From Candidatus Westeberhardia cardiocondylae (GTDB lineage: Bacteria; Pseudomonadota; Gammaproteobacteria; Enterobacterales; Enterobacteriaceae): 64,000 nucleotides of DNA. Below are positions 1 to 64,000 of this stretch, one piece after another. Positions within the stretch are counted from its first letter, which is position 1. Each line of letters begins with the position of its first letter. Location of the stretch: positions 1 through 64,000 of the forward strand of contig JABYQB010000003.1 of the NCBI GenBank assembly GCA_024648785.1, given 5' to 3'. A program made the position numbers and the translations under genes. Below the pieces are notes generated by a model. The model was not told where the DNA came from. It did no database searches and worked only from the letters and a program-made list of their open reading frames with translations.

Positions 1-320
1 TAAAATATGTAATATTATTATACAAATAGTAATATATAAAAAAATAACAAAATAAATTTTAAGAAATATTTAATTTAAATTTAAAAATTTTAATTTTACA
101 AACAATTCTGTTATATTTACAAATTAATTACATTAGACATAAATTTAAAATATTAAATAAATTATTAATTTAAAATTAAAATACATATTTATATTTTATA
201 TATTTAAAAACTAACATTTTATTATTAAGTATAAATATAATATTCTTAAAAAAATTATAATAATTCACTAAAATTTTTCTTTACAACAAAAATTGTAAAA
301 AAAATAAATACTTCATAAAA
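1..320. other. AT-rich spacer upstream of dnaN
   Basis: No ORF, tRNA or convincing DnaA box (TTATNCACA) is visible. C clearly exceeds G on the + strand. In relatives dnaA usually precedes dnaN, but the window starts too close to tell whether dnaA exists here. Confidence 0.6.
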
Positions 321-1430
321 ATGAAATTTATTATTGATAGAGAAGATTTATTAAATCCATTGCAAAAAATTAGTGGTTCTTTATTACATAATTCTACATT
401 ACCAATTTTAAATTATTTATTGTTAAAGGTAATAAAAAACTATTTGTTAATAATTGTAGCAAATTTCGAAATAGAAATTATTTCAAAAATTAAATTAATA
501 CAAAAATATGAAGAAGGAAGTATAACAATACATTCAAAAAAATTTTTCAATATTTGCCGTTCTTTATCACCAGGATCAAAAATTATTATTAGTACAAAAA
601 ATAAAAAAATAATAATAAAATCAGAAAAAAGTTATTTTTTTCTTTCTACTTTACCACCATCTGAATTTCCTGTTATAAACATAGAAAAAAACATAACAAA
701 AATTGAATTTAATACTGAAAAAGTTATAAAAGAATTAATTGAATTAACATATTTTTCTATGGCAAACCAAGATATTCGTCATTATTTAAATGGAATGTTT
801 TTAAAAATCACAAATGACTATATAAAATCTGTAACAACAGACGGACATCGTTTATCAATTTGTACAATAACACATAATACAAAAATAAATAAAACACTTT
901 CCATTATTATACCAAGAAAAGGAATAATAGAACTATTTAAAATTTTAAAAAATATTAAAAACAATCCTATTAAACTAAATATTAGTAATAACAATATAAG
1001 AATTATAGCAAACAATTTTATATTTACATCCAAACTAATTGATGGATCTTTTCCACATTATAAACATATTTTACCAAAAAATAATAATATAATTTTAGAA
1101 ATAGATACTATGAAACTAAAAAATGCAATTACACGTGTATCTATATTATCTAATGAAAAATTTCGTGGTATCAGAATGAATATAACAAAAAATAACTTAA
1201 AAATTACATCAAATAATTCAAATCAAGAAGAAGCCGAAGAAACACTAGATGTAGTATATAATAATAAAGATATAGAAATTTGTTTGAATTCACGTTACAT
1301 TCTTGATATATTAAATACATTAAAATGCGAAAAAATAAAAATTTCATTAATTAATGAATATTCTAGTGTACAAATTGAAAATGTAAAAAATAAAAAATCA
1401 ATTTATATTGTTATGCCAATGAAATTATAA
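321..1430 (+). CDS. dnaN: DNA polymerase III beta sliding clamp
   Basis: DnaN forms the dimeric ring that tethers DNA polymerase III to DNA and recruits other replication proteins. The 369-residue product matches the E. coli clamp (366 aa) along its whole length. It starts with MKFIIDREDLL, has the domain 2 signature around DIRHYLNGMFL and TDGHRLS, and ends with YIVMPMKL, like the family's conserved VMPMRL tail. It heads the pair dnaN-gyrB; recF, which lies between them in E. coli, is missing. The ATG is chosen because the homology begins there. No strong Shine-Dalgarno sequence is visible. Identification is secure. Confidence 0.97.
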   Translation: MKFIIDREDLLNPLQKISGSLLHNSTLPILNYLLLKVIKNYLLIIVANFEIEIISKIKLIQKYEEGSITIHSKKFFNICRSLSPGSKIIISTKNKKIIIKSEKSYFFLSTLPPSEFPVINIEKNITKIEFNTEKVIKELIELTYFSMANQDIRHYLNGMFLKITNDYIKSVTTDGHRLSICTITHNTKINKTLSIIIPRKGIIELFKILKNIKNNPIKLNISNNNIRIIANNFIFTSKLIDGSFPHYKHILPKNNNIILEIDTMKLKNAITRVSILSNEKFRGIRMNITKNNLKITSNNSNQEEAEETLDVVYNNKDIEICLNSRYILDILNTLKCEKIKISLINEYSSVQIENVKNKKSIYIVMPMKL

Positions 1431-1597
1431 ATTGTACTTTAATTATAAATATACAATCATATTTATGATAAATATATATATATAAAATACCTATTAAAAT
1501 GTAAATAAACAATTTAAATAAAAATTATTAATAATTTAAAACATCAAAAAATTTATAAAAAATTAATAAATATAAATAAAAATTTATATAATAATAA

Positions 1598-4105
<2,508 letters not shown>

Positions 4106-4903
4106 CAAATTAAAATAAATTAAAAAAAATTATTTATTTTATAATATTTTCATTACATTTAAAATCATTAAAAATCACTATAAATATAAAATATTTTAAT
4201 ACAGAATAAATAAATTTATAAAATAATTTTATTAATGAATAATTAAGAAAAAAATAAAATAATCACAATATTAATAAATATTACATTATAATTATAAAAT
4301 TAATTAATCTGAAATATTCAGTTCAATTTTCTTTAATTATAAAATAAAATGGAAATTTTACATATAAAAATTAATACTCAAAAAAAATATTATACATATA
4401 CAAAACCTAATATTTATTTTTATAATATACATGTAATTATAAAGAATAATGATTTAATATTTTGTAAAAATTTAATTAAAATGTGAAAATCTTTAAAATT
4501 AATTTTGATTTAAAATTAATAATTTTATCTCATACATAAAATAATTAATAAAATTAAAATATAATAAATATATAATCTTCAAAAATACAATATTTAATTG
4601 TATTTAAAATTATCAAAGAAAACAAAAATAAACATATAATTTCTTATTTTTAAGATTCACACATTATTACTCATAATACAAAATATTCTATTAAATATAA
4701 AAATCTTAAATATTTTACAAATTCTTTAATTATAAAAATATCAACAATTCAATTGTTTAAATAAACTATTATAATATATTCAAAAAAAAATAAAATATGT
4801 AAAATTTTAAAAATTTTATTTATATAAATAAACATACAATTAAATAACATAATTGAAAAATCATAAAATATTTTAATATTTATCATTATAAGGATAAATT
4901 ATC
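4106..4903. other. Long AT-rich spacer, gyrB-murJ
   Basis: About 800 nt of nearly pure A and T. It holds one 45-codon ORF (4349-4486) that I do not recognise and consider likely chance. There are a few tiny hairpins only (for example CTGAA-ATA-TTCAG). An AAGGA ribosome binding site sits just before murJ. Confidence 0.5.
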
Positions 4904-6442
4904 ATGAATCTATTAAAATCATTAATTACAATAAGTTTTGTAACTTTTTTATCTAGAATATTAGGTTTTATTCGTGATGCTATAATAGCAAAAACATTTG
5001 GAGCTGGGATAGCAACAGACGCTTTTTTTCTTGCATTTAAATTACCAAATTTATTAAGAAGAATATTCTCAGATGGAATATTTTCGCAAATATTTATACC
5101 AATACTTGAAGAACATAAAAACAAAAAAAAAGAAACATCAATAAAAACATTAATATCTTGTACAACAGGTTTATTTATATTAATATTAATTATAACCTCA
5201 ATCATTGGAGTATTAATAGCACCATGGATTGTAATAATAATTGCCCCAGGTTTTTTAGATATACCAGAAAAATTTACTTTAACAATAAAATTACTTCGAC
5301 TCACTTTCCCTTATATTATATTAATTTCATTAGCATCTCTAGTAACAGCTGTTCTTAATACATGGAATCGTTTTCTAATACCAGCATTTTCTCCAACATT
5401 ATTAAATTTTAGTATAATAATGTTTACAATTTTTGGAACATCCTTTTTTCATCCACCAATTTTAGCACTAGCATGGGCTGTAATATTAGGAGGTTTTCTT
5501 CAACTAAGTTATCAACTTCCAGAATTAAAAAAAATAAAAATGCTTGTATTTCCAAGTTTAAAATTTAAAAATAACGAAATATGGAATATGTTAAAATCAG
5601 TAGGACCTGCCATTATTTGTGTATCAATTAATCAAATATCAAATATTATTAATACAATTTTTTCGTCATATTTAACATCAGGTTCAATATCATGGATATA
5701 TTATGCCGATCGTTTAATGGAAATACCATCAGGATTACATGGAATAGCTTTAAGCAATATTTTATTATCTGTATTATCCAGAAATTACTGTTGCGGCAAT
5801 TATAAAGAATATTCCCGTTTACTAGATTGGGGGTTAAGAATATGTTTTATACTAGGATTTCCAAGTGCAATAGTTTTAGGTATGTTAGCACATCCTTTAG
5901 TTGCAACATTATTTCAATATGGACAATTTACTTCATTTGACACACTAATGACAAAACAAGCTCTTATTAGTTACTCAATAGGAGTTATAGGTTTTCTTGG
6001 TGTTAAAGTATTAAGTCCAGCTTTTTATTCTAGAAAAGATATTAAAACTCCAATAAATATGGCAATAATTACTGTTTTATCTACTCAAATAATAAATATA
6101 GCATGTATTAACACTTTAAAACATATTAGCTTATCATTATCAATAAGTTTAGGATCTTGTATAAATTTTGCTTTACTATATTGGCAATTACGAAAAAAAA
6201 AAATATTTACACCACAACCAGGGTGGTTAAATTTTCTATTTCGTTTACTAATTGCGTCAAGTGCTATGATAATAATACTATTTATAGTATTACAAATTAT
6301 GCCGGATTGGGGGACAGGAAATATGGTTGATAGATTATTAAGATTAACTAGTGTAGTTATAATAGGTATATTATCCTATTTAACAGTATTATGGATAATA
6401 GGATTTTCCTTAAAATATTTTTCTTATTTTATAAATGATTAA
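4904..6442 (+). CDS. murJ: Lipid II flippase MurJ (MviN)
   Basis: MurJ moves lipid II, the peptidoglycan precursor, across the inner membrane. The 512-residue protein (E. coli 511) has the expected many hydrophobic segments of a MOP-superfamily transporter. It carries family signatures at the N-terminus (SRILGFIRDAIIAKTFGAG) and mid-protein (YYADRLMEIPSGLHGIALS). The start has a good AAGGA ribosome binding site about 8 nt upstream. The gene converges on argS with a 28-nt gap. Keeping murJ together with uppS and mepM implies the cell still makes and remodels some peptidoglycan. Confidence 0.96.
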   Translation: MNLLKSLITISFVTFLSRILGFIRDAIIAKTFGAGIATDAFFLAFKLPNLLRRIFSDGIFSQIFIPILEEHKNKKKETSIKTLISCTTGLFILILIITSIIGVLIAPWIVIIIAPGFLDIPEKFTLTIKLLRLTFPYIILISLASLVTAVLNTWNRFLIPAFSPTLLNFSIIMFTIFGTSFFHPPILALAWAVILGGFLQLSYQLPELKKIKMLVFPSLKFKNNEIWNMLKSVGPAIICVSINQISNIINTIFSSYLTSGSISWIYYADRLMEIPSGLHGIALSNILLSVLSRNYCCGNYKEYSRLLDWGLRICFILGFPSAIVLGMLAHPLVATLFQYGQFTSFDTLMTKQALISYSIGVIGFLGVKVLSPAFYSRKDIKTPINMAIITVLSTQIINIACINTLKHISLSLSISLGSCINFALLYWQLRKKKIFTPQPGWLNFLFRLLIASSAMIIILFIVLQIMPDWGTGNMVDRLLRLTSVVIIGILSYLTVLWIIGFSLKYFSYFIND

Positions 6443-6470
6443 ATTTAATTAACAAACAAAATTATATTTT

Positions 6471-8213
6471 TTACATTTTATGAACTATTTCAATACCTAA
6501 TAAATTTAATCCAATTTCCAATGTTTTAGAAATCAAAATTAATAATAAAATACGAGTTGTTCTTAACTCTTCAGTTTTAGCAAAAATAATTGGAAAATTT
6601 TCATAAAAAACAGAAAATAATACTGATAAATCGTATAAATAAGAACACAAAAGATTAGGAAAACCACGCCGATAAACAAGTAAAATAACTTCTTCAAACT
6701 TTAATAAATGTATAGCTAATTTAATCTCATGTTTCGTTTCTAATTTAATTTTACTTAAAATCAAATATTTAAAACTATATTTTTTATAATATTTTTCTAA
6801 CAAAGAAAAAATTCTAGTATAAGCATATTGTATATATAAAGAAGTATTTCCATTAAAATCTAAAACTTTATTCCAATCAAAAACATAGTTGATAGTTCTA
6901 TTTTTAGATAATTCATAATATTTTATAGCACCAATTCCAATTTTTTTTGCTAATTTTTCTAGAAGATTTTTAGAAATTTGTATATTTTTCTTTAAAATTA
7001 ATTTTTTTGCTCTTTTTATTGATTCATTTAATAAATCAACTAATTTTATTATCTTACCAGAACGTGTTTTAAATGGTTTACCATCTTTACCAAGTACCAT
7101 ACCAAATACATGATGTTCTAATAATACACCATTAGATATATAACCAGCTCTACGAGAAATTTCCCAAATTTTTATTAAATGTTGACATTGACGAAAATCA
7201 ACGTAATACACTATCCTATTAGCTTTAAAAATTTCACAACGATACTTAACAGCAGCAATATCAGTACTTGAATATAAATACGAACCATCTTTTTTTCTAA
7301 TAATTACACCAGTAAATTTTACTTTATCTTTATTAATATTATCTAAATATACAATAACAGCACCATGATCATTAAAAGCTAATCCCTTATTCTTTAAATC
7401 TTTCACAATATCAGGTAACATATAATTATACATACTTTCACCCATATAATTAATTTTGTTTAATGTAATATTCAACAAATCATAAATCTTTTGATTTTCC
7501 ATAATACTAAGACAAATTAAATTTTTCCAAATTACTCTACAATCATTATCACCATTTTGTAACTTCACAACACAATTATGTGCTTTATTAAAAAATGACA
7601 AATCACTATTATATTTTTTTCTAGCAATACTATAATAAATACCTAATTCAGATATAGAAATATTATTACTATCAATTTTCATATCTTGTAAATAAGCAAT
7701 TAACATACCAAACTGTGTTCCCCAATCTCCTACATGATTTGATCTAATTACACAATATCCCAAAAATTCAGAAATTCTAACAAAAGTGTCACCAATAATT
7801 GTTGATCTCATATGCCCAACATGCATTTCTTTAGCAATATTTGGAGACGAATAATCAACAACAATATTTTTATTTTCGGTAGAAAAAGCAATACCTAAAC
7901 GAGAAGAATGTAAAATTTTAATAAGATTTTTTGATAACCATTTAGGATTTAGAAAAATATTAATAAAACCTGGAGAAATAACATTAATATTTGAAGAAAT
8001 ATCTTTTAAATCTAAAACACTAACTATCCTTTTTGCTAATTCTAAAGAAGAAAATCCAATATTTTTAGCAATCTTCATTATTCCATCAACCTGATAATCT
8101 CCATATTCATCCCTCTTAGATGGATGTACTTTCAATTCAAAATCTATAGATAATTTTGTTACAATAAATAATGCTTTGTTAATTTTTTTCGATAAAATAT
8201 AACTAATATTCAT
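6471..8213 (-). CDS. argS: Arginyl-tRNA synthetase
   Basis: Class I synthetase that charges tRNA-Arg, including the tRNA-Arg(UCU) of this window. About 580 residues, against 577 in E. coli. The HIGH-type motif is HVGH in KEMHVGHMRSTIIGD, the KMSK-type loop is degenerate as is usual for ArgS (GKPFKTRSG), and the C-terminal anticodon-binding domain ends in GIEIVHKM. The start is set at the ATG giving MNISYILSKK, which aligns with E. coli MNIQALLSEK. A TTG three codons upstream is an alternative. Like other minus-strand genes here, it encodes a protein richer in V, G, L and F than plus-strand genes. Confidence 0.97.
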   Translation of the reverse strand: MNISYILSKKINKALFIVTKLSIDFELKVHPSKRDEYGDYQVDGIMKIAKNIGFSSLELAKRIVSVLDLKDISSNINVISPGFINIFLNPKWLSKNLIKILHSSRLGIAFSTENKNIVVDYSSPNIAKEMHVGHMRSTIIGDTFVRISEFLGYCVIRSNHVGDWGTQFGMLIAYLQDMKIDSNNISISELGIYYSIARKKYNSDLSFFNKAHNCVVKLQNGDNDCRVIWKNLICLSIMENQKIYDLLNITLNKINYMGESMYNYMLPDIVKDLKNKGLAFNDHGAVIVYLDNINKDKVKFTGVIIRKKDGSYLYSSTDIAAVKYRCEIFKANRIVYYVDFRQCQHLIKIWEISRRAGYISNGVLLEHHVFGMVLGKDGKPFKTRSGKIIKLVDLLNESIKRAKKLILKKNIQISKNLLEKLAKKIGIGAIKYYELSKNRTINYVFDWNKVLDFNGNTSLYIQYAYTRIFSLLEKYYKKYSFKYLILSKIKLETKHEIKLAIHLLKFEEVILLVYRRGFPNLLCSYLYDLSVLFSVFYENFPIIFAKTEELRTTRILLLILISKTLEIGLNLLGIEIVHKM

Positions 8214-8868
8214 ATTAAACAATATTCTTCAATATTTTAAAATAATTAAAATTTTTAAACAAAATATAAATATTAAAACATTTAAATTTCAATTAAATAA
8301 ACTTTAAAAAATTTAATTTAATAAAATTACATACAAATTTATTATAAAATTTTCATAATAAATATGATAATTAAGTATAATTAGTATCTAAATAATACAA
8401 ACAAATATTGTAATTATTCATAAAAAATATATATAAGAATAAAATAATTACTTTAAACTAATTTAATATATTTAAATATATAATAAAAAATTAAAATTAA
8501 TATTTAAAATTATATAAATTATAAATATTATTTAAACATGTAAAATAAAATATTTATTTTTTAATAAATAAAATAAACTAATTTAATAATTAATAATATA
8601 AAACATTATAATAAATTATAAATAACATAATCAATACTATTATTTTAAATAAATACATATATTTAAAAAAACACAATATATTTTGATCAAATTTTTTGTT
8701 AGAATCAAAATTATATTATTATATAAATTAATATCTATTTTTAATAAAATATATTAATTATATTTTTGATATATTAAATTTATTTCTAAAAACATTATTA
8801 ATTATTTTATTAATATAAAATATTAAATTTATATTATAAAATCTAAATAAATATATTAAAATAAAATT
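8214..8868. other. AT-rich spacer, argS-aspS
   Basis: Divergent spacer of about 650 nt, which should carry the promoters of argS and aspS. I see no ORF or RNA gene. An imperfect inverted repeat (arms around ATTTTGAT, near 8680-8715) is the only structure and is weak in such AT-rich DNA. Confidence 0.5.
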
Positions 8869-10587
8869 ATGAATATTCTATATTGCGGTCAATTAAATAA
8901 AACACATATTAATAAAAAAGTTACACTATATGGCTGGGTAAATAATTTCAGAAATCTTGGAAATATTATTTTTATTGAAATAAGAGATTGGACTGGAATT
9001 ATACAAATATTTGTTAATATTAACAAAAAAGAAATTTTTCTACAAGCTTCTAAAGTACGTCATGAATTTTGTGTAAAAGTACAAGGTATAGTTTGTGTAA
9101 GACCAAAAAATCAAATTAATCACAATATGTCAACTGGATTCATAGAAATTTGTACAACAAATCTTATTATTTTAAATGAATCTAAACCTCTACCAATAGA
9201 CAATAATAAAAAGAATATTGAAGAAAAACGATTAAAATTTCGTTATCTTGATCTACGTAGACCTATAATGATAAATAGATTAAAAACAAGGGCAAAAGTT
9301 AATAATATTGTGCGAAACTTTATGAACACAAATAAATTTTTGGAAATAGAAACACCAATTTTAAGTAAAATAACATTGGAGGGGGCAAAAAATTTTTTAA
9401 TTAAAACACAACAAGAAAAATTTTTTTCTTTGCCACAATCACCCCAAATTTTTAAACAACTTCTTATGATATCAGGATTTAATCGTTATTATCAAATAAC
9501 AAAATGTTTTAGAAATGAAGATTCACGTTCTGATAGACAACCAGAATTTACACAAATTGATATAGAAGCATCTTTTACAACATCAAAAAAGATTATAAAA
9601 ATAACAGAAAAACTTATATGTAAAATTTGGAAAAAAATTCTTGGAATAAAACTTAAAAAGTTCCAACAAATAACTTATTATAATTCTATAAAAAAATTCG
9701 GTTCTGATAAACCAGATCTAAGAAATCCAATAGAATTTTATGATATAACCAATATCATAAAAAATGACAAATTAAAAATGATTTTTGAATTAGATAATAT
9801 AAAACATAAAATTATTTCAATGCGCTTACCAAATTGTATTAAATTTAATCAACAAGTAATTGATAATTACTATAAATATAAAAAACTTTATAAAATAAAA
9901 AATAAAGAAATATTATGGATAAAAATTTATCAATATCATAATGAAACATATGAAATTAAAAGTTCAATAATAAACATTATAAATCAAAAAACTATAAATA
10001 ATATTATAATTAAAAGTAAAGGTTGTGTTGGTGATACTCTTATATTACTTCATTTTAATAATGATAAAAATATCATAAAATATATGAATAAATTAAGAAT
10101 AAATTTTATTAAAAATTTAAATATTATAAATAATGAAAAATGGTCACCATTATGGATAATAAATTTTCCTATGTTTAAACAACTAGATGATAAAACAATA
10201 ATACCAACACATCATCCGTTTTCTGCTCCAAAAAAAATTAAAAATATAAATAATTTAATAAAACGTCCTTTATCGATTATATCAGACTCCTATGACATGA
10301 TAATTAATGGATACGAAATTGGAAGTGGTTCAGTACGAATAAATACAAGTAAAATGCAAAAAATAATTTTTGACATATTAAATCTTAATACAAAACAACA
10401 AAAAAAAATGTTTGACTTCTTTTTGAATGCATTGAAATATGGTACCCCACCACATGCAGGTTTCGCGTTTGGTTTAGATAGAATAATGATGTTATTAACA
10501 AATACAAATAATATACGTGATATTATCGCATTTCCAAAAACAACGTCAGGAATTGATCTTATGACAGATTCACCAAATTATCTGTAA
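8869..10587 (+). CDS. aspS: Aspartyl-tRNA synthetase
   Basis: Class II synthetase that charges tRNA-Asp. 572 residues (E. coli 590). An N-terminal OB-fold (residues 1-105, starting YCGQLNKTHINKK) binds the anticodon. Motif 2 (FRNEDSRSDRQPEFTQID) and motif 3 (GFAFGLDRIMML) of the catalytic core are intact. The bacterial insertion (GAD) domain, roughly residues 280-400, is much more diverged and lysine-rich than the core. The C-terminus ends about 20 residues early. It precedes yebC as in E. coli; ruvC, the next gene there, is gone. Confidence 0.96.
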   Translation: MNILYCGQLNKTHINKKVTLYGWVNNFRNLGNIIFIEIRDWTGIIQIFVNINKKEIFLQASKVRHEFCVKVQGIVCVRPKNQINHNMSTGFIEICTTNLIILNESKPLPIDNNKKNIEEKRLKFRYLDLRRPIMINRLKTRAKVNNIVRNFMNTNKFLEIETPILSKITLEGAKNFLIKTQQEKFFSLPQSPQIFKQLLMISGFNRYYQITKCFRNEDSRSDRQPEFTQIDIEASFTTSKKIIKITEKLICKIWKKILGIKLKKFQQITYYNSIKKFGSDKPDLRNPIEFYDITNIIKNDKLKMIFELDNIKHKIISMRLPNCIKFNQQVIDNYYKYKKLYKIKNKEILWIKIYQYHNETYEIKSSIINIINQKTINNIIIKSKGCVGDTLILLHFNNDKNIIKYMNKLRINFIKNLNIINNEKWSPLWIINFPMFKQLDDKTIIPTHHPFSAPKKIKNINNLIKRPLSIISDSYDMIINGYEIGSGSVRINTSKMQKIIFDILNLNTKQQKKMFDFFLNALKYGTPPHAGFAFGLDRIMMLLTNTNNIRDIIAFPKTTSGIDLMTDSPNYL

Positions 10588-10878
10588 TAAATTACATATA
10601 ATTTCAAAAAACTATCCATTATATATTTTTTATTTACAAATTACATAAATAAAATAAAAAAATTAAATATTACACTTATTTATAATATTAATAATTTAAT
10701 ATATATAAAAATAAATAATTTTATATTTACTTTATTAAAAATTATGAAAATATAAAAAATTTTAAAATACTTTAAATTTATAAATTATTAATAAAAATTA
10801 AATTAATTATTAAATAACTTTAAATATATATACATTTATTACATAACATTTGTTTAAAATGAAAATATTGAGGGAAAA

Positions 10879-11598
10879 ATGTCAGGTCATAACAAATGGT
10901 CAAAAATAAAACATAAAAAAACTTTAAAAGACAAAAAAAAAGGAGAAAAATTTACTAAAATCATTAAAAAATTAAAAAATACATATATATTATCCAAATC
11001 AAATTCAAATCTTAACTCAAAAGTACAATCATTAATAAATAAAGCTTTATCAAATAATATATCAAGAAAAACATTATATAATGCTATTACAAATAATAAA
11101 AATAAAAAAAAAATAAATATAACTTATGAAGGATATGGCCCTGGTGGAATAGCAATAATATTACAATGTTATAGTGAAAATAAAAATAAAACATTACAAG
11201 AACTACGGTGTGCTTTTAAAAAATTTGGAGGAAAATTAGGTAATACTGGATCAGTAATGCATTTATTTAAAACAATAGGAGTAATAAAATTAACAAATAA
11301 AAAAAACAGTAAAATTACTGAAGATAAAATAATAGAAATAGCAATAAAAATTTTAGCAAAAGATATAATATTCAAAAAAAACAATAAAATTATAATTTAT
11401 ACAACAAAAAAAAATTTTGAAAATTCAAAATTAAAATTAATATCATATGGATTAACTATAATATCATCAAAAATAATAAATATTCCTATTAATAAAATTA
11501 GTACAAATATAAAAGATAATTTAAAATTTTCTTTATTAATAAAGATGATAAAAAATTTTATCGAAATAAAAAAAATATATCATAATGGAAATTGTTAA
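10879..11598 (+). CDS. yebC: YebC/TACO1-family protein
   Basis: 239 residues (E. coli 246). It starts with SGHNKWSKIKHKK, the family hallmark (AGHSKWANIKHRK type), has YEGYGPGGIAIILQC in the middle, and ends with KKIYHNGNC, matching the conserved VYHN tail. Older annotations call YebC a transcription regulator. Work on the TACO1/YebC family points instead to helping translation through difficult sequences such as proline runs. A GAGGG ribosome binding site precedes the ATG. Its place after aspS is ancestral. Its retention in so reduced a genome fits a translation role better than a regulatory one. Confidence 0.92.
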   Translation: MSGHNKWSKIKHKKTLKDKKKGEKFTKIIKKLKNTYILSKSNSNLNSKVQSLINKALSNNISRKTLYNAITNNKNKKKINITYEGYGPGGIAIILQCYSENKNKTLQELRCAFKKFGGKLGNTGSVMHLFKTIGVIKLTNKKNSKITEDKIIEIAIKILAKDIIFKKNNKIIIYTTKKNFENSKLKLISYGLTIISSKIINIPINKISTNIKDNLKFSLLIKMIKNFIEIKKIYHNGNC

Positions 11599-11891
11599 TA
11601 ATATTTTTTTAAAATTTAAAATATGAAAAATATAAAAAATGTTTAAAAAATACTACAATGATATTGTTTAATTTTACAAAATATAAAATTTATTAAAAAT
11701 ATGAAATTTATATTTAATTTATTAAATACTTTGAATATTCACTTTTTAATACGTATACATTACAATAAACAATTAAAATATTTTTTGTCAAAATATTTAA
11801 ATAAAATTAAAAATTTTAATAAAATAAATCAATATAAACATTAATTTTTTAAAGTTTTACATATAAATGTCATAATTACTTTTAATTAAAT

Positions 11892-13358
11892 ATGGAATAT
11901 AACAAATTATATAAAAAAAATAATAAAAATATATTCAAACAACCAAAACTATTTTATTTAATTTTTTCAATTGAAATATGGGAAAGATTTGGATATTATG
12001 GATTACAAGGAATATTTACAATATATTTAGTAAAAATGCTAGGATTATCAGAATCTGCATCTATTACTCTTTTTTCATCTTTTAGTGCATTGTCTTGCGG
12101 TTTTGTTGCAATAGGTGGTTGGTTAGGTGATAAAATATTAGGAACAAAACGAGTTATTACTCTTGGATTAATAGTATTAATTTTTGGATATAGTATGATA
12201 GCATTCTCAGAACACAGAATGTCCATAGTATATTTAGGTATGTCAACTATAGCCATAGGAAGTGGATTATTTAAAGCAAACCCATCAGCTTTATTATCAA
12301 CATGTTATAAAAAAGAAGATCCAAGATTAGATAGTGCTTTTACTATGTATTACATGGCAATTAATATTGGTTCATTTATATCAATGTTATTAACGCCTTG
12401 GATAGCAGTACATCATGGATGGAGTGTTGCTTTTTCCACTAGTATAGTAGGTATGATAATCACATTATTAAATTTTATTTTATTTAAAAACATAATTCAA
12501 AAATTTGGATCAAAACCAGATTTTACATCATTAAAATGGAATTTTTTATTCATAGTTATAATTGGTATAATTTTATTAATACCATTATCTTCTTGGTTAT
12601 TATACAACCCAAACATAACAAGAGCTACATTATTAATAACAACAATAATTGTTTTCATAATATTATTTTATGAAACAACACAACTTTATGGTATAAGAAA
12701 AAAAAAAATGTTAGCAGCAATTATTATGATGTTAGAAGCAATAATATTTTTCATATTATACAGTCAAATGCCAACATCATTAAATTTTTTTGCTATTCAT
12801 AACGTAGAAAAATATATATTTGGTATACAATTTGAACCAGAACAATATCAAGCACTAAATCCATTTTGGATTATTATTACTAGCCCTTTATTAACTATTA
12901 TATACAATAAAATTGGTGATAAATTTTCAATTCCATTTAAATTCGCTGTTGGTATGGCATTTTGTTCAATTTCATTCTTAATACTATCACTTGGAATACA
13001 ATTAACAGATGAATCAAGTATTGTTTCAATATATTGGCTAATTTTTAGTTATGCTTTACAAAGCATTGGAGAACTTATGATATCTGGTTTAGGACTTGCT
13101 ATGATAGCAAAACTTGTTCCAAAAAGATTAATGGGGTTCATTATGGGTTCATGGTTTCTAACTACAGCTACTTCTGCAATTATTGCTGGGTTTATTGCAA
13201 ATCTATCCGCTATTCCAAATTCATTAAATGATCCTAAAAAATCTATTATACTATATAATCAAGTATTCATAAAAATAGGAATTTTTTCAGGAATTATATC
13301 TATATTAATGTTATTTTTTGCTCCTAAAATAATTCAGCTCCTAAAAATGAAAAATTAA
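11892..13358 (+). CDS. dtpA: Proton-dependent di/tripeptide transporter
   Basis: POT/PTR-family major facilitator that imports di- and tripeptides with protons across the inner membrane. 488 residues, about 12-14 membrane segments. The POT signature is complete: [14 protein letters not shown] near residue 28, GGWLGDK, and the later block [26 protein letters not shown]. Residues [19 protein letters not shown] match E. coli DtpA (TppB/YdgR) very closely. tyrS follows on the other strand, as in the E. coli dtpA-gst-pdxY-tyrS region with the middle genes lost. In a symbiont lacking most amino-acid pathways this is a plausible main uptake route for host-derived amino acids. Confidence 0.93.
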
Positions 13359-13608
13359 TTTCTAATACCAATAAAGCATAAACAAATTATTTATCTTATA
13401 AAATAAATTATCAAACTTTTTTCAAATTAATTAATTAATTTCTATGTAAATAAATTTAAAAAAATATTTGTTTAATATTTTTAGTATTAAATTATTTATA
13501 TATTTAAATATTTTTTAAATATATTTTTAATTCAAATAAAATAATATTATTTAAACAATTAAATTATATAAACTAAAATATTAAATATTTAAAAATAAAA
13601 TAGATATT

Positions 13609-14913
13609 TTATTTCCAATAAATTATCCTATAATTTTTTTTTCCTCTACACAATAAAGTATAATGATTATATTTTATATCATTACTTGCAAATACATATT
13701 TTTTATTATTCTGTTTTTTAAAATTTACTGATATTGCATTAGATTCAATCATATTTTTAGCTTCTCTATTAGAGATAGCTAAATTAGTAATTATTAAAGA
13801 TTTCTGTAAACTAATATCGTTATTTTTTTTTAAAAATACAGTTGGTATTCCATCCTGAACAAATTGTTCAAAAACACTTTTAGTTAAATTTTTTTCTGCA
13901 TTTAAAGAAAACAAATTTTTTGTGATTCTTTCAGCTAAAAACAATCCATATTTTCCATGAACTAATTTAGTAACATATTTTGCTAATATATACTGAGGCT
14001 TACAAAACAAAATATTATCTTTAACAAAAACATTTTTATTCTTATTCTTTTTTAACTCCATAATATCCATTAAATCAATAAAAGTAAAAAATTTTAAAAA
14101 ATTATAAACATCATTATCAGAAACATTTATCCAAAATTGATAAAAATCAAATATACTAGTTTTTTTTGAATCTAACCATAACATTTTTCCTGAATTATTT
14201 TTACCAAATTTAGTACCATCAACCCTTGTAATAAGGGGGGTTGTTAATCCATATACAATATTACTATACAATCTATGTATTAAATTAATACCAGAAGTAA
14301 TATTACCCCATTGATCTGAACCACCTATCTGCAAAGTAGCATTATATTTTTGATATAAAAATGAAAAATCATACCCCTGTAAAATATTATAAGAAAATTC
14401 TGTAAAAGTTATTCCATAACCAATATTATTTAATCTATTCTTAATAGATTTTTTATTAATCATATAATTAATAGAAAAATTTTTACCAATATTGCGTAAA
14501 AAATATAATATATTCATATCTTTAAACCAATCATAATTATTAACAATAATAGCACTATTTTTCCCACAATTAAAATTAAGAAAACGCTTAACTTGTTTTA
14601 CAATATTTATTGTATTATTTTGAATGTATTCAAAATTATATAATTTACGTTCATACATTCTAAAACTTGGATCTCCAATTAAAGCAGTAGCCCCACCTAA
14701 TAAAATAATTGGTCTATGACCAAGCAATTGAAATCTTTTCAAACATAATAACAATACAATATGACCAATATGTAAACTATCATTAGTTGGATCAAAGCCA
14801 CAATATAAAGTGATAGAATTATTTTCTAAAAAATTTACTAATTTTTCACGATTTGAAATTTGAAAAATTAAACCTCTATCTTCAAAATATTTTATTAAAT
14901 TATGTACTTTCAC
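13609..14913 (-). CDS. tyrS: Tyrosyl-tRNA synthetase
   Basis: Class I synthetase that charges tRNA-Tyr. 434 residues (E. coli 424). The HIGH motif is HIGH in DSLHIGHIVLLL. The KMSKS loop is KFGKN in DGTKFGKNNSGKMLWLD, and the tyrosine pocket motif YDFSFLYQKY is present. A C-terminal S4 domain follows from about residue 365 (SNREAKNMIESNAISVN). The gene is convergent with dtpA. Of note, the symbiont apparently makes the tyrosine precursor (aroF-tyrA) but this window shows no tyrosine aminotransferase. Confidence 0.96.
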   Translation of the reverse strand: MKVHNLIKYFEDRGLIFQISNREKLVNFLENNSITLYCGFDPTNDSLHIGHIVLLLCLKRFQLLGHRPIILLGGATALIGDPSFRMYERKLYNFEYIQNNTINIVKQVKRFLNFNCGKNSAIIVNNYDWFKDMNILYFLRNIGKNFSINYMINKKSIKNRLNNIGYGITFTEFSYNILQGYDFSFLYQKYNATLQIGGSDQWGNITSGINLIHRLYSNIVYGLTTPLITRVDGTKFGKNNSGKMLWLDSKKTSIFDFYQFWINVSDNDVYNFLKFFTFIDLMDIMELKKNKNKNVFVKDNILFCKPQYILAKYVTKLVHGKYGLFLAERITKNLFSLNAEKNLTKSVFEQFVQDGIPTVFLKKNNDISLQKSLIITNLAISNREAKNMIESNAISVNFKKQNNKKYVFASNDIKYNHYTLLCRGKKNYRIIYWK

Positions 14914-15672
14914 TAAACCCCTTAAAAATAATTTATATAAACATAAAATTTACATATGATATAAAAAATAAATAAAATGTAAGACAAAATACATATTTTA
15001 TCTATTAAATAAAAAATATATAAATAAATTATATTCAATAAAATAAATAATTTTTTATATATTTAACTTTAAAAGTTATAACTATTACTTAATAAATTAA
15101 AAAAATAAAAATTAACTAAATTATTTTTAATTTATTAAACAAAAATTTAAAAAATCATTAAACTTAAGAAAATAAAATATTGTACATATTGTATCTATTC
15201 ACAAAAATATTTAAAAACTTCAATGTAATATATTTATTAAATAATATTTAATTTATTAAAATAATAAATCTAATATTTCATATTATATTATTTTATCATC
15301 AAAATTTATAATACACAATTTATATACTAAAATAAATATTATTCATAAATATTAAATTTATAAAAAATAAATAAATTAGAAAAATAAAAAAATTATGCAT
15401 TATATAATAAATCAACTAAATTTACATAAATAAATCAAATAAAACAATAAAATAAAATATAAAAAAATAAAATATAATATAATAATATTAAACAAAAATA
15501 TAAACATATAATTTTTAAGATATTCTTTAATACAATGAAATAATTATTATTAAATTAAATATTTAATAAATAAAATTATTAAATCAAACTTTAATGAAAT
15601 ATTAAAAAAATTAAATAAAAAAAATTTTAAATTATATACTAAACACAACATTAAATATAAATCATATCCAAT
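14914..15672. other. Long AT-rich spacer, tyrS-mepM
   Basis: About 760 nt, divergent. I see no ORF, RNA gene or strong repeat. C outnumbers G on the + strand by eye. In E. coli znuABC and other genes lie near mepM; any remnants are unrecognisable. Confidence 0.5.
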
Positions 15673-16916
15673 ATGATACAATTAAAATTTTACACTTTTA
15701 TAACATTAATGTTATTAAATAAAGACATTTATCCTGTAAATTTTACTCACGAACAAAAAACAAATTTACATAATATTACTATAAAAAAATATGATGGAAA
15801 AATTGAAAAAAAATTCTTTTATTATATTAATTACAATAAAAAAAATATCATTAAAAATAACAAAAATATAAAATTAAACAATATATACATTTTAATGTTA
15901 AAAAAAAATATTTATGACACACAAAAAAAAACAAAAAATGTTAAATATATATATGAAATAAAATACTTAACTTTATATAATAAAAAACATTACAATACAT
16001 TAAATATTTATAATAATAAAATAAATAAGAATACATCCAAATATTTTAATAATTTATATATATATATAAAAGAATTTAAAAAACAACATAAAAAAAATAA
16101 TAATCTAACAAATAAAAAAATAAATATTTACCAAAAACAAAAAGCAAATAATTTTTTTTTAAGAAAGAACTGGATAGAAATTTTCTTTCTACAATAAAAT
16201 TAGCTAAATTAAATAATAATGATATTTATGAAATTATTAATTTATTAAAAACAAAAATAAATTTAAATAAATTACAAAAAGAAGATCAATTTTTATTGAT
16301 AATAAAAAAAAATCAAAAAAACAAACAAAATACAAATACATTAATAGGAATAAGATTAAAAACTGGTCAAAAAAACTATTATATTTTTCGTGACAAATAT
16401 GGAAAATTTTATTATCATAGTGTTTTAGAGTTAACAGATAAAAAATTTTTACATTTTCCTGTCAGAGACATTTACAAAATTTCATCAAATTTTAATTTAA
16501 ATAGACTTCATCCTATTACTGGAAAGATTTCACCACATAAAGGTATTGATTTTGCTGTACCTATTGGTACACCGATATTAACAATAAATAATGGAATAGT
16601 AATAGAAAACAAAAAAAATAAAATATCAGGAAACTATATTAGTATAATGCATGATAAAAAATATATAACTAAATATATGCATTTAAAACAATCTTTAGTA
16701 CAAGAAGGACAAAAAGTCAAACAAGGAGAATGTATTGGATTTTCAGGAAATACCGGTCGTTCAACAGGTCCTCATTTACATTTTGAAGTTTGGGTAAATA
16801 AAAAAGCAATTAATCCATTAAACATAGACTTATCATATATAATAATAACATCAAAAAAAAACAAAAAATATTATCCTGAAACAGAATGGATGCTTGAACA
16901 ATTAAAATATAATTAA
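15673..16916 (+). pseudogene. mepM: Murein endopeptidase MepM, frameshifted
   Basis: MepM (YebA) is a periplasmic M23 zinc endopeptidase that cleaves peptidoglycan cross-links. Two reading frames cover it. The first, 15673-16197, has a hydrophobic N-terminus and a lysine-rich, poorly conserved region. The second is open from 16155 and carries FLSTIKLAKLNNNDIYEIINLL, cognate to the E. coli ASARNAGLTSAEVSAVIKAM segment. It then carries the full M23 domain with zinc ligands in SPHKGIDFAVP and TGPHLHFEVW. The frames join at a T9 run (16152-16160). One added T gives a single 414-residue protein (E. coli 440). The intact domain suggests rescue by slippage, recent decay or a sequence error. Confidence 0.9.
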
Positions 16917-17178
16917 ATTAATAAATTATTACATTTAAAACATATAATAAATATTATAATAATATATTTAATAAAATTAAATTATTATTAATTTTATATA
17001 TAAAAATAAATAAAATTATTTTTATTAAAAATAAATATTATTAATATTTTAACATATAAAATAATATATATAAAAATTAATAATTCATAAATATTTATAT
17101 TTTATCTATAAATTAGAATACAATATTTAAACATTTACAAATAAAATAACTTAGTAAAATTTTTAAAAACTATAAAAC

Positions 17179-18276
17179 ATGAATAAAATTAATAAAATGA
17201 AAATTACGCAAAGAAAAAATAAAAATAAAATAAATTTACTTGACATGGATAAAACAAAATTAAGAACATATCTTAAATCAATAGGTGAAAAAACTTTTAG
17301 AGCAAATCAAATTATGAAATGGATATATCAAAGATACTGTGATAATTTTAATAAAATGACAAATATCGGAAAAAATTTACAAAAAAAATTAAAAATTTCC
17401 ACTAAGATTAGCGCTCCAAATATATTAGACGAAAAACATTCTATAGATGGAACTATAAAATGGATAATTCAAATAAATTCAAAAACAATAGAAACAGTTT
17501 ATATTCCAGAAAAAAATAGAAAAACATTATGTATATCATCTCAAATAGGATGTCCTATTAAATGTAAATTTTGTGCAACAGGTGGGATAAAATTTGAAAA
17601 AAATTTAGCGGTATCTGAAATTATTGGACAAATTTGGAAAATATCAAAATTATTAAGTAAAAAAAATAAAAATATTAAAAAATTTAAACCAATTACAAAC
17701 ATAGTTGTTATGGGTATGGGTGAACCATTATTAAATATAAATAATATAATAACATCAATAAATATTATGTTAGATAAAGAAGGCATGAAATTTTCTAAAA
17801 GAAAAATAACATTATCTACTGTTGGTATATCTCCTGCAATAAAAAAAATAACTGATAAAATAGATGTAGTATTAGCAATATCATTACACGCTCCAAACAA
17901 TAAAATACGGAATAATATTATTCCTATTAATAAAAAATATAACATTAATTCATGTTTAAATTCCATGAAAGAATATATAAAGAAATCATCAGCAAATAAA
18001 GGAAAAGCAACTATAGAATATGTTATGCTAAAACATATAAATGATAAAATAGAACATGCACATCAATTAGCAAAACTTTTAAAAAATTTTCCTTGTAAAA
18101 TAAATCTTATACCATGGAATTCATTCCCAGGTTCAAAATATAAATGTAGTTCAAAAATTAATATTAAAAATTTTTTTGAAATTTTACAACAATATAAATT
18201 AACTGTAACAATACGAAAAACACGTGGATCTGATATTTATGCATCATGTGGACAATTAATAGGTAATATAAATTAA
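17179..18276 (+). CDS. rlmN: Dual-specificity RNA methyltransferase RlmN
   Basis: Radical SAM enzyme that methylates C2 of A2503 in 23S rRNA and A37 of some tRNAs. 365 residues (E. coli 384). The radical-SAM cluster motif is CPIKCKFC near residue 125, with MGMGEPLLN after it. The two mechanistic cysteines appear conserved, in KTLCISSQ and in the C-terminal YASCGQL. The protein ends about 19 residues earlier than E. coli RlmN. Order rlmN-hisS-der is ancestral, with rodZ, ispG, yfgM and bamB deleted from between. The first ATG is used; one at 17197 is also possible. Confidence 0.96.
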   Translation: MNKINKMKITQRKNKNKINLLDMDKTKLRTYLKSIGEKTFRANQIMKWIYQRYCDNFNKMTNIGKNLQKKLKISTKISAPNILDEKHSIDGTIKWIIQINSKTIETVYIPEKNRKTLCISSQIGCPIKCKFCATGGIKFEKNLAVSEIIGQIWKISKLLSKKNKNIKKFKPITNIVVMGMGEPLLNINNIITSINIMLDKEGMKFSKRKITLSTVGISPAIKKITDKIDVVLAISLHAPNNKIRNNIIPINKKYNINSCLNSMKEYIKKSSANKGKATIEYVMLKHINDKIEHAHQLAKLLKNFPCKINLIPWNSFPGSKYKCSSKINIKNFFEILQQYKLTVTIRKTRGSDIYASCGQLIGNIN

Positions 18277-18458
18277 TATTTTAAAAAAACTTAAAATATG
18301 AAAATAACAAAATTAAATTTAAATTAATAGATTTTAACATTTAAAATAATAAAAAAATAAAAAAATTAAACAATTATAATTCAATACATTTACAAATTTA
18401 AAAATCTGAAATCATAAGATAAAAAAATAACAAAATATTAAAATTACTTACAATTAAA

Positions 18459-19736
18459 ATGATAAAAAAAATTCAATCTATTCGTGGAATGCATGATTTT
18501 TTTTATGAAGACACAATATATTTTCAACATATTGAAAACACATTCAAAAAATTAGTAACAAATTACGGTTATTATGAAATACGGTTACCAGTACTAGAAT
18601 ATAGCATTTTATTCGAAAAAACAATGACATTAGAAAACAATATATCAAAAGAAATGTATACTTTTGTAGATAAAAACAAAAAAAATATAACTATAAGACC
18701 TGAAGGAACAGCAAGTTGTGTACGTTCTTTTATTCAACATGGATTATTTCGTTTAAATCAACAACAATTTTGGTATATTGGACCAATGTTTAGACATGAA
18801 AAACCACAAAAAGGAAGATACCGCCAATTTTATCAATTAGGAATAGAAAAATTTGGATGTATTGGACCAAATAGTGATATAGAATTAATATTAATGATTA
18901 ATAGATGGTGGAAAATATTAGGAATTAACAAAAATATATCATTAGAAATAAATTTTCTTGGAGAAAAAAAAGAATATGAAAAATATAAAAAGGAACTAAC
19001 AAAATTTTTCATAAAATATGAAAATCATTTAGATAATAATTGTAAAAAATACATTAAAAAACATCCAATGAAAATTCTAAATAAAAAAAATATAAAAACT
19101 CAAAGATTATTGGATGATGCTCCAAAAATACTGAATTTTTTAAATAAAAAATCTAAAAAACATTTTGATAATATTTGCAAATTCTTAGATAGAATGAACA
19201 TTTCATATAAAATTAACCCTAATTTAATGAGAGGATTAGGATACTATAATAATACAATATTTGAATGGATTACATACGATTTAGGAAAAAAAATAACTAT
19301 TTGTGGTGGTGGAAGATATGATTGTTTAATAAACAAACTTGGAGGACCAAAAACTCCAGCAATAGGATTATCAGCTGGTTTAGAAAGATTATCATTACTA
19401 ATAAAATTAGTAAATCCTGAATGTGTTATTTATAAATACATAGATATTTATATAATTACTACAAATCATGATGTTTTGAAAAAAGAAGCAATTCTATTAT
19501 CAGAATACATAAGAGATACATTACCATCTCTTAATATTATGATAAATTATAAAAAACAAAGTATTTCCAAACAATTTAAAAAAGCGAATAAATTAAAATC
19601 TAAAATAGTTTTATTTTTCGGAGAAAAAGAAAACGAGGAAAAAATAATTATTCTTAAAGATCTTAAAAAAAAGAAACAAAAAATATTAAAAAAAAACAAA
19701 ATTATTAAAAATTTAAAAATATTCTTTAACATATAA
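18459..19736 (+). CDS. hisS: Histidyl-tRNA synthetase
   Basis: Class II synthetase that charges tRNA-His. 425 residues (E. coli 424). It starts KKIQSIRGMHDFFYED, a family hallmark. Motif 2 is FRHEKPQKGRYRQFYQLGIE. The histidine-binding blocks are LGYYNNTIFEW and GGGRYDCLI, and motif 3 is GLSAGLERLSLL. The C-terminal anticodon-binding domain (from about residue 330) is strongly lysine-rich and diverged. rodZ and ispG, which stand between rlmN and hisS in E. coli, are missing. Confidence 0.97.
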   Translation: MIKKIQSIRGMHDFFYEDTIYFQHIENTFKKLVTNYGYYEIRLPVLEYSILFEKTMTLENNISKEMYTFVDKNKKNITIRPEGTASCVRSFIQHGLFRLNQQQFWYIGPMFRHEKPQKGRYRQFYQLGIEKFGCIGPNSDIELILMINRWWKILGINKNISLEINFLGEKKEYEKYKKELTKFFIKYENHLDNNCKKYIKKHPMKILNKKNIKTQRLLDDAPKILNFLNKKSKKHFDNICKFLDRMNISYKINPNLMRGLGYYNNTIFEWITYDLGKKITICGGGRYDCLINKLGGPKTPAIGLSAGLERLSLLIKLVNPECVIYKYIDIYIITTNHDVLKKEAILLSEYIRDTLPSLNIMINYKKQSISKQFKKANKLKSKIVLFFGEKENEEKIIILKDLKKKKQKILKKNKIIKNLKIFFNI

Positions 19737-20119
19737 ATAAATATAAACATTTTAATATTAAAAATATATTACTTTAACACAAAATAATATTTTTTATTAT
19801 TTAAAAATAATTAATATAATAAATATTATCTAATTAAAACTATTTCTTAAATTATTTACAAAATAAAAATAAAATATGAAATAATAAAAATATACACATA
19901 ATTTTTTTTCATAATGTAAATATAAATATTAAAAATAAATTAAAATATTTAAAAATTTTAATAAAATAAAAAATATTAACTAAAGAATTTTTATATTTAA
20001 ATCATAAAATGTATTAAAATAAATAACATTTTATTAATATAAAATAACGAAAATTTGTATAATATTTAATATTATCAATTATGATAAAATTTTAAACACT
20101 ATTTATTTAATAAAACAAA
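19737..20119. other. AT-rich spacer, hisS-der
   Basis: About 380 nt with no ORF or structured RNA seen. In E. coli yfgM and bamB occupy this position; nothing recognisable remains. Confidence 0.5.
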
Positions 20120-21514
20120 ATGGAACAATATATACCAATAATTTCAATAATTGGTCGTAAAAATGTAGGAAAATCTACATTATTTAATCAATTAATAAAA
20201 AATAGAAAAAAAATTCAAATAAATAAAATCAAAACAACAATAGACAGAAAATATGGAGAAATGACATACAAAAATAACAAATGTATTATAATTGACACTG
20301 GTGGGTTTAATAATAGACCAAATTCAACAATAGAAAAAAAAATACAAAAACAATCATTAAAATCAATTGAAGAATCCAATATTATATTACTAGTAATAGA
20401 TGGATCAACATCATTAACAGACATTGATAAAAATATATCTCATTTATTAAGAAAAACTTATAAAAAAAATATAATTATTATTGTAAACAAAATAGAAAAA
20501 ATTAATTTGAAAAATATAAAAAATAATTTTCATTGTCTAGGAACAAATGAAATTAATTTTGTTTCAGCTTTATACGGAAAAAAAATAATAAATGTAAAAA
20601 ATAAAATTTTTTCATTTTTAAAAAAAAATGAAATATTAAAAAAAAATGTTAACAATAACGAAATATTATGTAAAAAAAATTTAATATTATTAAAAAAACA
20701 AGAATTAACAAAAAAAACAAAAAATCAACAATTATTTCCAATAAAACTTGCTTTTATTGGAAAACCTAATGTTGGTAAATCAACCTTAATTAACTGTATA
20801 CTAAAAAAACAACAAGTTATAACACACAACACACCAGGAACAACACAAGAAAATATTTACATTCCTGTAGTATTTAACAAAAAAAAATATACATTAATAG
20901 ATACTATGGGAATAACAAAATTACAAAATAACAAAAAGAAAAAAATAAAAAAATATATTATTAATGAAACATTAAATGCAGTACAAAACTCAAATGTAGT
21001 TCTTTTACTAATTGACGTTTCTATAGGAATGTTTAAAAAAGATATTAATTTAATAAATTTTGTTATAAAAAAAAAATACAAAATATTAATTATATTAGTA
21101 AATAAATGTGATCTTTTAAACAAAATAGAAAAAACAAAAATAAAAAAAAAATTAACAGATTATTTTAAATATGAAAAATTTATAGAAATTCATTTTATTT
21201 CAGCAAAATATTCAATTGGAATTTCTTCATTATTTAAAATAATAAACAATATTTACAAATATACAAAAATAAAAGTAAATAATTCACTTCTTACAAGAAT
21301 AATGAAAAATGCAATAAAAAAACAACAACCACTGACACATAATAAAAAAATAAAATTAAAATTTGTAAATATTAAACAATATAATCCATTAACCATAGTA
21401 ATACATGGAAATAATACTAAATATATTCATAACTCATATAAAAATTATTTAAAAAACATTTTTTATGAAAATTTAAAAATAAAAAGCATACCAATACAAA
21501 TAAAATTTAAATAA
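20120..21514 (+). CDS. der: Ribosome-assembly GTPase Der (EngA)
   Basis: Essential GTPase for 50S subunit assembly, unusual in having two G domains in tandem. 464 residues (E. coli 490). The first P-loop is GRKNVGKST near residue 13 with DTGGF as G3. The second is GKPNVGKST near residue 214 with DTMGI as G3 and NKCD as G4. A KH-like domain forms the C-terminus. The G4 of domain 1 reads NKIE rather than NKxD, so the first domain may bind nucleotide less specifically. The protein is extremely rich in K, N and I, typical of plus-strand genes in this window. Confidence 0.95.
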   Translation: MEQYIPIISIIGRKNVGKSTLFNQLIKNRKKIQINKIKTTIDRKYGEMTYKNNKCIIIDTGGFNNRPNSTIEKKIQKQSLKSIEESNIILLVIDGSTSLTDIDKNISHLLRKTYKKNIIIIVNKIEKINLKNIKNNFHCLGTNEINFVSALYGKKIINVKNKIFSFLKKNEILKKNVNNNEILCKKNLILLKKQELTKKTKNQQLFPIKLAFIGKPNVGKSTLINCILKKQQVITHNTPGTTQENIYIPVVFNKKKYTLIDTMGITKLQNNKKKKIKKYIINETLNAVQNSNVVLLLIDVSIGMFKKDINLINFVIKKKYKILIILVNKCDLLNKIEKTKIKKKLTDYFKYEKFIEIHFISAKYSIGISSLFKIINNIYKYTKIKVNNSLLTRIMKNAIKKQQPLTHNKKIKLKFVNIKQYNPLTIVIHGNNTKYIHNSYKNYLKNIFYENLKIKSIPIQIKFK

Positions 21515-21668
21515 ATTATGATTTTTAAAAAAAGTATTTAAAAATTTAAAATTATTAACAATTTTAAAATATTAAAAAATAAATATATAATTAAAAATTA
21601 ATAACATTATTTATTAAATCCAATTTATTAACAAAATATCTTATAAACAATATTAAAAAATATTGAAT

Positions 21669-22319
21669 CTATTTCAAAAATTGACTAATTTTTGCTTTTA
21701 ATATATCAATAGCTGCTCGATTCTTACCACCTCTTGGAACTATAATATCAGCATATTGTTTAGAAGGTTCGATAAACTGTAAAAACATAGGTCGAACAGT
21801 TTTTTTATATTGTCTAATAACCGAATCCATAGACCTACCTCTTTCATTAACATCCCGTTTTATACGACGAATAAAACAAATATCCAATGGAGTATCAATA
21901 AAAATAGAAAAATTCATTTCATTTCTTAATCTAAAATCAGTTAACAACAAAATACCTTCTAAAATAATTACTTTTTTAGGAACTAAATAAAGAGTTTTTG
22001 AACAACGTGTATGTCTTGTATAACTATACAAAGGAACATTAATTGATAACCCAGACTTTAACATTTTAATATGCTTAAGTAAAAGATTATGATCCATTGA
22101 ATTTGGATGATCATAATTAACTTTCATTCTTTCATGAATAGTAATATCATTTTGATCTTTATAATAACTATCTTCAGGAATAATACTTATACATTCAAAA
22201 CCAACTTGATCGCATAATTCTCTATACAATGTTCTTGCAACAAGACTTTTACCTGACGCAGAAGCTCCAGCAATACCAATAATTACACATGTATTATTAC
22301 AAAATTTATTTTGAAACAT
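21669..22319 (-). CDS. udk: Uridine/cytidine kinase
   Basis: Pyrimidine salvage enzyme phosphorylating uridine and cytidine to UMP and CMP. 216 residues (E. coli 213). The P-loop is [11 protein letters not shown] near residue 14. The nucleoside-binding block [12 protein letters not shown] and the lid [16 protein letters not shown] are almost identical to E. coli, and the tail [12 protein letters not shown] is kept. It is one of the best conserved proteins here. Together with pyrH it suggests that nucleosides taken from the host are converted to UMP and then UDP. Confidence 0.96.
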
Positions 22320-22895
22320 AAATACAGTACCAAAATCAATAAAATAATCAAAATAAAAATATAAAACAAAAATTTATATATAAAAATCAAATTTTAATAT
22401 ATTTAAAAAATAATATTTTATCAAACTTTATTAAAATTCAATTATTATTTAAAAATAAATATATATAGTAATCATACTAATATAGTAAAATAATATAAAA
22501 ATATTTAATTTTTTTAAAATTTTATTTACTTATAAAATATTTAACTTAATTTAAGAATTAATTTTAAATAATTTTACAAATATACATAAATATAAAATAA
22601 TATTTAAAAAGTAATAATAAAAACATTAAAAAAATAAAAATTAATTTCATATATTAAATATATTAAAAAAAATACTTTAAAATTAATAAAATAATATTAT
22701 TAATAATGAACTATAACTAATTTAATTAATATTAAAATAATGTACTATTTATAAAAAATTAAAATATTTACAAAATGCATTATTTATTAAAAATAAATAA
22801 ATTGAATAACAAAAATAAAATATATAATTATTTATATTAAAAATTTAAATATTTAAATTAAATTAAAATAATATTAAAAAATAAGGATACACAAA
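22320..22895. other. AT-rich spacer, udk-metG
   Basis: Divergent spacer of about 575 nt. No ORF, tRNA or strong inverted repeat is visible. An AAGGA ribosome binding site lies directly before metG. Confidence 0.5.
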
Positions 22896-24536
22896 ATGAT
22901 AAAAAAAACAAAAAAAATGATAGTAACATGTGCACTTCCTTATGCAAACGAATCAATTCATTTAGGACACATTTTAGAACATATACAAGCAGATATTTGG
23001 GTAAGATATCAAAAAATGCAAGGTAATAAAGTATTTTTTATTTGTGCAGACGACGCACATGGAACAGCAATTATGATAAAATCAAAAAAATTAAAACAAA
23101 ACCCAAAAAAATTAATAAAAAAAATACATTCAGAACACCATAAAGATCTTATAGATTTTAATATTAATTATGACAATTATTATTCCACTCATAGTAAAGA
23201 AAATTATAAATTAATAAAATTAATCTACAAACGCTTAAAAAAGAATGGATTTATTAAAACAAAAACAACATATCAATTTTATGATAAAAAAGAAAACATA
23301 TTTTTACCAGATCGTTTCATAAAAGGTAATTGTCCCAAATGCAAATCACATAATCAATTCGGTGATAATTGTGAAATATGTGGTGAAATATATAATTCAA
23401 TTGATATACTTAACCCAAAATCTACAATTTCTAATAGTATTCCAATAATTAAAAAATCAAAACATTTATTTTTTAATTTACCACATTTTAAAAATATGTT
23501 ACATAATTGGATTAATTCAAATATATTACAAAAAGAAATAACAAATAAAACAAAAGAATGGATAAAATCCGGTTTAAAATCTTGGAATATTTCACGTGAT
23601 CATCCTTATTTTGGATTTAAAATACCAAATGTATCAAACAAATATTTTTACGTTTGGTTGGATGCAACTATTGGGTATATGGGAACATTTAAAAATTTAT
23701 GTAATAAAAAAAATTATATTTCATTTAATGATTTTTGGAAAAAAAATTCAAAACATAAACTTTACCATTTTATTGGAAAAGATATTATATACTTTCATAC
23801 TTTATTTTGGCCTTCTATACTAGAAGGAAGTAATTTTCGTAAACCAACAAATATATTTGTACATGGATATCTTACAATCAATGGTAAAAAAATGTCCAAA
23901 TCAAAAGGTAACTTTATAAAAGCCAGGGATTATTTAAATTATTTAGAACCAGATTGTTTAAGATATTATTATGCAAGCAAATTATCATCAAAAATTAAAG
24001 ATATTAACTTTAATACAAAAAATTTTGTTGAAAAAGTTAATACCGATATTGTAAATAAAATTGTAAATTTAGCTTCCAGAAATGCAAATTTCATAGAAAA
24101 ATATTTTAATGGATATTTATCAAAACAAATATCAAATACAAAATTATATGACAAATTTATTAATGAAAAAAATAACATTGAAATATTTTTCCTAAATAGA
24201 GAAACAAAAAAAGTAACTCAAAAAATAATTTTTCTTGCAAATTTAGCTAACCAATACATAAATAAAAAAGCTCCATGGAAAATAAAAATAGAAGAAAAAA
24301 ACAAAAGTTTACATAATATTTGCTCTATGGGTATACACTTATTTAGAATATTAATAATTTATCTTAAACCAATTCTTCCATCTTTAGCAAACAAAACAGA
24401 ACTTTTTTTAAATACATCTTTATCATGGAATAATATTAAAATACCACTAATTTCACATAAAATTCGCCCATTTAAAATATTATTTAAAAGAATTCAACTT
24501 AAAAAAGTAAATAATATTTTTTATAAAAATAAATAA
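22896..24536 (+). CDS. metG: Methionyl-tRNA synthetase, C-domain missing
   Basis: Class I synthetase that charges initiator and elongator tRNA-Met. 546 residues, against 677 in E. coli. The HIGH motif is HLGH in SIHLGHILEHIQADIW. The zinc knuckle cysteines are present (CPKC and CEIC, residues about 147-161), and the KMSKS loop is KKMSKSKGNF. The alpha-helical anticodon domain is complete, but the C-terminal dimerisation/tRNA-binding domain (E. coli about 550-677) is absent. E. coli MetG cut at about residue 550 is a well-known active monomer, so function is expected. An AAGGA ribosome binding site supports the ATG. Confidence 0.96.
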   Translation: MIKKTKKMIVTCALPYANESIHLGHILEHIQADIWVRYQKMQGNKVFFICADDAHGTAIMIKSKKLKQNPKKLIKKIHSEHHKDLIDFNINYDNYYSTHSKENYKLIKLIYKRLKKNGFIKTKTTYQFYDKKENIFLPDRFIKGNCPKCKSHNQFGDNCEICGEIYNSIDILNPKSTISNSIPIIKKSKHLFFNLPHFKNMLHNWINSNILQKEITNKTKEWIKSGLKSWNISRDHPYFGFKIPNVSNKYFYVWLDATIGYMGTFKNLCNKKNYISFNDFWKKNSKHKLYHFIGKDIIYFHTLFWPSILEGSNFRKPTNIFVHGYLTINGKKMSKSKGNFIKARDYLNYLEPDCLRYYYASKLSSKIKDINFNTKNFVEKVNTDIVNKIVNLASRNANFIEKYFNGYLSKQISNTKLYDKFINEKNNIEIFFLNRETKKVTQKIIFLANLANQYINKKAPWKIKIEEKNKSLHNICSMGIHLFRILIIYLKPILPSLANKTELFLNTSLSWNNIKIPLISHKIRPFKILFKRIQLKKVNNIFYKNK

Positions 24537-24818
24537 GTAATTAAAAAAAATTAAAATTAATATTTTTTAAAATTGATATTATAAATAATAAAATTAATGA
24601 ATAAAAACTTTAAATATAAAACAATAACTTTAAAAAATAAAATTTATTAATAATTAAATATAAAATATACAATGCAACTTATGAAAACATAAAATATTAT
24701 TAATGAAATTCAAAATATTATAACTAAATATAAAAAATATAAAATAATACTCATTTATAAACCTACTTTATATTAAAAAAAATAAACTAAAGTACTTTTA
24801 AATATTCTACATTAAAAA

Positions 24819-25979
24819 CTATAACATATTACTATCTCTCAAACGAAAAATTGCACTTTTAATTTTGTATAAAGAAAACTTAATTTCTTCAAATGTAGTA
24901 AATCTTCCTAAAGAAAACCTAACAGAACTATTAATAGTATCATTATTACACCCCATAGAATGTAAAACATAAGAAGATTCATATGTAGAAGAGACACATG
25001 CTGAACTTGGAGAAACAGCAATATCATGTAATTCTAATATCAAAATTGAACTATTTATATTATGAAAAGCAACATTTAATAACGTAGAAATACTATTTTT
25101 TAAAGTTCCATTTACTGAAATTTTTGTAATTTTTTGTAAACCATTCAACAAATAATGTTTTAAATATTTAAAACGATGCACTTCTATCTTCATTTCTTCA
25201 TGTAAAATACGATATGCTTCACCCATACCAACAATCTGATGTACAGGAAGAGTACCTGAACGAATTCCATATTCCTGCCCACCACCATGAATCTGTGCTT
25301 TAATATGTATTTTATATTTTTTACGAATAAATAAACCACCTACACCCTTAGGACCATATACTTTATGACTATTAAATGACATTAAATCTATTGGTAATTT
25401 CATCAAATTTATTGATAATTTTCCAACACTTTGAGTAGCATCTACATGAAAAAATATACCCTTAGAACGACAAAATTTTCCAAACATTTCAACATCTTGA
25501 ATAACACCAGTTTCATTATTAGCATGTATTAAAGATACTAAAATGGTATCATAACGAATTTCTTTTTTTAATGATTCTAAAGAAATTAATCCATCCCTTC
25601 CAGGAAATAAAAAAGTAACTAAAAACCCTAATTTTTTAAGATAATAAAAAGTATTCAACACAGATTTATGTTCTGTCATACTAGTTATAATATGTTTACC
25701 TCTACTCTGATATGCATAAACAATTCCTTTAATAGCCAGATTATTAGATTCTGTAGCTCCAGAAGTAAAAATAATATCTTCAGGACAAACTCCAAAAAAA
25801 GATGCAATATTATTTCTAGCAGAACTTACAGCTTCGTAAGCTTTCCAGCCATAAACATGAGAACTAGACGAAGGATTACCAAAAATACCACTTATTGTAA
25901 GGTATTTCATCATTTTTTCTGCAACTCTCACATCAACTGGAGTTGTTGCAGCATAATCAAGATAAATAGGAAACTTCAT
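24819..25979 (-). CDS. iscS: Cysteine desulfurase IscS
   Basis: PLP enzyme that takes sulfur from cysteine for Fe-S clusters and tRNA thiolation. About 386 residues (E. coli 404). The PLP-lysine region reads SFNSHKVYGPKG, the PLP-phosphate block is TSGATESNN, and the mobile active-site cysteine is in SSACVSS. The start is placed at MKFPIYLDYAATTP, which matches the E. coli start; a longer in-frame extension of 39 residues is not homologous. The last 18 or so residues are missing; in E. coli this tail contributes to IscU contact. iscR, iscU and other isc genes are not beside it. suhB lies divergently next to it, as in the ancestral suhB-iscRS region. Confidence 0.95.
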   Translation of the reverse strand: MKFPIYLDYAATTPVDVRVAEKMMKYLTISGIFGNPSSSSHVYGWKAYEAVSSARNNIASFFGVCPEDIIFTSGATESNNLAIKGIVYAYQSRGKHIITSMTEHKSVLNTFYYLKKLGFLVTFLFPGRDGLISLESLKKEIRYDTILVSLIHANNETGVIQDVEMFGKFCRSKGIFFHVDATQSVGKLSINLMKLPIDLMSFNSHKVYGPKGVGGLFIRKKYKIHIKAQIHGGGQEYGIRSGTLPVHQIVGMGEAYRILHEEMKIEVHRFKYLKHYLLNGLQKITKISVNGTLKNSISTLLNVAFHNINSSILILELHDIAVSPSSACVSSTYESSYVLHSMGCNNDTINSSVRFSLGRFTTFEEIKFSLYKIKSAIFRLRDSNML

Positions 25980-26304
25980 TATTAATATATAAAATTGAAT
26001 TATATCTATAATATAAATTATTTTATTACAAAAAATATTAATATATTTTAATAATATAAACAATATATTATACAAATATTCAATTAATACAAACAAAATA
26101 TATTTTTTTTATTTTGAATAAAAACAAATTCACATTTATTATTAAATAAATAATAATAAAAAATATTTTTTTATTTTTATAATAACATGTATAATTCTAT
26201 ATGAAAATATTTAATATTTAATAAAATTATTTGAAATTAAATAATTAAATATAATTTATATACTATATATTAATATAAACAAAATTTATTTTAATAAATA
26301 AAAT
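25980..26304. other. AT-rich spacer, iscS-suhB
   Basis: Divergent spacer of 325 nt where trmJ and iscR lie in E. coli. No IscR remnant or clear operator is visible. Confidence 0.5.
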
Positions 26305-27099
26305 ATGTACCCAATTTTAAATGTTGCAATTCACTCAACAAAAATAGCAGGTAAAATCATTATTAAATATTACAATAACTATTGTTACAAAAAAAGAACA
26401 AAACAAGAAAATAAAATATTTGTTAATAAAATAGAAAATGAAGTAAAAAAAACAATTACACATACAATTCATAAATTTTATCCACAGCACATTGTTATAG
26501 ATAGCAAAAAAATAATAAATGTAAAAAATAAAATTTATTGGTATATAAATCCAATAAACGGAAAAAATAATTTTATAAAAAATTTTCCGTATTTTACAAT
26601 ATCCATTTCTGTACATATAAACAATAAAACTGAAATTGCAGTAATATATGAACCAATATGCAATGAATTATTTACTTGTATGAGAGGTAAAGGAGCTCAA
26701 TTAAACGGTTACAGAATTCGAACCAATATAACACGTAATTTACATGAATCATCTTTATCAATTAACTTATTTTTACAAAAAAAAAAATGTTTTCTTAATT
26801 ATATAAACATAATTACAAAACTATTTTTAATCAAAAATATTACAGAATTTAGATGCATTGGTTCTCCAATATTAGAATTAGCTTATGTTGCAGCTGGAAG
26901 AATAGACGGGTTTATTCAAATAAATCACAATCCAAGAAATTGTTCTGGAGCAATATTATTAATACAAGAATCTGGAGGCTTAGTTACTGATTTTGATGGA
27001 AAAAAAAATTACTTATTTTCTGGAAATATAATTGCTGGAAATCCACATATAGTACAATCTATATTGTCTATCATTAATAAAAAATACACAAATATTTAA
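26305..27099 (+). CDS. suhB: SuhB, probably catalytically dead
   Basis: SuhB is an inositol-monophosphatase-fold protein. In E. coli its important role is in the NusA-containing antitermination complex on rRNA operons. The 264 residues align end to end with E. coli SuhB (267): YPILNVAIHSTKIAGKI at the start, ELFTCMRGKGAQLNGYR, ELAYVAAGRIDGF and SGNIIAGNPHIV. The catalytic metal ligands are replaced. E67 is S67, D84 and D87 (DPLDGTTN) are N82 and N85 (NPINGKNN), and D212 is N212. I infer a pseudoenzyme kept for its transcription or ribosome-assembly role. No frameshift is present and the fold motifs persist. Confidence 0.93.
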   Translation: MYPILNVAIHSTKIAGKIIIKYYNNYCYKKRTKQENKIFVNKIENEVKKTITHTIHKFYPQHIVIDSKKIINVKNKIYWYINPINGKNNFIKNFPYFTISISVHINNKTEIAVIYEPICNELFTCMRGKGAQLNGYRIRTNITRNLHESSLSINLFLQKKKCFLNYINIITKLFLIKNITEFRCIGSPILELAYVAAGRIDGFIQINHNPRNCSGAILLIQESGGLVTDFDGKKNYLFSGNIIAGNPHIVQSILSIINKKYTNI

Positions 27100-27242
27100 A
27101 ATATTTATTTAAAAAAATAAAAATACAAATATTATATATATAATTTTTTATTACATAAAATACAAGATTATATTTAATAAATTTTCAATATATTTAATTC
27201 TTATAAATAAAACAAAATTTAAACACCTATTTATATTAATAA

Positions 27243-28505
27243 TTAATCATTAGAAATATAAATAGGATATTTATAACATAAGTCTAAAACTTTTTTTTTA
27301 ATAATCTTTCTTATTAAACCATTATTTATATTATTTAATATATCAGAAATCCAATGAGCCAATCTTTTAACATCATTTTCAACAAAACCCCTCCTAGTTA
27401 CTGCTGGAGTACCAATACGTATACCAGATGTAATATTTACACCATATTTATCATTTGGTACACTATTTTTATTTACAATTATATTAGCCTTATTTAATAT
27501 TTTATCTGCTATTTTTCCTGTTAAATTATTACATGATAAATCTATTAAAAATAAATGATTATTTGTAGAACCAGAAACTATTTTAAAACCTCTAGACAAA
27601 AAAACATCTACCATTGCTTTAGAATTTTTAACTACCTGACACTGATAAATCTTAAAAGTTGGGCACATTGCTTCTTTTAATGCTATTGCTTTTGCAGCAA
27701 TCACATGCATTAAAGGACCTCCTTGAGTACCAGGAAAAACAGAAGAATCTAATTTATGGTATATTTTTTCATTTAAACAATTAGATAAAATCATACCACC
27801 TCTTGGACCAGCTAATGTCTTATGTGTAGTAGTAGTAACAACATGAGCATGTGGTATAGGATTAGGATATATTCCAGCGACAACTAAACCAGCAACATGT
27901 GACATATCAACCAACAAATAAGCTCCAACATTATCAGCAATACATCGCATATCATACCAATTAATAATACCTGAATATGATGAAAAACCACCAACAATCA
28001 ATTTTGGTTTATATAAATTAGCTAATTTAGACAATTGTACATAATCAATATTTCCATATTTATCAAGGCCATAAAAAACAACATTATAAAATTTTCCAGA
28101 AAAATTTGCAGAAGAACCATGAGTTAAATGCCCACCGTGGTCTAACTTCATACCCAATATAGTATCACCAGGATTTAATAAAGCACTATAAACAGCAAAA
28201 TTAGCTTGTGACCCAGAATGTGGTTGCACATTTACATACTCTACACCAAATAAATCTTTTGCACGATCAATAGCCAATCTTTCTATTTCATCAATAAAAA
28301 TACATCCACCATAATAACGTTTTCCTGGATAACCTTCAGCATATTTATTAGTTAATTGTGAACCTAAAGCTTCCATAACACATGGACTAACATAATTTTC
28401 AGAAGCAATCAAATCAATATTTTGTTCTTGACGAATAATTTCATTTTTGATTATTTTCCACAAATCAACATCGTAATTTGAAATATAAATTTTATTTTTC
28501 CACAT
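27243..28505 (-). CDS. glyA: Serine hydroxymethyltransferase
   Basis: PLP enzyme converting serine and tetrahydrofolate to glycine and methylene-tetrahydrofolate, which FolD (also here) oxidises further. About 420 residues (E. coli 417). The PLP lysine is in [14 protein letters not shown]. Other blocks are [22 protein letters not shown] and [12 protein letters not shown]. The start is placed at the ATG giving [12 protein letters not shown]; an upstream TTG adds four codons. Convergent with suhB. The neighbourhood iscS-suhB-glyA-tadA keeps the E. coli order with hmp, glnB and others removed. Confidence 0.97.
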
Positions 28506-28774
28506 TAATTTTTCCAAAATTTACAATAAAATATATAACAAATTAAATTAATTTTTAATATTTAACTCAAAATGTTAAAAAAAACACATTATAAATTAAC
28601 AAATAAATTTACATTAATTAAAATTTACTTATTTAAAAAATAAATAATTAACAATTAATATAAATAAATATTTTTTAAAAATTAAAAAACACATTAAACA
28701 CAAATTTTAAAACAACACTTTTAAAGTTTACCATAAATTTAAAATAAAAATTAACATAAATATTACATAATAAA

Positions 28775-29233
28775 TCACCTTTTTCTTTTAAAGAAATCTA
28801 CAATTTGAAAATTACATAATGTTTCTAGAACTCCATAAGTAATAGAAATATTATTGTTTAACATCAAATAAGGAAAAAATTTAAATAAAATATTTATAAC
28901 ACAATTTTTTTTACTTTTAGATCCAAAAACCAAACGTTTTACTCTAGCATTAATTATAGCTCCAATACACATAATGCAAGGTTCTTGAGTAACATATATT
29001 GTAGTATTGACTAAACGATAATTATTAAGATTTTTTCCAGATTCTCTTAAAGATACAATTTCTGCATGAGCAGAAGGATCAGAATATTGAATAGATTTAT
29101 TCCATCCTTCTCCAATAATTTCATTGTCCAAAACAACAACTGAACCAATTGGAATTTCCCCTTCCATTTCAGCTCTATTAGCTAACATAATTGCACGATA
29201 CATCCAAAACGAATCATGACAAAAAATTTTCAT
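28775..29233 (-). CDS. tadA: tRNA-specific adenosine deaminase
   Basis: Zinc enzyme that converts A34 to inosine in tRNA-Arg(ACG), needed to read CGN codons. About 152 residues (E. coli 167). The zinc and proton-shuttle motif is HAEI in PSAHAEIVSLR, and the zinc cysteines are in EPCIMC. The substrate-region blocks GEGWNK and NYRLVNTTIYVT are present. The start is set at the ATG giving MKIFCHDSFWMYRAIML, because the 14 codons upstream are not homologous. It lies 64 nt upstream of the polA exonuclease gene on the same strand. Confidence 0.95.
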   Translation of the reverse strand: MKIFCHDSFWMYRAIMLANRAEMEGEIPIGSVVVLDNEIIGEGWNKSIQYSDPSAHAEIVSLRESGKNLNNYRLVNTTIYVTQEPCIMCIGAIINARVKRLVFGSKSKKNCVINILFKFFPYLMLNNNISITYGVLETLCNFQIVDFFKRKR

Positions 29234-29297
29234 ATTATTTAAAATATAAATAACATAATAAAAATAAATTTTCAATTAATTATAATTATTATATATT

Positions 29298-30230
29298 TTA
29301 CATAAAATGCCAAGGCCAAACCTTTTTATTTAAAATATTGATCCATCTATTAAATTTATATTTTTTAAATAAAATATCAAGTTTTTTAAAATCTGGTTTT
29401 TTAATTATTAAATCATCATGACTAATATTTAACTTAACATCGGTTTTAATCTTTGCTAAATAATAAGACATCCAAGCTACTTTATAATTTTTTCTTAATT
29501 TATCAACAATATTAGAACCTATAAATCTTAAAACATGAACTTCTTCTATTTTTTTATAAATATATTCTAAATTACCAAAATTTTTTAATAAAATTACAGC
29601 ATTTTTTTTACCTATACCAGGAACCCCAGGTATATTATCTGAAGTATCACCAACTAATGCTAAATAATCAACAATAAGATGAGGTAAAACACCAAACTTG
29701 CTAAATATATCTTTTGGGCCAAAAACAACTTTTGATATTAAATTAAATATAAAAACATTATCTGAAACTAATTGTGAAATATCTTTATCACAAGTGCTAA
29801 TTAATATATTCAAATTCCTACATCTAAATAAAGATACTAAAGTTCCAATAACATCATCAGCCTCAACTCCTGGTATAGTTAAAGTCATTAAACCCATAGC
29901 GTTCATTATGGAACGTAACGGAGTAATTTGAGAAGATAAAATAATTGGCATTACTTTACGATGAGATTTATAAAACTTAAATAATTTATTGCGAAAATTT
30001 TTTCCACCATAATCAAATACTATAGCAAAATAACTAGGATTATATTTAATTAATAAATTTGTTAACATGTTTAATACACAATATATTATATTAAAAGATT
30101 TTTCTTTTATAAATCTATGAAAAGAACAATAAGCATAATAAGCACGATACAAATATATATTTCCGTCAACCAAAATTAAAGGATACATAGTAGATTCAAT
30201 TGAATTAATATTTTTTTTATTAAGTTTCAT
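29298..30230 (-). CDS. polA: PolA 5'-3' exonuclease domain only
   Basis: The 310 residues correspond to the N-terminal 5' nuclease domain of DNA polymerase I (E. coli 928 aa). This domain removes RNA primers and flaps. Motifs are PLILVDGNIYLYRAYYAY, VFDYGGKNFRN, GVEADDVIGTL, STCDKDISQLV and GDTSDNIPGVPGIGKK, all with the metal-binding acidic residues. The protein ends just after FKKYKFNRWI, at the E. coli domain boundary, and no polymerase or 3' exonuclease sequence follows. The same trimmed form occurs in other reduced endosymbionts such as Buchnera. Gap filling must then rely on DNA polymerase III. Confidence 0.95.
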   Translation of the reverse strand: MKLNKKNINSIESTMYPLILVDGNIYLYRAYYAYCSFHRFIKEKSFNIIYCVLNMLTNLLIKYNPSYFAIVFDYGGKNFRNKLFKFYKSHRKVMPIILSSQITPLRSIMNAMGLMTLTIPGVEADDVIGTLVSLFRCRNLNILISTCDKDISQLVSDNVFIFNLISKVVFGPKDIFSKFGVLPHLIVDYLALVGDTSDNIPGVPGIGKKNAVILLKNFGNLEYIYKKIEEVHVLRFIGSNIVDKLRKNYKVAWMSYYLAKIKTDVKLNISHDDLIIKKPDFKKLDILFKKYKFNRWINILNKKVWPWHFM

Positions 30231-30425
30231 AAATATTACAAAATATAATTTTTATTAAAATGTTTATATAAAAAATACAAAAATTAAATTATAATATGTA
30301 AAAGCTATTATTATAAAATAAATATTTAAATAAATTAATAAATAATAAAATAAAATTATCTTTTTCAAAAACTCAGAAAATATAAATTGAATTTCATTAT
30401 TCAAAAAAAATATGAAAAATCAACA

Positions 30426-30473
30426 AAAACATTTTGTGTTTTTATACAAATATATAAAAATACAAAATGTTTT
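30426..30473 (-). terminator. 21-bp stem hairpin after tRNA-Arg
   Basis: Arms 30426-30446 and 30453-30473 are complementary over 21 bp with one mismatch (G-U in a + transcript, A-C in a minus transcript) and a 6-nt loop. It lies about 50 nt downstream of the minus-strand tRNA-Arg and is followed on that strand by T-rich sequence, so a terminator for the tRNA is the simplest reading. It could instead affect polA, whose start is about 195 nt further on. Confidence 0.5.
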
Positions 30474-30523
30474 ATTAATAATTTCTAATATTAAAATACA
30501 AAATATTTAATAATTAAAAAAAA

Positions 30524-30598
30524 CACGCCCTATAGGATTTGAACCTATTCTCTACGACTTAGAAGGTCGTTGCTTTATCCAATTTAAGCTAAGGGCGC
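30524..30598 (-). tRNA. argU: tRNA-Arg (anticodon UCU)
   Basis: The minus strand folds as a tRNA: acceptor GCGCCCT/AGGGCGT (first pair G-U), anticodon stem ACGAC/GTCGT with loop CTTCTAA, and T arm ATAGG-TTCAAAT-CCTAT. It closely matches E. coli argU. The anticodon UCU reads AGA, the dominant Arg codon in this AT-rich genome. CCA is not encoded, unlike E. coli, so CCA-adding enzyme is needed. The argU-folD neighbourhood is ancestral. Confidence 0.95.
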
Positions 30599-30736
30599 AA
30601 AATTTTTAAACTTATATATATATAAAATAAAAAATTATTAAAGTCAAATAATTAGTAATATATTAAATATAAAATTATATACAAATATAATATAAAACTT
30701 ATAAAAAAAATTAATATAAAAATATATATTAAATAC

Positions 30737-31597
30737 ATGAAAGCAAAAATCATAGATGGAAAATTTATTTCCAACAAAATAAAAAATAAAATTAAAAAAA
30801 AAATACAAAATAACAAAAAAAAAAAACAAAGAAAACCAGGACTTGCAATAATTTTAATAGGTACAAATCCAGCTTCACAATTATATGTATATAATAAAAA
30901 AAAAGCTTGTAAAGATATAGGAATATCTTTTTTTTTATATAAATTTCCTAAATCAATTTCAGAACTAAAGTTACTAACTTTAATTGATAAATTAAATAAC
31001 AATAAAAAAATAGATGGAATACTTGTTCAATTACCAATACCTAAAACGATAAATCACATAAAAATATTTAACAAAATTTCACCGAAAAAAGATGTAGATG
31101 GATTGAATTCCAGAAATATTGGAAAATTATGTCAATCATCCCCAAAACTTAGACCATGCACATCCAAAGGAATAATAACACTACTAAAAAAATACAAAAT
31201 AAAAATATCTGGATTACATGCTGTTATAGTAGGAGCATCAAATACTGTCGGAAAACCAATGTGTATGGAATTATTATCGCAAGAATGTACAGTAACAATA
31301 ACACATAATAAAACAAAAAATTTATATCAACACATTAAAAATGCTGATTTACTCATAGTAGCAATTGGACAAGCTGAATTTATTCCAGGACATTGGATTA
31401 AATCAGGAGCAATTGTTATTGATGTAGGAATTAATTATTTAAAAAATGGAAAAATAGTTGGAGATATAGAATATAAAAGCGCAATAAAAAAAGCATCATA
31501 TATTACACCAGTACCTGGAGGTGTAGGTCCAATGACAGTAATTTCTTTAATTCAAAACACAATAAAAGCATATGAAGAATTCTTATCAAAGACATAA
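30737..31597 (+). CDS. folD: Methylene-THF dehydrogenase/cyclohydrolase
   Basis: Bifunctional enzyme converting methylene-tetrahydrofolate to methenyl- and then 10-formyl-tetrahydrofolate, used for initiator tRNA formylation and purine synthesis. 286 residues (E. coli 288). Motifs seen are [16 protein letters not shown] with the catalytic lysine, [25 protein letters not shown], the NADP-binding [10 protein letters not shown], and PGGVGPMTV at the end. Convergent with cysS. Works with glyA of this window to run the one-carbon cycle. Confidence 0.97.
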
Positions 31598-31718
31598 TAT
31601 TCAAAATATTTTAATTAAATACATACATTTATACATAATACTAAAATAGTTAATTTCAAAATATTTAAATATTAAAAATAAAATTATTAATATGAAAATA
31701 AAAAAATAAAAACATAAA

Positions 31719-33107
31719 TTAACGTCTCCATATTGTTCCTTGTGCAGTATCTTCTAATATTATTCCCATATTAAATAACTTATTTCTTATATTATCTGCA
31801 ACAACCCAATTGCAAGAAGATCTAGCTATATTACGCTTCCTTATTAAATTTTCTACTTTAATATTTTCATCTATATTATCTTTTGTTTGATTCTTTAAAA
31901 AAGAACCAGGATCTCTTTGTAATAACCCTAAAACCTTTGCTAATTGTCTTAATCTAGCAGCTAATTTTTGCGCTTTATTAAAATTAACAATCTTTAATTT
32001 ATTAATTTCATGAGATATATCAAATAATATAGAAAAAGCTTTAGGAGTATTAAAATCATCATCCATAGCTATACAAAATTTATCTAAATAATCTTCACTA
32101 TTTTTTTCTGGAATAATTTTTTTATCCATTCCTAACAAAGAAATATATAAACGCCTTAAAGACATATATGCATCTTTAAAATTATTTTTTGTATATTCTA
32201 TAGGTTTACGATAATGAAAAGACATTAAAAAATATCTTACAACTTCACAATCATAATCATGAAATACTTTACGTAAAGTAAAATAATTTCCAGAAGATTT
32301 AGATATCTTCCTATTTTTTAAATTTACTAATCCAACATGCATCCAAATATTTACATAAGGCATTCCATATAAAGCAACAGATTGAGCTATTTCATTCTCA
32401 TGATGTGGAAAAATCAAATCTGCCCCCCCTCCATGAATATCAAAATGATAACCTAACTGATTAGTATTTATTGCAGAACATTCAATATGCCAACCAGGCC
32501 TGCCATACCCCCAGGGTGATTTCCAAACAAAACAATCAGATTTCATAACTTTCCATAAAACAAAATCTGCCAAATTTCTTTTATAATTTCTACTATTATG
32601 TACATCATGATAAGAACTAAGATTAAAACAACTTCGTTTGGATAAAATCCCATAATTCTTTATACTATCAACAGAAAACATAATATCCCCATTATAAGAA
32701 ATATATGCAAACTTATTTATTAAAAGGTTTTGTATAAATTTTATAATTTCTTGTATATATTCAGTAGTTCGTGGTTCTTTATTTGGTCTTAATATATTCA
32801 ATCTATCCAAATCTCTATGCATTTCACATATCATATTACAAATAAAATCATTAATATCTTCACCACTTTGATAACAAAAATATAAAATATTTTCTGAAAT
32901 ATCAGTAATATTTCTTATGTAATTTACTTGATAACCTTTATAGAAAAAATAACGAATTACTATGTCAAAAATTACAAAAGTACGAGCGTGACCTATATGA
33001 CATAAATCATATACCGTAACACCACAAACATAAATGCTAATTCTTCCAGGAAGAATAGAATTAAAATTTTCCTTTTTTTTTGTTAAAGTATTGAAAATTT
33101 TCAACAT
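31719..33107 (-). CDS. cysS: Cysteinyl-tRNA synthetase
   Basis: Class I synthetase that charges tRNA-Cys. 462 residues (E. coli 461). It starts MLKIFNTLTKKKE like the E. coli protein. The zinc ligands are in YVCGVTVYD, WHIECSA and FPHHENE. The HIGH motif is HIGH in LCHIGHARTF, and the KMSKS loop is KISKS in NRKISKSSGNYF. The C-terminal anticodon region ends GIILEDTAQGTIWRR. Full length and well conserved. Together with folD, tRNA-Arg, adk and dnaX it keeps E. coli order, reversed. Confidence 0.97.
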   Translation of the reverse strand: MLKIFNTLTKKKENFNSILPGRISIYVCGVTVYDLCHIGHARTFVIFDIVIRYFFYKGYQVNYIRNITDISENILYFCYQSGEDINDFICNMICEMHRDLDRLNILRPNKEPRTTEYIQEIIKFIQNLLINKFAYISYNGDIMFSVDSIKNYGILSKRSCFNLSSYHDVHNSRNYKRNLADFVLWKVMKSDCFVWKSPWGYGRPGWHIECSAINTNQLGYHFDIHGGGADLIFPHHENEIAQSVALYGMPYVNIWMHVGLVNLKNRKISKSSGNYFTLRKVFHDYDCEVVRYFLMSFHYRKPIEYTKNNFKDAYMSLRRLYISLLGMDKKIIPEKNSEDYLDKFCIAMDDDFNTPKAFSILFDISHEINKLKIVNFNKAQKLAARLRQLAKVLGLLQRDPGSFLKNQTKDNIDENIKVENLIRKRNIARSSCNWVVADNIRNKLFNMGIILEDTAQGTIWRR

Positions 33108-33404
33108 AAACTATTCTATACATACATTATGTATCTTTAAAATTTTATATAAAAACAAATAATATTTTTATTAATAAATATTTATTAATATTTTTAAAAT
33201 ATACTTAATATTATTAATAAAACAAAAAAATTTTAAATAAATTTAAATAGTATGTATTACAATAATAAAAATCAAAAATTTTATCAATATAAAATAAAAA
33301 ATAAAATACAAAAATTTCTATAAAAATATTTATATTATATTTACAATTTTATTAATTTAATTTAAATAAAAACATTCTTTAAAAGAAATAAACACTTTAT
33401 GTTC

Positions 33405-34049
33405 TTAATCAAGAATATTAGACAATAAATTATGTACTTCAAATATTTCCTTAGTACCATCAATTTTATAAAATTTAATATTATTAATATAAGATTCATA
33501 TTTATAAAAATCTATCAAAAATAAACTTTTTTTATGATATTCAAATAAACGATTATTTAAAATTTCAATTTTATCATCTCCACGAATAATTAAAGGATCG
33601 CCAGTAATATCATCTATATTATTTTGTTTTGGTGGATTAAACATCACATGATAAACTCGACCAGAACGCAAATGAATTCTACGGCCAATAATACGGTTTA
33701 TAATCACATCATCTGGAACTAAAATTTCAAAAACAAAATCAATTTTTATACCTTGTTTTTTCATATAATTTGCTTGAAATACAGTTCTAGGAAAACCATC
33801 TAATAAAAAACCATCTAAACAATCATTTTTTTGTATTCTGTTCTTTATTAAAGAAATAATCAAATCATCAGGAACTAATATTCCAAAATTCATAAACTTT
33901 TTAATTTTTTTTGATAAAACAGAATCTTCTTTTAGTAAAGAACGCAATATTTCCCCACTAGAAATTTGAGGTATCTTATACCTATTCGTAATAAATCTTG
34001 ACTGAGTCCCTTTACCAGAACCAGGAGCACCCAATAAAATAATTCTCAT
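33405..34049 (-). CDS. adk: Adenylate kinase
   Basis: Interconverts AMP, ADP and ATP. About 214 residues, the same as E. coli. The start is set at MRIILLGAPGSGKGTQ, which contains the P-loop; six upstream codons are not homologous. The AMP-binding blocks are ISSGEILR and DGFPRTVFQA. The LID domain is of the non-zinc type, with GRRIHLRSGRVYHV. In E. coli ybaB, recR and htpG lie between dnaX and adk; all three are missing here. Confidence 0.97.
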   Translation of the reverse strand: MRIILLGAPGSGKGTQSRFITNRYKIPQISSGEILRSLLKEDSVLSKKIKKFMNFGILVPDDLIISLIKNRIQKNDCLDGFLLDGFPRTVFQANYMKKQGIKIDFVFEILVPDDVIINRIIGRRIHLRSGRVYHVMFNPPKQNNIDDITGDPLIIRGDDKIEILNNRLFEYHKKSLFLIDFYKYESYINNIKFYKIDGTKEIFEVHNLLSNILD

Positions 34050-34353
34050 AATAAATAATATTAACAATATTAATAAATATAAATTAATAATTTTAAATTT
34101 TACATAAAATTTATAGAATAAAAAATTTTAAACTTTTTAAAAATATTTAATACAATTTTAAAAAATAAAAAAATATAAAATATACAACAAATTAAAATTA
34201 TATAAATAAAAAAAATTTTCTTTTCAATATTCATAAAATAATAACATGAATCAATAACACTAAAAAATATAATATTTTATTAAAATTTTAATAATATTAT
34301 TTTTTTAAAATATTTAAAAATAACAAAACAATACAAATAATTACATTAAATTA

Positions 34354-34500
34354 CTAATTTTTTTTATATTTAATATTTCTATATTGTAATATCAAAAAAC
34401 GTGCTTTTAACAATTCATCAATCACTAAATTTCCAGAAAAAAATTTTTTTTCATTAAAAGATGATAAAATTTTTTTCCACAAATATTCATCAATTTTCAT
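34354..34500 (-). CDS. Unrecognised 48-residue ORF
   Basis: A short ORF in the 620-nt gap between dnaX and adk, where ybaB, recR and htpG lie in E. coli. The translation begins MKIDEYLWKKILSSF and has a helical-looking, charged-hydrophobic pattern (LVIDELLKARFLILQY). It is less K/N-biased than chance AT-rich ORFs. It does not resemble YbaB, RecR or HtpG. There is no clear ribosome binding site. It may be a small real gene, a remnant or chance. The rest of the gap shows nothing recognisable. Confidence 0.25.
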   Translation of the reverse strand: MKIDEYLWKKILSSFNEKKFFSGNLVIDELLKARFLILQYRNIKYKKN

Positions 34501-34671
34501 AATTAAATAAATTTAAATATATTAAATTAATATTTATAATAATAAAATAAAATTACGTATTAAAAAATACAAATTTATTGAATAAAGATATAAAACAAAA
34601 ATAATAATCTTATTTTATAAAAATAAATATAAATAATATTAAAAAATAAACATAACTAATAAATTCAATAT

Positions 34672-35778
34672 TTATTTATTAATATGATATGTTAATATTT
34701 TAAACAATGACATTTCAACACATATTTGATAACTTGGTGCATATGGAAGATCTCTTCTTGCTTTTAATAATACTTTATAATAAAATTGTAAATCTTTTTT
34801 ATCAATATAAGAAGATAATTTTTTTAAACGACTAAATATATCACTTTCTTTAAAATATGAACTATCAAAAAATTTATTATATGATAGTTGAATACAAGAA
34901 ATACGATATAATAATAAAATCATATCAACTAACAAATTTTCCCAATTTAAACCAAGATTAGAGTATTTTTCAAGATTCAAAACTATTCCTTTAGTATCTA
35001 AAAAAACTAACGATTCAATTAAAGACAAAGAATAATTTTTATCAATGAAACAAAACATACAATGTACTATTCTTTCATTTATAAATCCTTTACCTAATAC
35101 TATAGCTTGATCTACCAAACTAAGTGCATCACGCATACTACCTTGTGATTCATTAGACAAAAAATGTAAAGCACTATCTTCAAAATTAATTTTTTCATTT
35201 AATAATATTAATTTTAATTTATCTTGAATTTGATCAACTAATAAAGACTGAAAATAAAATAACAAACAACGAGAAACAACAGTAATAGGTATTTTATGAA
35301 GATCAGTTGTTACTAAAAAAAACTTAACATATTCAGGAGGTTCCTCTAACACTTTAAGTAATGCATTAAAACTATATCTAGATAACATATGAACTTCATC
35401 AATTAAATAAATTTTAAATCTCCCATGAATTGGAATATACTGAACATTTTCTAATAATTCTCTAACATCTTCAACTTTAGATCGAGAAGCTGCATCAATT
35501 TCAATAAAATCAACAAAATTTCCTTTTTCAATTTGTAAACAATTATCACAAACACCACATGGTGAAATAGTAACACCTTTAGAACAATTTAAACTTTTAC
35601 CCATCAAACGAGCAATGCTAGTTTTTCCAACACCATGCATACCAGAAAATAAATATGCATGATGAAACCTATTTAAAGAAAAACTATTTTTTAATGCTTT
35701 AACAACATTAATTTGACCTACAATATCATCAAAAGTTTTAGGTCTCCATTTTCTAGAAAGAACAGTAAAATAAGACAT
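34672..35778 (-). CDS. dnaX: DNA polymerase III clamp loader, gamma-like
   Basis: DnaX is the ATPase of the clamp loader that places DnaN on DNA. About 368 residues, against 643 (tau) or 431 (gamma) in E. coli. The start is set at MSYFTVLSRKWRPKTFDDIVGQ. Walker A is GMHGVGKTS, the zinc site includes CGVCDNC, Walker B is LIDEVHML, and the SRC motif is SRCLLF. The protein stops right after domain III (YAPSYQICVEMSLFKILTY). The tau-specific domains that bind DnaB helicase and the polymerase alpha subunit are therefore absent. A short DnaX of this kind is also known from Buchnera. Confidence 0.95.
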   Translation of the reverse strand: MSYFTVLSRKWRPKTFDDIVGQINVVKALKNSFSLNRFHHAYLFSGMHGVGKTSIARLMGKSLNCSKGVTISPCGVCDNCLQIEKGNFVDFIEIDAASRSKVEDVRELLENVQYIPIHGRFKIYLIDEVHMLSRYSFNALLKVLEEPPEYVKFFLVTTDLHKIPITVVSRCLLFYFQSLLVDQIQDKLKLILLNEKINFEDSALHFLSNESQGSMRDALSLVDQAIVLGKGFINERIVHCMFCFIDKNYSLSLIESLVFLDTKGIVLNLEKYSNLGLNWENLLVDMILLLYRISCIQLSYNKFFDSSYFKESDIFSRLKKLSSYIDKKDLQFYYKVLLKARRDLPYAPSYQICVEMSLFKILTYHINK

Positions 35779-36149
35779 ATCTATCCTGTATTTAAATAAT
35801 AAAAACAATAAATAAAATTACATGATATAATAGTATAAAAAAAATTATATTTAAAATTTAAAAAATCAAAAATTAACACTATAACAAATTAAAAAATCAA
35901 AATATATTAATAATTTTAATACATTTAAATAAATTTAATTAGTAAATACCAATAATTTATTTTAAAAAACATAATAAAATATTAATTCAAAATATTTTCA
36001 AAATAAATAGTACATTTCAGTTATACCAATATGTTAAATAATATATAACACAAATACAAAAATATAAATAAATATTCTTAAAAAATTAAATATACTTTAT
36101 ATATCACATGATATAATAAAATAAACTATTTTCAGTATACATTAAAACT
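35779..36149. other. AT-rich spacer, dnaX-rplY
   Basis: Divergent spacer of 371 nt. The string CATGATATAATA occurs near both ends (about 35821 and 36108) and resembles a -10 region. No ORF or RNA gene is seen. Confidence 0.4.
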
Positions 36150-36440
36150 ATGATAACAATATACGCAACAAAAAAAAATAAAAACGGAACAAACAATAGC
36201 AGAAAACTTAGAAATAAAAATAATCTACCTGGAATAATATATGGTAACAAAAATACATCAATTCCAATTAAATTAGATGAAAAACAATATTATTTAATAA
36301 CAAGAAAAAAAAATATTTTTTTAAAAAAAATAATAAAAATATTAATAGATGATAAACTAATTGAAACAAAAATAAAAGAAATACAATATCATCCATGCAC
36401 GTCAAAAATTATACACATTGATTTTATAAAAATCAAATAA
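36150..36440 (+). CDS. rplY: 50S ribosomal protein L25
   Basis: Binds 5S rRNA in the large subunit. 96 residues (E. coli 94), the short single-domain form. Conserved landmarks are the N-terminal beta segment with RKLRNKNNLPGIIYG, the IPIKLDEK strand and the C-terminal EIQYHPCTSKIIHIDFIKI, which matches E. coli VQRHPYKPKLQHIDFVRA. L25 is dispensable in E. coli, so its retention here is mildly notable. Confidence 0.93.
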   Translation: MITIYATKKNKNGTNNSRKLRNKNNLPGIIYGNKNTSIPIKLDEKQYYLITRKKNIFLKKIIKILIDDKLIETKIKEIQYHPCTSKIIHIDFIKIK

Positions 36441-36645
36441 ATTAAAATAATAATTATATAATACATAATAAATTCAAATATAAAATAATTTTAAATACAT
36501 AATTATTTTTAAATTGTTTAAAATAATAAATATTACATTAAAATTTTTAGCATAAAATATATTATAAAAAAATAAAAAACAATTAAATTTATAATACATA
36601 TTATTAATTTTTTATTTATATTTACTAAAAATAAATATATAAATT

Positions 36646-36654
36646 TGTTATACT
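36646..36654 (+). promoter_or_regulatory. Possible extended -10 promoter of tktA
   Basis: TGTTATACT fits an extended -10 element (TGn followed by TATACT) 48 nt upstream of the tktA start. No good -35 is seen at normal spacing. Such matches are common in AT-rich DNA. Confidence 0.3.
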
Positions 36655-36702
36655 ATAATATATAAAAAATGTAAAAAATATACAAAATTTTTGGAGATCC
36701 TA

Positions 36703-38709
36703 ATGATATCAAGAAAAATTCTTGCAAATGCTATTCGTTTTTTATCTATAGATGCTATTGAACATGCAAAATCTGGACACCCAGGAGCACCAATGGGAAT
36801 GGCTGATATTGCAGAAGTATTATGGAGAGATTATATAAATCATAATCCAAATAATCCATCATGGATTAATAGAGACAGATTCGTTCTATCAAACGGACAT
36901 GCATCTATGATGTTATATAGTATATTACATCTCACTGGATATAATGTTTCTATAGAAGACATAAAAAAATTTAGACAATTAAACTCTAAAACACCAGGAC
37001 ACCCGGAATACAAGGAAACAGAAGGTATAGAAACTACTACTGGTCCACTTGGTCAAGGTCTTGCTAATGCAGTTGGATTTGCTATATCTGAAAAAATATT
37101 ATCAGAACAATTCAACAAACCTAATTATGAAATAATAAATCATTACACTTACGCATTCATTGGTGATGGTTGTTTAATGGAAGGAATATCACATGAAGTA
37201 TGTTCTTTAGCTGGAACTATAAAATTAGGAAAATTATTAGTATTTTATGACGATAACGGAATTTCAATTGATGGAAAAGTAAAAAATTGGTTTAATGATG
37301 ACACTTACTTAAGATTTTTATCATATGGCTGGCATGTAATAAAAGATATTGACGGTCACGATAGTAATGATATTAAACAAGCAATAAAAATATCAAAATC
37401 TATAACAAACAAACCATCTTTATTAATATGCAAAACAATTATCGCATTTGGATCAGAAAATAAAGCTGGAACTCATCAATCTCATGGTTCACCACTTGGG
37501 GAATATGAAGTTATAAGAACAAGAAAAAAATTAAAATGGAATTTTCCACCATTTATTATTCCAAAAAATATTTATAAATACTGGGACGCTAAAGAAAAAG
37601 GAAAAAAATTAGAAGATATTTGGAATAGAAAATTTTCTATTTACACAAAACAATTTCCAAAATTAGCGCAAGAATTTAAAAGAAGAATATCTGGAAAATT
37701 ACCAAAAACATGGAAAGAAAATATAAAAAACATTATTAAAACTTTAAAAAAAGAAAAAGAAAATATTTCTACAAGACAAGCATCCCAAAAAATATTAGAA
37801 AAAATAACACCAATATTACCAGAAATTATAGGTGGTTCAGCAGATTTAACACCAAGTACTTTAACAATGACATCATCATCTAAATCAATAAATCAATATC
37901 ATGGAGGTAATTACATCCATTATGGAGTAAGGGAATTCGGTATGACAGCTATAGCTAACGGAATAGCAAATTATGGAGGACTATTACCTTATACATCAAC
38001 ATTTCTAATTTTTACAGAATATGCAAGAAATGCAATTCGTATGGCATCATTAATGAAATCAAAACACATAATGATTTATACACATGATTCTATAGGAATA
38101 GGAGAGGATGGTCCAACTCATCAACCAATAGAACAATTATCAACTTTAAGAATAATACCAAATTTACATGTTTGGAGACCATGCGACCTAATAGAAACAG
38201 CTATCTCTTGGAAATCAGCAATAGAAAATCAAGGACCAACTGCTATAATTCTATCCAGACAAAATCTAAAATATAACAAAAGAACTGATACACAAATAAA
38301 AAACATATGTAAAGGAGGATATATTATAGCAGGTAATTACAACAATGATGATGTAGATTTAATTATTATGTCAACTGGATCAGAAATAGGATTAGCAATT
38401 GAAACATATAAAATATTAACCGAAAAAAAATATAAAATACGAGTTGTATCACTACCATCAACTAATATTTTTGATATGCAAGATAAAAAATATAAAGAAT
38501 CAGTACTACCAAAAAAAATAAAATCTCGTCTAGCTATAGAAGCAGGATATACTGATTATTGGTACAAATATGTAGGTCTAAATGGGAAAATTATTGGAAT
38601 AAATACATATGGAAAATCAGCTCCTTCAGAAAAATTATTTAATTTTTTTAATATAAATATTGAAAATATTTTAGAAAAATCTTACAAATTATTAAAAATA
38701 AAAAAATAA
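36703..38709 (+). CDS. tktA: Transketolase
   Basis: Thiamine-diphosphate enzyme of the pentose phosphate pathway. It supplies erythrose 4-phosphate, the substrate that AroF joins with PEP, so it feeds the aroF-tyrA pathway of this window. 668 residues (E. coli 663). The start is the ATG giving MISRKILANAI, with GGAG about 6 nt upstream; a TTG four codons earlier overlaps that site. Motifs are SGHPGAPMGMADIAEV, FIGDGCLMEGISHE with the ThDP motif, GVREFGMTAIANGI with the catalytic glutamate, and THDSIGIGEDGPTHQP. Highly conserved. Confidence 0.97.
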   Translation: MISRKILANAIRFLSIDAIEHAKSGHPGAPMGMADIAEVLWRDYINHNPNNPSWINRDRFVLSNGHASMMLYSILHLTGYNVSIEDIKKFRQLNSKTPGHPEYKETEGIETTTGPLGQGLANAVGFAISEKILSEQFNKPNYEIINHYTYAFIGDGCLMEGISHEVCSLAGTIKLGKLLVFYDDNGISIDGKVKNWFNDDTYLRFLSYGWHVIKDIDGHDSNDIKQAIKISKSITNKPSLLICKTIIAFGSENKAGTHQSHGSPLGEYEVIRTRKKLKWNFPPFIIPKNIYKYWDAKEKGKKLEDIWNRKFSIYTKQFPKLAQEFKRRISGKLPKTWKENIKNIIKTLKKEKENISTRQASQKILEKITPILPEIIGGSADLTPSTLTMTSSSKSINQYHGGNYIHYGVREFGMTAIANGIANYGGLLPYTSTFLIFTEYARNAIRMASLMKSKHIMIYTHDSIGIGEDGPTHQPIEQLSTLRIIPNLHVWRPCDLIETAISWKSAIENQGPTAIILSRQNLKYNKRTDTQIKNICKGGYIIAGNYNNDDVDLIIMSTGSEIGLAIETYKILTEKKYKIRVVSLPSTNIFDMQDKKYKESVLPKKIKSRLAIEAGYTDYWYKYVGLNGKIIGINTYGKSAPSEKLFNFFNINIENILEKSYKLLKIKK

Positions 38710-38781
38710 AATAAATTAAAAAATAATTTTATGTAAAATTAATTTAATAAAATATTTATTAACTACTGTATTAAAACTTAT

Positions 38782-39759
38782 ATGAATTATAAAAAACCAA
38801 AGTATTTTTATCCAATACCTTCAAAAAAACTTCCATTAACTCTAATTTCATTAGAAGAATGGGTATTAGTCACAATACAAGGAAAAAATAAAATACAGTA
38901 TTTACAAGATCAATTAACATGTAATATGTTTTCATTAAAAGAACATCAATTTAATTTTTCTGCTCATTGCGATGTAAATGGAAAAGTATTAAGTAATCTA
39001 TATATATTTAACTACAAAAAAGAGAATGCTATTGCATATATAGTCAGAAAAAACATATGTAATAAACAAGTAATGGAATTAAAGAAATATTCTATTTTTT
39101 CAAAAGTGGCAATAAATATAAGAAATGATATTTTATTATTGGGATTATCTGGAAAAACATCACAAAAAATATTTATGACACTTTTCAACAACACATTTAA
39201 TTTGACATTAAAACCAGTAATGCAAAATAATCATTTTGTATCATTGTACTTTAATTATCCTATTCCAAGATTCATATTTATTGCATCAAAAAAAAATATT
39301 TATAAACTGCAAAATAAACTAAAAAATACAGCTAAATTTAATAATAGTGAACAATGGGCATTATTAGATTTAGAAGCAGGATATCCAATAATAAATAAAG
39401 AAACATACAAAACATTTTTACCACAAGATCTTAACCTAGTAAAATTAAAAGGAGTAAATTTTAATAAAGGATGTTACATGGGTCAAGAAATTATTCTAAG
39501 ATATCAAAACAAAAAAAAAACAAAATTCTCTTTATATTTATTAACTGGAAAAAATAAATATACCCCAATACCAGGGGAAAATTTAGAAATCAAATTAAAT
39601 AATCAATGGTATTTTATTGGAAAAATATTATATTGTTGTAGAATTAACAACAATAATATATGGATACAGGCAACATTAAATGAAAGAATTCTACCACATA
39701 ACAAAATAATAAGAACAGAAAAAAAACATATAATATTAATGATATTATATATTAATTAA
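38782..39759 (+). CDS. ygfZ: Folate-binding Fe-S maintenance protein YgfZ
   Basis: YgfZ binds tetrahydrofolate and helps maintain certain Fe-S enzymes. In E. coli RlmN/MiaB-type radical SAM proteins depend on it. 325 residues (E. coli 326). The signature KGCYMGQEII, with the essential cysteine, is near residue 230; the N-terminal folate-fold block IQYLQDQLTCN and DVNGKVLSNL are visible. Its presence fits retention of RlmN and IscS here. The C-terminal barrel is diverged. It lies 72 nt after tktA and may be cotranscribed. Confidence 0.92.
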   Translation: MNYKKPKYFYPIPSKKLPLTLISLEEWVLVTIQGKNKIQYLQDQLTCNMFSLKEHQFNFSAHCDVNGKVLSNLYIFNYKKENAIAYIVRKNICNKQVMELKKYSIFSKVAINIRNDILLLGLSGKTSQKIFMTLFNNTFNLTLKPVMQNNHFVSLYFNYPIPRFIFIASKKNIYKLQNKLKNTAKFNNSEQWALLDLEAGYPIINKETYKTFLPQDLNLVKLKGVNFNKGCYMGQEIILRYQNKKKTKFSLYLLTGKNKYTPIPGENLEIKLNNQWYFIGKILYCCRINNNNIWIQATLNERILPHNKIIRTEKKHIILMILYIN

Positions 39760-40073
39760 TATTTAATCAAAATTAACAATATTAACTAATATTTAAAATA
39801 TTTACATAATATTATTATATATATTTAATAAAAATATGTAACGTATAAAATTATAACTTTATAAATCAAAATTAAAAAAATTCTTACATCTTATTTTTAA
39901 ATTAATTAAATGTAAAAATATACAATAAAAATAACAATTATATACATTTAATATTTATTAAATAACCAAAATTTATTAGTTTACTTATATAATTAAATTT
40001 ATAAAATACATATAATAATTCATAAAATATAAAAATAAATCGTATACATGATATAACAAAATATAACAAAAAA
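39760..40073. other. AT-rich spacer, ygfZ-orn
   Basis: Convergent spacer of 314 nt with no ORF and no clear terminator hairpin. Confidence 0.5.
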
Positions 40074-40619
40074 TTATAATTGGATAAAATGATCCCTGTA
40101 ATATAACATTTCTTCTACAGACTCCCTAATATCACTTAAAGCTCTATGAGTATTTTTCTTTTTAAATCCCAACAAAATTTCTGGTTTCCACCTTCTAACT
40201 AACTCTTTAATAGAAGACACATCTAAATAATGATAATGAAAATATGCTTCTAAAGATGGCATATAACGAAACAAAAAACGACGATCTTGAGCAATAGTAT
40301 TACCACAAATTGGAGATTTACCAAATGGAACCCAATTTGATAAAAATGATAAAGTTTTAATAACCGCTAATTCTTCATTGATATCACTAGACCTAACCTT
40401 ATCAATTAACCCACTAGCAGTGTGAATTTTTGTATTCCATTTATCCATCATTGCTAATCTTTCTGAAGATTGATGTATTGCCAACACAGGACCTTCCGAT
40501 AAAATATTTAGATGCATATCAGTAACTAAAGTTGCTATTTCAATTATACGATCATGATCAGGATTCAACCCTGTCATTTCTAAATCAATCCAAATCAAAT
40601 TATTAACATTAAATGACAT
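40074..40619 (-). CDS. orn: Oligoribonuclease
   Basis: DEDDh 3'-5' exonuclease that degrades 2-5 nt RNA oligomers to mononucleotides, the last step of RNA decay. 181 residues, the same as E. coli. Motif I is [20 protein letters not shown], the middle motif is in [13 protein letters not shown], and the final H and D are in [14 protein letters not shown]. Intact. It is divergent from psd; rsgA, which sits between orn and psd in E. coli, is lost. Confidence 0.97.
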
Positions 40620-41037
40620 AATATACTTTTAAAATAATAAATATTGTAAAAATAAACATTAAAATAATATAATATTAACATTAAAAATGTATATATACAA
40701 AAAATTCAAAAATAAAAACATAAAAAACATTTAATTTTTTAACTTTAATACTCATTATTTTACATAAATTAAAACATTAATTATAACAATCATTTTCGTG
40801 TATAAAAAAATAATTTTATATTAAAATAAATAAATATTTTATAACAAAAATTAAATGTAAAAATATATTTCAAAATTTTATATTATTTTAATAAAATTAT
40901 ATTAATTTACATATTAAGAAAATTTGACAATTATCTATATAGACTTATAAAATAAAAAGACAACTATTAAATATTAATTTAATCGTATAATTTTAATATA
41001 AAATTTTATTAATTTAAAAACCAATGAGGTTATCAAC
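40620..41037. other. orn-psd spacer, site of lost rsgA
   Basis: 418 nt where E. coli has rsgA. No RsgA coding remnant is readable. The region holds the psd promoter and ribosome binding site described separately. Confidence 0.6.
40924..40951 (+). promoter_or_regulatory. Sigma-70 promoter of psd-mscM
   Basis: A consensus TTGACA (40924-40929) is followed after 16 nt by TATAAA (40946-40951), upstream of psd by about 85 nt. An exact TTGACA in non-coding DNA is rare in this window, so this is the best-supported promoter seen. Confidence 0.6.
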
Positions 41038-41910
41038 CTGAACAAATTAAAAATTGTTATACAATACTTATTACCTAAACATCTATTAACTAAAATATTT
41101 GGATGGTGTGCAAAACAACAATTAGGCTGGATAACACGCCTAACAATTATGTTGTTTATACGAATCTATAACATAAAAATGCATGAAACACAATACCCTG
41201 ATATAAATACTTACTTAACATTTAATGACTTTTTTACCAGACAATTACGTAATGATGCTAGGCCAATAGATCATGATCCTGAATCATTAGTATTCCCAGC
41301 TGATGGAACAATTTATCAATTTGGAACAATTAAGGAAGGTTATTTATTACAAGCAAAAGATCACTGTTATACCTTACAATCATTATTAGCTAGACATGAT
41401 AATATAATAGAATTATTTAATAAAGGAAGTTTTATTACAACATATATATCACCAGGTGACTACCACAGGATACATATGCCATGCAATGGTATTTTAAAAG
41501 AAATGACATATGTCCCTGGAGAATTATTTTCAGTAAACAGATTAACAACATTTAATATTCCAAATTTATTTGCGAAAAATGAAAGATTAATTTGTTTATT
41601 TGAAACAAATTTTGGAATTATAGCACAAATATTAATAGGATCTATAATAGTAGGAAGTATTGAAACAATATGGGAAAAAAATATTACACCACCACATGGA
41701 AAAATAATTAAACATTGGAAATATTCAAATACAAATAATTCTAATGCAAAAATATTATTAAAAGGTCAAGAAATGGGAAAATTTAAACTTGGATCTACCG
41801 TAATTAATTTATTTGCAAATAATAGAATAAAATTTAATAAACAAATTCATATAAATTATTATGCTAAAGTTGGAAAAAATTTAGCTAAAGGAATAAAAAA
41901 AACTAAATAA
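41038..41910 (+). CDS. psd: Phosphatidylserine decarboxylase, CTG start
   Basis: Makes phosphatidylethanolamine from phosphatidylserine at the inner membrane. 290 residues (E. coli 322). The self-cleavage site giving the pyruvoyl group is LGST in FKLGSTVINLF. Catalytic blocks are FVTTYLSP-like ITTYISPGDYHRIHMPCNG and SIETIWEKNITPP. Homology extends upstream of the first ATG (41149): LNKLKIVIQYLLPKHLL matches E. coli LNSFKLSLQYILPKLWL. No ATG, GTG or TTG is available there. A CTG at 41038 with GAGGT 7 nt upstream is the likely start. mscM follows after 47 nt, an ancestral pair. Confidence 0.9.
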   Translation: MNKLKIVIQYLLPKHLLTKIFGWCAKQQLGWITRLTIMLFIRIYNIKMHETQYPDINTYLTFNDFFTRQLRNDARPIDHDPESLVFPADGTIYQFGTIKEGYLLQAKDHCYTLQSLLARHDNIIELFNKGSFITTYISPGDYHRIHMPCNGILKEMTYVPGELFSVNRLTTFNIPNLFAKNERLICLFETNFGIIAQILIGSIIVGSIETIWEKNITPPHGKIIKHWKYSNTNNSNAKILLKGQEMGKFKLGSTVINLFANNRIKFNKQIHINYYAKVGKNLAKGIKKTK

Positions 41911-41957
41911 AAATAACATTATTACTTTAATAACAACAATAAAATAAGATTAATATT

Positions 41958-44861
41958 TTGAAATTAATTATTTACATAATTGTTTTACCATATTTACTAA
42001 TATCAACATATATATTTAATGCAACAAAAGAAAATAAAATTGCAATAAACTCAAAAAATATTAAAAATATAGAAAACATTTCAAAAATAACAAAACTTAA
42101 TACAAATAAAAAAAATATAATTTTAAAAATACATAAAACAAAATATAAAGATAATATATCAAACAATTCTATTAACTGCATAAAATTTTTATATTTAAAT
42201 AACAAAATTGAAAAAAAATTATACAATCTAGAAAAAAAATTTGAAAAATTTTTCAAAAAAATTGATACACCACATTTATTAAAACAAGAAAAACAAAATA
42301 CAAAAAATAAACAAATAACAAATAATATATTCATAACATCACAACTTATACAACAAATTAATAACAATAAAATACTTTTTAAAAAAATAAATAAACAATG
42401 TAAAAAAATAAATATAATCATACTACAACAAAAAAAAATTTACTCACAAACTTCACAAATACAACATATTCTAGAAATTCTAAAAGAACAAACAAAGTGG
42501 ATACATGATTCTACAGAATTAAATGAAAGTATATATCTTAAAATATCAAAAAAACTATTAGAAATACTAAACACACATAAAAACAACAATGATATTGAAA
42601 TAGAAAAAACAAAACGTTTACATTATAAAAATTTGATAAACAAAAACAAAAAAAACCTACAAAAAAATACAAAAATTAATAATACAAAAAAAAACATAAA
42701 AAACTACTTTCTTGAAACACAATATAAAATACAAAATAAAATACTAAATTTATTAATACATGGGTGTGAAATTCAAATTTTAGAATTAACAAAACTAAAT
42801 TTCATCAATAAACAATTTAAAGAAAAAATAAAAGAAATACAAGAAGAATACCATAAACATTTATTTTGGATAGCTGATATTACTCCTATAAGTACATCAT
42901 TTCTTTACAACATCATTAAAGATATAAAAAAAATATTTACACAAAATATAATACATCAATTATCACATGCATGTAAAACTATACTTACAAAACAAGAGTT
43001 GTTTATTCCATTATTTTTTGTATTATTTTTTGTAATATTAAGTATTAACTCAAAACACCATTATTGTAAATTTCTTGAAAAATCTAGTATAAAGGTTGGA
43101 AAAGTAAACCAAGACAAATTTTCTTTAACATCAAAAAACATTTTTTTTTCAATATTAATTTCATTACCAATACCAATACTATGGACAACTATAGGGTATG
43201 TATTACAAAATACTTTCCCATATTCAATAGCAATACCAATAGGATCAGGGATAATAACATCCTCTCCTACTTTATTGGTATATATTATATATATTCATTT
43301 TTCTCATCCAAAAGGATTATTTCTCATACACTTTAATTGGCCTTATAACAAAATTAAAAAAACATTATATTACTGTAATATATTCATAAATATAATCATA
43401 ATTCTTATTATATCATTAATTACATTTAATAATTATAATAATAACGAATTTTCTGATACTTTGGGAAGATTATCATTTATTTTACTATGTACATGTTTAA
43501 CAATAATAAAAATAAAATTTAAAAATATAGGATTACCAATACATCTTGGGAAAAATAGTAATCACAAAAATATAATCAATCGTTTATTATGGAATTTAAT
43601 AATATATTCACCTATTATATTATCAATAGCATCATGTTTTGGTCATCTATCAACTACACAAATTCTATTAGTACGATTAGAAACATCAATATTAATTTGG
43701 TTTATGTTACTAATTGTATATTATACAATCAGACGCTGGATGTTCATACAAAGAAGAAGAATTGCATTTGAACAAGCTAAACAAAGAAGAGCAAAAATAT
43801 TAGCACAAAGAGAAAAGAATAAAAAAATATTATCAAAATCACAATTAAATAAAGCTGCTGATGAAGTTGATAAAAAAATATTAGATTTAGACACTATTAG
43901 TTTTAAATCATTAGAATTAATTAGATCAATTTTAACACTAATTTCTCTTGTGTTAATAATTTTATTATGGTCAGAATTACATTTCACATTCACTTTCTTA
44001 GAACGCATCACATTATGGGAAGTTACAACAAATACACAAGGAACACAATATATAACTTTAAATACTGTATTAATTTTTAGTTTAATTTTTATAATTACAT
44101 CACAAATGGTAAGAAATTTACCAGCATTATTAGAATTAACTTTATTACAACATTTAAATCTTTCACCTGGTACTGGATATGCAATTACAACTTTAACAAA
44201 ATATAGTCTTATGTTACTAGGTGGAGTTATCGGGTTTTCAATAATAGGGATTGAATGGTCAACTTTACAATGGTTAATTGCTGCATTAGGAGTAGGTTTG
44301 GGTTTTGGATTACAAGAAATATTTGCAAACTTTATATCTGGTCTCATGATACTTTTTGAAAAACCAATACGTATTGGAGATACAGTTACAATTCGTAAAT
44401 TAACAGGAAATATAACAAAAATTAATATTAGAGCAACTACAATAACTGATTGGGACAAAAAAGAAATTATTGTACCAAATAAAGCCTTCATTACTGAACA
44501 ATTTATTAATTGGTCTTTATCAGATTCAATAACAAGAATTGTATTAAATATACCAGCACCACAACACTCTAATATTAAACAAATTACAAAAATTATTTTA
44601 AAATCTGCAAATTCCTGTAATTTAATTATTCGACCTCCAAAACCAGAAGTATTTCTTGTAGACCTACAAAGAGGAATTCAATTTTTTGAATTACGTATAT
44701 ATACATCAAAAATGCAAAACAGAATACAAATAAGACATCAAATAAACAGTAAAATCATAGAATATTATAAACAATTTGGAATAAAAATACCACATCAACA
44801 ACAATATTTTACAGAAAATTTATCAACAGATAAATCTCCAGGAACAATAATATCAAAATAA
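41958..44861 (+). CDS. mscM: Large mechanosensitive channel MscM (YjeP)
   Basis: MscS-superfamily channel of the inner membrane that releases solutes on osmotic downshift. 967 residues (E. coli 1107). A signal peptide (KLIIYIIVLPYLLISTYIFNA) leads into a lysine-rich, coiled-coil-like periplasmic region (to about residue 330). Many membrane segments follow. The MscS core has the pore helix region TLQWLIAALGVGLGFGLQEIFANFISGL, then FEKPIRIGDTV and WDKKEIIVPNKAFI. A TTG start at 41958 is preferred because the signal sequence aligns with E. coli MRLIITFLMAW. A large channel retained in a reduced genome suggests osmotic shifts still matter. Confidence 0.94.
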   Translation: MKLIIYIIVLPYLLISTYIFNATKENKIAINSKNIKNIENISKITKLNTNKKNIILKIHKTKYKDNISNNSINCIKFLYLNNKIEKKLYNLEKKFEKFFKKIDTPHLLKQEKQNTKNKQITNNIFITSQLIQQINNNKILFKKINKQCKKINIIILQQKKIYSQTSQIQHILEILKEQTKWIHDSTELNESIYLKISKKLLEILNTHKNNNDIEIEKTKRLHYKNLINKNKKNLQKNTKINNTKKNIKNYFLETQYKIQNKILNLLIHGCEIQILELTKLNFINKQFKEKIKEIQEEYHKHLFWIADITPISTSFLYNIIKDIKKIFTQNIIHQLSHACKTILTKQELFIPLFFVLFFVILSINSKHHYCKFLEKSSIKVGKVNQDKFSLTSKNIFFSILISLPIPILWTTIGYVLQNTFPYSIAIPIGSGIITSSPTLLVYIIYIHFSHPKGLFLIHFNWPYNKIKKTLYYCNIFINIIIILIISLITFNNYNNNEFSDTLGRLSFILLCTCLTIIKIKFKNIGLPIHLGKNSNHKNIINRLLWNLIIYSPIILSIASCFGHLSTTQILLVRLETSILIWFMLLIVYYTIRRWMFIQRRRIAFEQAKQRRAKILAQREKNKKILSKSQLNKAADEVDKKILDLDTISFKSLELIRSILTLISLVLIILLWSELHFTFTFLERITLWEVTTNTQGTQYITLNTVLIFSLIFIITSQMVRNLPALLELTLLQHLNLSPGTGYAITTLTKYSLMLLGGVIGFSIIGIEWSTLQWLIAALGVGLGFGLQEIFANFISGLMILFEKPIRIGDTVTIRKLTGNITKINIRATTITDWDKKEIIVPNKAFITEQFINWSLSDSITRIVLNIPAPQHSNIKQITKIILKSANSCNLIIRPPKPEVFLVDLQRGIQFFELRIYTSKMQNRIQIRHQINSKIIEYYKQFGIKIPHQQQYFTENLSTDKSPGTIISK

Positions 44862-45052
44862 AAAAATAAACATATGATGTATATATAAGTACAATAAAAA
44901 AATTATTAAATTAATATTTAAAAATATAAATATATTTTTTTAAAATTTAAAACAATAAATTTACTTAAATTAAAAAAATATTTTGTAAAATTTCAGAATA
45001 CATTTAAAAACAAATAAATACATTAAAAAATTTTTATATAAAATTTTAAAAT

Positions 45053-45400
45053 TTAAAAAAATTTTTCCTTAATTTTTGCTCTTTTACCAATCATTTTTCT
45101 CAAATAATATAATTTAGCTTTACGCACAACACTGTGTCTATTAACTACAATACTTTCTATAATAGGTGAATAAAGTTGAAAAACACGTTCAATCCCTTCA
45201 CCATTAGAAAACTTTCTCAAAGTAAATGAAGAATTTAAGCCTCTATTACGTATAGAGATAACCATACCGTCAAATAATTGTAATCTTTTCTTTAATCCTT
45301 CAACTACCCATACTTTAACACTCAAAAAATCCCCAGGACAAAATTTTGGTATATTTTTTTTCATTTGTTCTATTTCAATTTTTTTAATAATATCACTCAT
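45053..45400 (-). CDS. rplS: 50S ribosomal protein L19
   Basis: Large-subunit protein at the interface with 30S. 115 residues, identical in length to E. coli. The start is set at [16 protein letters not shown], cognate to E. coli MSNIIKQLEQEQMKQD; seven upstream codons are not homologous. Conserved blocks are [42 protein letters not shown] and RKAKLYYLR. Last gene of the rpsP-trmD-rplS cluster, in which rimM is lost. Confidence 0.97.
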
Positions 45401-45488
45401 AAATATACTATTATAATTCAAATAAATTAGTTAATTTAAAACAAATATTATGTTTTAATTTTAAAAATATAAAATAATTTTATTTTTT

Positions 45489-46230
45489 TTATTTTTTATA
45501 TTTGCATCTACATTGATCAAATAAAATTTTTTGTTCATTTGTAAGAAATAATTCATTAAATATATCAGGTCTTCTTAACCAAGTTCTAATTAAAGATTGT
45601 TTTAAACGCCAATAATAAATTTTTTTATGATTACCAGACAGAAGAATATCGGGAACTTGAATATTATTAAAATACCTTGGGGCGAGTATAACAAGGTGAA
45701 CCCAATAATCCGTGCGAAAATGAATCTTCAATTAAAGTTAATCTATTCTTTAGAACTCCCGGGACATATCGTGATATTGCATCAATAAGTACCATAGATG
45801 CTAACTCCCCCCCAGTTAATACATAATCACCTATAGACCACTCTTCATCTATTTCAGTAGAAACTAATCTTTCATCTATTCCTTTATATCTACCACAAAC
45901 AAAAATCATTTTTTTATTTAAAGATAATTTCAATACACCACTTTGATTTAATTTACAACCTTGTGGTGTAAGATAAATAACCTTTGCTCCTTCACCTAAA
46001 TAATTCTTAGCAGCATAAATTGCTTGTTTTATTGGTTTAGCTAACATAATCATACCAGTTCCACCACCATATGGTCGTCCATCAATAGGAAAATTAAAAC
46101 CATTGGAAAAATTACGAGGATTCCAACATGTTATTTCTAAAAAACCATTTTTAACAGCTTTACCTATTATTCCATAATCTGTTATAGAAACAAACATTTC
46201 TGGAAATATTGTAACTATACCAATTTTCAT
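45489..46230 (-). pseudogene. trmD: tRNA (m1G37) methyltransferase, frameshifted
   Basis: TrmD methylates G37 of tRNAs reading CUN, CCN and CGG codons and prevents +1 frameshifting; it is normally essential. The first frame (from 46230) gives [13 protein letters not shown], the SAM-knot motifs [15 protein letters not shown] and [13 protein letters not shown], and ends [10 protein letters not shown] at a stop. The second frame continues exactly at NNIQVPDILLSGNH, WRLKQSLIRTWLRRPD. Removing one T (minus strand) from the T4 run at 45669-45672 restores [13 protein letters not shown], aligned without gap to E. coli TRPEVLEGMEVPP. The restored length is 246 (E. coli 255). A sequence error is a serious alternative. 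Confidence 0.9.
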
Positions 46231-46569
46231 AAATTTCCATAAACTAAAAATTAGTTAATTTGCAAAACACGTTTATAATTATTATATAATAATGTAACTT
46301 AAAAAACAAATAAAAAATAATACTTATTAAAAATATTTAAATATTTACTAAATAAAATAATGTAAAAATTTAAATTACATATAATTTCGATTTAATAATA
46401 TTAAAATATCATGATATTTTTTTATAAATTCAACAAGAATAAATTTATAATTTAAAAATTATTTTAATATTGTAAAAAAAAATTAAAAATAAAAATATTG
46501 TTATAAATTAAAATCTATATATTGTTCATAAAAATTTAAAATAATTCAATTAAAATTGAATAATATAAT
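46231..46569. other. trmD-rpsP spacer, site of lost rimM
   Basis: 339 nt where rimM lies in E. coli. No RimM remnant can be read. An 18-nt AT-rich palindrome (AATATCATGATATT core, near 46405) is the only structure. Confidence 0.55.
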
Positions 46570-46809
46570 TTAGCTAACATCATTTATTAATGAAAAAACC
46601 CTTTTTGACATTACAGCTCCCTTATTTCTCCAATATTCTATTCTATCATTATTAAAATAAACTTTCTTTGAAATATCTTTAATAAATGGATTAAAGAATC
46701 CAATTTGCTCAATAAAACGACCATTACGAGGGCTTCTACTATCGGCAACAACAATTAAATAAAAAGGTGAATTTTTACTACCTCTTCTAGATAAACGTAT
46801 TTTAACCAT
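46570..46809 (-). CDS. rpsP: 30S ribosomal protein S16
   Basis: Small-subunit assembly protein. 79 residues (E. coli 82). MVKIRLSRRGSKNSPFYLIVVADSR and the block RNGRFIEQIGFFNP are hallmark sequences. A strong AAGGAGA ribosome binding site lies about 6 nt before the ATG. First gene of the minus-strand rpsP-trmD-rplS cluster and divergent from aroF, so the two share a 398-nt control region. Confidence 0.97.
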   Translation of the reverse strand: MVKIRLSRRGSKNSPFYLIVVADSRSPRNGRFIEQIGFFNPFIKDISKKVYFNNDRIEYWRNKGAVMSKRVFSLINDVS

Positions 46810-47207
46810 AACATATCTCCTTTATAAATTAAGTAAAACACATGAAAATTATAAAATATTTTAATAATTTTAAATTAAAAAGTCTGTAAAATTAAAAAAA
46901 TAGAATATTAAAATAACATAAAATGCTGTAAACAATATTAAAACATATAAATATCTAATATATTATAATTCAAATATATAAAAATTCACCAAATGTATTA
47001 AATTGTTTTTTTAAAAAATTAAATAAATATTAATAACAAAATCAATATTTTTATATATAAAAATACATAAAATAATATACACATTTTGTTATTAATAAAT
47101 TTATATTTACTACTAGTAAATATAAATTTATTATGTTAATATTCAAACAAATTTTATACTAAAATATAAATAAAAATTAACATATTATTATAATGAGGTA
47201 AATTCTT
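46810..47207. other. rpsP-aroF divergent control region
   Basis: 398 nt with no ORF. It holds the 41-nt palindrome (47093-47133), a TATACT -10-like element at 47155-47160 and a GAGGT ribosome binding site before aroF. ffh, which precedes rpsP in E. coli, is not here. Confidence 0.6.
47093..47133. repeat. 41-nt palindrome upstream of aroF
   Basis: Two perfectly complementary 20-nt arms (47093-47112 and 47114-47133) flank a single C at 47113; the core reads TTTACTACTAGTAAA. It lies in the rpsP/aroF divergent promoter region, 75 nt before aroF, and ends where the -35 of the TATACT promoter (47155-47160) would be. Position suggests an operator. The sequence does not match the E. coli TyrR box (TGTAAA-N6-TTTACA); the CTAG core recalls TrpR sites only loosely. 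Alternatively it is a structured leader or a cruciform-prone repeat. Confidence 0.85.
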
Positions 47208-48257
47208 ATGAAGAAAAACGGTGAAAATAAAAATAGTTTTTCTTTAAACAAAGAAACAACAATAATTACTCCAAAAATGTTAAAAAAACGTTTTCCATTA
47301 CAAGAATTAGACAAAATATTTATTTCTCAGTCAAGAAAGATAATAAAAAATATTATAAATAAAAAAGATCATAGACTTTTAATAGTTTGCGGACCATGTT
47401 CTATTCATGAAATAGATTCTGCTATTGATTACGCAAAACGTTTAAAAGAATTATCAGAAAAAACACAAAATAAATTATATTTAGTAATGAGATCTTATTT
47501 CGAAAAACCAAGAACAACAGTGGGATGGAAAGGATTAATAAATGATCCATACATAAATAATTCTTATAATATAGAAAAAGGATTACATATATCAAGATCA
47601 TTATTACTGGAATTAACTAAAATAAGAATTCCATTAGCTACAGAAGCATTAGATATTATAACACCTCAATATTTAAGTGACATGTTTAGCTGGAGTGCTA
47701 TTGGGGCAAGAACAATAGAATCTCAAATACATCGAGAAATGGCTTCTGGTTTACATATGCCAATAGGATTCAAAAACAGTACTGATGGGAATATAGATTC
47801 AGCAATAAATTCAATTATAGTGTCATCCAAAAAACATCATTATTTAGGAATAAGTCAAAATGGAGTAGTCTGCACAATACAAACTACAGGAAATCCAAAT
47901 AGTCATATAATATTAAGAGGAGGTCATAAACCTAATTATTATGAAAGAAATATTATAGAATGTGAAAATAAAATTAAACAAAATAACATATCTACATCTT
48001 TAATGATTGATTGCAGTCATAGTAATTCTGAAAAAAATTATAAAAATCAAGAAATAGTAGCAACATCTATATTAAAAACAATAAAATTAAAAAAATATTC
48101 AATAATTGGAATTATGTTAGAAAGCCATATTAATTCTGGAAATCAACAAATAAATGTAAAAAAAGATAAAATGAAATATGGAGTTTCAATTACAGATGCT
48201 TGCATAAGTTGGGAAAAAACAGAAAAACTAATTCTAAAAATACATGATGAACTATAA
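47208..48257 (+). CDS. aroF: DAHP synthase, AroF type
   Basis: First enzyme of the shikimate pathway, condensing PEP and erythrose 4-phosphate. 349 residues (E. coli AroF 356). Landmarks are VCGPCSIH, FEKPRTTVGWKGLINDP, GARTIESQ, HREMASGL, HIILRGGHKPNY, DCSHSNS and YGVSITDACISWE, including the metal-binding C, H, E and D. Similarity (ITPKMLKKRFPLQEL) and linkage to tyrA mark it as AroF, the Tyr-regulated isozyme. E. coli P148 is I150 and E. coli S181 is H183; changes at these positions relieve feedback inhibition in AroF or AroG. tyrA starts 14 nt downstream. GAGGT precedes the ATG. Confidence 0.96.
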   Translation: MKKNGENKNSFSLNKETTIITPKMLKKRFPLQELDKIFISQSRKIIKNIINKKDHRLLIVCGPCSIHEIDSAIDYAKRLKELSEKTQNKLYLVMRSYFEKPRTTVGWKGLINDPYINNSYNIEKGLHISRSLLLELTKIRIPLATEALDIITPQYLSDMFSWSAIGARTIESQIHREMASGLHMPIGFKNSTDGNIDSAINSIIVSSKKHHYLGISQNGVVCTIQTTGNPNSHIILRGGHKPNYYERNIIECENKIKQNNISTSLMIDCSHSNSEKNYKNQEIVATSILKTIKLKKYSIIGIMLESHINSGNQQINVKKDKMKYGVSITDACISWEKTEKLILKIHDEL

Positions 48258-48271
48258 AATTTAGGTAAAAT

Positions 48272-49408
48272 ATGACATTAAAAGAAGATCTTAAAACATT
48301 GAGAGAAAAAATAAATAATACAGATAAGTCTTTAATGAATTTAATACATGAACGTTTATTAATTGTAACAAAAATTGGAATTTTAAAAAAACAACATGGA
48401 TTACCTATATATGATCCTAAAAGAGAACAAAAATTAATTAACAACAAAAAAAAATATGCAAAAATATTAAATATTTCTAAAAACTTTATAGAAAACATAT
48501 TTTACAACATTATTAAAGAATCATATAAAATAGAAGAAAATATAGGATTTAAAACATTAAATAAAAACATAGGACCTATAGTAATTATAGGAGGCCATGG
48601 TAACATGGGAAGTTTTTTTGAAAAAATGTTATCTCTTTCAGGATATGAAATTATTCTTTTTGGTAGGAAAGATTGGGAAAATTCTAATACAATATTAAAA
48701 AATACTAAATTAATAGTAATCAGTGTCCCTATACACTCAACAATAAAAGTAATTAAACAACTTCCTACACTTAAAAATGATTGTATTTTAGTAGATGTTA
48801 CATCAATAAAACATGAACCAATTCAAACCATGTTAAAAATACACGATGGTCCAGTTCTTGGGTTACATCCTATATTTAATCCTAAATCCAACGATACAGC
48901 TTCAAGAAAAACTATGATATATTGTCATGGAAGACAACAAAAATCTTATCAATGGATACTAGATCAAATACAAATGTGGGGTATAACTTTATATAACATG
49001 GAAACAATTGAACATGATAAATATATGTTATTATCTCAATCATTAAGACATTTTATATATTTTACATATGGAATATTTTTAGAAGAAAAAAATATTGATA
49101 TAAAAAAATTGTTCAAAATGTCACCACCAATTTATCAAATAGAACTAACAATGATAGGAAGATTATTTTCCCAGGATCCAGAATTATGTTTCGATATTAT
49201 AACTTCACAGCCGGAAATTTCATTTTTAGTAGATGCATATCAAAAATGTTTAAAAAAAACAATTAAATTAGTAAACAAAAACAAAGAAAAAAAAACATTT
49301 TTTAAATATTTTAAAAAAACCAAATTCTCTCTTGGAGAATATACAGAACAATTAAAAATAAATAGCGATAATATATTAAATAATTTAAATTTACACAAGA
49401 ATAAATAA
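48272..49408 (+). CDS. tyrA: Chorismate mutase/prephenate dehydrogenase
   Basis: Converts chorismate to prephenate and then 4-hydroxyphenylpyruvate (HPP). 378 residues (E. coli 373). The N-terminal mutase domain (1-90) has LKTLREKINNTDKSLMNLIHERL and HGLPIYDPKRE. The dehydrogenase domain has the NAD motif IGGHGNMGS, the catalytic histidine in LGLHPIF, LRHF and the prephenate arginine in MIGRLF. Relative to E. coli, M53 is L and A354 is T; M53I with A354V is a known feedback-resistant combination. Operon with aroF. pheA, its E. coli neighbour, is absent, so prephenate is probably committed to HPP. Confidence 0.96.
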   Translation: MTLKEDLKTLREKINNTDKSLMNLIHERLLIVTKIGILKKQHGLPIYDPKREQKLINNKKKYAKILNISKNFIENIFYNIIKESYKIEENIGFKTLNKNIGPIVIIGGHGNMGSFFEKMLSLSGYEIILFGRKDWENSNTILKNTKLIVISVPIHSTIKVIKQLPTLKNDCILVDVTSIKHEPIQTMLKIHDGPVLGLHPIFNPKSNDTASRKTMIYCHGRQQKSYQWILDQIQMWGITLYNMETIEHDKYMLLSQSLRHFIYFTYGIFLEEKNIDIKKLFKMSPPIYQIELTMIGRLFSQDPELCFDIITSQPEISFLVDAYQKCLKKTIKLVNKNKEKKTFFKYFKKTKFSLGEYTEQLKINSDNILNNLNLHKNK

Positions 49409-49872
49409 AATAAAAATTATTAAAATATTAAAATATTTTTAATAATATTAATTACATTTAAGAAACAAATTTCGTAAAATTCAAAAAATGAAAAATTTAA
49501 TAAATTAGATAACATAAAAATAAAAACATAAAAATTTCAAATTATTAAAAAATACAAAATATATACACACATTACAACTAAACAAATAGTAACAAATAAC
49601 CATTAAACAACAAACATTATCATATAAAAATTAAAAATAAAACTTATTATAAATAATACAAAAATAAAACAATACCAAAATATACTATATACATATATTA
49701 ATTATAAATATTAAAAATTATTTACATCATATAATTACTGTATTACTTAATATATAAAAATAAATCATTATTTAATATAACGATATAAATCATAATTTTA
49801 AAATAATTAATAATAAAATATAATCAAAAAAAATATGTAATAATATTATAAAAATTCTATATATATTCAAAT
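49409..49872. other. tyrA-rluD spacer, site of lost pheA
   Basis: 464 nt where E. coli carries pheA, raiA and bamD. No coding remnant is readable. A hairpin just after tyrA is listed separately. Confidence 0.6.
49416..49446 (+). terminator. Possible terminator hairpin after tyrA
   Basis: About 14 bp of complementary arms (ATTATTAAAATATT against AATATTTTTAATAAT, one bulged base) begin 7 nt after the tyrA stop. It is made only of A and T and lacks a clear T tail, so support is weak. Confidence 0.3.
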
Positions 49873-50840
49873 ATGAAAAAAAACTTTACATTACAAAAAA
49901 ATAAAAAAATTATCAATAATTTAATATATAAACAAAGATTAGATAAAGCATTATCTAAATTATTTCCTGAATACTCAAGATCAAAATTAAAAAATTTCAT
50001 TTTAAAATCATATGTTTCAGTTAATAATACAATTGTTACTTCGCCAAAAAAATATGTAATAGGAGGAGAATATATTAAAATACAAATAATTAAACAACAA
50101 AATCATACATCACAAAATATTAAATTAAATATCATATATAATGATCATGATATTATTGTGATAAACAAACCTAAAAATACTGTAGTACATACTGAAAAAA
50201 AAAACGAAATTGGTACAATATTAAATTCATTGTTATATTATTATCCATCAATATCTAAAATATCAAGATATGGAATAATTCATAGATTAGATAAGGATAC
50301 ATCTGGAATTATGTTAATAGCAAAAACTGAATTTTCTCAAAACAGATTAATAAATGATATGAAAAACAAAAAAATTTATAAAGAATATGAATCAATTGTA
50401 ATAGGAAATATTAAAAATAATGGAAGTATAATAGAACCTATTAAACGACATAAAAAAAAACAAAAATGATAATACATAAAACAGGAAAAAAATCAATTAC
50501 ACATTATAAAATTATAAAATCATTTCATAATCATACATATATCAATATACAATTAGAAACTGGAAGAACTCATCAAATTAGAGTACATATGAAATATATA
50601 AAACATCCAATAGTTGGAGATAAAAAATATGGAAAACCAACATCTAAAAAAGATAAACAAATTAAAAAAAAATATGCAAAAATACTATCTTTTTTTACAA
50701 GACAAGCATTACATGCTAAAACTTTAATTTTCAAACATCCTATTACACTAAACAAAATGAAATTACATGCACCATTACCAAATGACATGATTAAATTATT
50801 AAAAATATTAAAAAAAGAACAAAATAATAAAAAACAATAA
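49873..50840 (+). pseudogene. rluD: 23S rRNA pseudouridine synthase RluD, frameshifted
   Basis: RluD makes the pseudouridines at 1911, 1915 and 1917 in helix 69 of 23S rRNA. Frame one (49873-50469) has the S4 domain (RLDKALSKLFPEYSRSKLKNFI) and the catalytic aspartate in IIHRLDKDTSGIML, and stops after IEPIKRHKKKQK. Frame two continues with KTKMIIHKTGKKSITHY, LETGRTHQIRVHM and DRQALHA-like TRQALHAKTL. They join in an A9 run at 50452-50460. One added A gives a 322-residue protein (E. coli 326) aligned through RHPTKRTHM. All catalytic motifs are intact, so slippage rescue or a sequence error is likely. Confidence 0.9.
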
Positions 50841-50960
50841 AATATAAAATATATGTTATTTTCAATATTTATTTAAATATTTATAATAATATATTAAAAT
50901 ATTGAAATCAAATAATTAAATAAATAATTTATATTTTAACAAAACAAATTAAAATAAAAA

Positions 50961-53072
50961 ATGGAAAATAAAAACATATTAAGTCAATTTACTACTGATT
51001 TAACAAAAGAAGCTGAACAAGGAAAACTTGATCCTGTTATAGGTAGAGACGAAGAAATAAGAAGAACAATTCAAGTATTACAACGTAGAACAAAAAATAA
51101 TCCAGTATTAATCGGCGAACCAGGTGTTGGTAAAACTGCAATTGTTGAAGGTTTAGCACAAAGAATTATAAACAAAGAAGTACCAGAAGGATTAAAAAAT
51201 AATAAAATTTTGTCATTAAATATGGGATCATTATTAGCGGGTGCAAAATATAGAGGAGATTTTGAAGAAAGATTAAAAAAAATACTAATAAACATATCAA
51301 AACAAAAAATAGGAATTATTCTATTTATTGATGAATTACACACTATAGTTGGAACTGGTAACATAGAAGGAGCAGTAGATGCAGGAAATATGTTAAAACC
51401 AGCATTAGCAAGAGGAGAACTACACTGTGTTGGAGCAACAACTTTTAATGAATACAATAAATATATAGAAAAAGACGCGGCATTAGAAAGAAGATTCCAA
51501 AAAATTGTTATACTAGAACCAAGTATACAAGATACAATTGCAATTATAAGAGGTTTAAAAGAAAAATATGAACTACATCATAATGTACAAATAACAGATA
51601 GAGCAATAATTGCCGCAGCAAATCTATCTAATAGATATATTTCTGACAGACAATTACCAGACAAAGCCATAGATTTAATAGATGAAGCCGCTTCAAGTAT
51701 ACGTATACAAATAGATTCAAAACCAGAAGCAATTGACAAATTAGAAAGAAAAATTATTAAATTAAAATTAGAAAAAAAAGCATTATATAAAGAATCAGAT
51801 AAAAGAAGTATTAAAAATTTACAAAAAATTAATTATGAATTAGAAAATGAAATTAAAGAATATTCTAGACTAGAAAAACAATGGAAAGAAGAAAAACATT
51901 ATTTACAACATATTCAAAATTTAAAAAATGAACTCGAACAAACAAAATATTTAATAGATCACGCTCGTCGTATTGGAGATTTAGAAAAAATGTCCGAATT
52001 ACAATACGGTAAAATTCCTGAAATAAAAAAAAACATTTCTTATATTTCTGAAAATAAAAAAACAAAAAAAACCTGTATTTTACAAAATAAAGTAACTGAT
52101 ATAGAAATTGCTACTATATTATCAAAATGGACAAAAATACCAATATCTCAAATGTTAGAAAGTGAAAAAACAAAATTGTTATATATGGAAAAATGTTTAA
52201 ATAATTATGTAATTGGGCAAGAAGAAGCAATTATTTCAATATCAAATGCTATAAGAAGAAATAGAGTTGGGTTATCAGAACCAAATAAACCAATAGGATC
52301 CTTTATGTTTTTAGGCCCAACTGGAGTTGGAAAGACAGAATTATGTAAAAAATTATCTGTATTTCTATTTAATAAAGAACGTTCCATGGTCAGAATAGAT
52401 ATGTCTGAATTTATGGAAAAACATTCAATATCAAGGTTAATAGGTGCTCCACCGGGGTATATAGGGTATGAGGAAGGGGGTTACATAACTGAAAAAATAT
52501 ATAGGCAACCATATTCTTTAATTTTACTAGATGAAATAGAAAAAGCACACCCTGAAATTTTTAATATCTTATTACAAATATTAGATGATGGAAGATTAAC
52601 AGACGGAAAAGGAAAAACAGTAGATTTTCAAAATACTGTAATAATTATGACATCAAATTTGGGATCACAAATAATACAAAAAAAATCTTTACAAAATAAT
52701 TATATAAAAATGAAAAACATGGTTATTGATATAGTAAAAAAAAATTTCAAACCAGAATTCATAAATAGAATTGATGAAATAGTTGTATTTCATAAACTTG
52801 AAAAAAAACATATAAATAAAATTATTAAAATACAAATACAAAAATTATGTAATAGATTAAAGGAAAAAAATTATTTTATTTCCATTGACAAAAACATAAT
52901 CAAATTTATTGAAAAAATAGGATTTAGCCAAATATATGGAGCTAGACCACTAAAAAAAATAATACAAAAAAAAATTGGTAACTTTCTATCTAAAAAAATA
53001 CTTTTAGGAGAAATAAAACAAAATAAAAATATAAAATTAAAATTAATAAAAAATAAAATTACAATTACATAA
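50961..53072 (+). CDS. clpB: ClpB disaggregase without N-domain
   Basis: AAA+ chaperone that, with DnaK, extracts proteins from aggregates. 703 residues, against 857 in E. coli. It begins at [30 protein letters not shown], just after the E. coli internal start that yields the shorter ClpB isoform; the N-terminal substrate-binding domain is missing. NBD1 has Walker A GEPGVGKT and LFIDELH. The coiled-coil middle domain lies at about 260-390, and NBD2 has GPTGVGKT, the pore loop GYIGYEEGG and LLDEIEKAH. The 120-nt spacer upstream cannot hold the missing domain. It follows rluD, as in E. coli, with yfiH lost. Confidence 0.96.
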
Positions 53073-53459
53073 ATAAATCATGTAAAAATTATAAATAATT
53101 TTGTTAAAATATCTCAAAAATAATTTTCAATGTATTAAATATACAAAATATATTAATTTATTTAAACAAATTCAAAACTTAAAAATAAATTTTGATACTT
53201 ACATTTTGTATAAAACTATATTAATTATTAATAATAAAATTAATAAAAATGAAAATGTTATTAACATATAAAATAAATATACAAATTTTATTATATTTAT
53301 TTTATTAATAATAAATATTTCAATATAAATATCTTATGTACTACATTAAATAAATATGTTAAAATTTACAAACATTTTAATAATGATTAAATGATATTTA
53401 TCATATAAATTTTATTAAATTATTTTATTCAATTTTTAATTATAATAAATGACATATTT
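53073..53459. other. AT-rich spacer, clpB to tRNA-Asp
   Basis: 387 nt with no ORF. A TATAAT at 53441-53446 sits 13 nt before the tRNA-Asp 5' end and could be its -10 element; no matching -35 is seen. In E. coli an rRNA operon lies next to clpB; no rRNA sequence is present here. Confidence 0.5.
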
Positions 53460-53533
53460 GGTGCGGTAGTTCAGCTGGTTAGAATATCGGCTTGTCACGC
53501 CGAGGGTCACGGGTTCAAATCCCGTCCGCACCG
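53460..53533 (+). tRNA. aspT: tRNA-Asp (anticodon GUC)
   Basis: Acceptor GGTGCGG/CCGCACC, D arm with TTCAGCTGGTTAGAA, anticodon stem CGGCT/GCCG with loop around TGTCACG, and T arm ACGGG-TTCAAAT-CCCGT, discriminator G. Closely matches the E. coli tRNA-Asp. CCA is not encoded; a T-rich stretch follows. It is paired with tRNA-Trp as in the E. coli rrnC distal aspT-trpT pair. Confidence 0.96.
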
Positions 53534-53547
53534 TTTTTTATTTATTT

Positions 53548-53622
53548 GGGGGCGTAGTTCAAACTTGGAAGAGCATCGGTCTCCAAAACCGAAAGTTGAG
53601 AGTTCAAGCCTCTCCGCCCCTG
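53548..53622 (+). tRNA. trpT: tRNA-Trp (anticodon CCA)
   Basis: Acceptor GGGGGCG/CGCCCCT (the first pair is G-U; E. coli has A-U), anticodon stem TCGGT/ACCGA with loop CTCCAAA, T arm GAGAG-TTCAAGC-CTCTC, discriminator G. The D loop is two nucleotides longer than in E. coli. Only 14 nt separate it from tRNA-Asp, so the two are likely one transcript. CCA is not encoded; a run of T follows. The CCA anticodon fits TGG as the only Trp codon and TGA as stop. Confidence 0.95.
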
Positions 53623-53977
53623 TTTTTTTATTTTTTTAAAAAATTAATTAAAAATTAATAAATTTCATATATAAAATTATTAACATTATCTTAAATTAAT
53701 AAAATAATATTTTTAAAATAAATTATTTTTTTGTTTTTTATTTTTAAAATTAAAAAAAATGAAAATAATTTAGAAATTAAACAAATTAAATAAAAAAACA
53801 AATAAAAACTATAATTAACCCATAAAAACAAATCAAATATTAAAAAATGGTAATTTTAACAAAACTTATTACAATTTAAAGTAATATTAATAAAACATAA
53901 AATATTAAATAAATAAAAATACTAATATCTTCAAAGATAATATCATAATTTATATATAAAACACATAAAAACAATAA
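53623..53977. other. AT-rich spacer, tRNA-Trp to map
   Basis: Convergent spacer of 355 nt. T-rich sequence directly after tRNA-Trp could help termination, but no hairpin is clear. Nothing else is seen. Confidence 0.5.
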
Positions 53978-54751
53978 TCAAAAATGATTAATAATTTTCG
54001 ATATTTTTTCATCAGACCTTAATGTCATAATTTCACACCCATATTTTGTTACCAAAACAGTATGTTCATACTGCGCGGAAAAACCATGATCTTTAGTTTT
54101 TACAGTCCAACCATCTTTCATAACTCTAACAAAACATGTTCCTACATTGACCATAGGTTCAATTGTAAATATCATTCCTTCATTTAAAATACAATCAAAA
54201 TCATCGGATTCATAATGCAATACATGAGGATCTTCATGAAAATTTTTACCAATTCCATGCCCACAATACTCTCTAACTACCGAAAAATTTTCCAATTCAA
54301 CAAATTTCTGGATCGATTTTCCTAATTCTTTTATATGTAAACCAGGTCTAACCATATAAATAGCCAAATATAAACTATTCTGAGATACTTTGCATAAACG
54401 TTTAGACAAAATACTAGGGCTACCAACAAAAAACATTTTTGAAGTATCTCCATAACAACCATCTTTAATTATTGCAACATCTATATTAACAATATCACCA
54501 TTTTTTAATCTTTTCTTATTAGAAGGTATACCATGACAAACAACTTCATTAACAGAAATACAAACAGATTTTGGAAATCCATGATATCCAAGAGATGCAG
54601 GAATAGCATTTTGATTATTTACAATATAATTATGACATAAACTATCTAATTCTCCAGTACTAACTCCTGGTTTAACATAAAATTCAACATATTCTAATAC
54701 TTCAGAAGCAAGTCTGCAAACAAAACGCATTTTATCTAAAAAATTAAACAT
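53978..54751 (-). CDS. map: Methionine aminopeptidase
   Basis: Removes the initiator methionine from nascent proteins. 257 residues (E. coli 264); a few N-terminal residues are trimmed. Metal ligands lie in NIDVAIIKDGCYGDTSK (two aspartates), EYCGHGIGKNFHEDP (histidine), FTIEPM (glutamate) and AQYEHTVLV (glutamate). Divergent from rpsB as in E. coli. Full catalytic set, secure identification. Confidence 0.97.
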   Translation of the reverse strand: MFNFLDKMRFVCRLASEVLEYVEFYVKPGVSTGELDSLCHNYIVNNQNAIPASLGYHGFPKSVCISVNEVVCHGIPSNKKRLKNGDIVNIDVAIIKDGCYGDTSKMFFVGSPSILSKRLCKVSQNSLYLAIYMVRPGLHIKELGKSIQKFVELENFSVVREYCGHGIGKNFHEDPHVLHYESDDFDCILNEGMIFTIEPMVNVGTCFVRVMKDGWTVKTKDHGFSAQYEHTVLVTKYGCEIMTLRSDEKISKIINHF

Positions 54752-55119
54752 ATTACTAAATTAATTTCAATATTATATATATAATATATATATTCATTTT
54801 ATAAATTTAAAAATATAATTTCTTAACATTATATTTATATTGATATACTTACAATATTATATCATTTTAATAAAAAAATATCATGTTCAAATAATTTATA
54901 TATAAAATATATATAAACTTTTATTAAATAAAATTAAAACAATAAAAAATACATTTTATAAATATTATTTACAAACATTAAATTTTACAATATTAAATTA
55001 ATATCTAAATATATTGAAATATTACAAAACAAATATTAAAAATAAATTTCTAAAAATAAATTTATTTAGATAAAATATTAAAAACAAACTTATAAATTAA
55101 AACATGGAAAATATTAATT
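54752..55119. other. map-rpsB divergent spacer
   Basis: 368 nt, including a TA-rich microsatellite near 54775-54795. It should hold the promoters of map and of the rpsB-tsf-pyrH-frr cluster. In E. coli S2 autoregulates through the rpsB leader; no comparable structure is recognisable. Confidence 0.45.
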
Positions 55120-55833
55120 ATGAAAATTCCTTCTATACAAGAAATGTTAAAAGCTGGAGTACATTTCGGTCACCAAACAAGATATTGGAATCCAAAAATG
55201 AAACCATTTATTTTTGGATCATATCATAAAATACATATAATTAACTTAGATATAACTACAATTATGTTACAAAAAGCATTAATAAAACTAAAAAAAATTT
55301 ATTTAAATAACGGAAAAATTTTATTTGTTGGAACAAAAAAAGCTGCAAGTGAACCAATAAAAAATACAGCAAAAAATTGTAATCAATTTTTTGTAAATTA
55401 TAGATGGTTAGGAGGAATGCTAACAAATTGGAAAACAGTACGTAAATCAATTAAAAAATTAAAAAATTTAGAAACACAATCAAAAGACGGAACATTTAAA
55501 AAAATAACAAAAAAAGAAGCATTAGTTCGTACAAAAACATTAAATAAACTAGAAAATAGTTTAGGTGGAATAAAAAATATGCATGGTCTACCTGATGCAA
55601 TATTTGTTATTGATGCAGAAAAAGAACGAATTACAATAAAAGAAGCAAAAAAAATTGGAATTCCAATTTTTGCTATAGTTGATACAAATTCTGACCCAAG
55701 TGATATAGATTTTATTATACCAGGAAATGATGATGCTATACGTTCTATTAATTTATATTTATTAACAATTTCATCTATTCTAAAAAACAAAGAAGAAATA
55801 CAAAAAAATAAAAACGTAACATTAAACACTTAA
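55120..55833 (+). CDS. rpsB: 30S ribosomal protein S2
   Basis: Small-subunit protein. 237 residues (E. coli 241). [25 protein letters not shown] is nearly identical to E. coli, as are [34 protein letters not shown] and [23 protein letters not shown]. Start of the conserved rpsB-tsf-pyrH-frr run; tsf follows after 60 nt. Only the C-terminal tail is diverged. Confidence 0.98.
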
Positions 55834-55893
55834 AAACAAAATATAAATAAAAACAAAATTCTTAAATTAATCAAAAAACAATAAAGGAAAAAT

Positions 55894-56709
55894 ATGTTAA
55901 ATAACAAAAAAAACATTAATGTAGAAATAATTAAAAAACTAAGAAAAAAAACTGGAATAGGTATATTAACATGCAAAAAAGCTTTAATTCAAACAAAAGG
56001 AAAAATAAATGAAGCAATAAAATATCTAAGAACAACACACATGATAAAAATAAATGAAAACAATATAATTTCAAATTTACAAGGGACTATTTTAGCTAAA
56101 ATATCTGAAAAATATCAATCTGGTGTTTTAATCGAGTTAAATTGCGAAAGCGATTTCACAACACAAACGAAAGAATTCAAAAATTTTGGAAAAAAACTAA
56201 TTAAATTTACTTTACAAAATAACATTAACAACATCGATATATTAAAAATAAAATTCAAAAAAGAACATATAAATATTATAAACAAAATTAAAGAAAATAT
56301 TAAAATTCGTCGCATGCAAGTATTATATGGTAATACATTAGGAATGTATACACATAGAAATAAAATCGGGGTAATTGTTTCAGCAAAAAATATGTCAAAA
56401 AAATTAATAAAACAAATTGCAATGCATATAGCAGCAAACAAACCTAAATATATTGATACATCTAATATTCCATTAAACATTATAAACGAAGAAAAAAAAA
56501 TACAATTAAATATTGCTTCTCAACTAAATAAACAATACAATATTTCAAAAAAAATAGTTGAAGGACAAATGAAAAAATTTATCAACAATATTTCATTATT
56601 AAAACAACCATTCATTCTAAATACAAACAAAAATATTGAACAATTACTATTAGAAAAAAATGCAAAAATTAATAAATTTATACGATTTGAATTAGGAGAA
56701 AATATTTAA
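55894..56709 (+). CDS. tsf: Elongation factor Ts
   Basis: Nucleotide exchange factor for EF-Tu. 271 residues (E. coli 283). The N-terminal module reads IKKLRKKTGIGILTCKKAL. The EF-Tu switch-contacting motif TDFV appears as SDFT in NCESDFTTQ. The core has IAMHIAANKPKYID, and the dimerisation region FIRFELGEN ends the protein about 20 residues early. AAGGA ribosome binding site about 6 nt upstream. Conservation is moderate, lower than rpsB. Confidence 0.96.
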   Translation: MLNNKKNINVEIIKKLRKKTGIGILTCKKALIQTKGKINEAIKYLRTTHMIKINENNIISNLQGTILAKISEKYQSGVLIELNCESDFTTQTKEFKNFGKKLIKFTLQNNINNIDILKIKFKKEHINIINKIKENIKIRRMQVLYGNTLGMYTHRNKIGVIVSAKNMSKKLIKQIAMHIAANKPKYIDTSNIPLNIINEEKKIQLNIASQLNKQYNISKKIVEGQMKKFINNISLLKQPFILNTNKNIEQLLLEKNAKINKFIRFELGENI

Positions 56710-56805
56710 ATAAACAATAATTTTATATAAAATTTACATTTCAATTTAAATTAATCAATATAACAAATACATATATTATAAATAATATTAAAATATACAA
56801 ATAAT

Positions 56806-57534
56806 ATGACAAACACAAAAAAACCTATATATAAAAGAATTCTACTAAAATTAAGTGGAGAAGCTTTACAAAAAGATAACAAATTTGGAATTAATACTAA
56901 AATATTAAAATATATAGCACAAGATATAAAAAAACTTATACTTCTTAACGTTCAAATAGGAATAGTAATAGGAGGAGGTAATTTATTCCGAGGATCACAT
57001 CTGGAAAAATCTGGAATAAATCGTATTACCAGTGATCATATAGGAATATTATCAACAATTATAAATAGTTTAGCTATACAGGATATATTGTGTCAAATTA
57101 ATATTAATACAAAAGTAATGTCTTCTATTTCTTTAAATAATATATGTGAAAATTATAACTATAAAAAAGCTATAGAACTTCTAAATAATAAATATGTAGT
57201 AATTTTTTCTGCAGGAACAGGAAATCCATTATTTACTACAGATTCAGCAGCATGTTTAAGAGGAATTGAAATTCAAGCAAATATTATATTAAAAGCAACA
57301 AAAGTTAAAGGAATATTTTCAAAAAATCCAAAAAATAACAAAAATACCACTTTTTATAAAAAAATAAGTTACCAAGATGTAATAAAAAAAGAAATAAAAA
57401 TTATGGATCTTACAGCATTTACTTTAGCAAGAGATCATAATTTACCAATATATATATTTAATTTTAATACAAAAAATATATTATACAAGATTATTATGGG
57501 ATATGAAAAAGAAGGAACATTAATAACAAATTAA
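56806..57534 (+). CDS. pyrH: UMP kinase
   Basis: Phosphorylates UMP to UDP. 242 residues (E. coli 241). KRILLKLSGEAL at the start, the phosphate-binding IVIGGGNLFRG, the acceptor-site block DHIGILSTIINSLAIQD, SAGTGNPLFTTDSAACLRG and MDLTAFTLARDHNLPI are all present. With udk it completes salvage from uridine to UDP. Third gene of the rpsB cluster. Confidence 0.97.
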   Translation: MTNTKKPIYKRILLKLSGEALQKDNKFGINTKILKYIAQDIKKLILLNVQIGIVIGGGNLFRGSHLEKSGINRITSDHIGILSTIINSLAIQDILCQININTKVMSSISLNNICENYNYKKAIELLNNKYVVIFSAGTGNPLFTTDSAACLRGIEIQANIILKATKVKGIFSKNPKNNKNTTFYKKISYQDVIKKEIKIMDLTAFTLARDHNLPIYIFNFNTKNILYKIIMGYEKEGTLITN

Positions 57535-57565
57535 AATTTTAACTATTTTAATAACACTAAATAAA

Positions 57566-58153
57566 ATGAAAAACATACACAATACAAAATCAATAACCAT
57601 AAAAATTACAGAAAAAACAAAAAACAAAATACAAGAATGTATTAATAAATTTGAAAAAAATATAAAAAAAATACGTGATTATAATATATCTCCTAATTTA
57701 ATAGACAACATATTGATACAATATCACAATACTTTACAACCATTACAAAAATTAGCATATATTACAAATGAAAATAAAAACACATTAACAATTATTGCTT
57801 TTGAAAAAACAACTATTTCATCAATAAAAAAAGCTATTATAAGTTCAAATTTAGGAATAAATCCATATTCTATAGGAGAAAAAATTTATTTATCATTTCC
57901 AAAAATTACACAAGAAAATAGAAAAAATTTAATAAAATTAACAAACATAGAAGCAGAAAAACATAAAATTCAAATTAGAAATATAAGAAGAAAAATTAAT
58001 GAAAAAATAAAACAATACAATAAAAACAAAATAATAAATGATGACAAAAAATACAAATTACAAAACATTGTACAAAATATAACTAATAAAAACATAAAAA
58101 AAATTAATAAAATTCTAAAAGAAAAAGAAAAAAATTTAACCAAAAATTCATAA
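57566..58153 (+). CDS. frr: Ribosome recycling factor
   Basis: Splits post-termination ribosomes together with EF-G. 195 residues (E. coli 185), with about ten extra N-terminal residues. Domain I helices carry IRNIRRKINEKIKQ, keeping the key arginine of VRNVRRD, and LGINPYSIGEKIYLSFPKITQENRKNL. The well-conserved RTGRASP segment is changed to RDYNISP. The protein is very rich in K, N and I. Functional by genomic necessity, but noticeably eroded. dxr, next in E. coli, is gone. Confidence 0.93.
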   Translation: MKNIHNTKSITIKITEKTKNKIQECINKFEKNIKKIRDYNISPNLIDNILIQYHNTLQPLQKLAYITNENKNTLTIIAFEKTTISSIKKAIISSNLGINPYSIGEKIYLSFPKITQENRKNLIKLTNIEAEKHKIQIRNIRRKINEKIKQYNKNKIINDDKKYKLQNIVQNITNKNIKKINKILKEKEKNLTKNS

Positions 58154-58595
58154 ATAAGAAAATATAAACATTATAAATAATAATAATTATTTTTATATAA
58201 AATAATTAAAAACTAAAACATAAAACATTAAAGTTAATAATTTTAAAAAAATTTTTTAATTAAACAAAATTATATTTTTAATAATACAATAATACAAATT
58301 TAAATCTCAAATTATTAAAATTAATAAAAAAAATTTAAAAAAATTACAATATATAAAACAATAAATTTATATATTATAAATATAATGTGAAAAAAAATTA
58401 AAATATAAACTAAGAAATAGAATAAAATAAATATATTTAATTATAAATTTAACTATATAAATAATACAATAATTTAAAAAATTAAAAAATTAATTAAATA
58501 AGCAAATATAAAATTTTTTAACAATACTTATTAATCTTGATAAAATATGTTTTATAACACAAAAATTTTAAATAAATAAATAATATTTATAACAA
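58154..58595. other. frr-uppS spacer, site of lost dxr
   Basis: 442 nt in the place of E. coli dxr. No DXR remnant is readable. C exceeds G on the + strand by eye, as in other spacers. Confidence 0.6.
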
Positions 58596-59345
58596 ATGCA
58601 AATAAAAAATAAAAAAAAGCATAAAATTAATATAATATCTTCATTACCTAAACATGTAGCAATTATTATGGATGGAAATGGACGTTGGGCAACAAAAAAA
58701 GGTAAACTTAGAATTTCTGGCCATCAGGCTGGGATGAAATCAGCAAAAAAAGCAATATATTTCGCAAAAAATCATCATTTAGATGCACTAACATTATATG
58801 CATTTAGTAGTGAAAATTGGAATAGATCTAATAAAGAAGTATCATCAATTATGGATCTATTCATAAAAACATTAGATAAAGAAATACATAATTTACACAA
58901 AAAAAATATAAAATTACAAATTATAGGAGATACATCTAGATTTAAAATAAAACTACAAAACAGTATTAACAGATCTGAAAAATTAACATATAATAATAGA
59001 GGTTTAACATTAAATATAGCTGCAAACTATGGTGGAAGATGGGATATAATACAAGTAGCAAAACAACTTGCAAATCAAGTAAAACAAGGCTTCTTACATC
59101 CAGACCAAATTAACGAAGACATATTTTGTCAATACATTTGTATGAATGAATTAGCACCAGTAGATTTAGTAATAAGAACAGGAGGAGAATACAGAATTAG
59201 CAACTTTTTATTATGGCAAATAGCATATTCAGAATTATTTTTCACAGATGTTTTATGGCCTGATTTCAACGAATCCATTTTTGAAAATGCAATACACGTT
59301 TTCTTAAAAAGAAAGAGAAAATTTGGAAGTTCTACAATATCTTAA
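58596..59345 (+). CDS. uppS: Undecaprenyl diphosphate synthase
   Basis: Adds isopentenyl units to farnesyl diphosphate to make the C55 carrier lipid for peptidoglycan. 249 residues (E. coli 253). The catalytic aspartate motif is HVAIIMDGNGRWA near residue 25. AFSSENWNRS, LNIAANYGGRWDI and the C-terminal block DLVIRTGGEYRISNFLLWQIAYSE are strongly conserved. Substrates need a source of isoprenoid precursors, yet dxr and ispG are missing from their ancestral places. cdsA follows after 43 nt. Confidence 0.97.
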   Translation: MQIKNKKKHKINIISSLPKHVAIIMDGNGRWATKKGKLRISGHQAGMKSAKKAIYFAKNHHLDALTLYAFSSENWNRSNKEVSSIMDLFIKTLDKEIHNLHKKNIKLQIIGDTSRFKIKLQNSINRSEKLTYNNRGLTLNIAANYGGRWDIIQVAKQLANQVKQGFLHPDQINEDIFCQYICMNELAPVDLVIRTGGEYRISNFLLWQIAYSELFFTDVLWPDFNESIFENAIHVFLKRKRKFGSSTIS

Positions 59346-59388
59346 TATATAATTTAGTTTATTAAACAAAATAGCTATCATTAATACT

Positions 59389-60252
59389 TTGATAAAACAC
59401 AGAATAATCAGCTCAATTTTTTTAATTCCATTCATTATTCTAATAATATTAGAACTATCATTAAAAAAACTTACATTTTTTTTATTACTTTTAAATTTAT
59501 TATGTATATGGGAATGGAATAAACTTTGTGCTACGTCGATTATACAAAAACTTACACTATTTATAATATTCAATGTATTACCATTAATACTAATAATATT
59601 AACAACATTTTATTTACCACATCATATATTTATTTCACACATTAAATACATATTTATAATAATTTCTTTAACATGGTGGTTAATAGCATTATTATTAATA
59701 TTATTTTACCCAATATCTACAAAAATATGGAAAAAATCTTCATTTTTTAAATTATTGTTTGGAAATTTAACTATAATACCATTTATTTGGAGCATTATAA
59801 TATTAAAAAAAGAAAATCAAATATTTTATTATAATTATTCTATTGGAACATGGAAAATACTATATGTTATAATTTTAGTTTGGGAATTAGATTCTAGCTT
59901 TTACATATTTGGAAAACTATTAGGAAATTATAAATTATCAGAAAATATTTCTCCAAAAAAAACATGGGAAGGATTAATAATAGGAACAATATTAACAATA
60001 ATTACACAATGGGTATTTAAAAAATATATAATTCCTTTTCACATTACAACTATAAAATTCAATATATATTGTATAATAATAATGATATCAGCAATATTAG
60101 GAGATTTAACAGAAAGTATGTTCAAAAGAGAAGCTAAAATTAAAGATACTGGAACATTAATTCCAGGTCATGGTGGTATTTTAGATAGAATAGATAGCTT
60201 AAGTTCTACACTACCTATATTTACTTGTTTAACATTATTAATAAACCTTTAA
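59389..60252 (+). CDS. cdsA: CDP-diacylglycerol synthase, TTG start
   Basis: Inner-membrane enzyme making CDP-diacylglycerol, the precursor of phosphatidylserine and thus of the Psd product. 287 residues (E. coli 285) with about eight hydrophobic segments. The start is a TTG at 59389 giving IKHRIISSIFLIP, cognate to E. coli LKYRLISAFVLIP. The family block is LGDLTESMFKREAKIKDTGTLIPGHGGILDRIDSL, fully conserved with its metal-binding residues; ISPKKTWEG is also present. Ancestral order uppS-cdsA-rseP-bamA. Confidence 0.95.
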   Translation: MIKHRIISSIFLIPFIILIILELSLKKLTFFLLLLNLLCIWEWNKLCATSIIQKLTLFIIFNVLPLILIILTTFYLPHHIFISHIKYIFIIISLTWWLIALLLILFYPISTKIWKKSSFFKLLFGNLTIIPFIWSIIILKKENQIFYYNYSIGTWKILYVIILVWELDSSFYIFGKLLGNYKLSENISPKKTWEGLIIGTILTIITQWVFKKYIIPFHITTIKFNIYCIIIMISAILGDLTESMFKREAKIKDTGTLIPGHGGILDRIDSLSSTLPIFTCLTLLINL

Positions 60253-60289
60253 ATAAAAATATACATTTTAAAATTCAGGAAAACTAATA

Positions 60290-61657
60290 ATGAATTTATT
60301 TTACGAATTTTTTATATTTATCATTACTGTTGGAATTCTTATTACTGTACACGAATTTGGTCATTTCATAACAGCTAGATATTATGGAGTAATAGTAGAA
60401 AAATTTTCTATTGGATTTGGTAAAAAATTATGGCACAAATATGATAAAAAAGGAACAGAATATATTATTGCTTCTATACCACTTGGTGGATATGTAAAAA
60501 TGAAAGAAAAGAATAAAAATTGTGAAAAATTTAAAAATATACATAATCAAAAATATTTTCATGAAAAAAAAAATTGGGAAAAAGCAATAATTATCGCAGC
60601 AGGATCAATATTTAACATTTTTTTTTCCATTATAATTTATTGGATAATTTTCTTTTCTGGAATAATAAATTACAAACCAATAATTGGGGAAATTATACAT
60701 AATTCTGTTGCATACAATTCAGGTCTAACACCTGGTATGGAAATAAAATCTATTAACAATATTAAGACATATAACTGGAACGACGTTCAAACACAATTAA
60801 ACAATAATATCAAAAAAAATAAAATAATTATTGATATAGAACATATTAATAAAAATAATTTTAACGAAATAAAAACTATTAATTTACAAAATTATAATAT
60901 AAATTACGAAAATAATCCTATAATAGAATTAGGAATAATACCTATACATTCTAAAATACAACCAATACTTACTAAAGTAGAACAAAATTCTGCAGGAATG
61001 CAAGCAGGATTAAAACCAAAAGATAAAATTATATCTGTAAATGGGAAAATGATAAAAGAATGGAATACATTTATAAAAACAATACAAAATAACCCAAATA
61101 AACCATTAAATATTGTTATTGAAAGACAAAACATTAATATAAATACAACCTTATACCCAAAAATAATAAAAATAAATAATGAATACAAAGGATTTGCTGG
61201 ACTATTTCCAAAAATAATGCTAATAAATCAAAAACATCAAAACCAATATTTTTTACATCCAATATCTTCATTAATTCAAGCTATAAAACAAACTTGGACA
61301 ATAACAAAATTTATTCTAAACAAATTCTCTGAATTTTCTTTTAAATATAATAATACATTTCAAAATTTAAGTGGTCCGATATCAATAGCACATGAAGCAA
61401 AAACAGCCGTAAAAAGTGGATTAGTGCATTATTTAATATTTTTATCTATTATTAGCATAAATCTAGGAATAATAAATTTGTTTCCTTTACCAATATTAGA
61501 TGGAGGTTATTTACTTTTTATGATAATAGAAATAATTAAAAAAAAACCAATATCCAAAAAAACTCGTAAGATCAGTTATCAAATTAGTATGATTATATTA
61601 ATTATATTAATGAGTATCGCTTTATTAAATGATTTTACTAGATTTATAAAAATTTAA
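60290..61657 (+). CDS. rseP: Intramembrane zinc protease RseP
   Basis: Site-2 protease. In E. coli it cuts RseA to release sigma-E and also clears leftover signal peptides. 455 residues (E. coli 450). The zinc motif is HEFGH in TVHEFGHFITARYYGV near residue 22, the third ligand is in FPLPILDGGY, and two PDZ domains lie at about 120-300 (AYNSGLTPGMEI and AGMQAGLKPKDKI). AGGA ribosome binding site. bamA starts 2 nt after its stop. With no RseA or sigma-E visible in this window, signal-peptide clearance may be its remaining job. Confidence 0.95.
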   Translation: MNLFYEFFIFIITVGILITVHEFGHFITARYYGVIVEKFSIGFGKKLWHKYDKKGTEYIIASIPLGGYVKMKEKNKNCEKFKNIHNQKYFHEKKNWEKAIIIAAGSIFNIFFSIIIYWIIFFSGIINYKPIIGEIIHNSVAYNSGLTPGMEIKSINNIKTYNWNDVQTQLNNNIKKNKIIIDIEHINKNNFNEIKTINLQNYNINYENNPIIELGIIPIHSKIQPILTKVEQNSAGMQAGLKPKDKIISVNGKMIKEWNTFIKTIQNNPNKPLNIVIERQNININTTLYPKIIKINNEYKGFAGLFPKIMLINQKHQNQYFLHPISSLIQAIKQTWTITKFILNKFSEFSFKYNNTFQNLSGPISIAHEAKTAVKSGLVHYLIFLSIISINLGIINLFPLPILDGGYLLFMIIEIIKKKPISKKTRKISYQISMIILIILMSIALLNDFTRFIKI

Positions 61658-61659
61658 AT

Positions 61660-64000
61660 ATGTTTAAACATATACTTGAAATTAAAATAAAGAAAATTCT
61701 ATTAATAATTTTTATTATTTCACTTAATAATAATGCTAATGCAATAGATAAATCAAAAATACAAAATGTTGACGAAAAAAAATCTCAACAAATATCAACA
61801 GAAAAAAAAATACCACCAAAAAAAATATCAAAACAACATAAAACACATGAAATTAATTTCAATTCATCATATAATAAAAAAATATTAAATAATATACAAA
61901 TATTATATACAAAAAATATACCATGTATAAACATAACAACTAATAAACCAATAATTACCAATATTTCATTTTACGGAAATAAAATAATAAATGAAAATTT
62001 TTTAAAAAAATTTCTAAATACATATAATGTATATATAGGAAGTTATTTAAATAAAGAACTTTTATATGAAGCAAAAAAACATATACAAAAATTATATTTG
62101 CAACACGGAAAATATAATACAAAAATTTCAACAATTATACAATATTTACCGAATAATTGTGTTAATGTTAATTGGAAAATATATGAAGGAGAATGGATAA
62201 AGATTAAAAATATTTACATAATTGGTAATAATTCTTTTACATATAAAAAATTAATGTCAAATTTTAAACTAAAAAACTCATATTCAATTTTAAAATTTAA
62301 TAAAAAATATACATATCAACATAAAATATTAACAAATGACTTAAAAAATTTAAAAAATTTTTATTTTAATAATGGATATATTACATACAAAGTTAATTCA
62401 ATAACAAAAAAATTAACAAAAGATAAAAAACAAATTTCAATAATTATAGATATAATGGAAGGAAAACAATATAAAATTTCAGATATTAAATTTCATACAA
62501 ATATAATAAAAAAAACAGAATTTTTCAAAATAAAACAAATAACTCAAAGAATATTACAAACTCCGTATAATTACAATAATTTGAAAAATATACAAAATAA
62601 AATTAAAATTTTTTTCTATAATAATGGATATCTTTATCCTAACATAAACATTACATTAAATATTAACCACATAAACAAAAAAATAACACCACTAATTTAT
62701 ATTAATAAAGGAAATCGTTTTTATGTAAATAAAATATTTTTTATTGGAAATAAAACAGTAAAAAATATTATTATGTACAGAGAAATGGAACAAAAAGAAG
62801 GAAAATATTTAAACATAAAATTAATTGAAAAAGGAAAAAAAAGATTAGATTATCTTGGATATTTTAAAGATATAAAAATAAAAATACAACACATACCAAA
62901 TACATTAAACAAAGTTAACATAACATATATTGTTAAAGAAAAAAATATGGGATTATTTAATTTTGGACTAGGATTTAATAATGAAAAAAAATTAAATTTT
63001 CAGATTAACATTGAAAAAAATAATTTATTAGGCATTGGTAGTAATATATTTATTCAAGGAGATAAAAATAATGACCAATATTACTGCGAATTTTCTGAAG
63101 TAAATCATTATTACAAAAAAAATAAAAATATAATAAATTTTAACAATAAAATTTATTTTAATAATTACATTAATTCAAATATATCAAAATTATTTAAATA
63201 TAATTTACAACAATATGGAACAAATATACTTCTTAATATTCCAATTAATACTTACAAACATTTTCTAAATTTAGAATTAGAATATATACACAATGATTTA
63301 TATGACAAACAACCAAAAAAAAATATATATCAACACCCTATAAATTATAAATCAAATATAAAAGAAATGAAAAAAAATATATTATCAAAATATAAATATT
63401 TAAATATACATGACATATTATTATCTTTACATTGGAATATTAACAATTTAAATAACAACATTTTTCCAAATTCTGGATATAATACTTATTTAACAAACAA
63501 ACTAACAATACCAATATTTCAAAACAATTACTTTCAAACAATATTCGAACACAAATTTTTTACCCAAATTATAAAAAAAATAAATTTAACATTAATGGAA
63601 AAATTACAATTCAACTACTCAAAAAACATAAATACAAAAAAAATACCATTTTATGATCATTTATATACAAAAGAACCTAATGAAATACGAATTATTTATA
63701 ATAACAAAATGAAAAAACAAAACAAACATTTAAATTACAACCATAAAAACAAAAAAACATTAACAACAAAAGAACAAAATTTTAACACTAAAAATGATAT
63801 TGATATAATATCTAGTAGTGAATTAATTATACCAAATCAATTTTTATTAAACAAAAAATATTCAAATATAATACAAACATCTTTATTTTTTGATATTAAA
63901 AAAACATGGAATAAAAATATAAAAAAAATTAATAATTTAACATATATAAAACATTTTTATGAAAATCTAAAAAACAATAAAACTCGTATTTCCACAGGAA
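61660..64000 (+). CDS. bamA: Outer-membrane assembly factor BamA, partial
   Basis: Omp85 protein that inserts beta-barrels into the outer membrane; cut by the window end about 40 codons before its expected stop. 780 codons are open. A signal peptide (LLIIFIISLNNNANA) precedes five POTRA domains (to about residue 430) and the barrel. POTRA landmarks are YEGEWIKIKNIYIIGN and NRFYVNKIFFIGN. At loop L6 the alignment IPFYDHLYTKEPNEIRIIY replaces E. coli MPFYENFYAGGSSTVRGFQ. The arginine of VRGF and its barrel partner aspartate (FFDIKKTW) remain, but the glycine and phenylalanine are lost. bamB and bamD are also missing from their ancestral places. Confidence 0.93.
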   Translation, partial: MFKHILEIKIKKILLIIFIISLNNNANAIDKSKIQNVDEKKSQQISTEKKIPPKKISKQHKTHEINFNSSYNKKILNNIQILYTKNIPCINITTNKPIITNISFYGNKIINENFLKKFLNTYNVYIGSYLNKELLYEAKKHIQKLYLQHGKYNTKISTIIQYLPNNCVNVNWKIYEGEWIKIKNIYIIGNNSFTYKKLMSNFKLKNSYSILKFNKKYTYQHKILTNDLKNLKNFYFNNGYITYKVNSITKKLTKDKKQISIIIDIMEGKQYKISDIKFHTNIIKKTEFFKIKQITQRILQTPYNYNNLKNIQNKIKIFFYNNGYLYPNINITLNINHINKKITPLIYINKGNRFYVNKIFFIGNKTVKNIIMYREMEQKEGKYLNIKLIEKGKKRLDYLGYFKDIKIKIQHIPNTLNKVNITYIVKEKNMGLFNFGLGFNNEKKLNFQINIEKNNLLGIGSNIFIQGDKNNDQYYCEFSEVNHYYKKNKNIINFNNKIYFNNYINSNISKLFKYNLQQYGTNILLNIPINTYKHFLNLELEYIHNDLYDKQPKKNIYQHPINYKSNIKEMKKNILSKYKYLNIHDILLSLHWNINNLNNNIFPNSGYNTYLTNKLTIPIFQNNYFQTIFEHKFFTQIIKKINLTLMEKLQFNYSKNINTKKIPFYDHLYTKEPNEIRIIYNNKMKKQNKHLNYNHKNKKTLTTKEQNFNTKNDIDIISSSELIIPNQFLLNKKYSNIIQTSLFFDIKKTWNKNIKKINNLTYIKHFYENLKNNKTRISTG

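Follow-up and report, generated by a model that had tools for sequence, protein, structure and literature searches.

We infer that the DAHP synthase AroF encoded in the window (the whole stretch of 64,000 nucleotides that was analysed) is most likely blind to tyrosine, with carbon entering the aromatic pathway unchecked. The predicted enzyme carries substitutions at positions where resistance mutations are known: its isoleucine is the equivalent of P155I in C. glutamicum AroF, and the serine equivalent to S180 of AroG is lost. The deregulated DAHP synthase of the original prediction is thus supported by the identity of the residues, by the C. glutamicum P155I mutant, by the loss of the same serine in the genus mates and by the pathway context. 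The brake on making a building block of the host cuticle is probably gone, which would mean a dismantled sensor at the entry of the aromatic pathway in a symbiont that is believed to supply its host chiefly with a tyrosine precursor.

Results

Identification of the enzyme

The features discussed here are collected in Table 1.

Table 1. Positions of the aroF gene, its two altered codons and the neighbouring genes in the window
Feature	Position	Strand	Remark
trmD	45440..46230	-	single-base frameshift after residue 187
expected rimM site, rpsP–trmD interval	46231..46569		AT-rich, no open reading frame
aroF Shine-Dalgarno region, AGGT	47193..47207	+
aroF, only DAHP synthase gene in the genome (AroF type)	47208..48257	+	349 aa, intact, catalytic residues kept
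Ile codon ATT at the E. coli AroF P148 position (window I150)	47655..47657	+
His codon CAT at the E. coli AroF S181 position (window H183)	47754..47756	+
tyrA, chorismate mutase/prephenate dehydrogenase	48272..49408	+	14 bp 3' of aroF
rluD, split in two frames	49873..50840	+	junction at about 50451..50466, run of nine A
clpB	50961..53072	+	703 aa

The aroF reading frame starts with ATG, with the Shine-Dalgarno motif just 5' of it, and its product matches NCBIfam PRK12755 at 497.6 bits (cut-off 343) and also aroFGH (TIGR00034). The closest solved relatives are 6agm and 6agl, the "Tyr-sensitive" AroF of E. coli (E 1e-125). Residues 9–349 align by phmmer with residues 7–347 of E. coli AroF in the tyrosine-bound form (6AGM) with zero gaps and 54% identity, so that the window residue number equals the AroF residue plus 2; E. 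coli AroF numbering is used below unless stated otherwise. Glycine at position 212 goes with tyrosine specificity, and serine is found there in the Phe enzymes (PMC10349828); the window enzyme has glycine. The catalytic and metal-binding blocks are unchanged, as had been predicted, with 14/14 checked positions kept (AroG numbering: C61, R92, E96, K97, R99, E143, G163, A164, R165, K186, R234, H268, E302 and D326). Profile, structure, catalytic residues and G212 all agree, and the predicted protein is a type I-alpha DAHP synthase of the AroF (Tyr-type) subfamily.

Changes in the tyrosine pocket

The isoleucine at the P148 position and the histidine at the S181 position, on which the original prediction was built, are both seen in the gapless alignment to 6AGM. 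Further pocket changes are N8S, A203V and F210Y, while D147, P151, Q152, D156, L180, G212, I213 and Q215 are retained; the inhibitor-contact set P148, Q152, S181, F210, G212, I213 and Q215 is accordingly not intact (P148I, S181H, F210Y). Position 8, changed to serine in the window, is also the site of N8K, a known tyrosine-resistance mutation of AroF. Resistance mutations of AroG include A202T and F209A/S, and in DAHP synthase the serine side chain touches the main chain of the inhibitor (PMC9529685), so that loss of S181 removes a main contact. An AlphaFold2 model built from three sequences had a pLDDT under 50 over the pocket (146–193) and was set aside.

Conservation in free-living relatives

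We compared 32 AroF sequences of free-living Enterobacterales that span many genera and families. No variation was seen among them at positions 8, 147, 148, 151, 152, 181, 210, 212 and 213, P148, S181, N8 and F210 being invariant in 32/32. Had free-living relatives shared the residues of the window enzyme, this would have counted against the original prediction; a residue other than proline at 148 or other than serine at 181 was found in 0/32. Position 148 taken alone is nevertheless weak evidence and not diagnostic, because AroG and AroH have methionine there, the fungal 7reu threonine (the bacterial 3tqk has valine), and the P155T and P155M enzymes of C. glutamicum remain sensitive.

The excess of changes in the pocket depends on how deeply conserved the columns are. 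Of 88 columns invariant across the 32 free-living AroF, both AroG and AroH of E. coli, and a pair of distant homologues (the deep set), the window enzyme departs at four (S181H, A200S, F210Y and Q289T), which amounts to 2/4 pocket columns vs 2/84 others (Fisher p = 0.009). On the 157 columns invariant in AroF, pocket enrichment is not significant (3/7 vs 24/150, p = 0.10), so the case of this single protein stands on residue identity and recurrence. The reduced genera behave in the same way: 3.25 changes per site in the pocket vs 0.52 elsewhere in the deep set (permutation p = 0.001), and no significant enrichment in the broad 157-column set (p = 0.067–0.16).

Genus mates and pathway context

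The genome that carries the window has 447,238 bases in six contigs and is rated 99.75% complete, and the GC content of the window is 20%; one genus mate, G001, consists of one contig with a length of 532,684 bases. Genomes of 0.45–0.53 Mb have been reported for Westeberhardia of several Cardiocondyla ants (PMC9381600). The size, the low GC and a shikimate route with tyrA but no aminotransferase would all fit Westeberhardia, and the window genome very probably belongs to this genus of ant endosymbionts.

Comparison of the same sites in these related symbionts, as the original prediction had proposed, showed that the serine is lost in both genus mates, with proline in its place. The AroF of the second mate, G002, has I148 and P181; that of G001 has T148, P181 and N152. 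T148 tells little by itself, because P155T stays sensitive, and in G001 the argument is carried by S181P and Q152N. The codon at position 181 is TCN (Ser) in free-living AroF, CCC or CCA (Pro) in the genus mates and CAT in the window; a path from TCN through CCN to CAT (Ser to Pro to His) would fit the genus, histidine probably being derived in the window lineage.

The gene order around aroF–tyrA is identical in all three members of the genus. The genome encodes one DAHP synthase, chorismate synthase AroC and TyrA; prephenate dehydratase, class I/II aminotransferases and TrpE/PabB-type (chorismate-binding) enzymes were searched for in the genome and not found. In E. coli pheA adjoins tyrA; here pheA is missing, and the genes next after tyrA are rluD and clpB. 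TyrR is judged absent because the sole sigma-54-activator match in the genome falls inside clpB; TyrR boxes in the window gave no signal (35 matches vs 33 expected), and none stands above background in the intergenic region before aroF. With no PheA, aminotransferase, TrpE/PabB or TyrR, chorismate appears to be routed to the tyrosine precursor. As there is neither a phenylalanine nor an anthranilate branch and no aminotransferase, the pathway appears to stop at 4-hydroxyphenylpyruvate, which would be the end product and would be converted to tyrosine by a host enzyme. The last step to tyrosine is believed to be done by the host, and tyrosine synthesis is the one nutrient pathway kept in all ant symbionts compared, several Westeberhardia included (PMC9381600).

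TyrA is changed at known feedback-resistance positions as well (M53L, A354T, F357L) and keeps H197, H245, D246, H257 and R294; neither M53 nor F357 varies among 32 free-living TyrA. F357L, and likewise Y263H, which is seen in G002, are known resistance mutations of TyrA. M53I/A354V is the standard feedback-resistant TyrA (PMC4945936). It should be noted that 45/145 invariant columns of the window TyrA are changed, so its changes at resistance sites may be general decay.

Several neighbouring genes are also reduced or interrupted. The two pieces of rluD (198 and 124 aa) jointly cover positions 10–320 of the RluD profile, and assembly error, a young pseudogene and slippage at the poly(A) tract are candidate explanations of the split. 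The C-terminal part of trmD continues in the next frame after the frameshift; two frameshifts within 5 kb, in trmD and rluD, may reflect indels of the assembly or slippage of the transcript. The rimM gene seems lost. ClpB lacks about 155 N-terminal residues (profile match 158–854 of 857), that is, the window has the short form without the N domain.

Recurrence in other reduced genomes

DAHP synthases were gathered from reduced genomes at the family and order levels. The serine at the S181 position is lost in 13 reduced-genome genera, in nine of them to proline, among AroF- and AroH-type enzymes. The AroF-type losses are found in the window genus g1 (His, Pro, Pro), g6 (Pro, Pro), G074 (Pro), G113 (Lys), G102 (Asn), G063 (Leu) and G156 (Cys); AroH-type enzymes have proline in six genera (G008, G056, G091, G148, G157 and G160, at loci L042, L046, L073, L080, L083 and L086). 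Serine is kept in 13 AroH-type reduced-genome genera that form one clade, and the pocket is nearly or fully intact in the reduced genomes G014, G016, G058, G083, G104, G110, G120, G146 and G149.

Other pocket sites are affected too: D147N (AroG D146N) occurs in G074, G126 and G102, and P151L (AroG P150L) in G074, G113 and G102, so the well-known laboratory resistance mutations D146N and P150L of AroG occur naturally in the predicted enzymes of symbionts.

On an 81-row tree, the proline state at 181 needs six changes, of which branches with good support force at least four; the distinction between serine and any other residue also needs six, at least three of them forced. The AroF-type enzymes of g1, g6, G074, G102, G113 and G126 cluster on long branches with moderate support, so that some of their losses may not have arisen independently. 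A nucleotide pattern encoding proline at the serine site matched 1/295 Enterobacterales genomes, mostly free-living; the pattern requires a proline two residues on, and some cases can escape it. Recurrent loss of the serine from symbiont DAHP synthases was not found in the literature searched, and its recurrence across reduced genera is the new element here.

Three of the genomes deserve a remark of their own. The DAHP synthase L079 of G102, from a genome of about 0.2 Mb, has four pocket losses (D147N, P151L, Q152K and S181N), two of which are classic laboratory mutations; G102 may be a weevil symbiont of the tyrosine-only kind, Nardonella for example. In the TyrA of G058 (L039) and G113 (L058), the dehydrogenase-site residues H197 and R294 are replaced (H197 by Q and Y, R294 by L and N, respectively), as if the chorismate mutase half alone were maintained; prephenate dehydratase is kept in both.

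Discussion

Selection or drift

A loss of inhibition may have come about in more than one way. We give slightly less than an even chance to drift, in which the sensor was no longer maintained once transcriptional and metabolic control ceased to matter in the bacteriocyte, gathered random and AT-biased changes, and became insensitive as a tolerated by-product rather than an adaptation; such a view bears on the cause and can stand beside the lost inhibition as an account of function. It agrees with the AT-ward direction of P148I (CCN to ATT), with the fast evolution of the proteins and the loss of TyrR, and with the changes in other invariant AroF columns (24/150). Among reduced genomes, an intact pocket tends to go together with a kept PheA, though only weakly: for AroF-type symbionts, the Fisher test of pocket loss against loss of phenylalanine synthesis gives p = 0.33 for S181 alone and p = 0.057 for any of five sites, uncorrected for kinship, so that the link is only suggestive.

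Drift accounts less readily for the change from serine to proline (TCN to CCN), which opposes the AT bias in nine genera with at least four forced changes; AT-ward leucine, phenylalanine or tyrosine would be expected in place of proline. Nor does it readily explain why, within the deep set of columns, changes are concentrated at the pocket (p = 0.001). Proline may, on the other hand, be simply what catalysis tolerates, phenylalanine at this position costing more than 85% of the activity in C. glutamicum. The pocket concentration and the repeated proline argue for selection or for there being few catalytically harmless ways to lose binding.

A tentative proposal, to which we give somewhat lower odds than to drift, is that, in insect symbionts supplying aromatic precursors to their hosts, selection repeatedly removed the aromatic amino acid sensor from DAHP synthase, with Ser-to-Pro as the main solution alongside natural counterparts of AroG D146N and P150L; the Ser-to-Pro substitution at the inhibitor serine is not among the laboratory mutants in the literature searched. 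Overproduction for the host, the cause named in the original prediction, may apply to the window enzyme, and relaxed selection would yield the same residues.

Expected effect on feedback inhibition

Whatever its cause, the blindness to tyrosine proposed for the window enzyme would follow from several changes together. S181H would remove the serine hydroxyl that grips the amino-acid main chain of tyrosine, P148I would put a bulky beta-branched isoleucine where proline contacts the inhibitor, and the changes at N8, A203 and F210 would support the loss of the pocket. Binding of tyrosine would then be weak or absent, and entry of carbon into the shikimate pathway would be independent of the tyrosine level.

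Published mutants are in reasonable agreement with this expectation. When P155 of C. glutamicum AroF (P148 here) is changed to Ile or Leu, about half of the activity remains at 5 mM tyrosine, at which the wild type is nearly dead, while Val, Met or Thr gives no marked resistance; isoleucine is thus one of two residues known to work at 148. AroG is made partly resistant by M147I, which lies at this position too. Ser-to-Phe at the serine position makes AroG resistant, and the corresponding C. glutamicum AroF is uninhibited by 50 uM tyrosine with less than 15% of its activity left; the effects of pocket mutations vary from homologue to homologue (all PMC9529685). At 50 uM tyrosine the unmutated C. 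glutamicum enzyme has about 40% of its activity. For Ser-to-His at the inhibitor serine, no test was found in the literature searched.

It is rather unlikely that feedback is weakened and not lost, with millimolar tyrosine still inhibiting. The retained pocket residues listed above (G212, I213, D147, P151 and Q152 among them) may allow some residual tyrosine binding, and the C. glutamicum P155I and P155L enzymes hold only about half of their activity at 5 mM tyrosine. In the window enzyme, however, the main-chain serine is gone and N8 is changed as well, and at least two losses of direct contacts would be expected to be additive.

A switch of effector, for example to phenylalanine, is very improbable and was rejected: the stretch IITPQ resembles MITPQ of AroG, and residues 149–150 (I, T) are the same as in AroG, but G212, the glycine of tyrosine specificity, is kept (PMC10349828), S181, a contact for either effector, is lost, and prephenate dehydratase is absent from the genome. 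Assembly or sequencing errors, which the single-base frameshifts of trmD and rluD might bring to mind, can hardly be the source of the odd residues and were likewise rejected, since aroF has no frameshift and keeps 14/14 catalytic residues, G002 shares I148, and both genus mates, which are separate genomes, also lack the serine.

Significance and comparison with known systems

Overproduction of whatever the host needs is expected of nutritional symbionts, but evidence of broken control points is scarce and comes mostly from PheA of Buchnera. If AroF has lost its sensor, whether symbiont or host sets the flux becomes testable with simple enzyme assays. Symbionts may also be a natural source of candidates for feedback-resistant DAHP synthases, with Ser-to-Pro foremost, to set against the engineered ones.

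The published Candidatus Westeberhardia cardiocondylae (PMC9381600) resembles the genome studied here in its low GC and in its shikimate and partial tyrosine route; the text of that comparison, as searched, is silent on feedback control and on the residues of AroF. E. coli AroF (6AGM/6AGL) belongs to the same subfamily and shares the catalytic and metal residues, the aroF–tyrA pair and Gly at 212, whereas P148, S181, N8, A203 and F210 are replaced in the window enzyme. The laboratory resistant enzymes (AroF P148L; AroG M147I, D146N, P150L and S180F; C. glutamicum AroF P155I, P155L and S188F) are substituted at the same two positions, and Ile at the proline position has itself been made and tested; unlike them, the window enzyme has natural changes, several together.

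In Buchnera, the prephenate dehydratase PheA was inferred to be desensitised (Jimenez et al. 2000, as cited in PMC2649895 and PMC5054487), and anthranilate synthase retains its feedback site (PMC5054487). PheA, as described in those citing papers, is likewise a symbiont biosynthetic enzyme with altered residues in its allosteric domain, but it is another enzyme with another ligand (Phe) and acts at a branch point, whereas AroF of the window catalyses the entry step of the whole pathway. The loss of a feedback site in a symbiont enzyme therefore has a known precedent in Buchnera PheA, and AroF lies further upstream.
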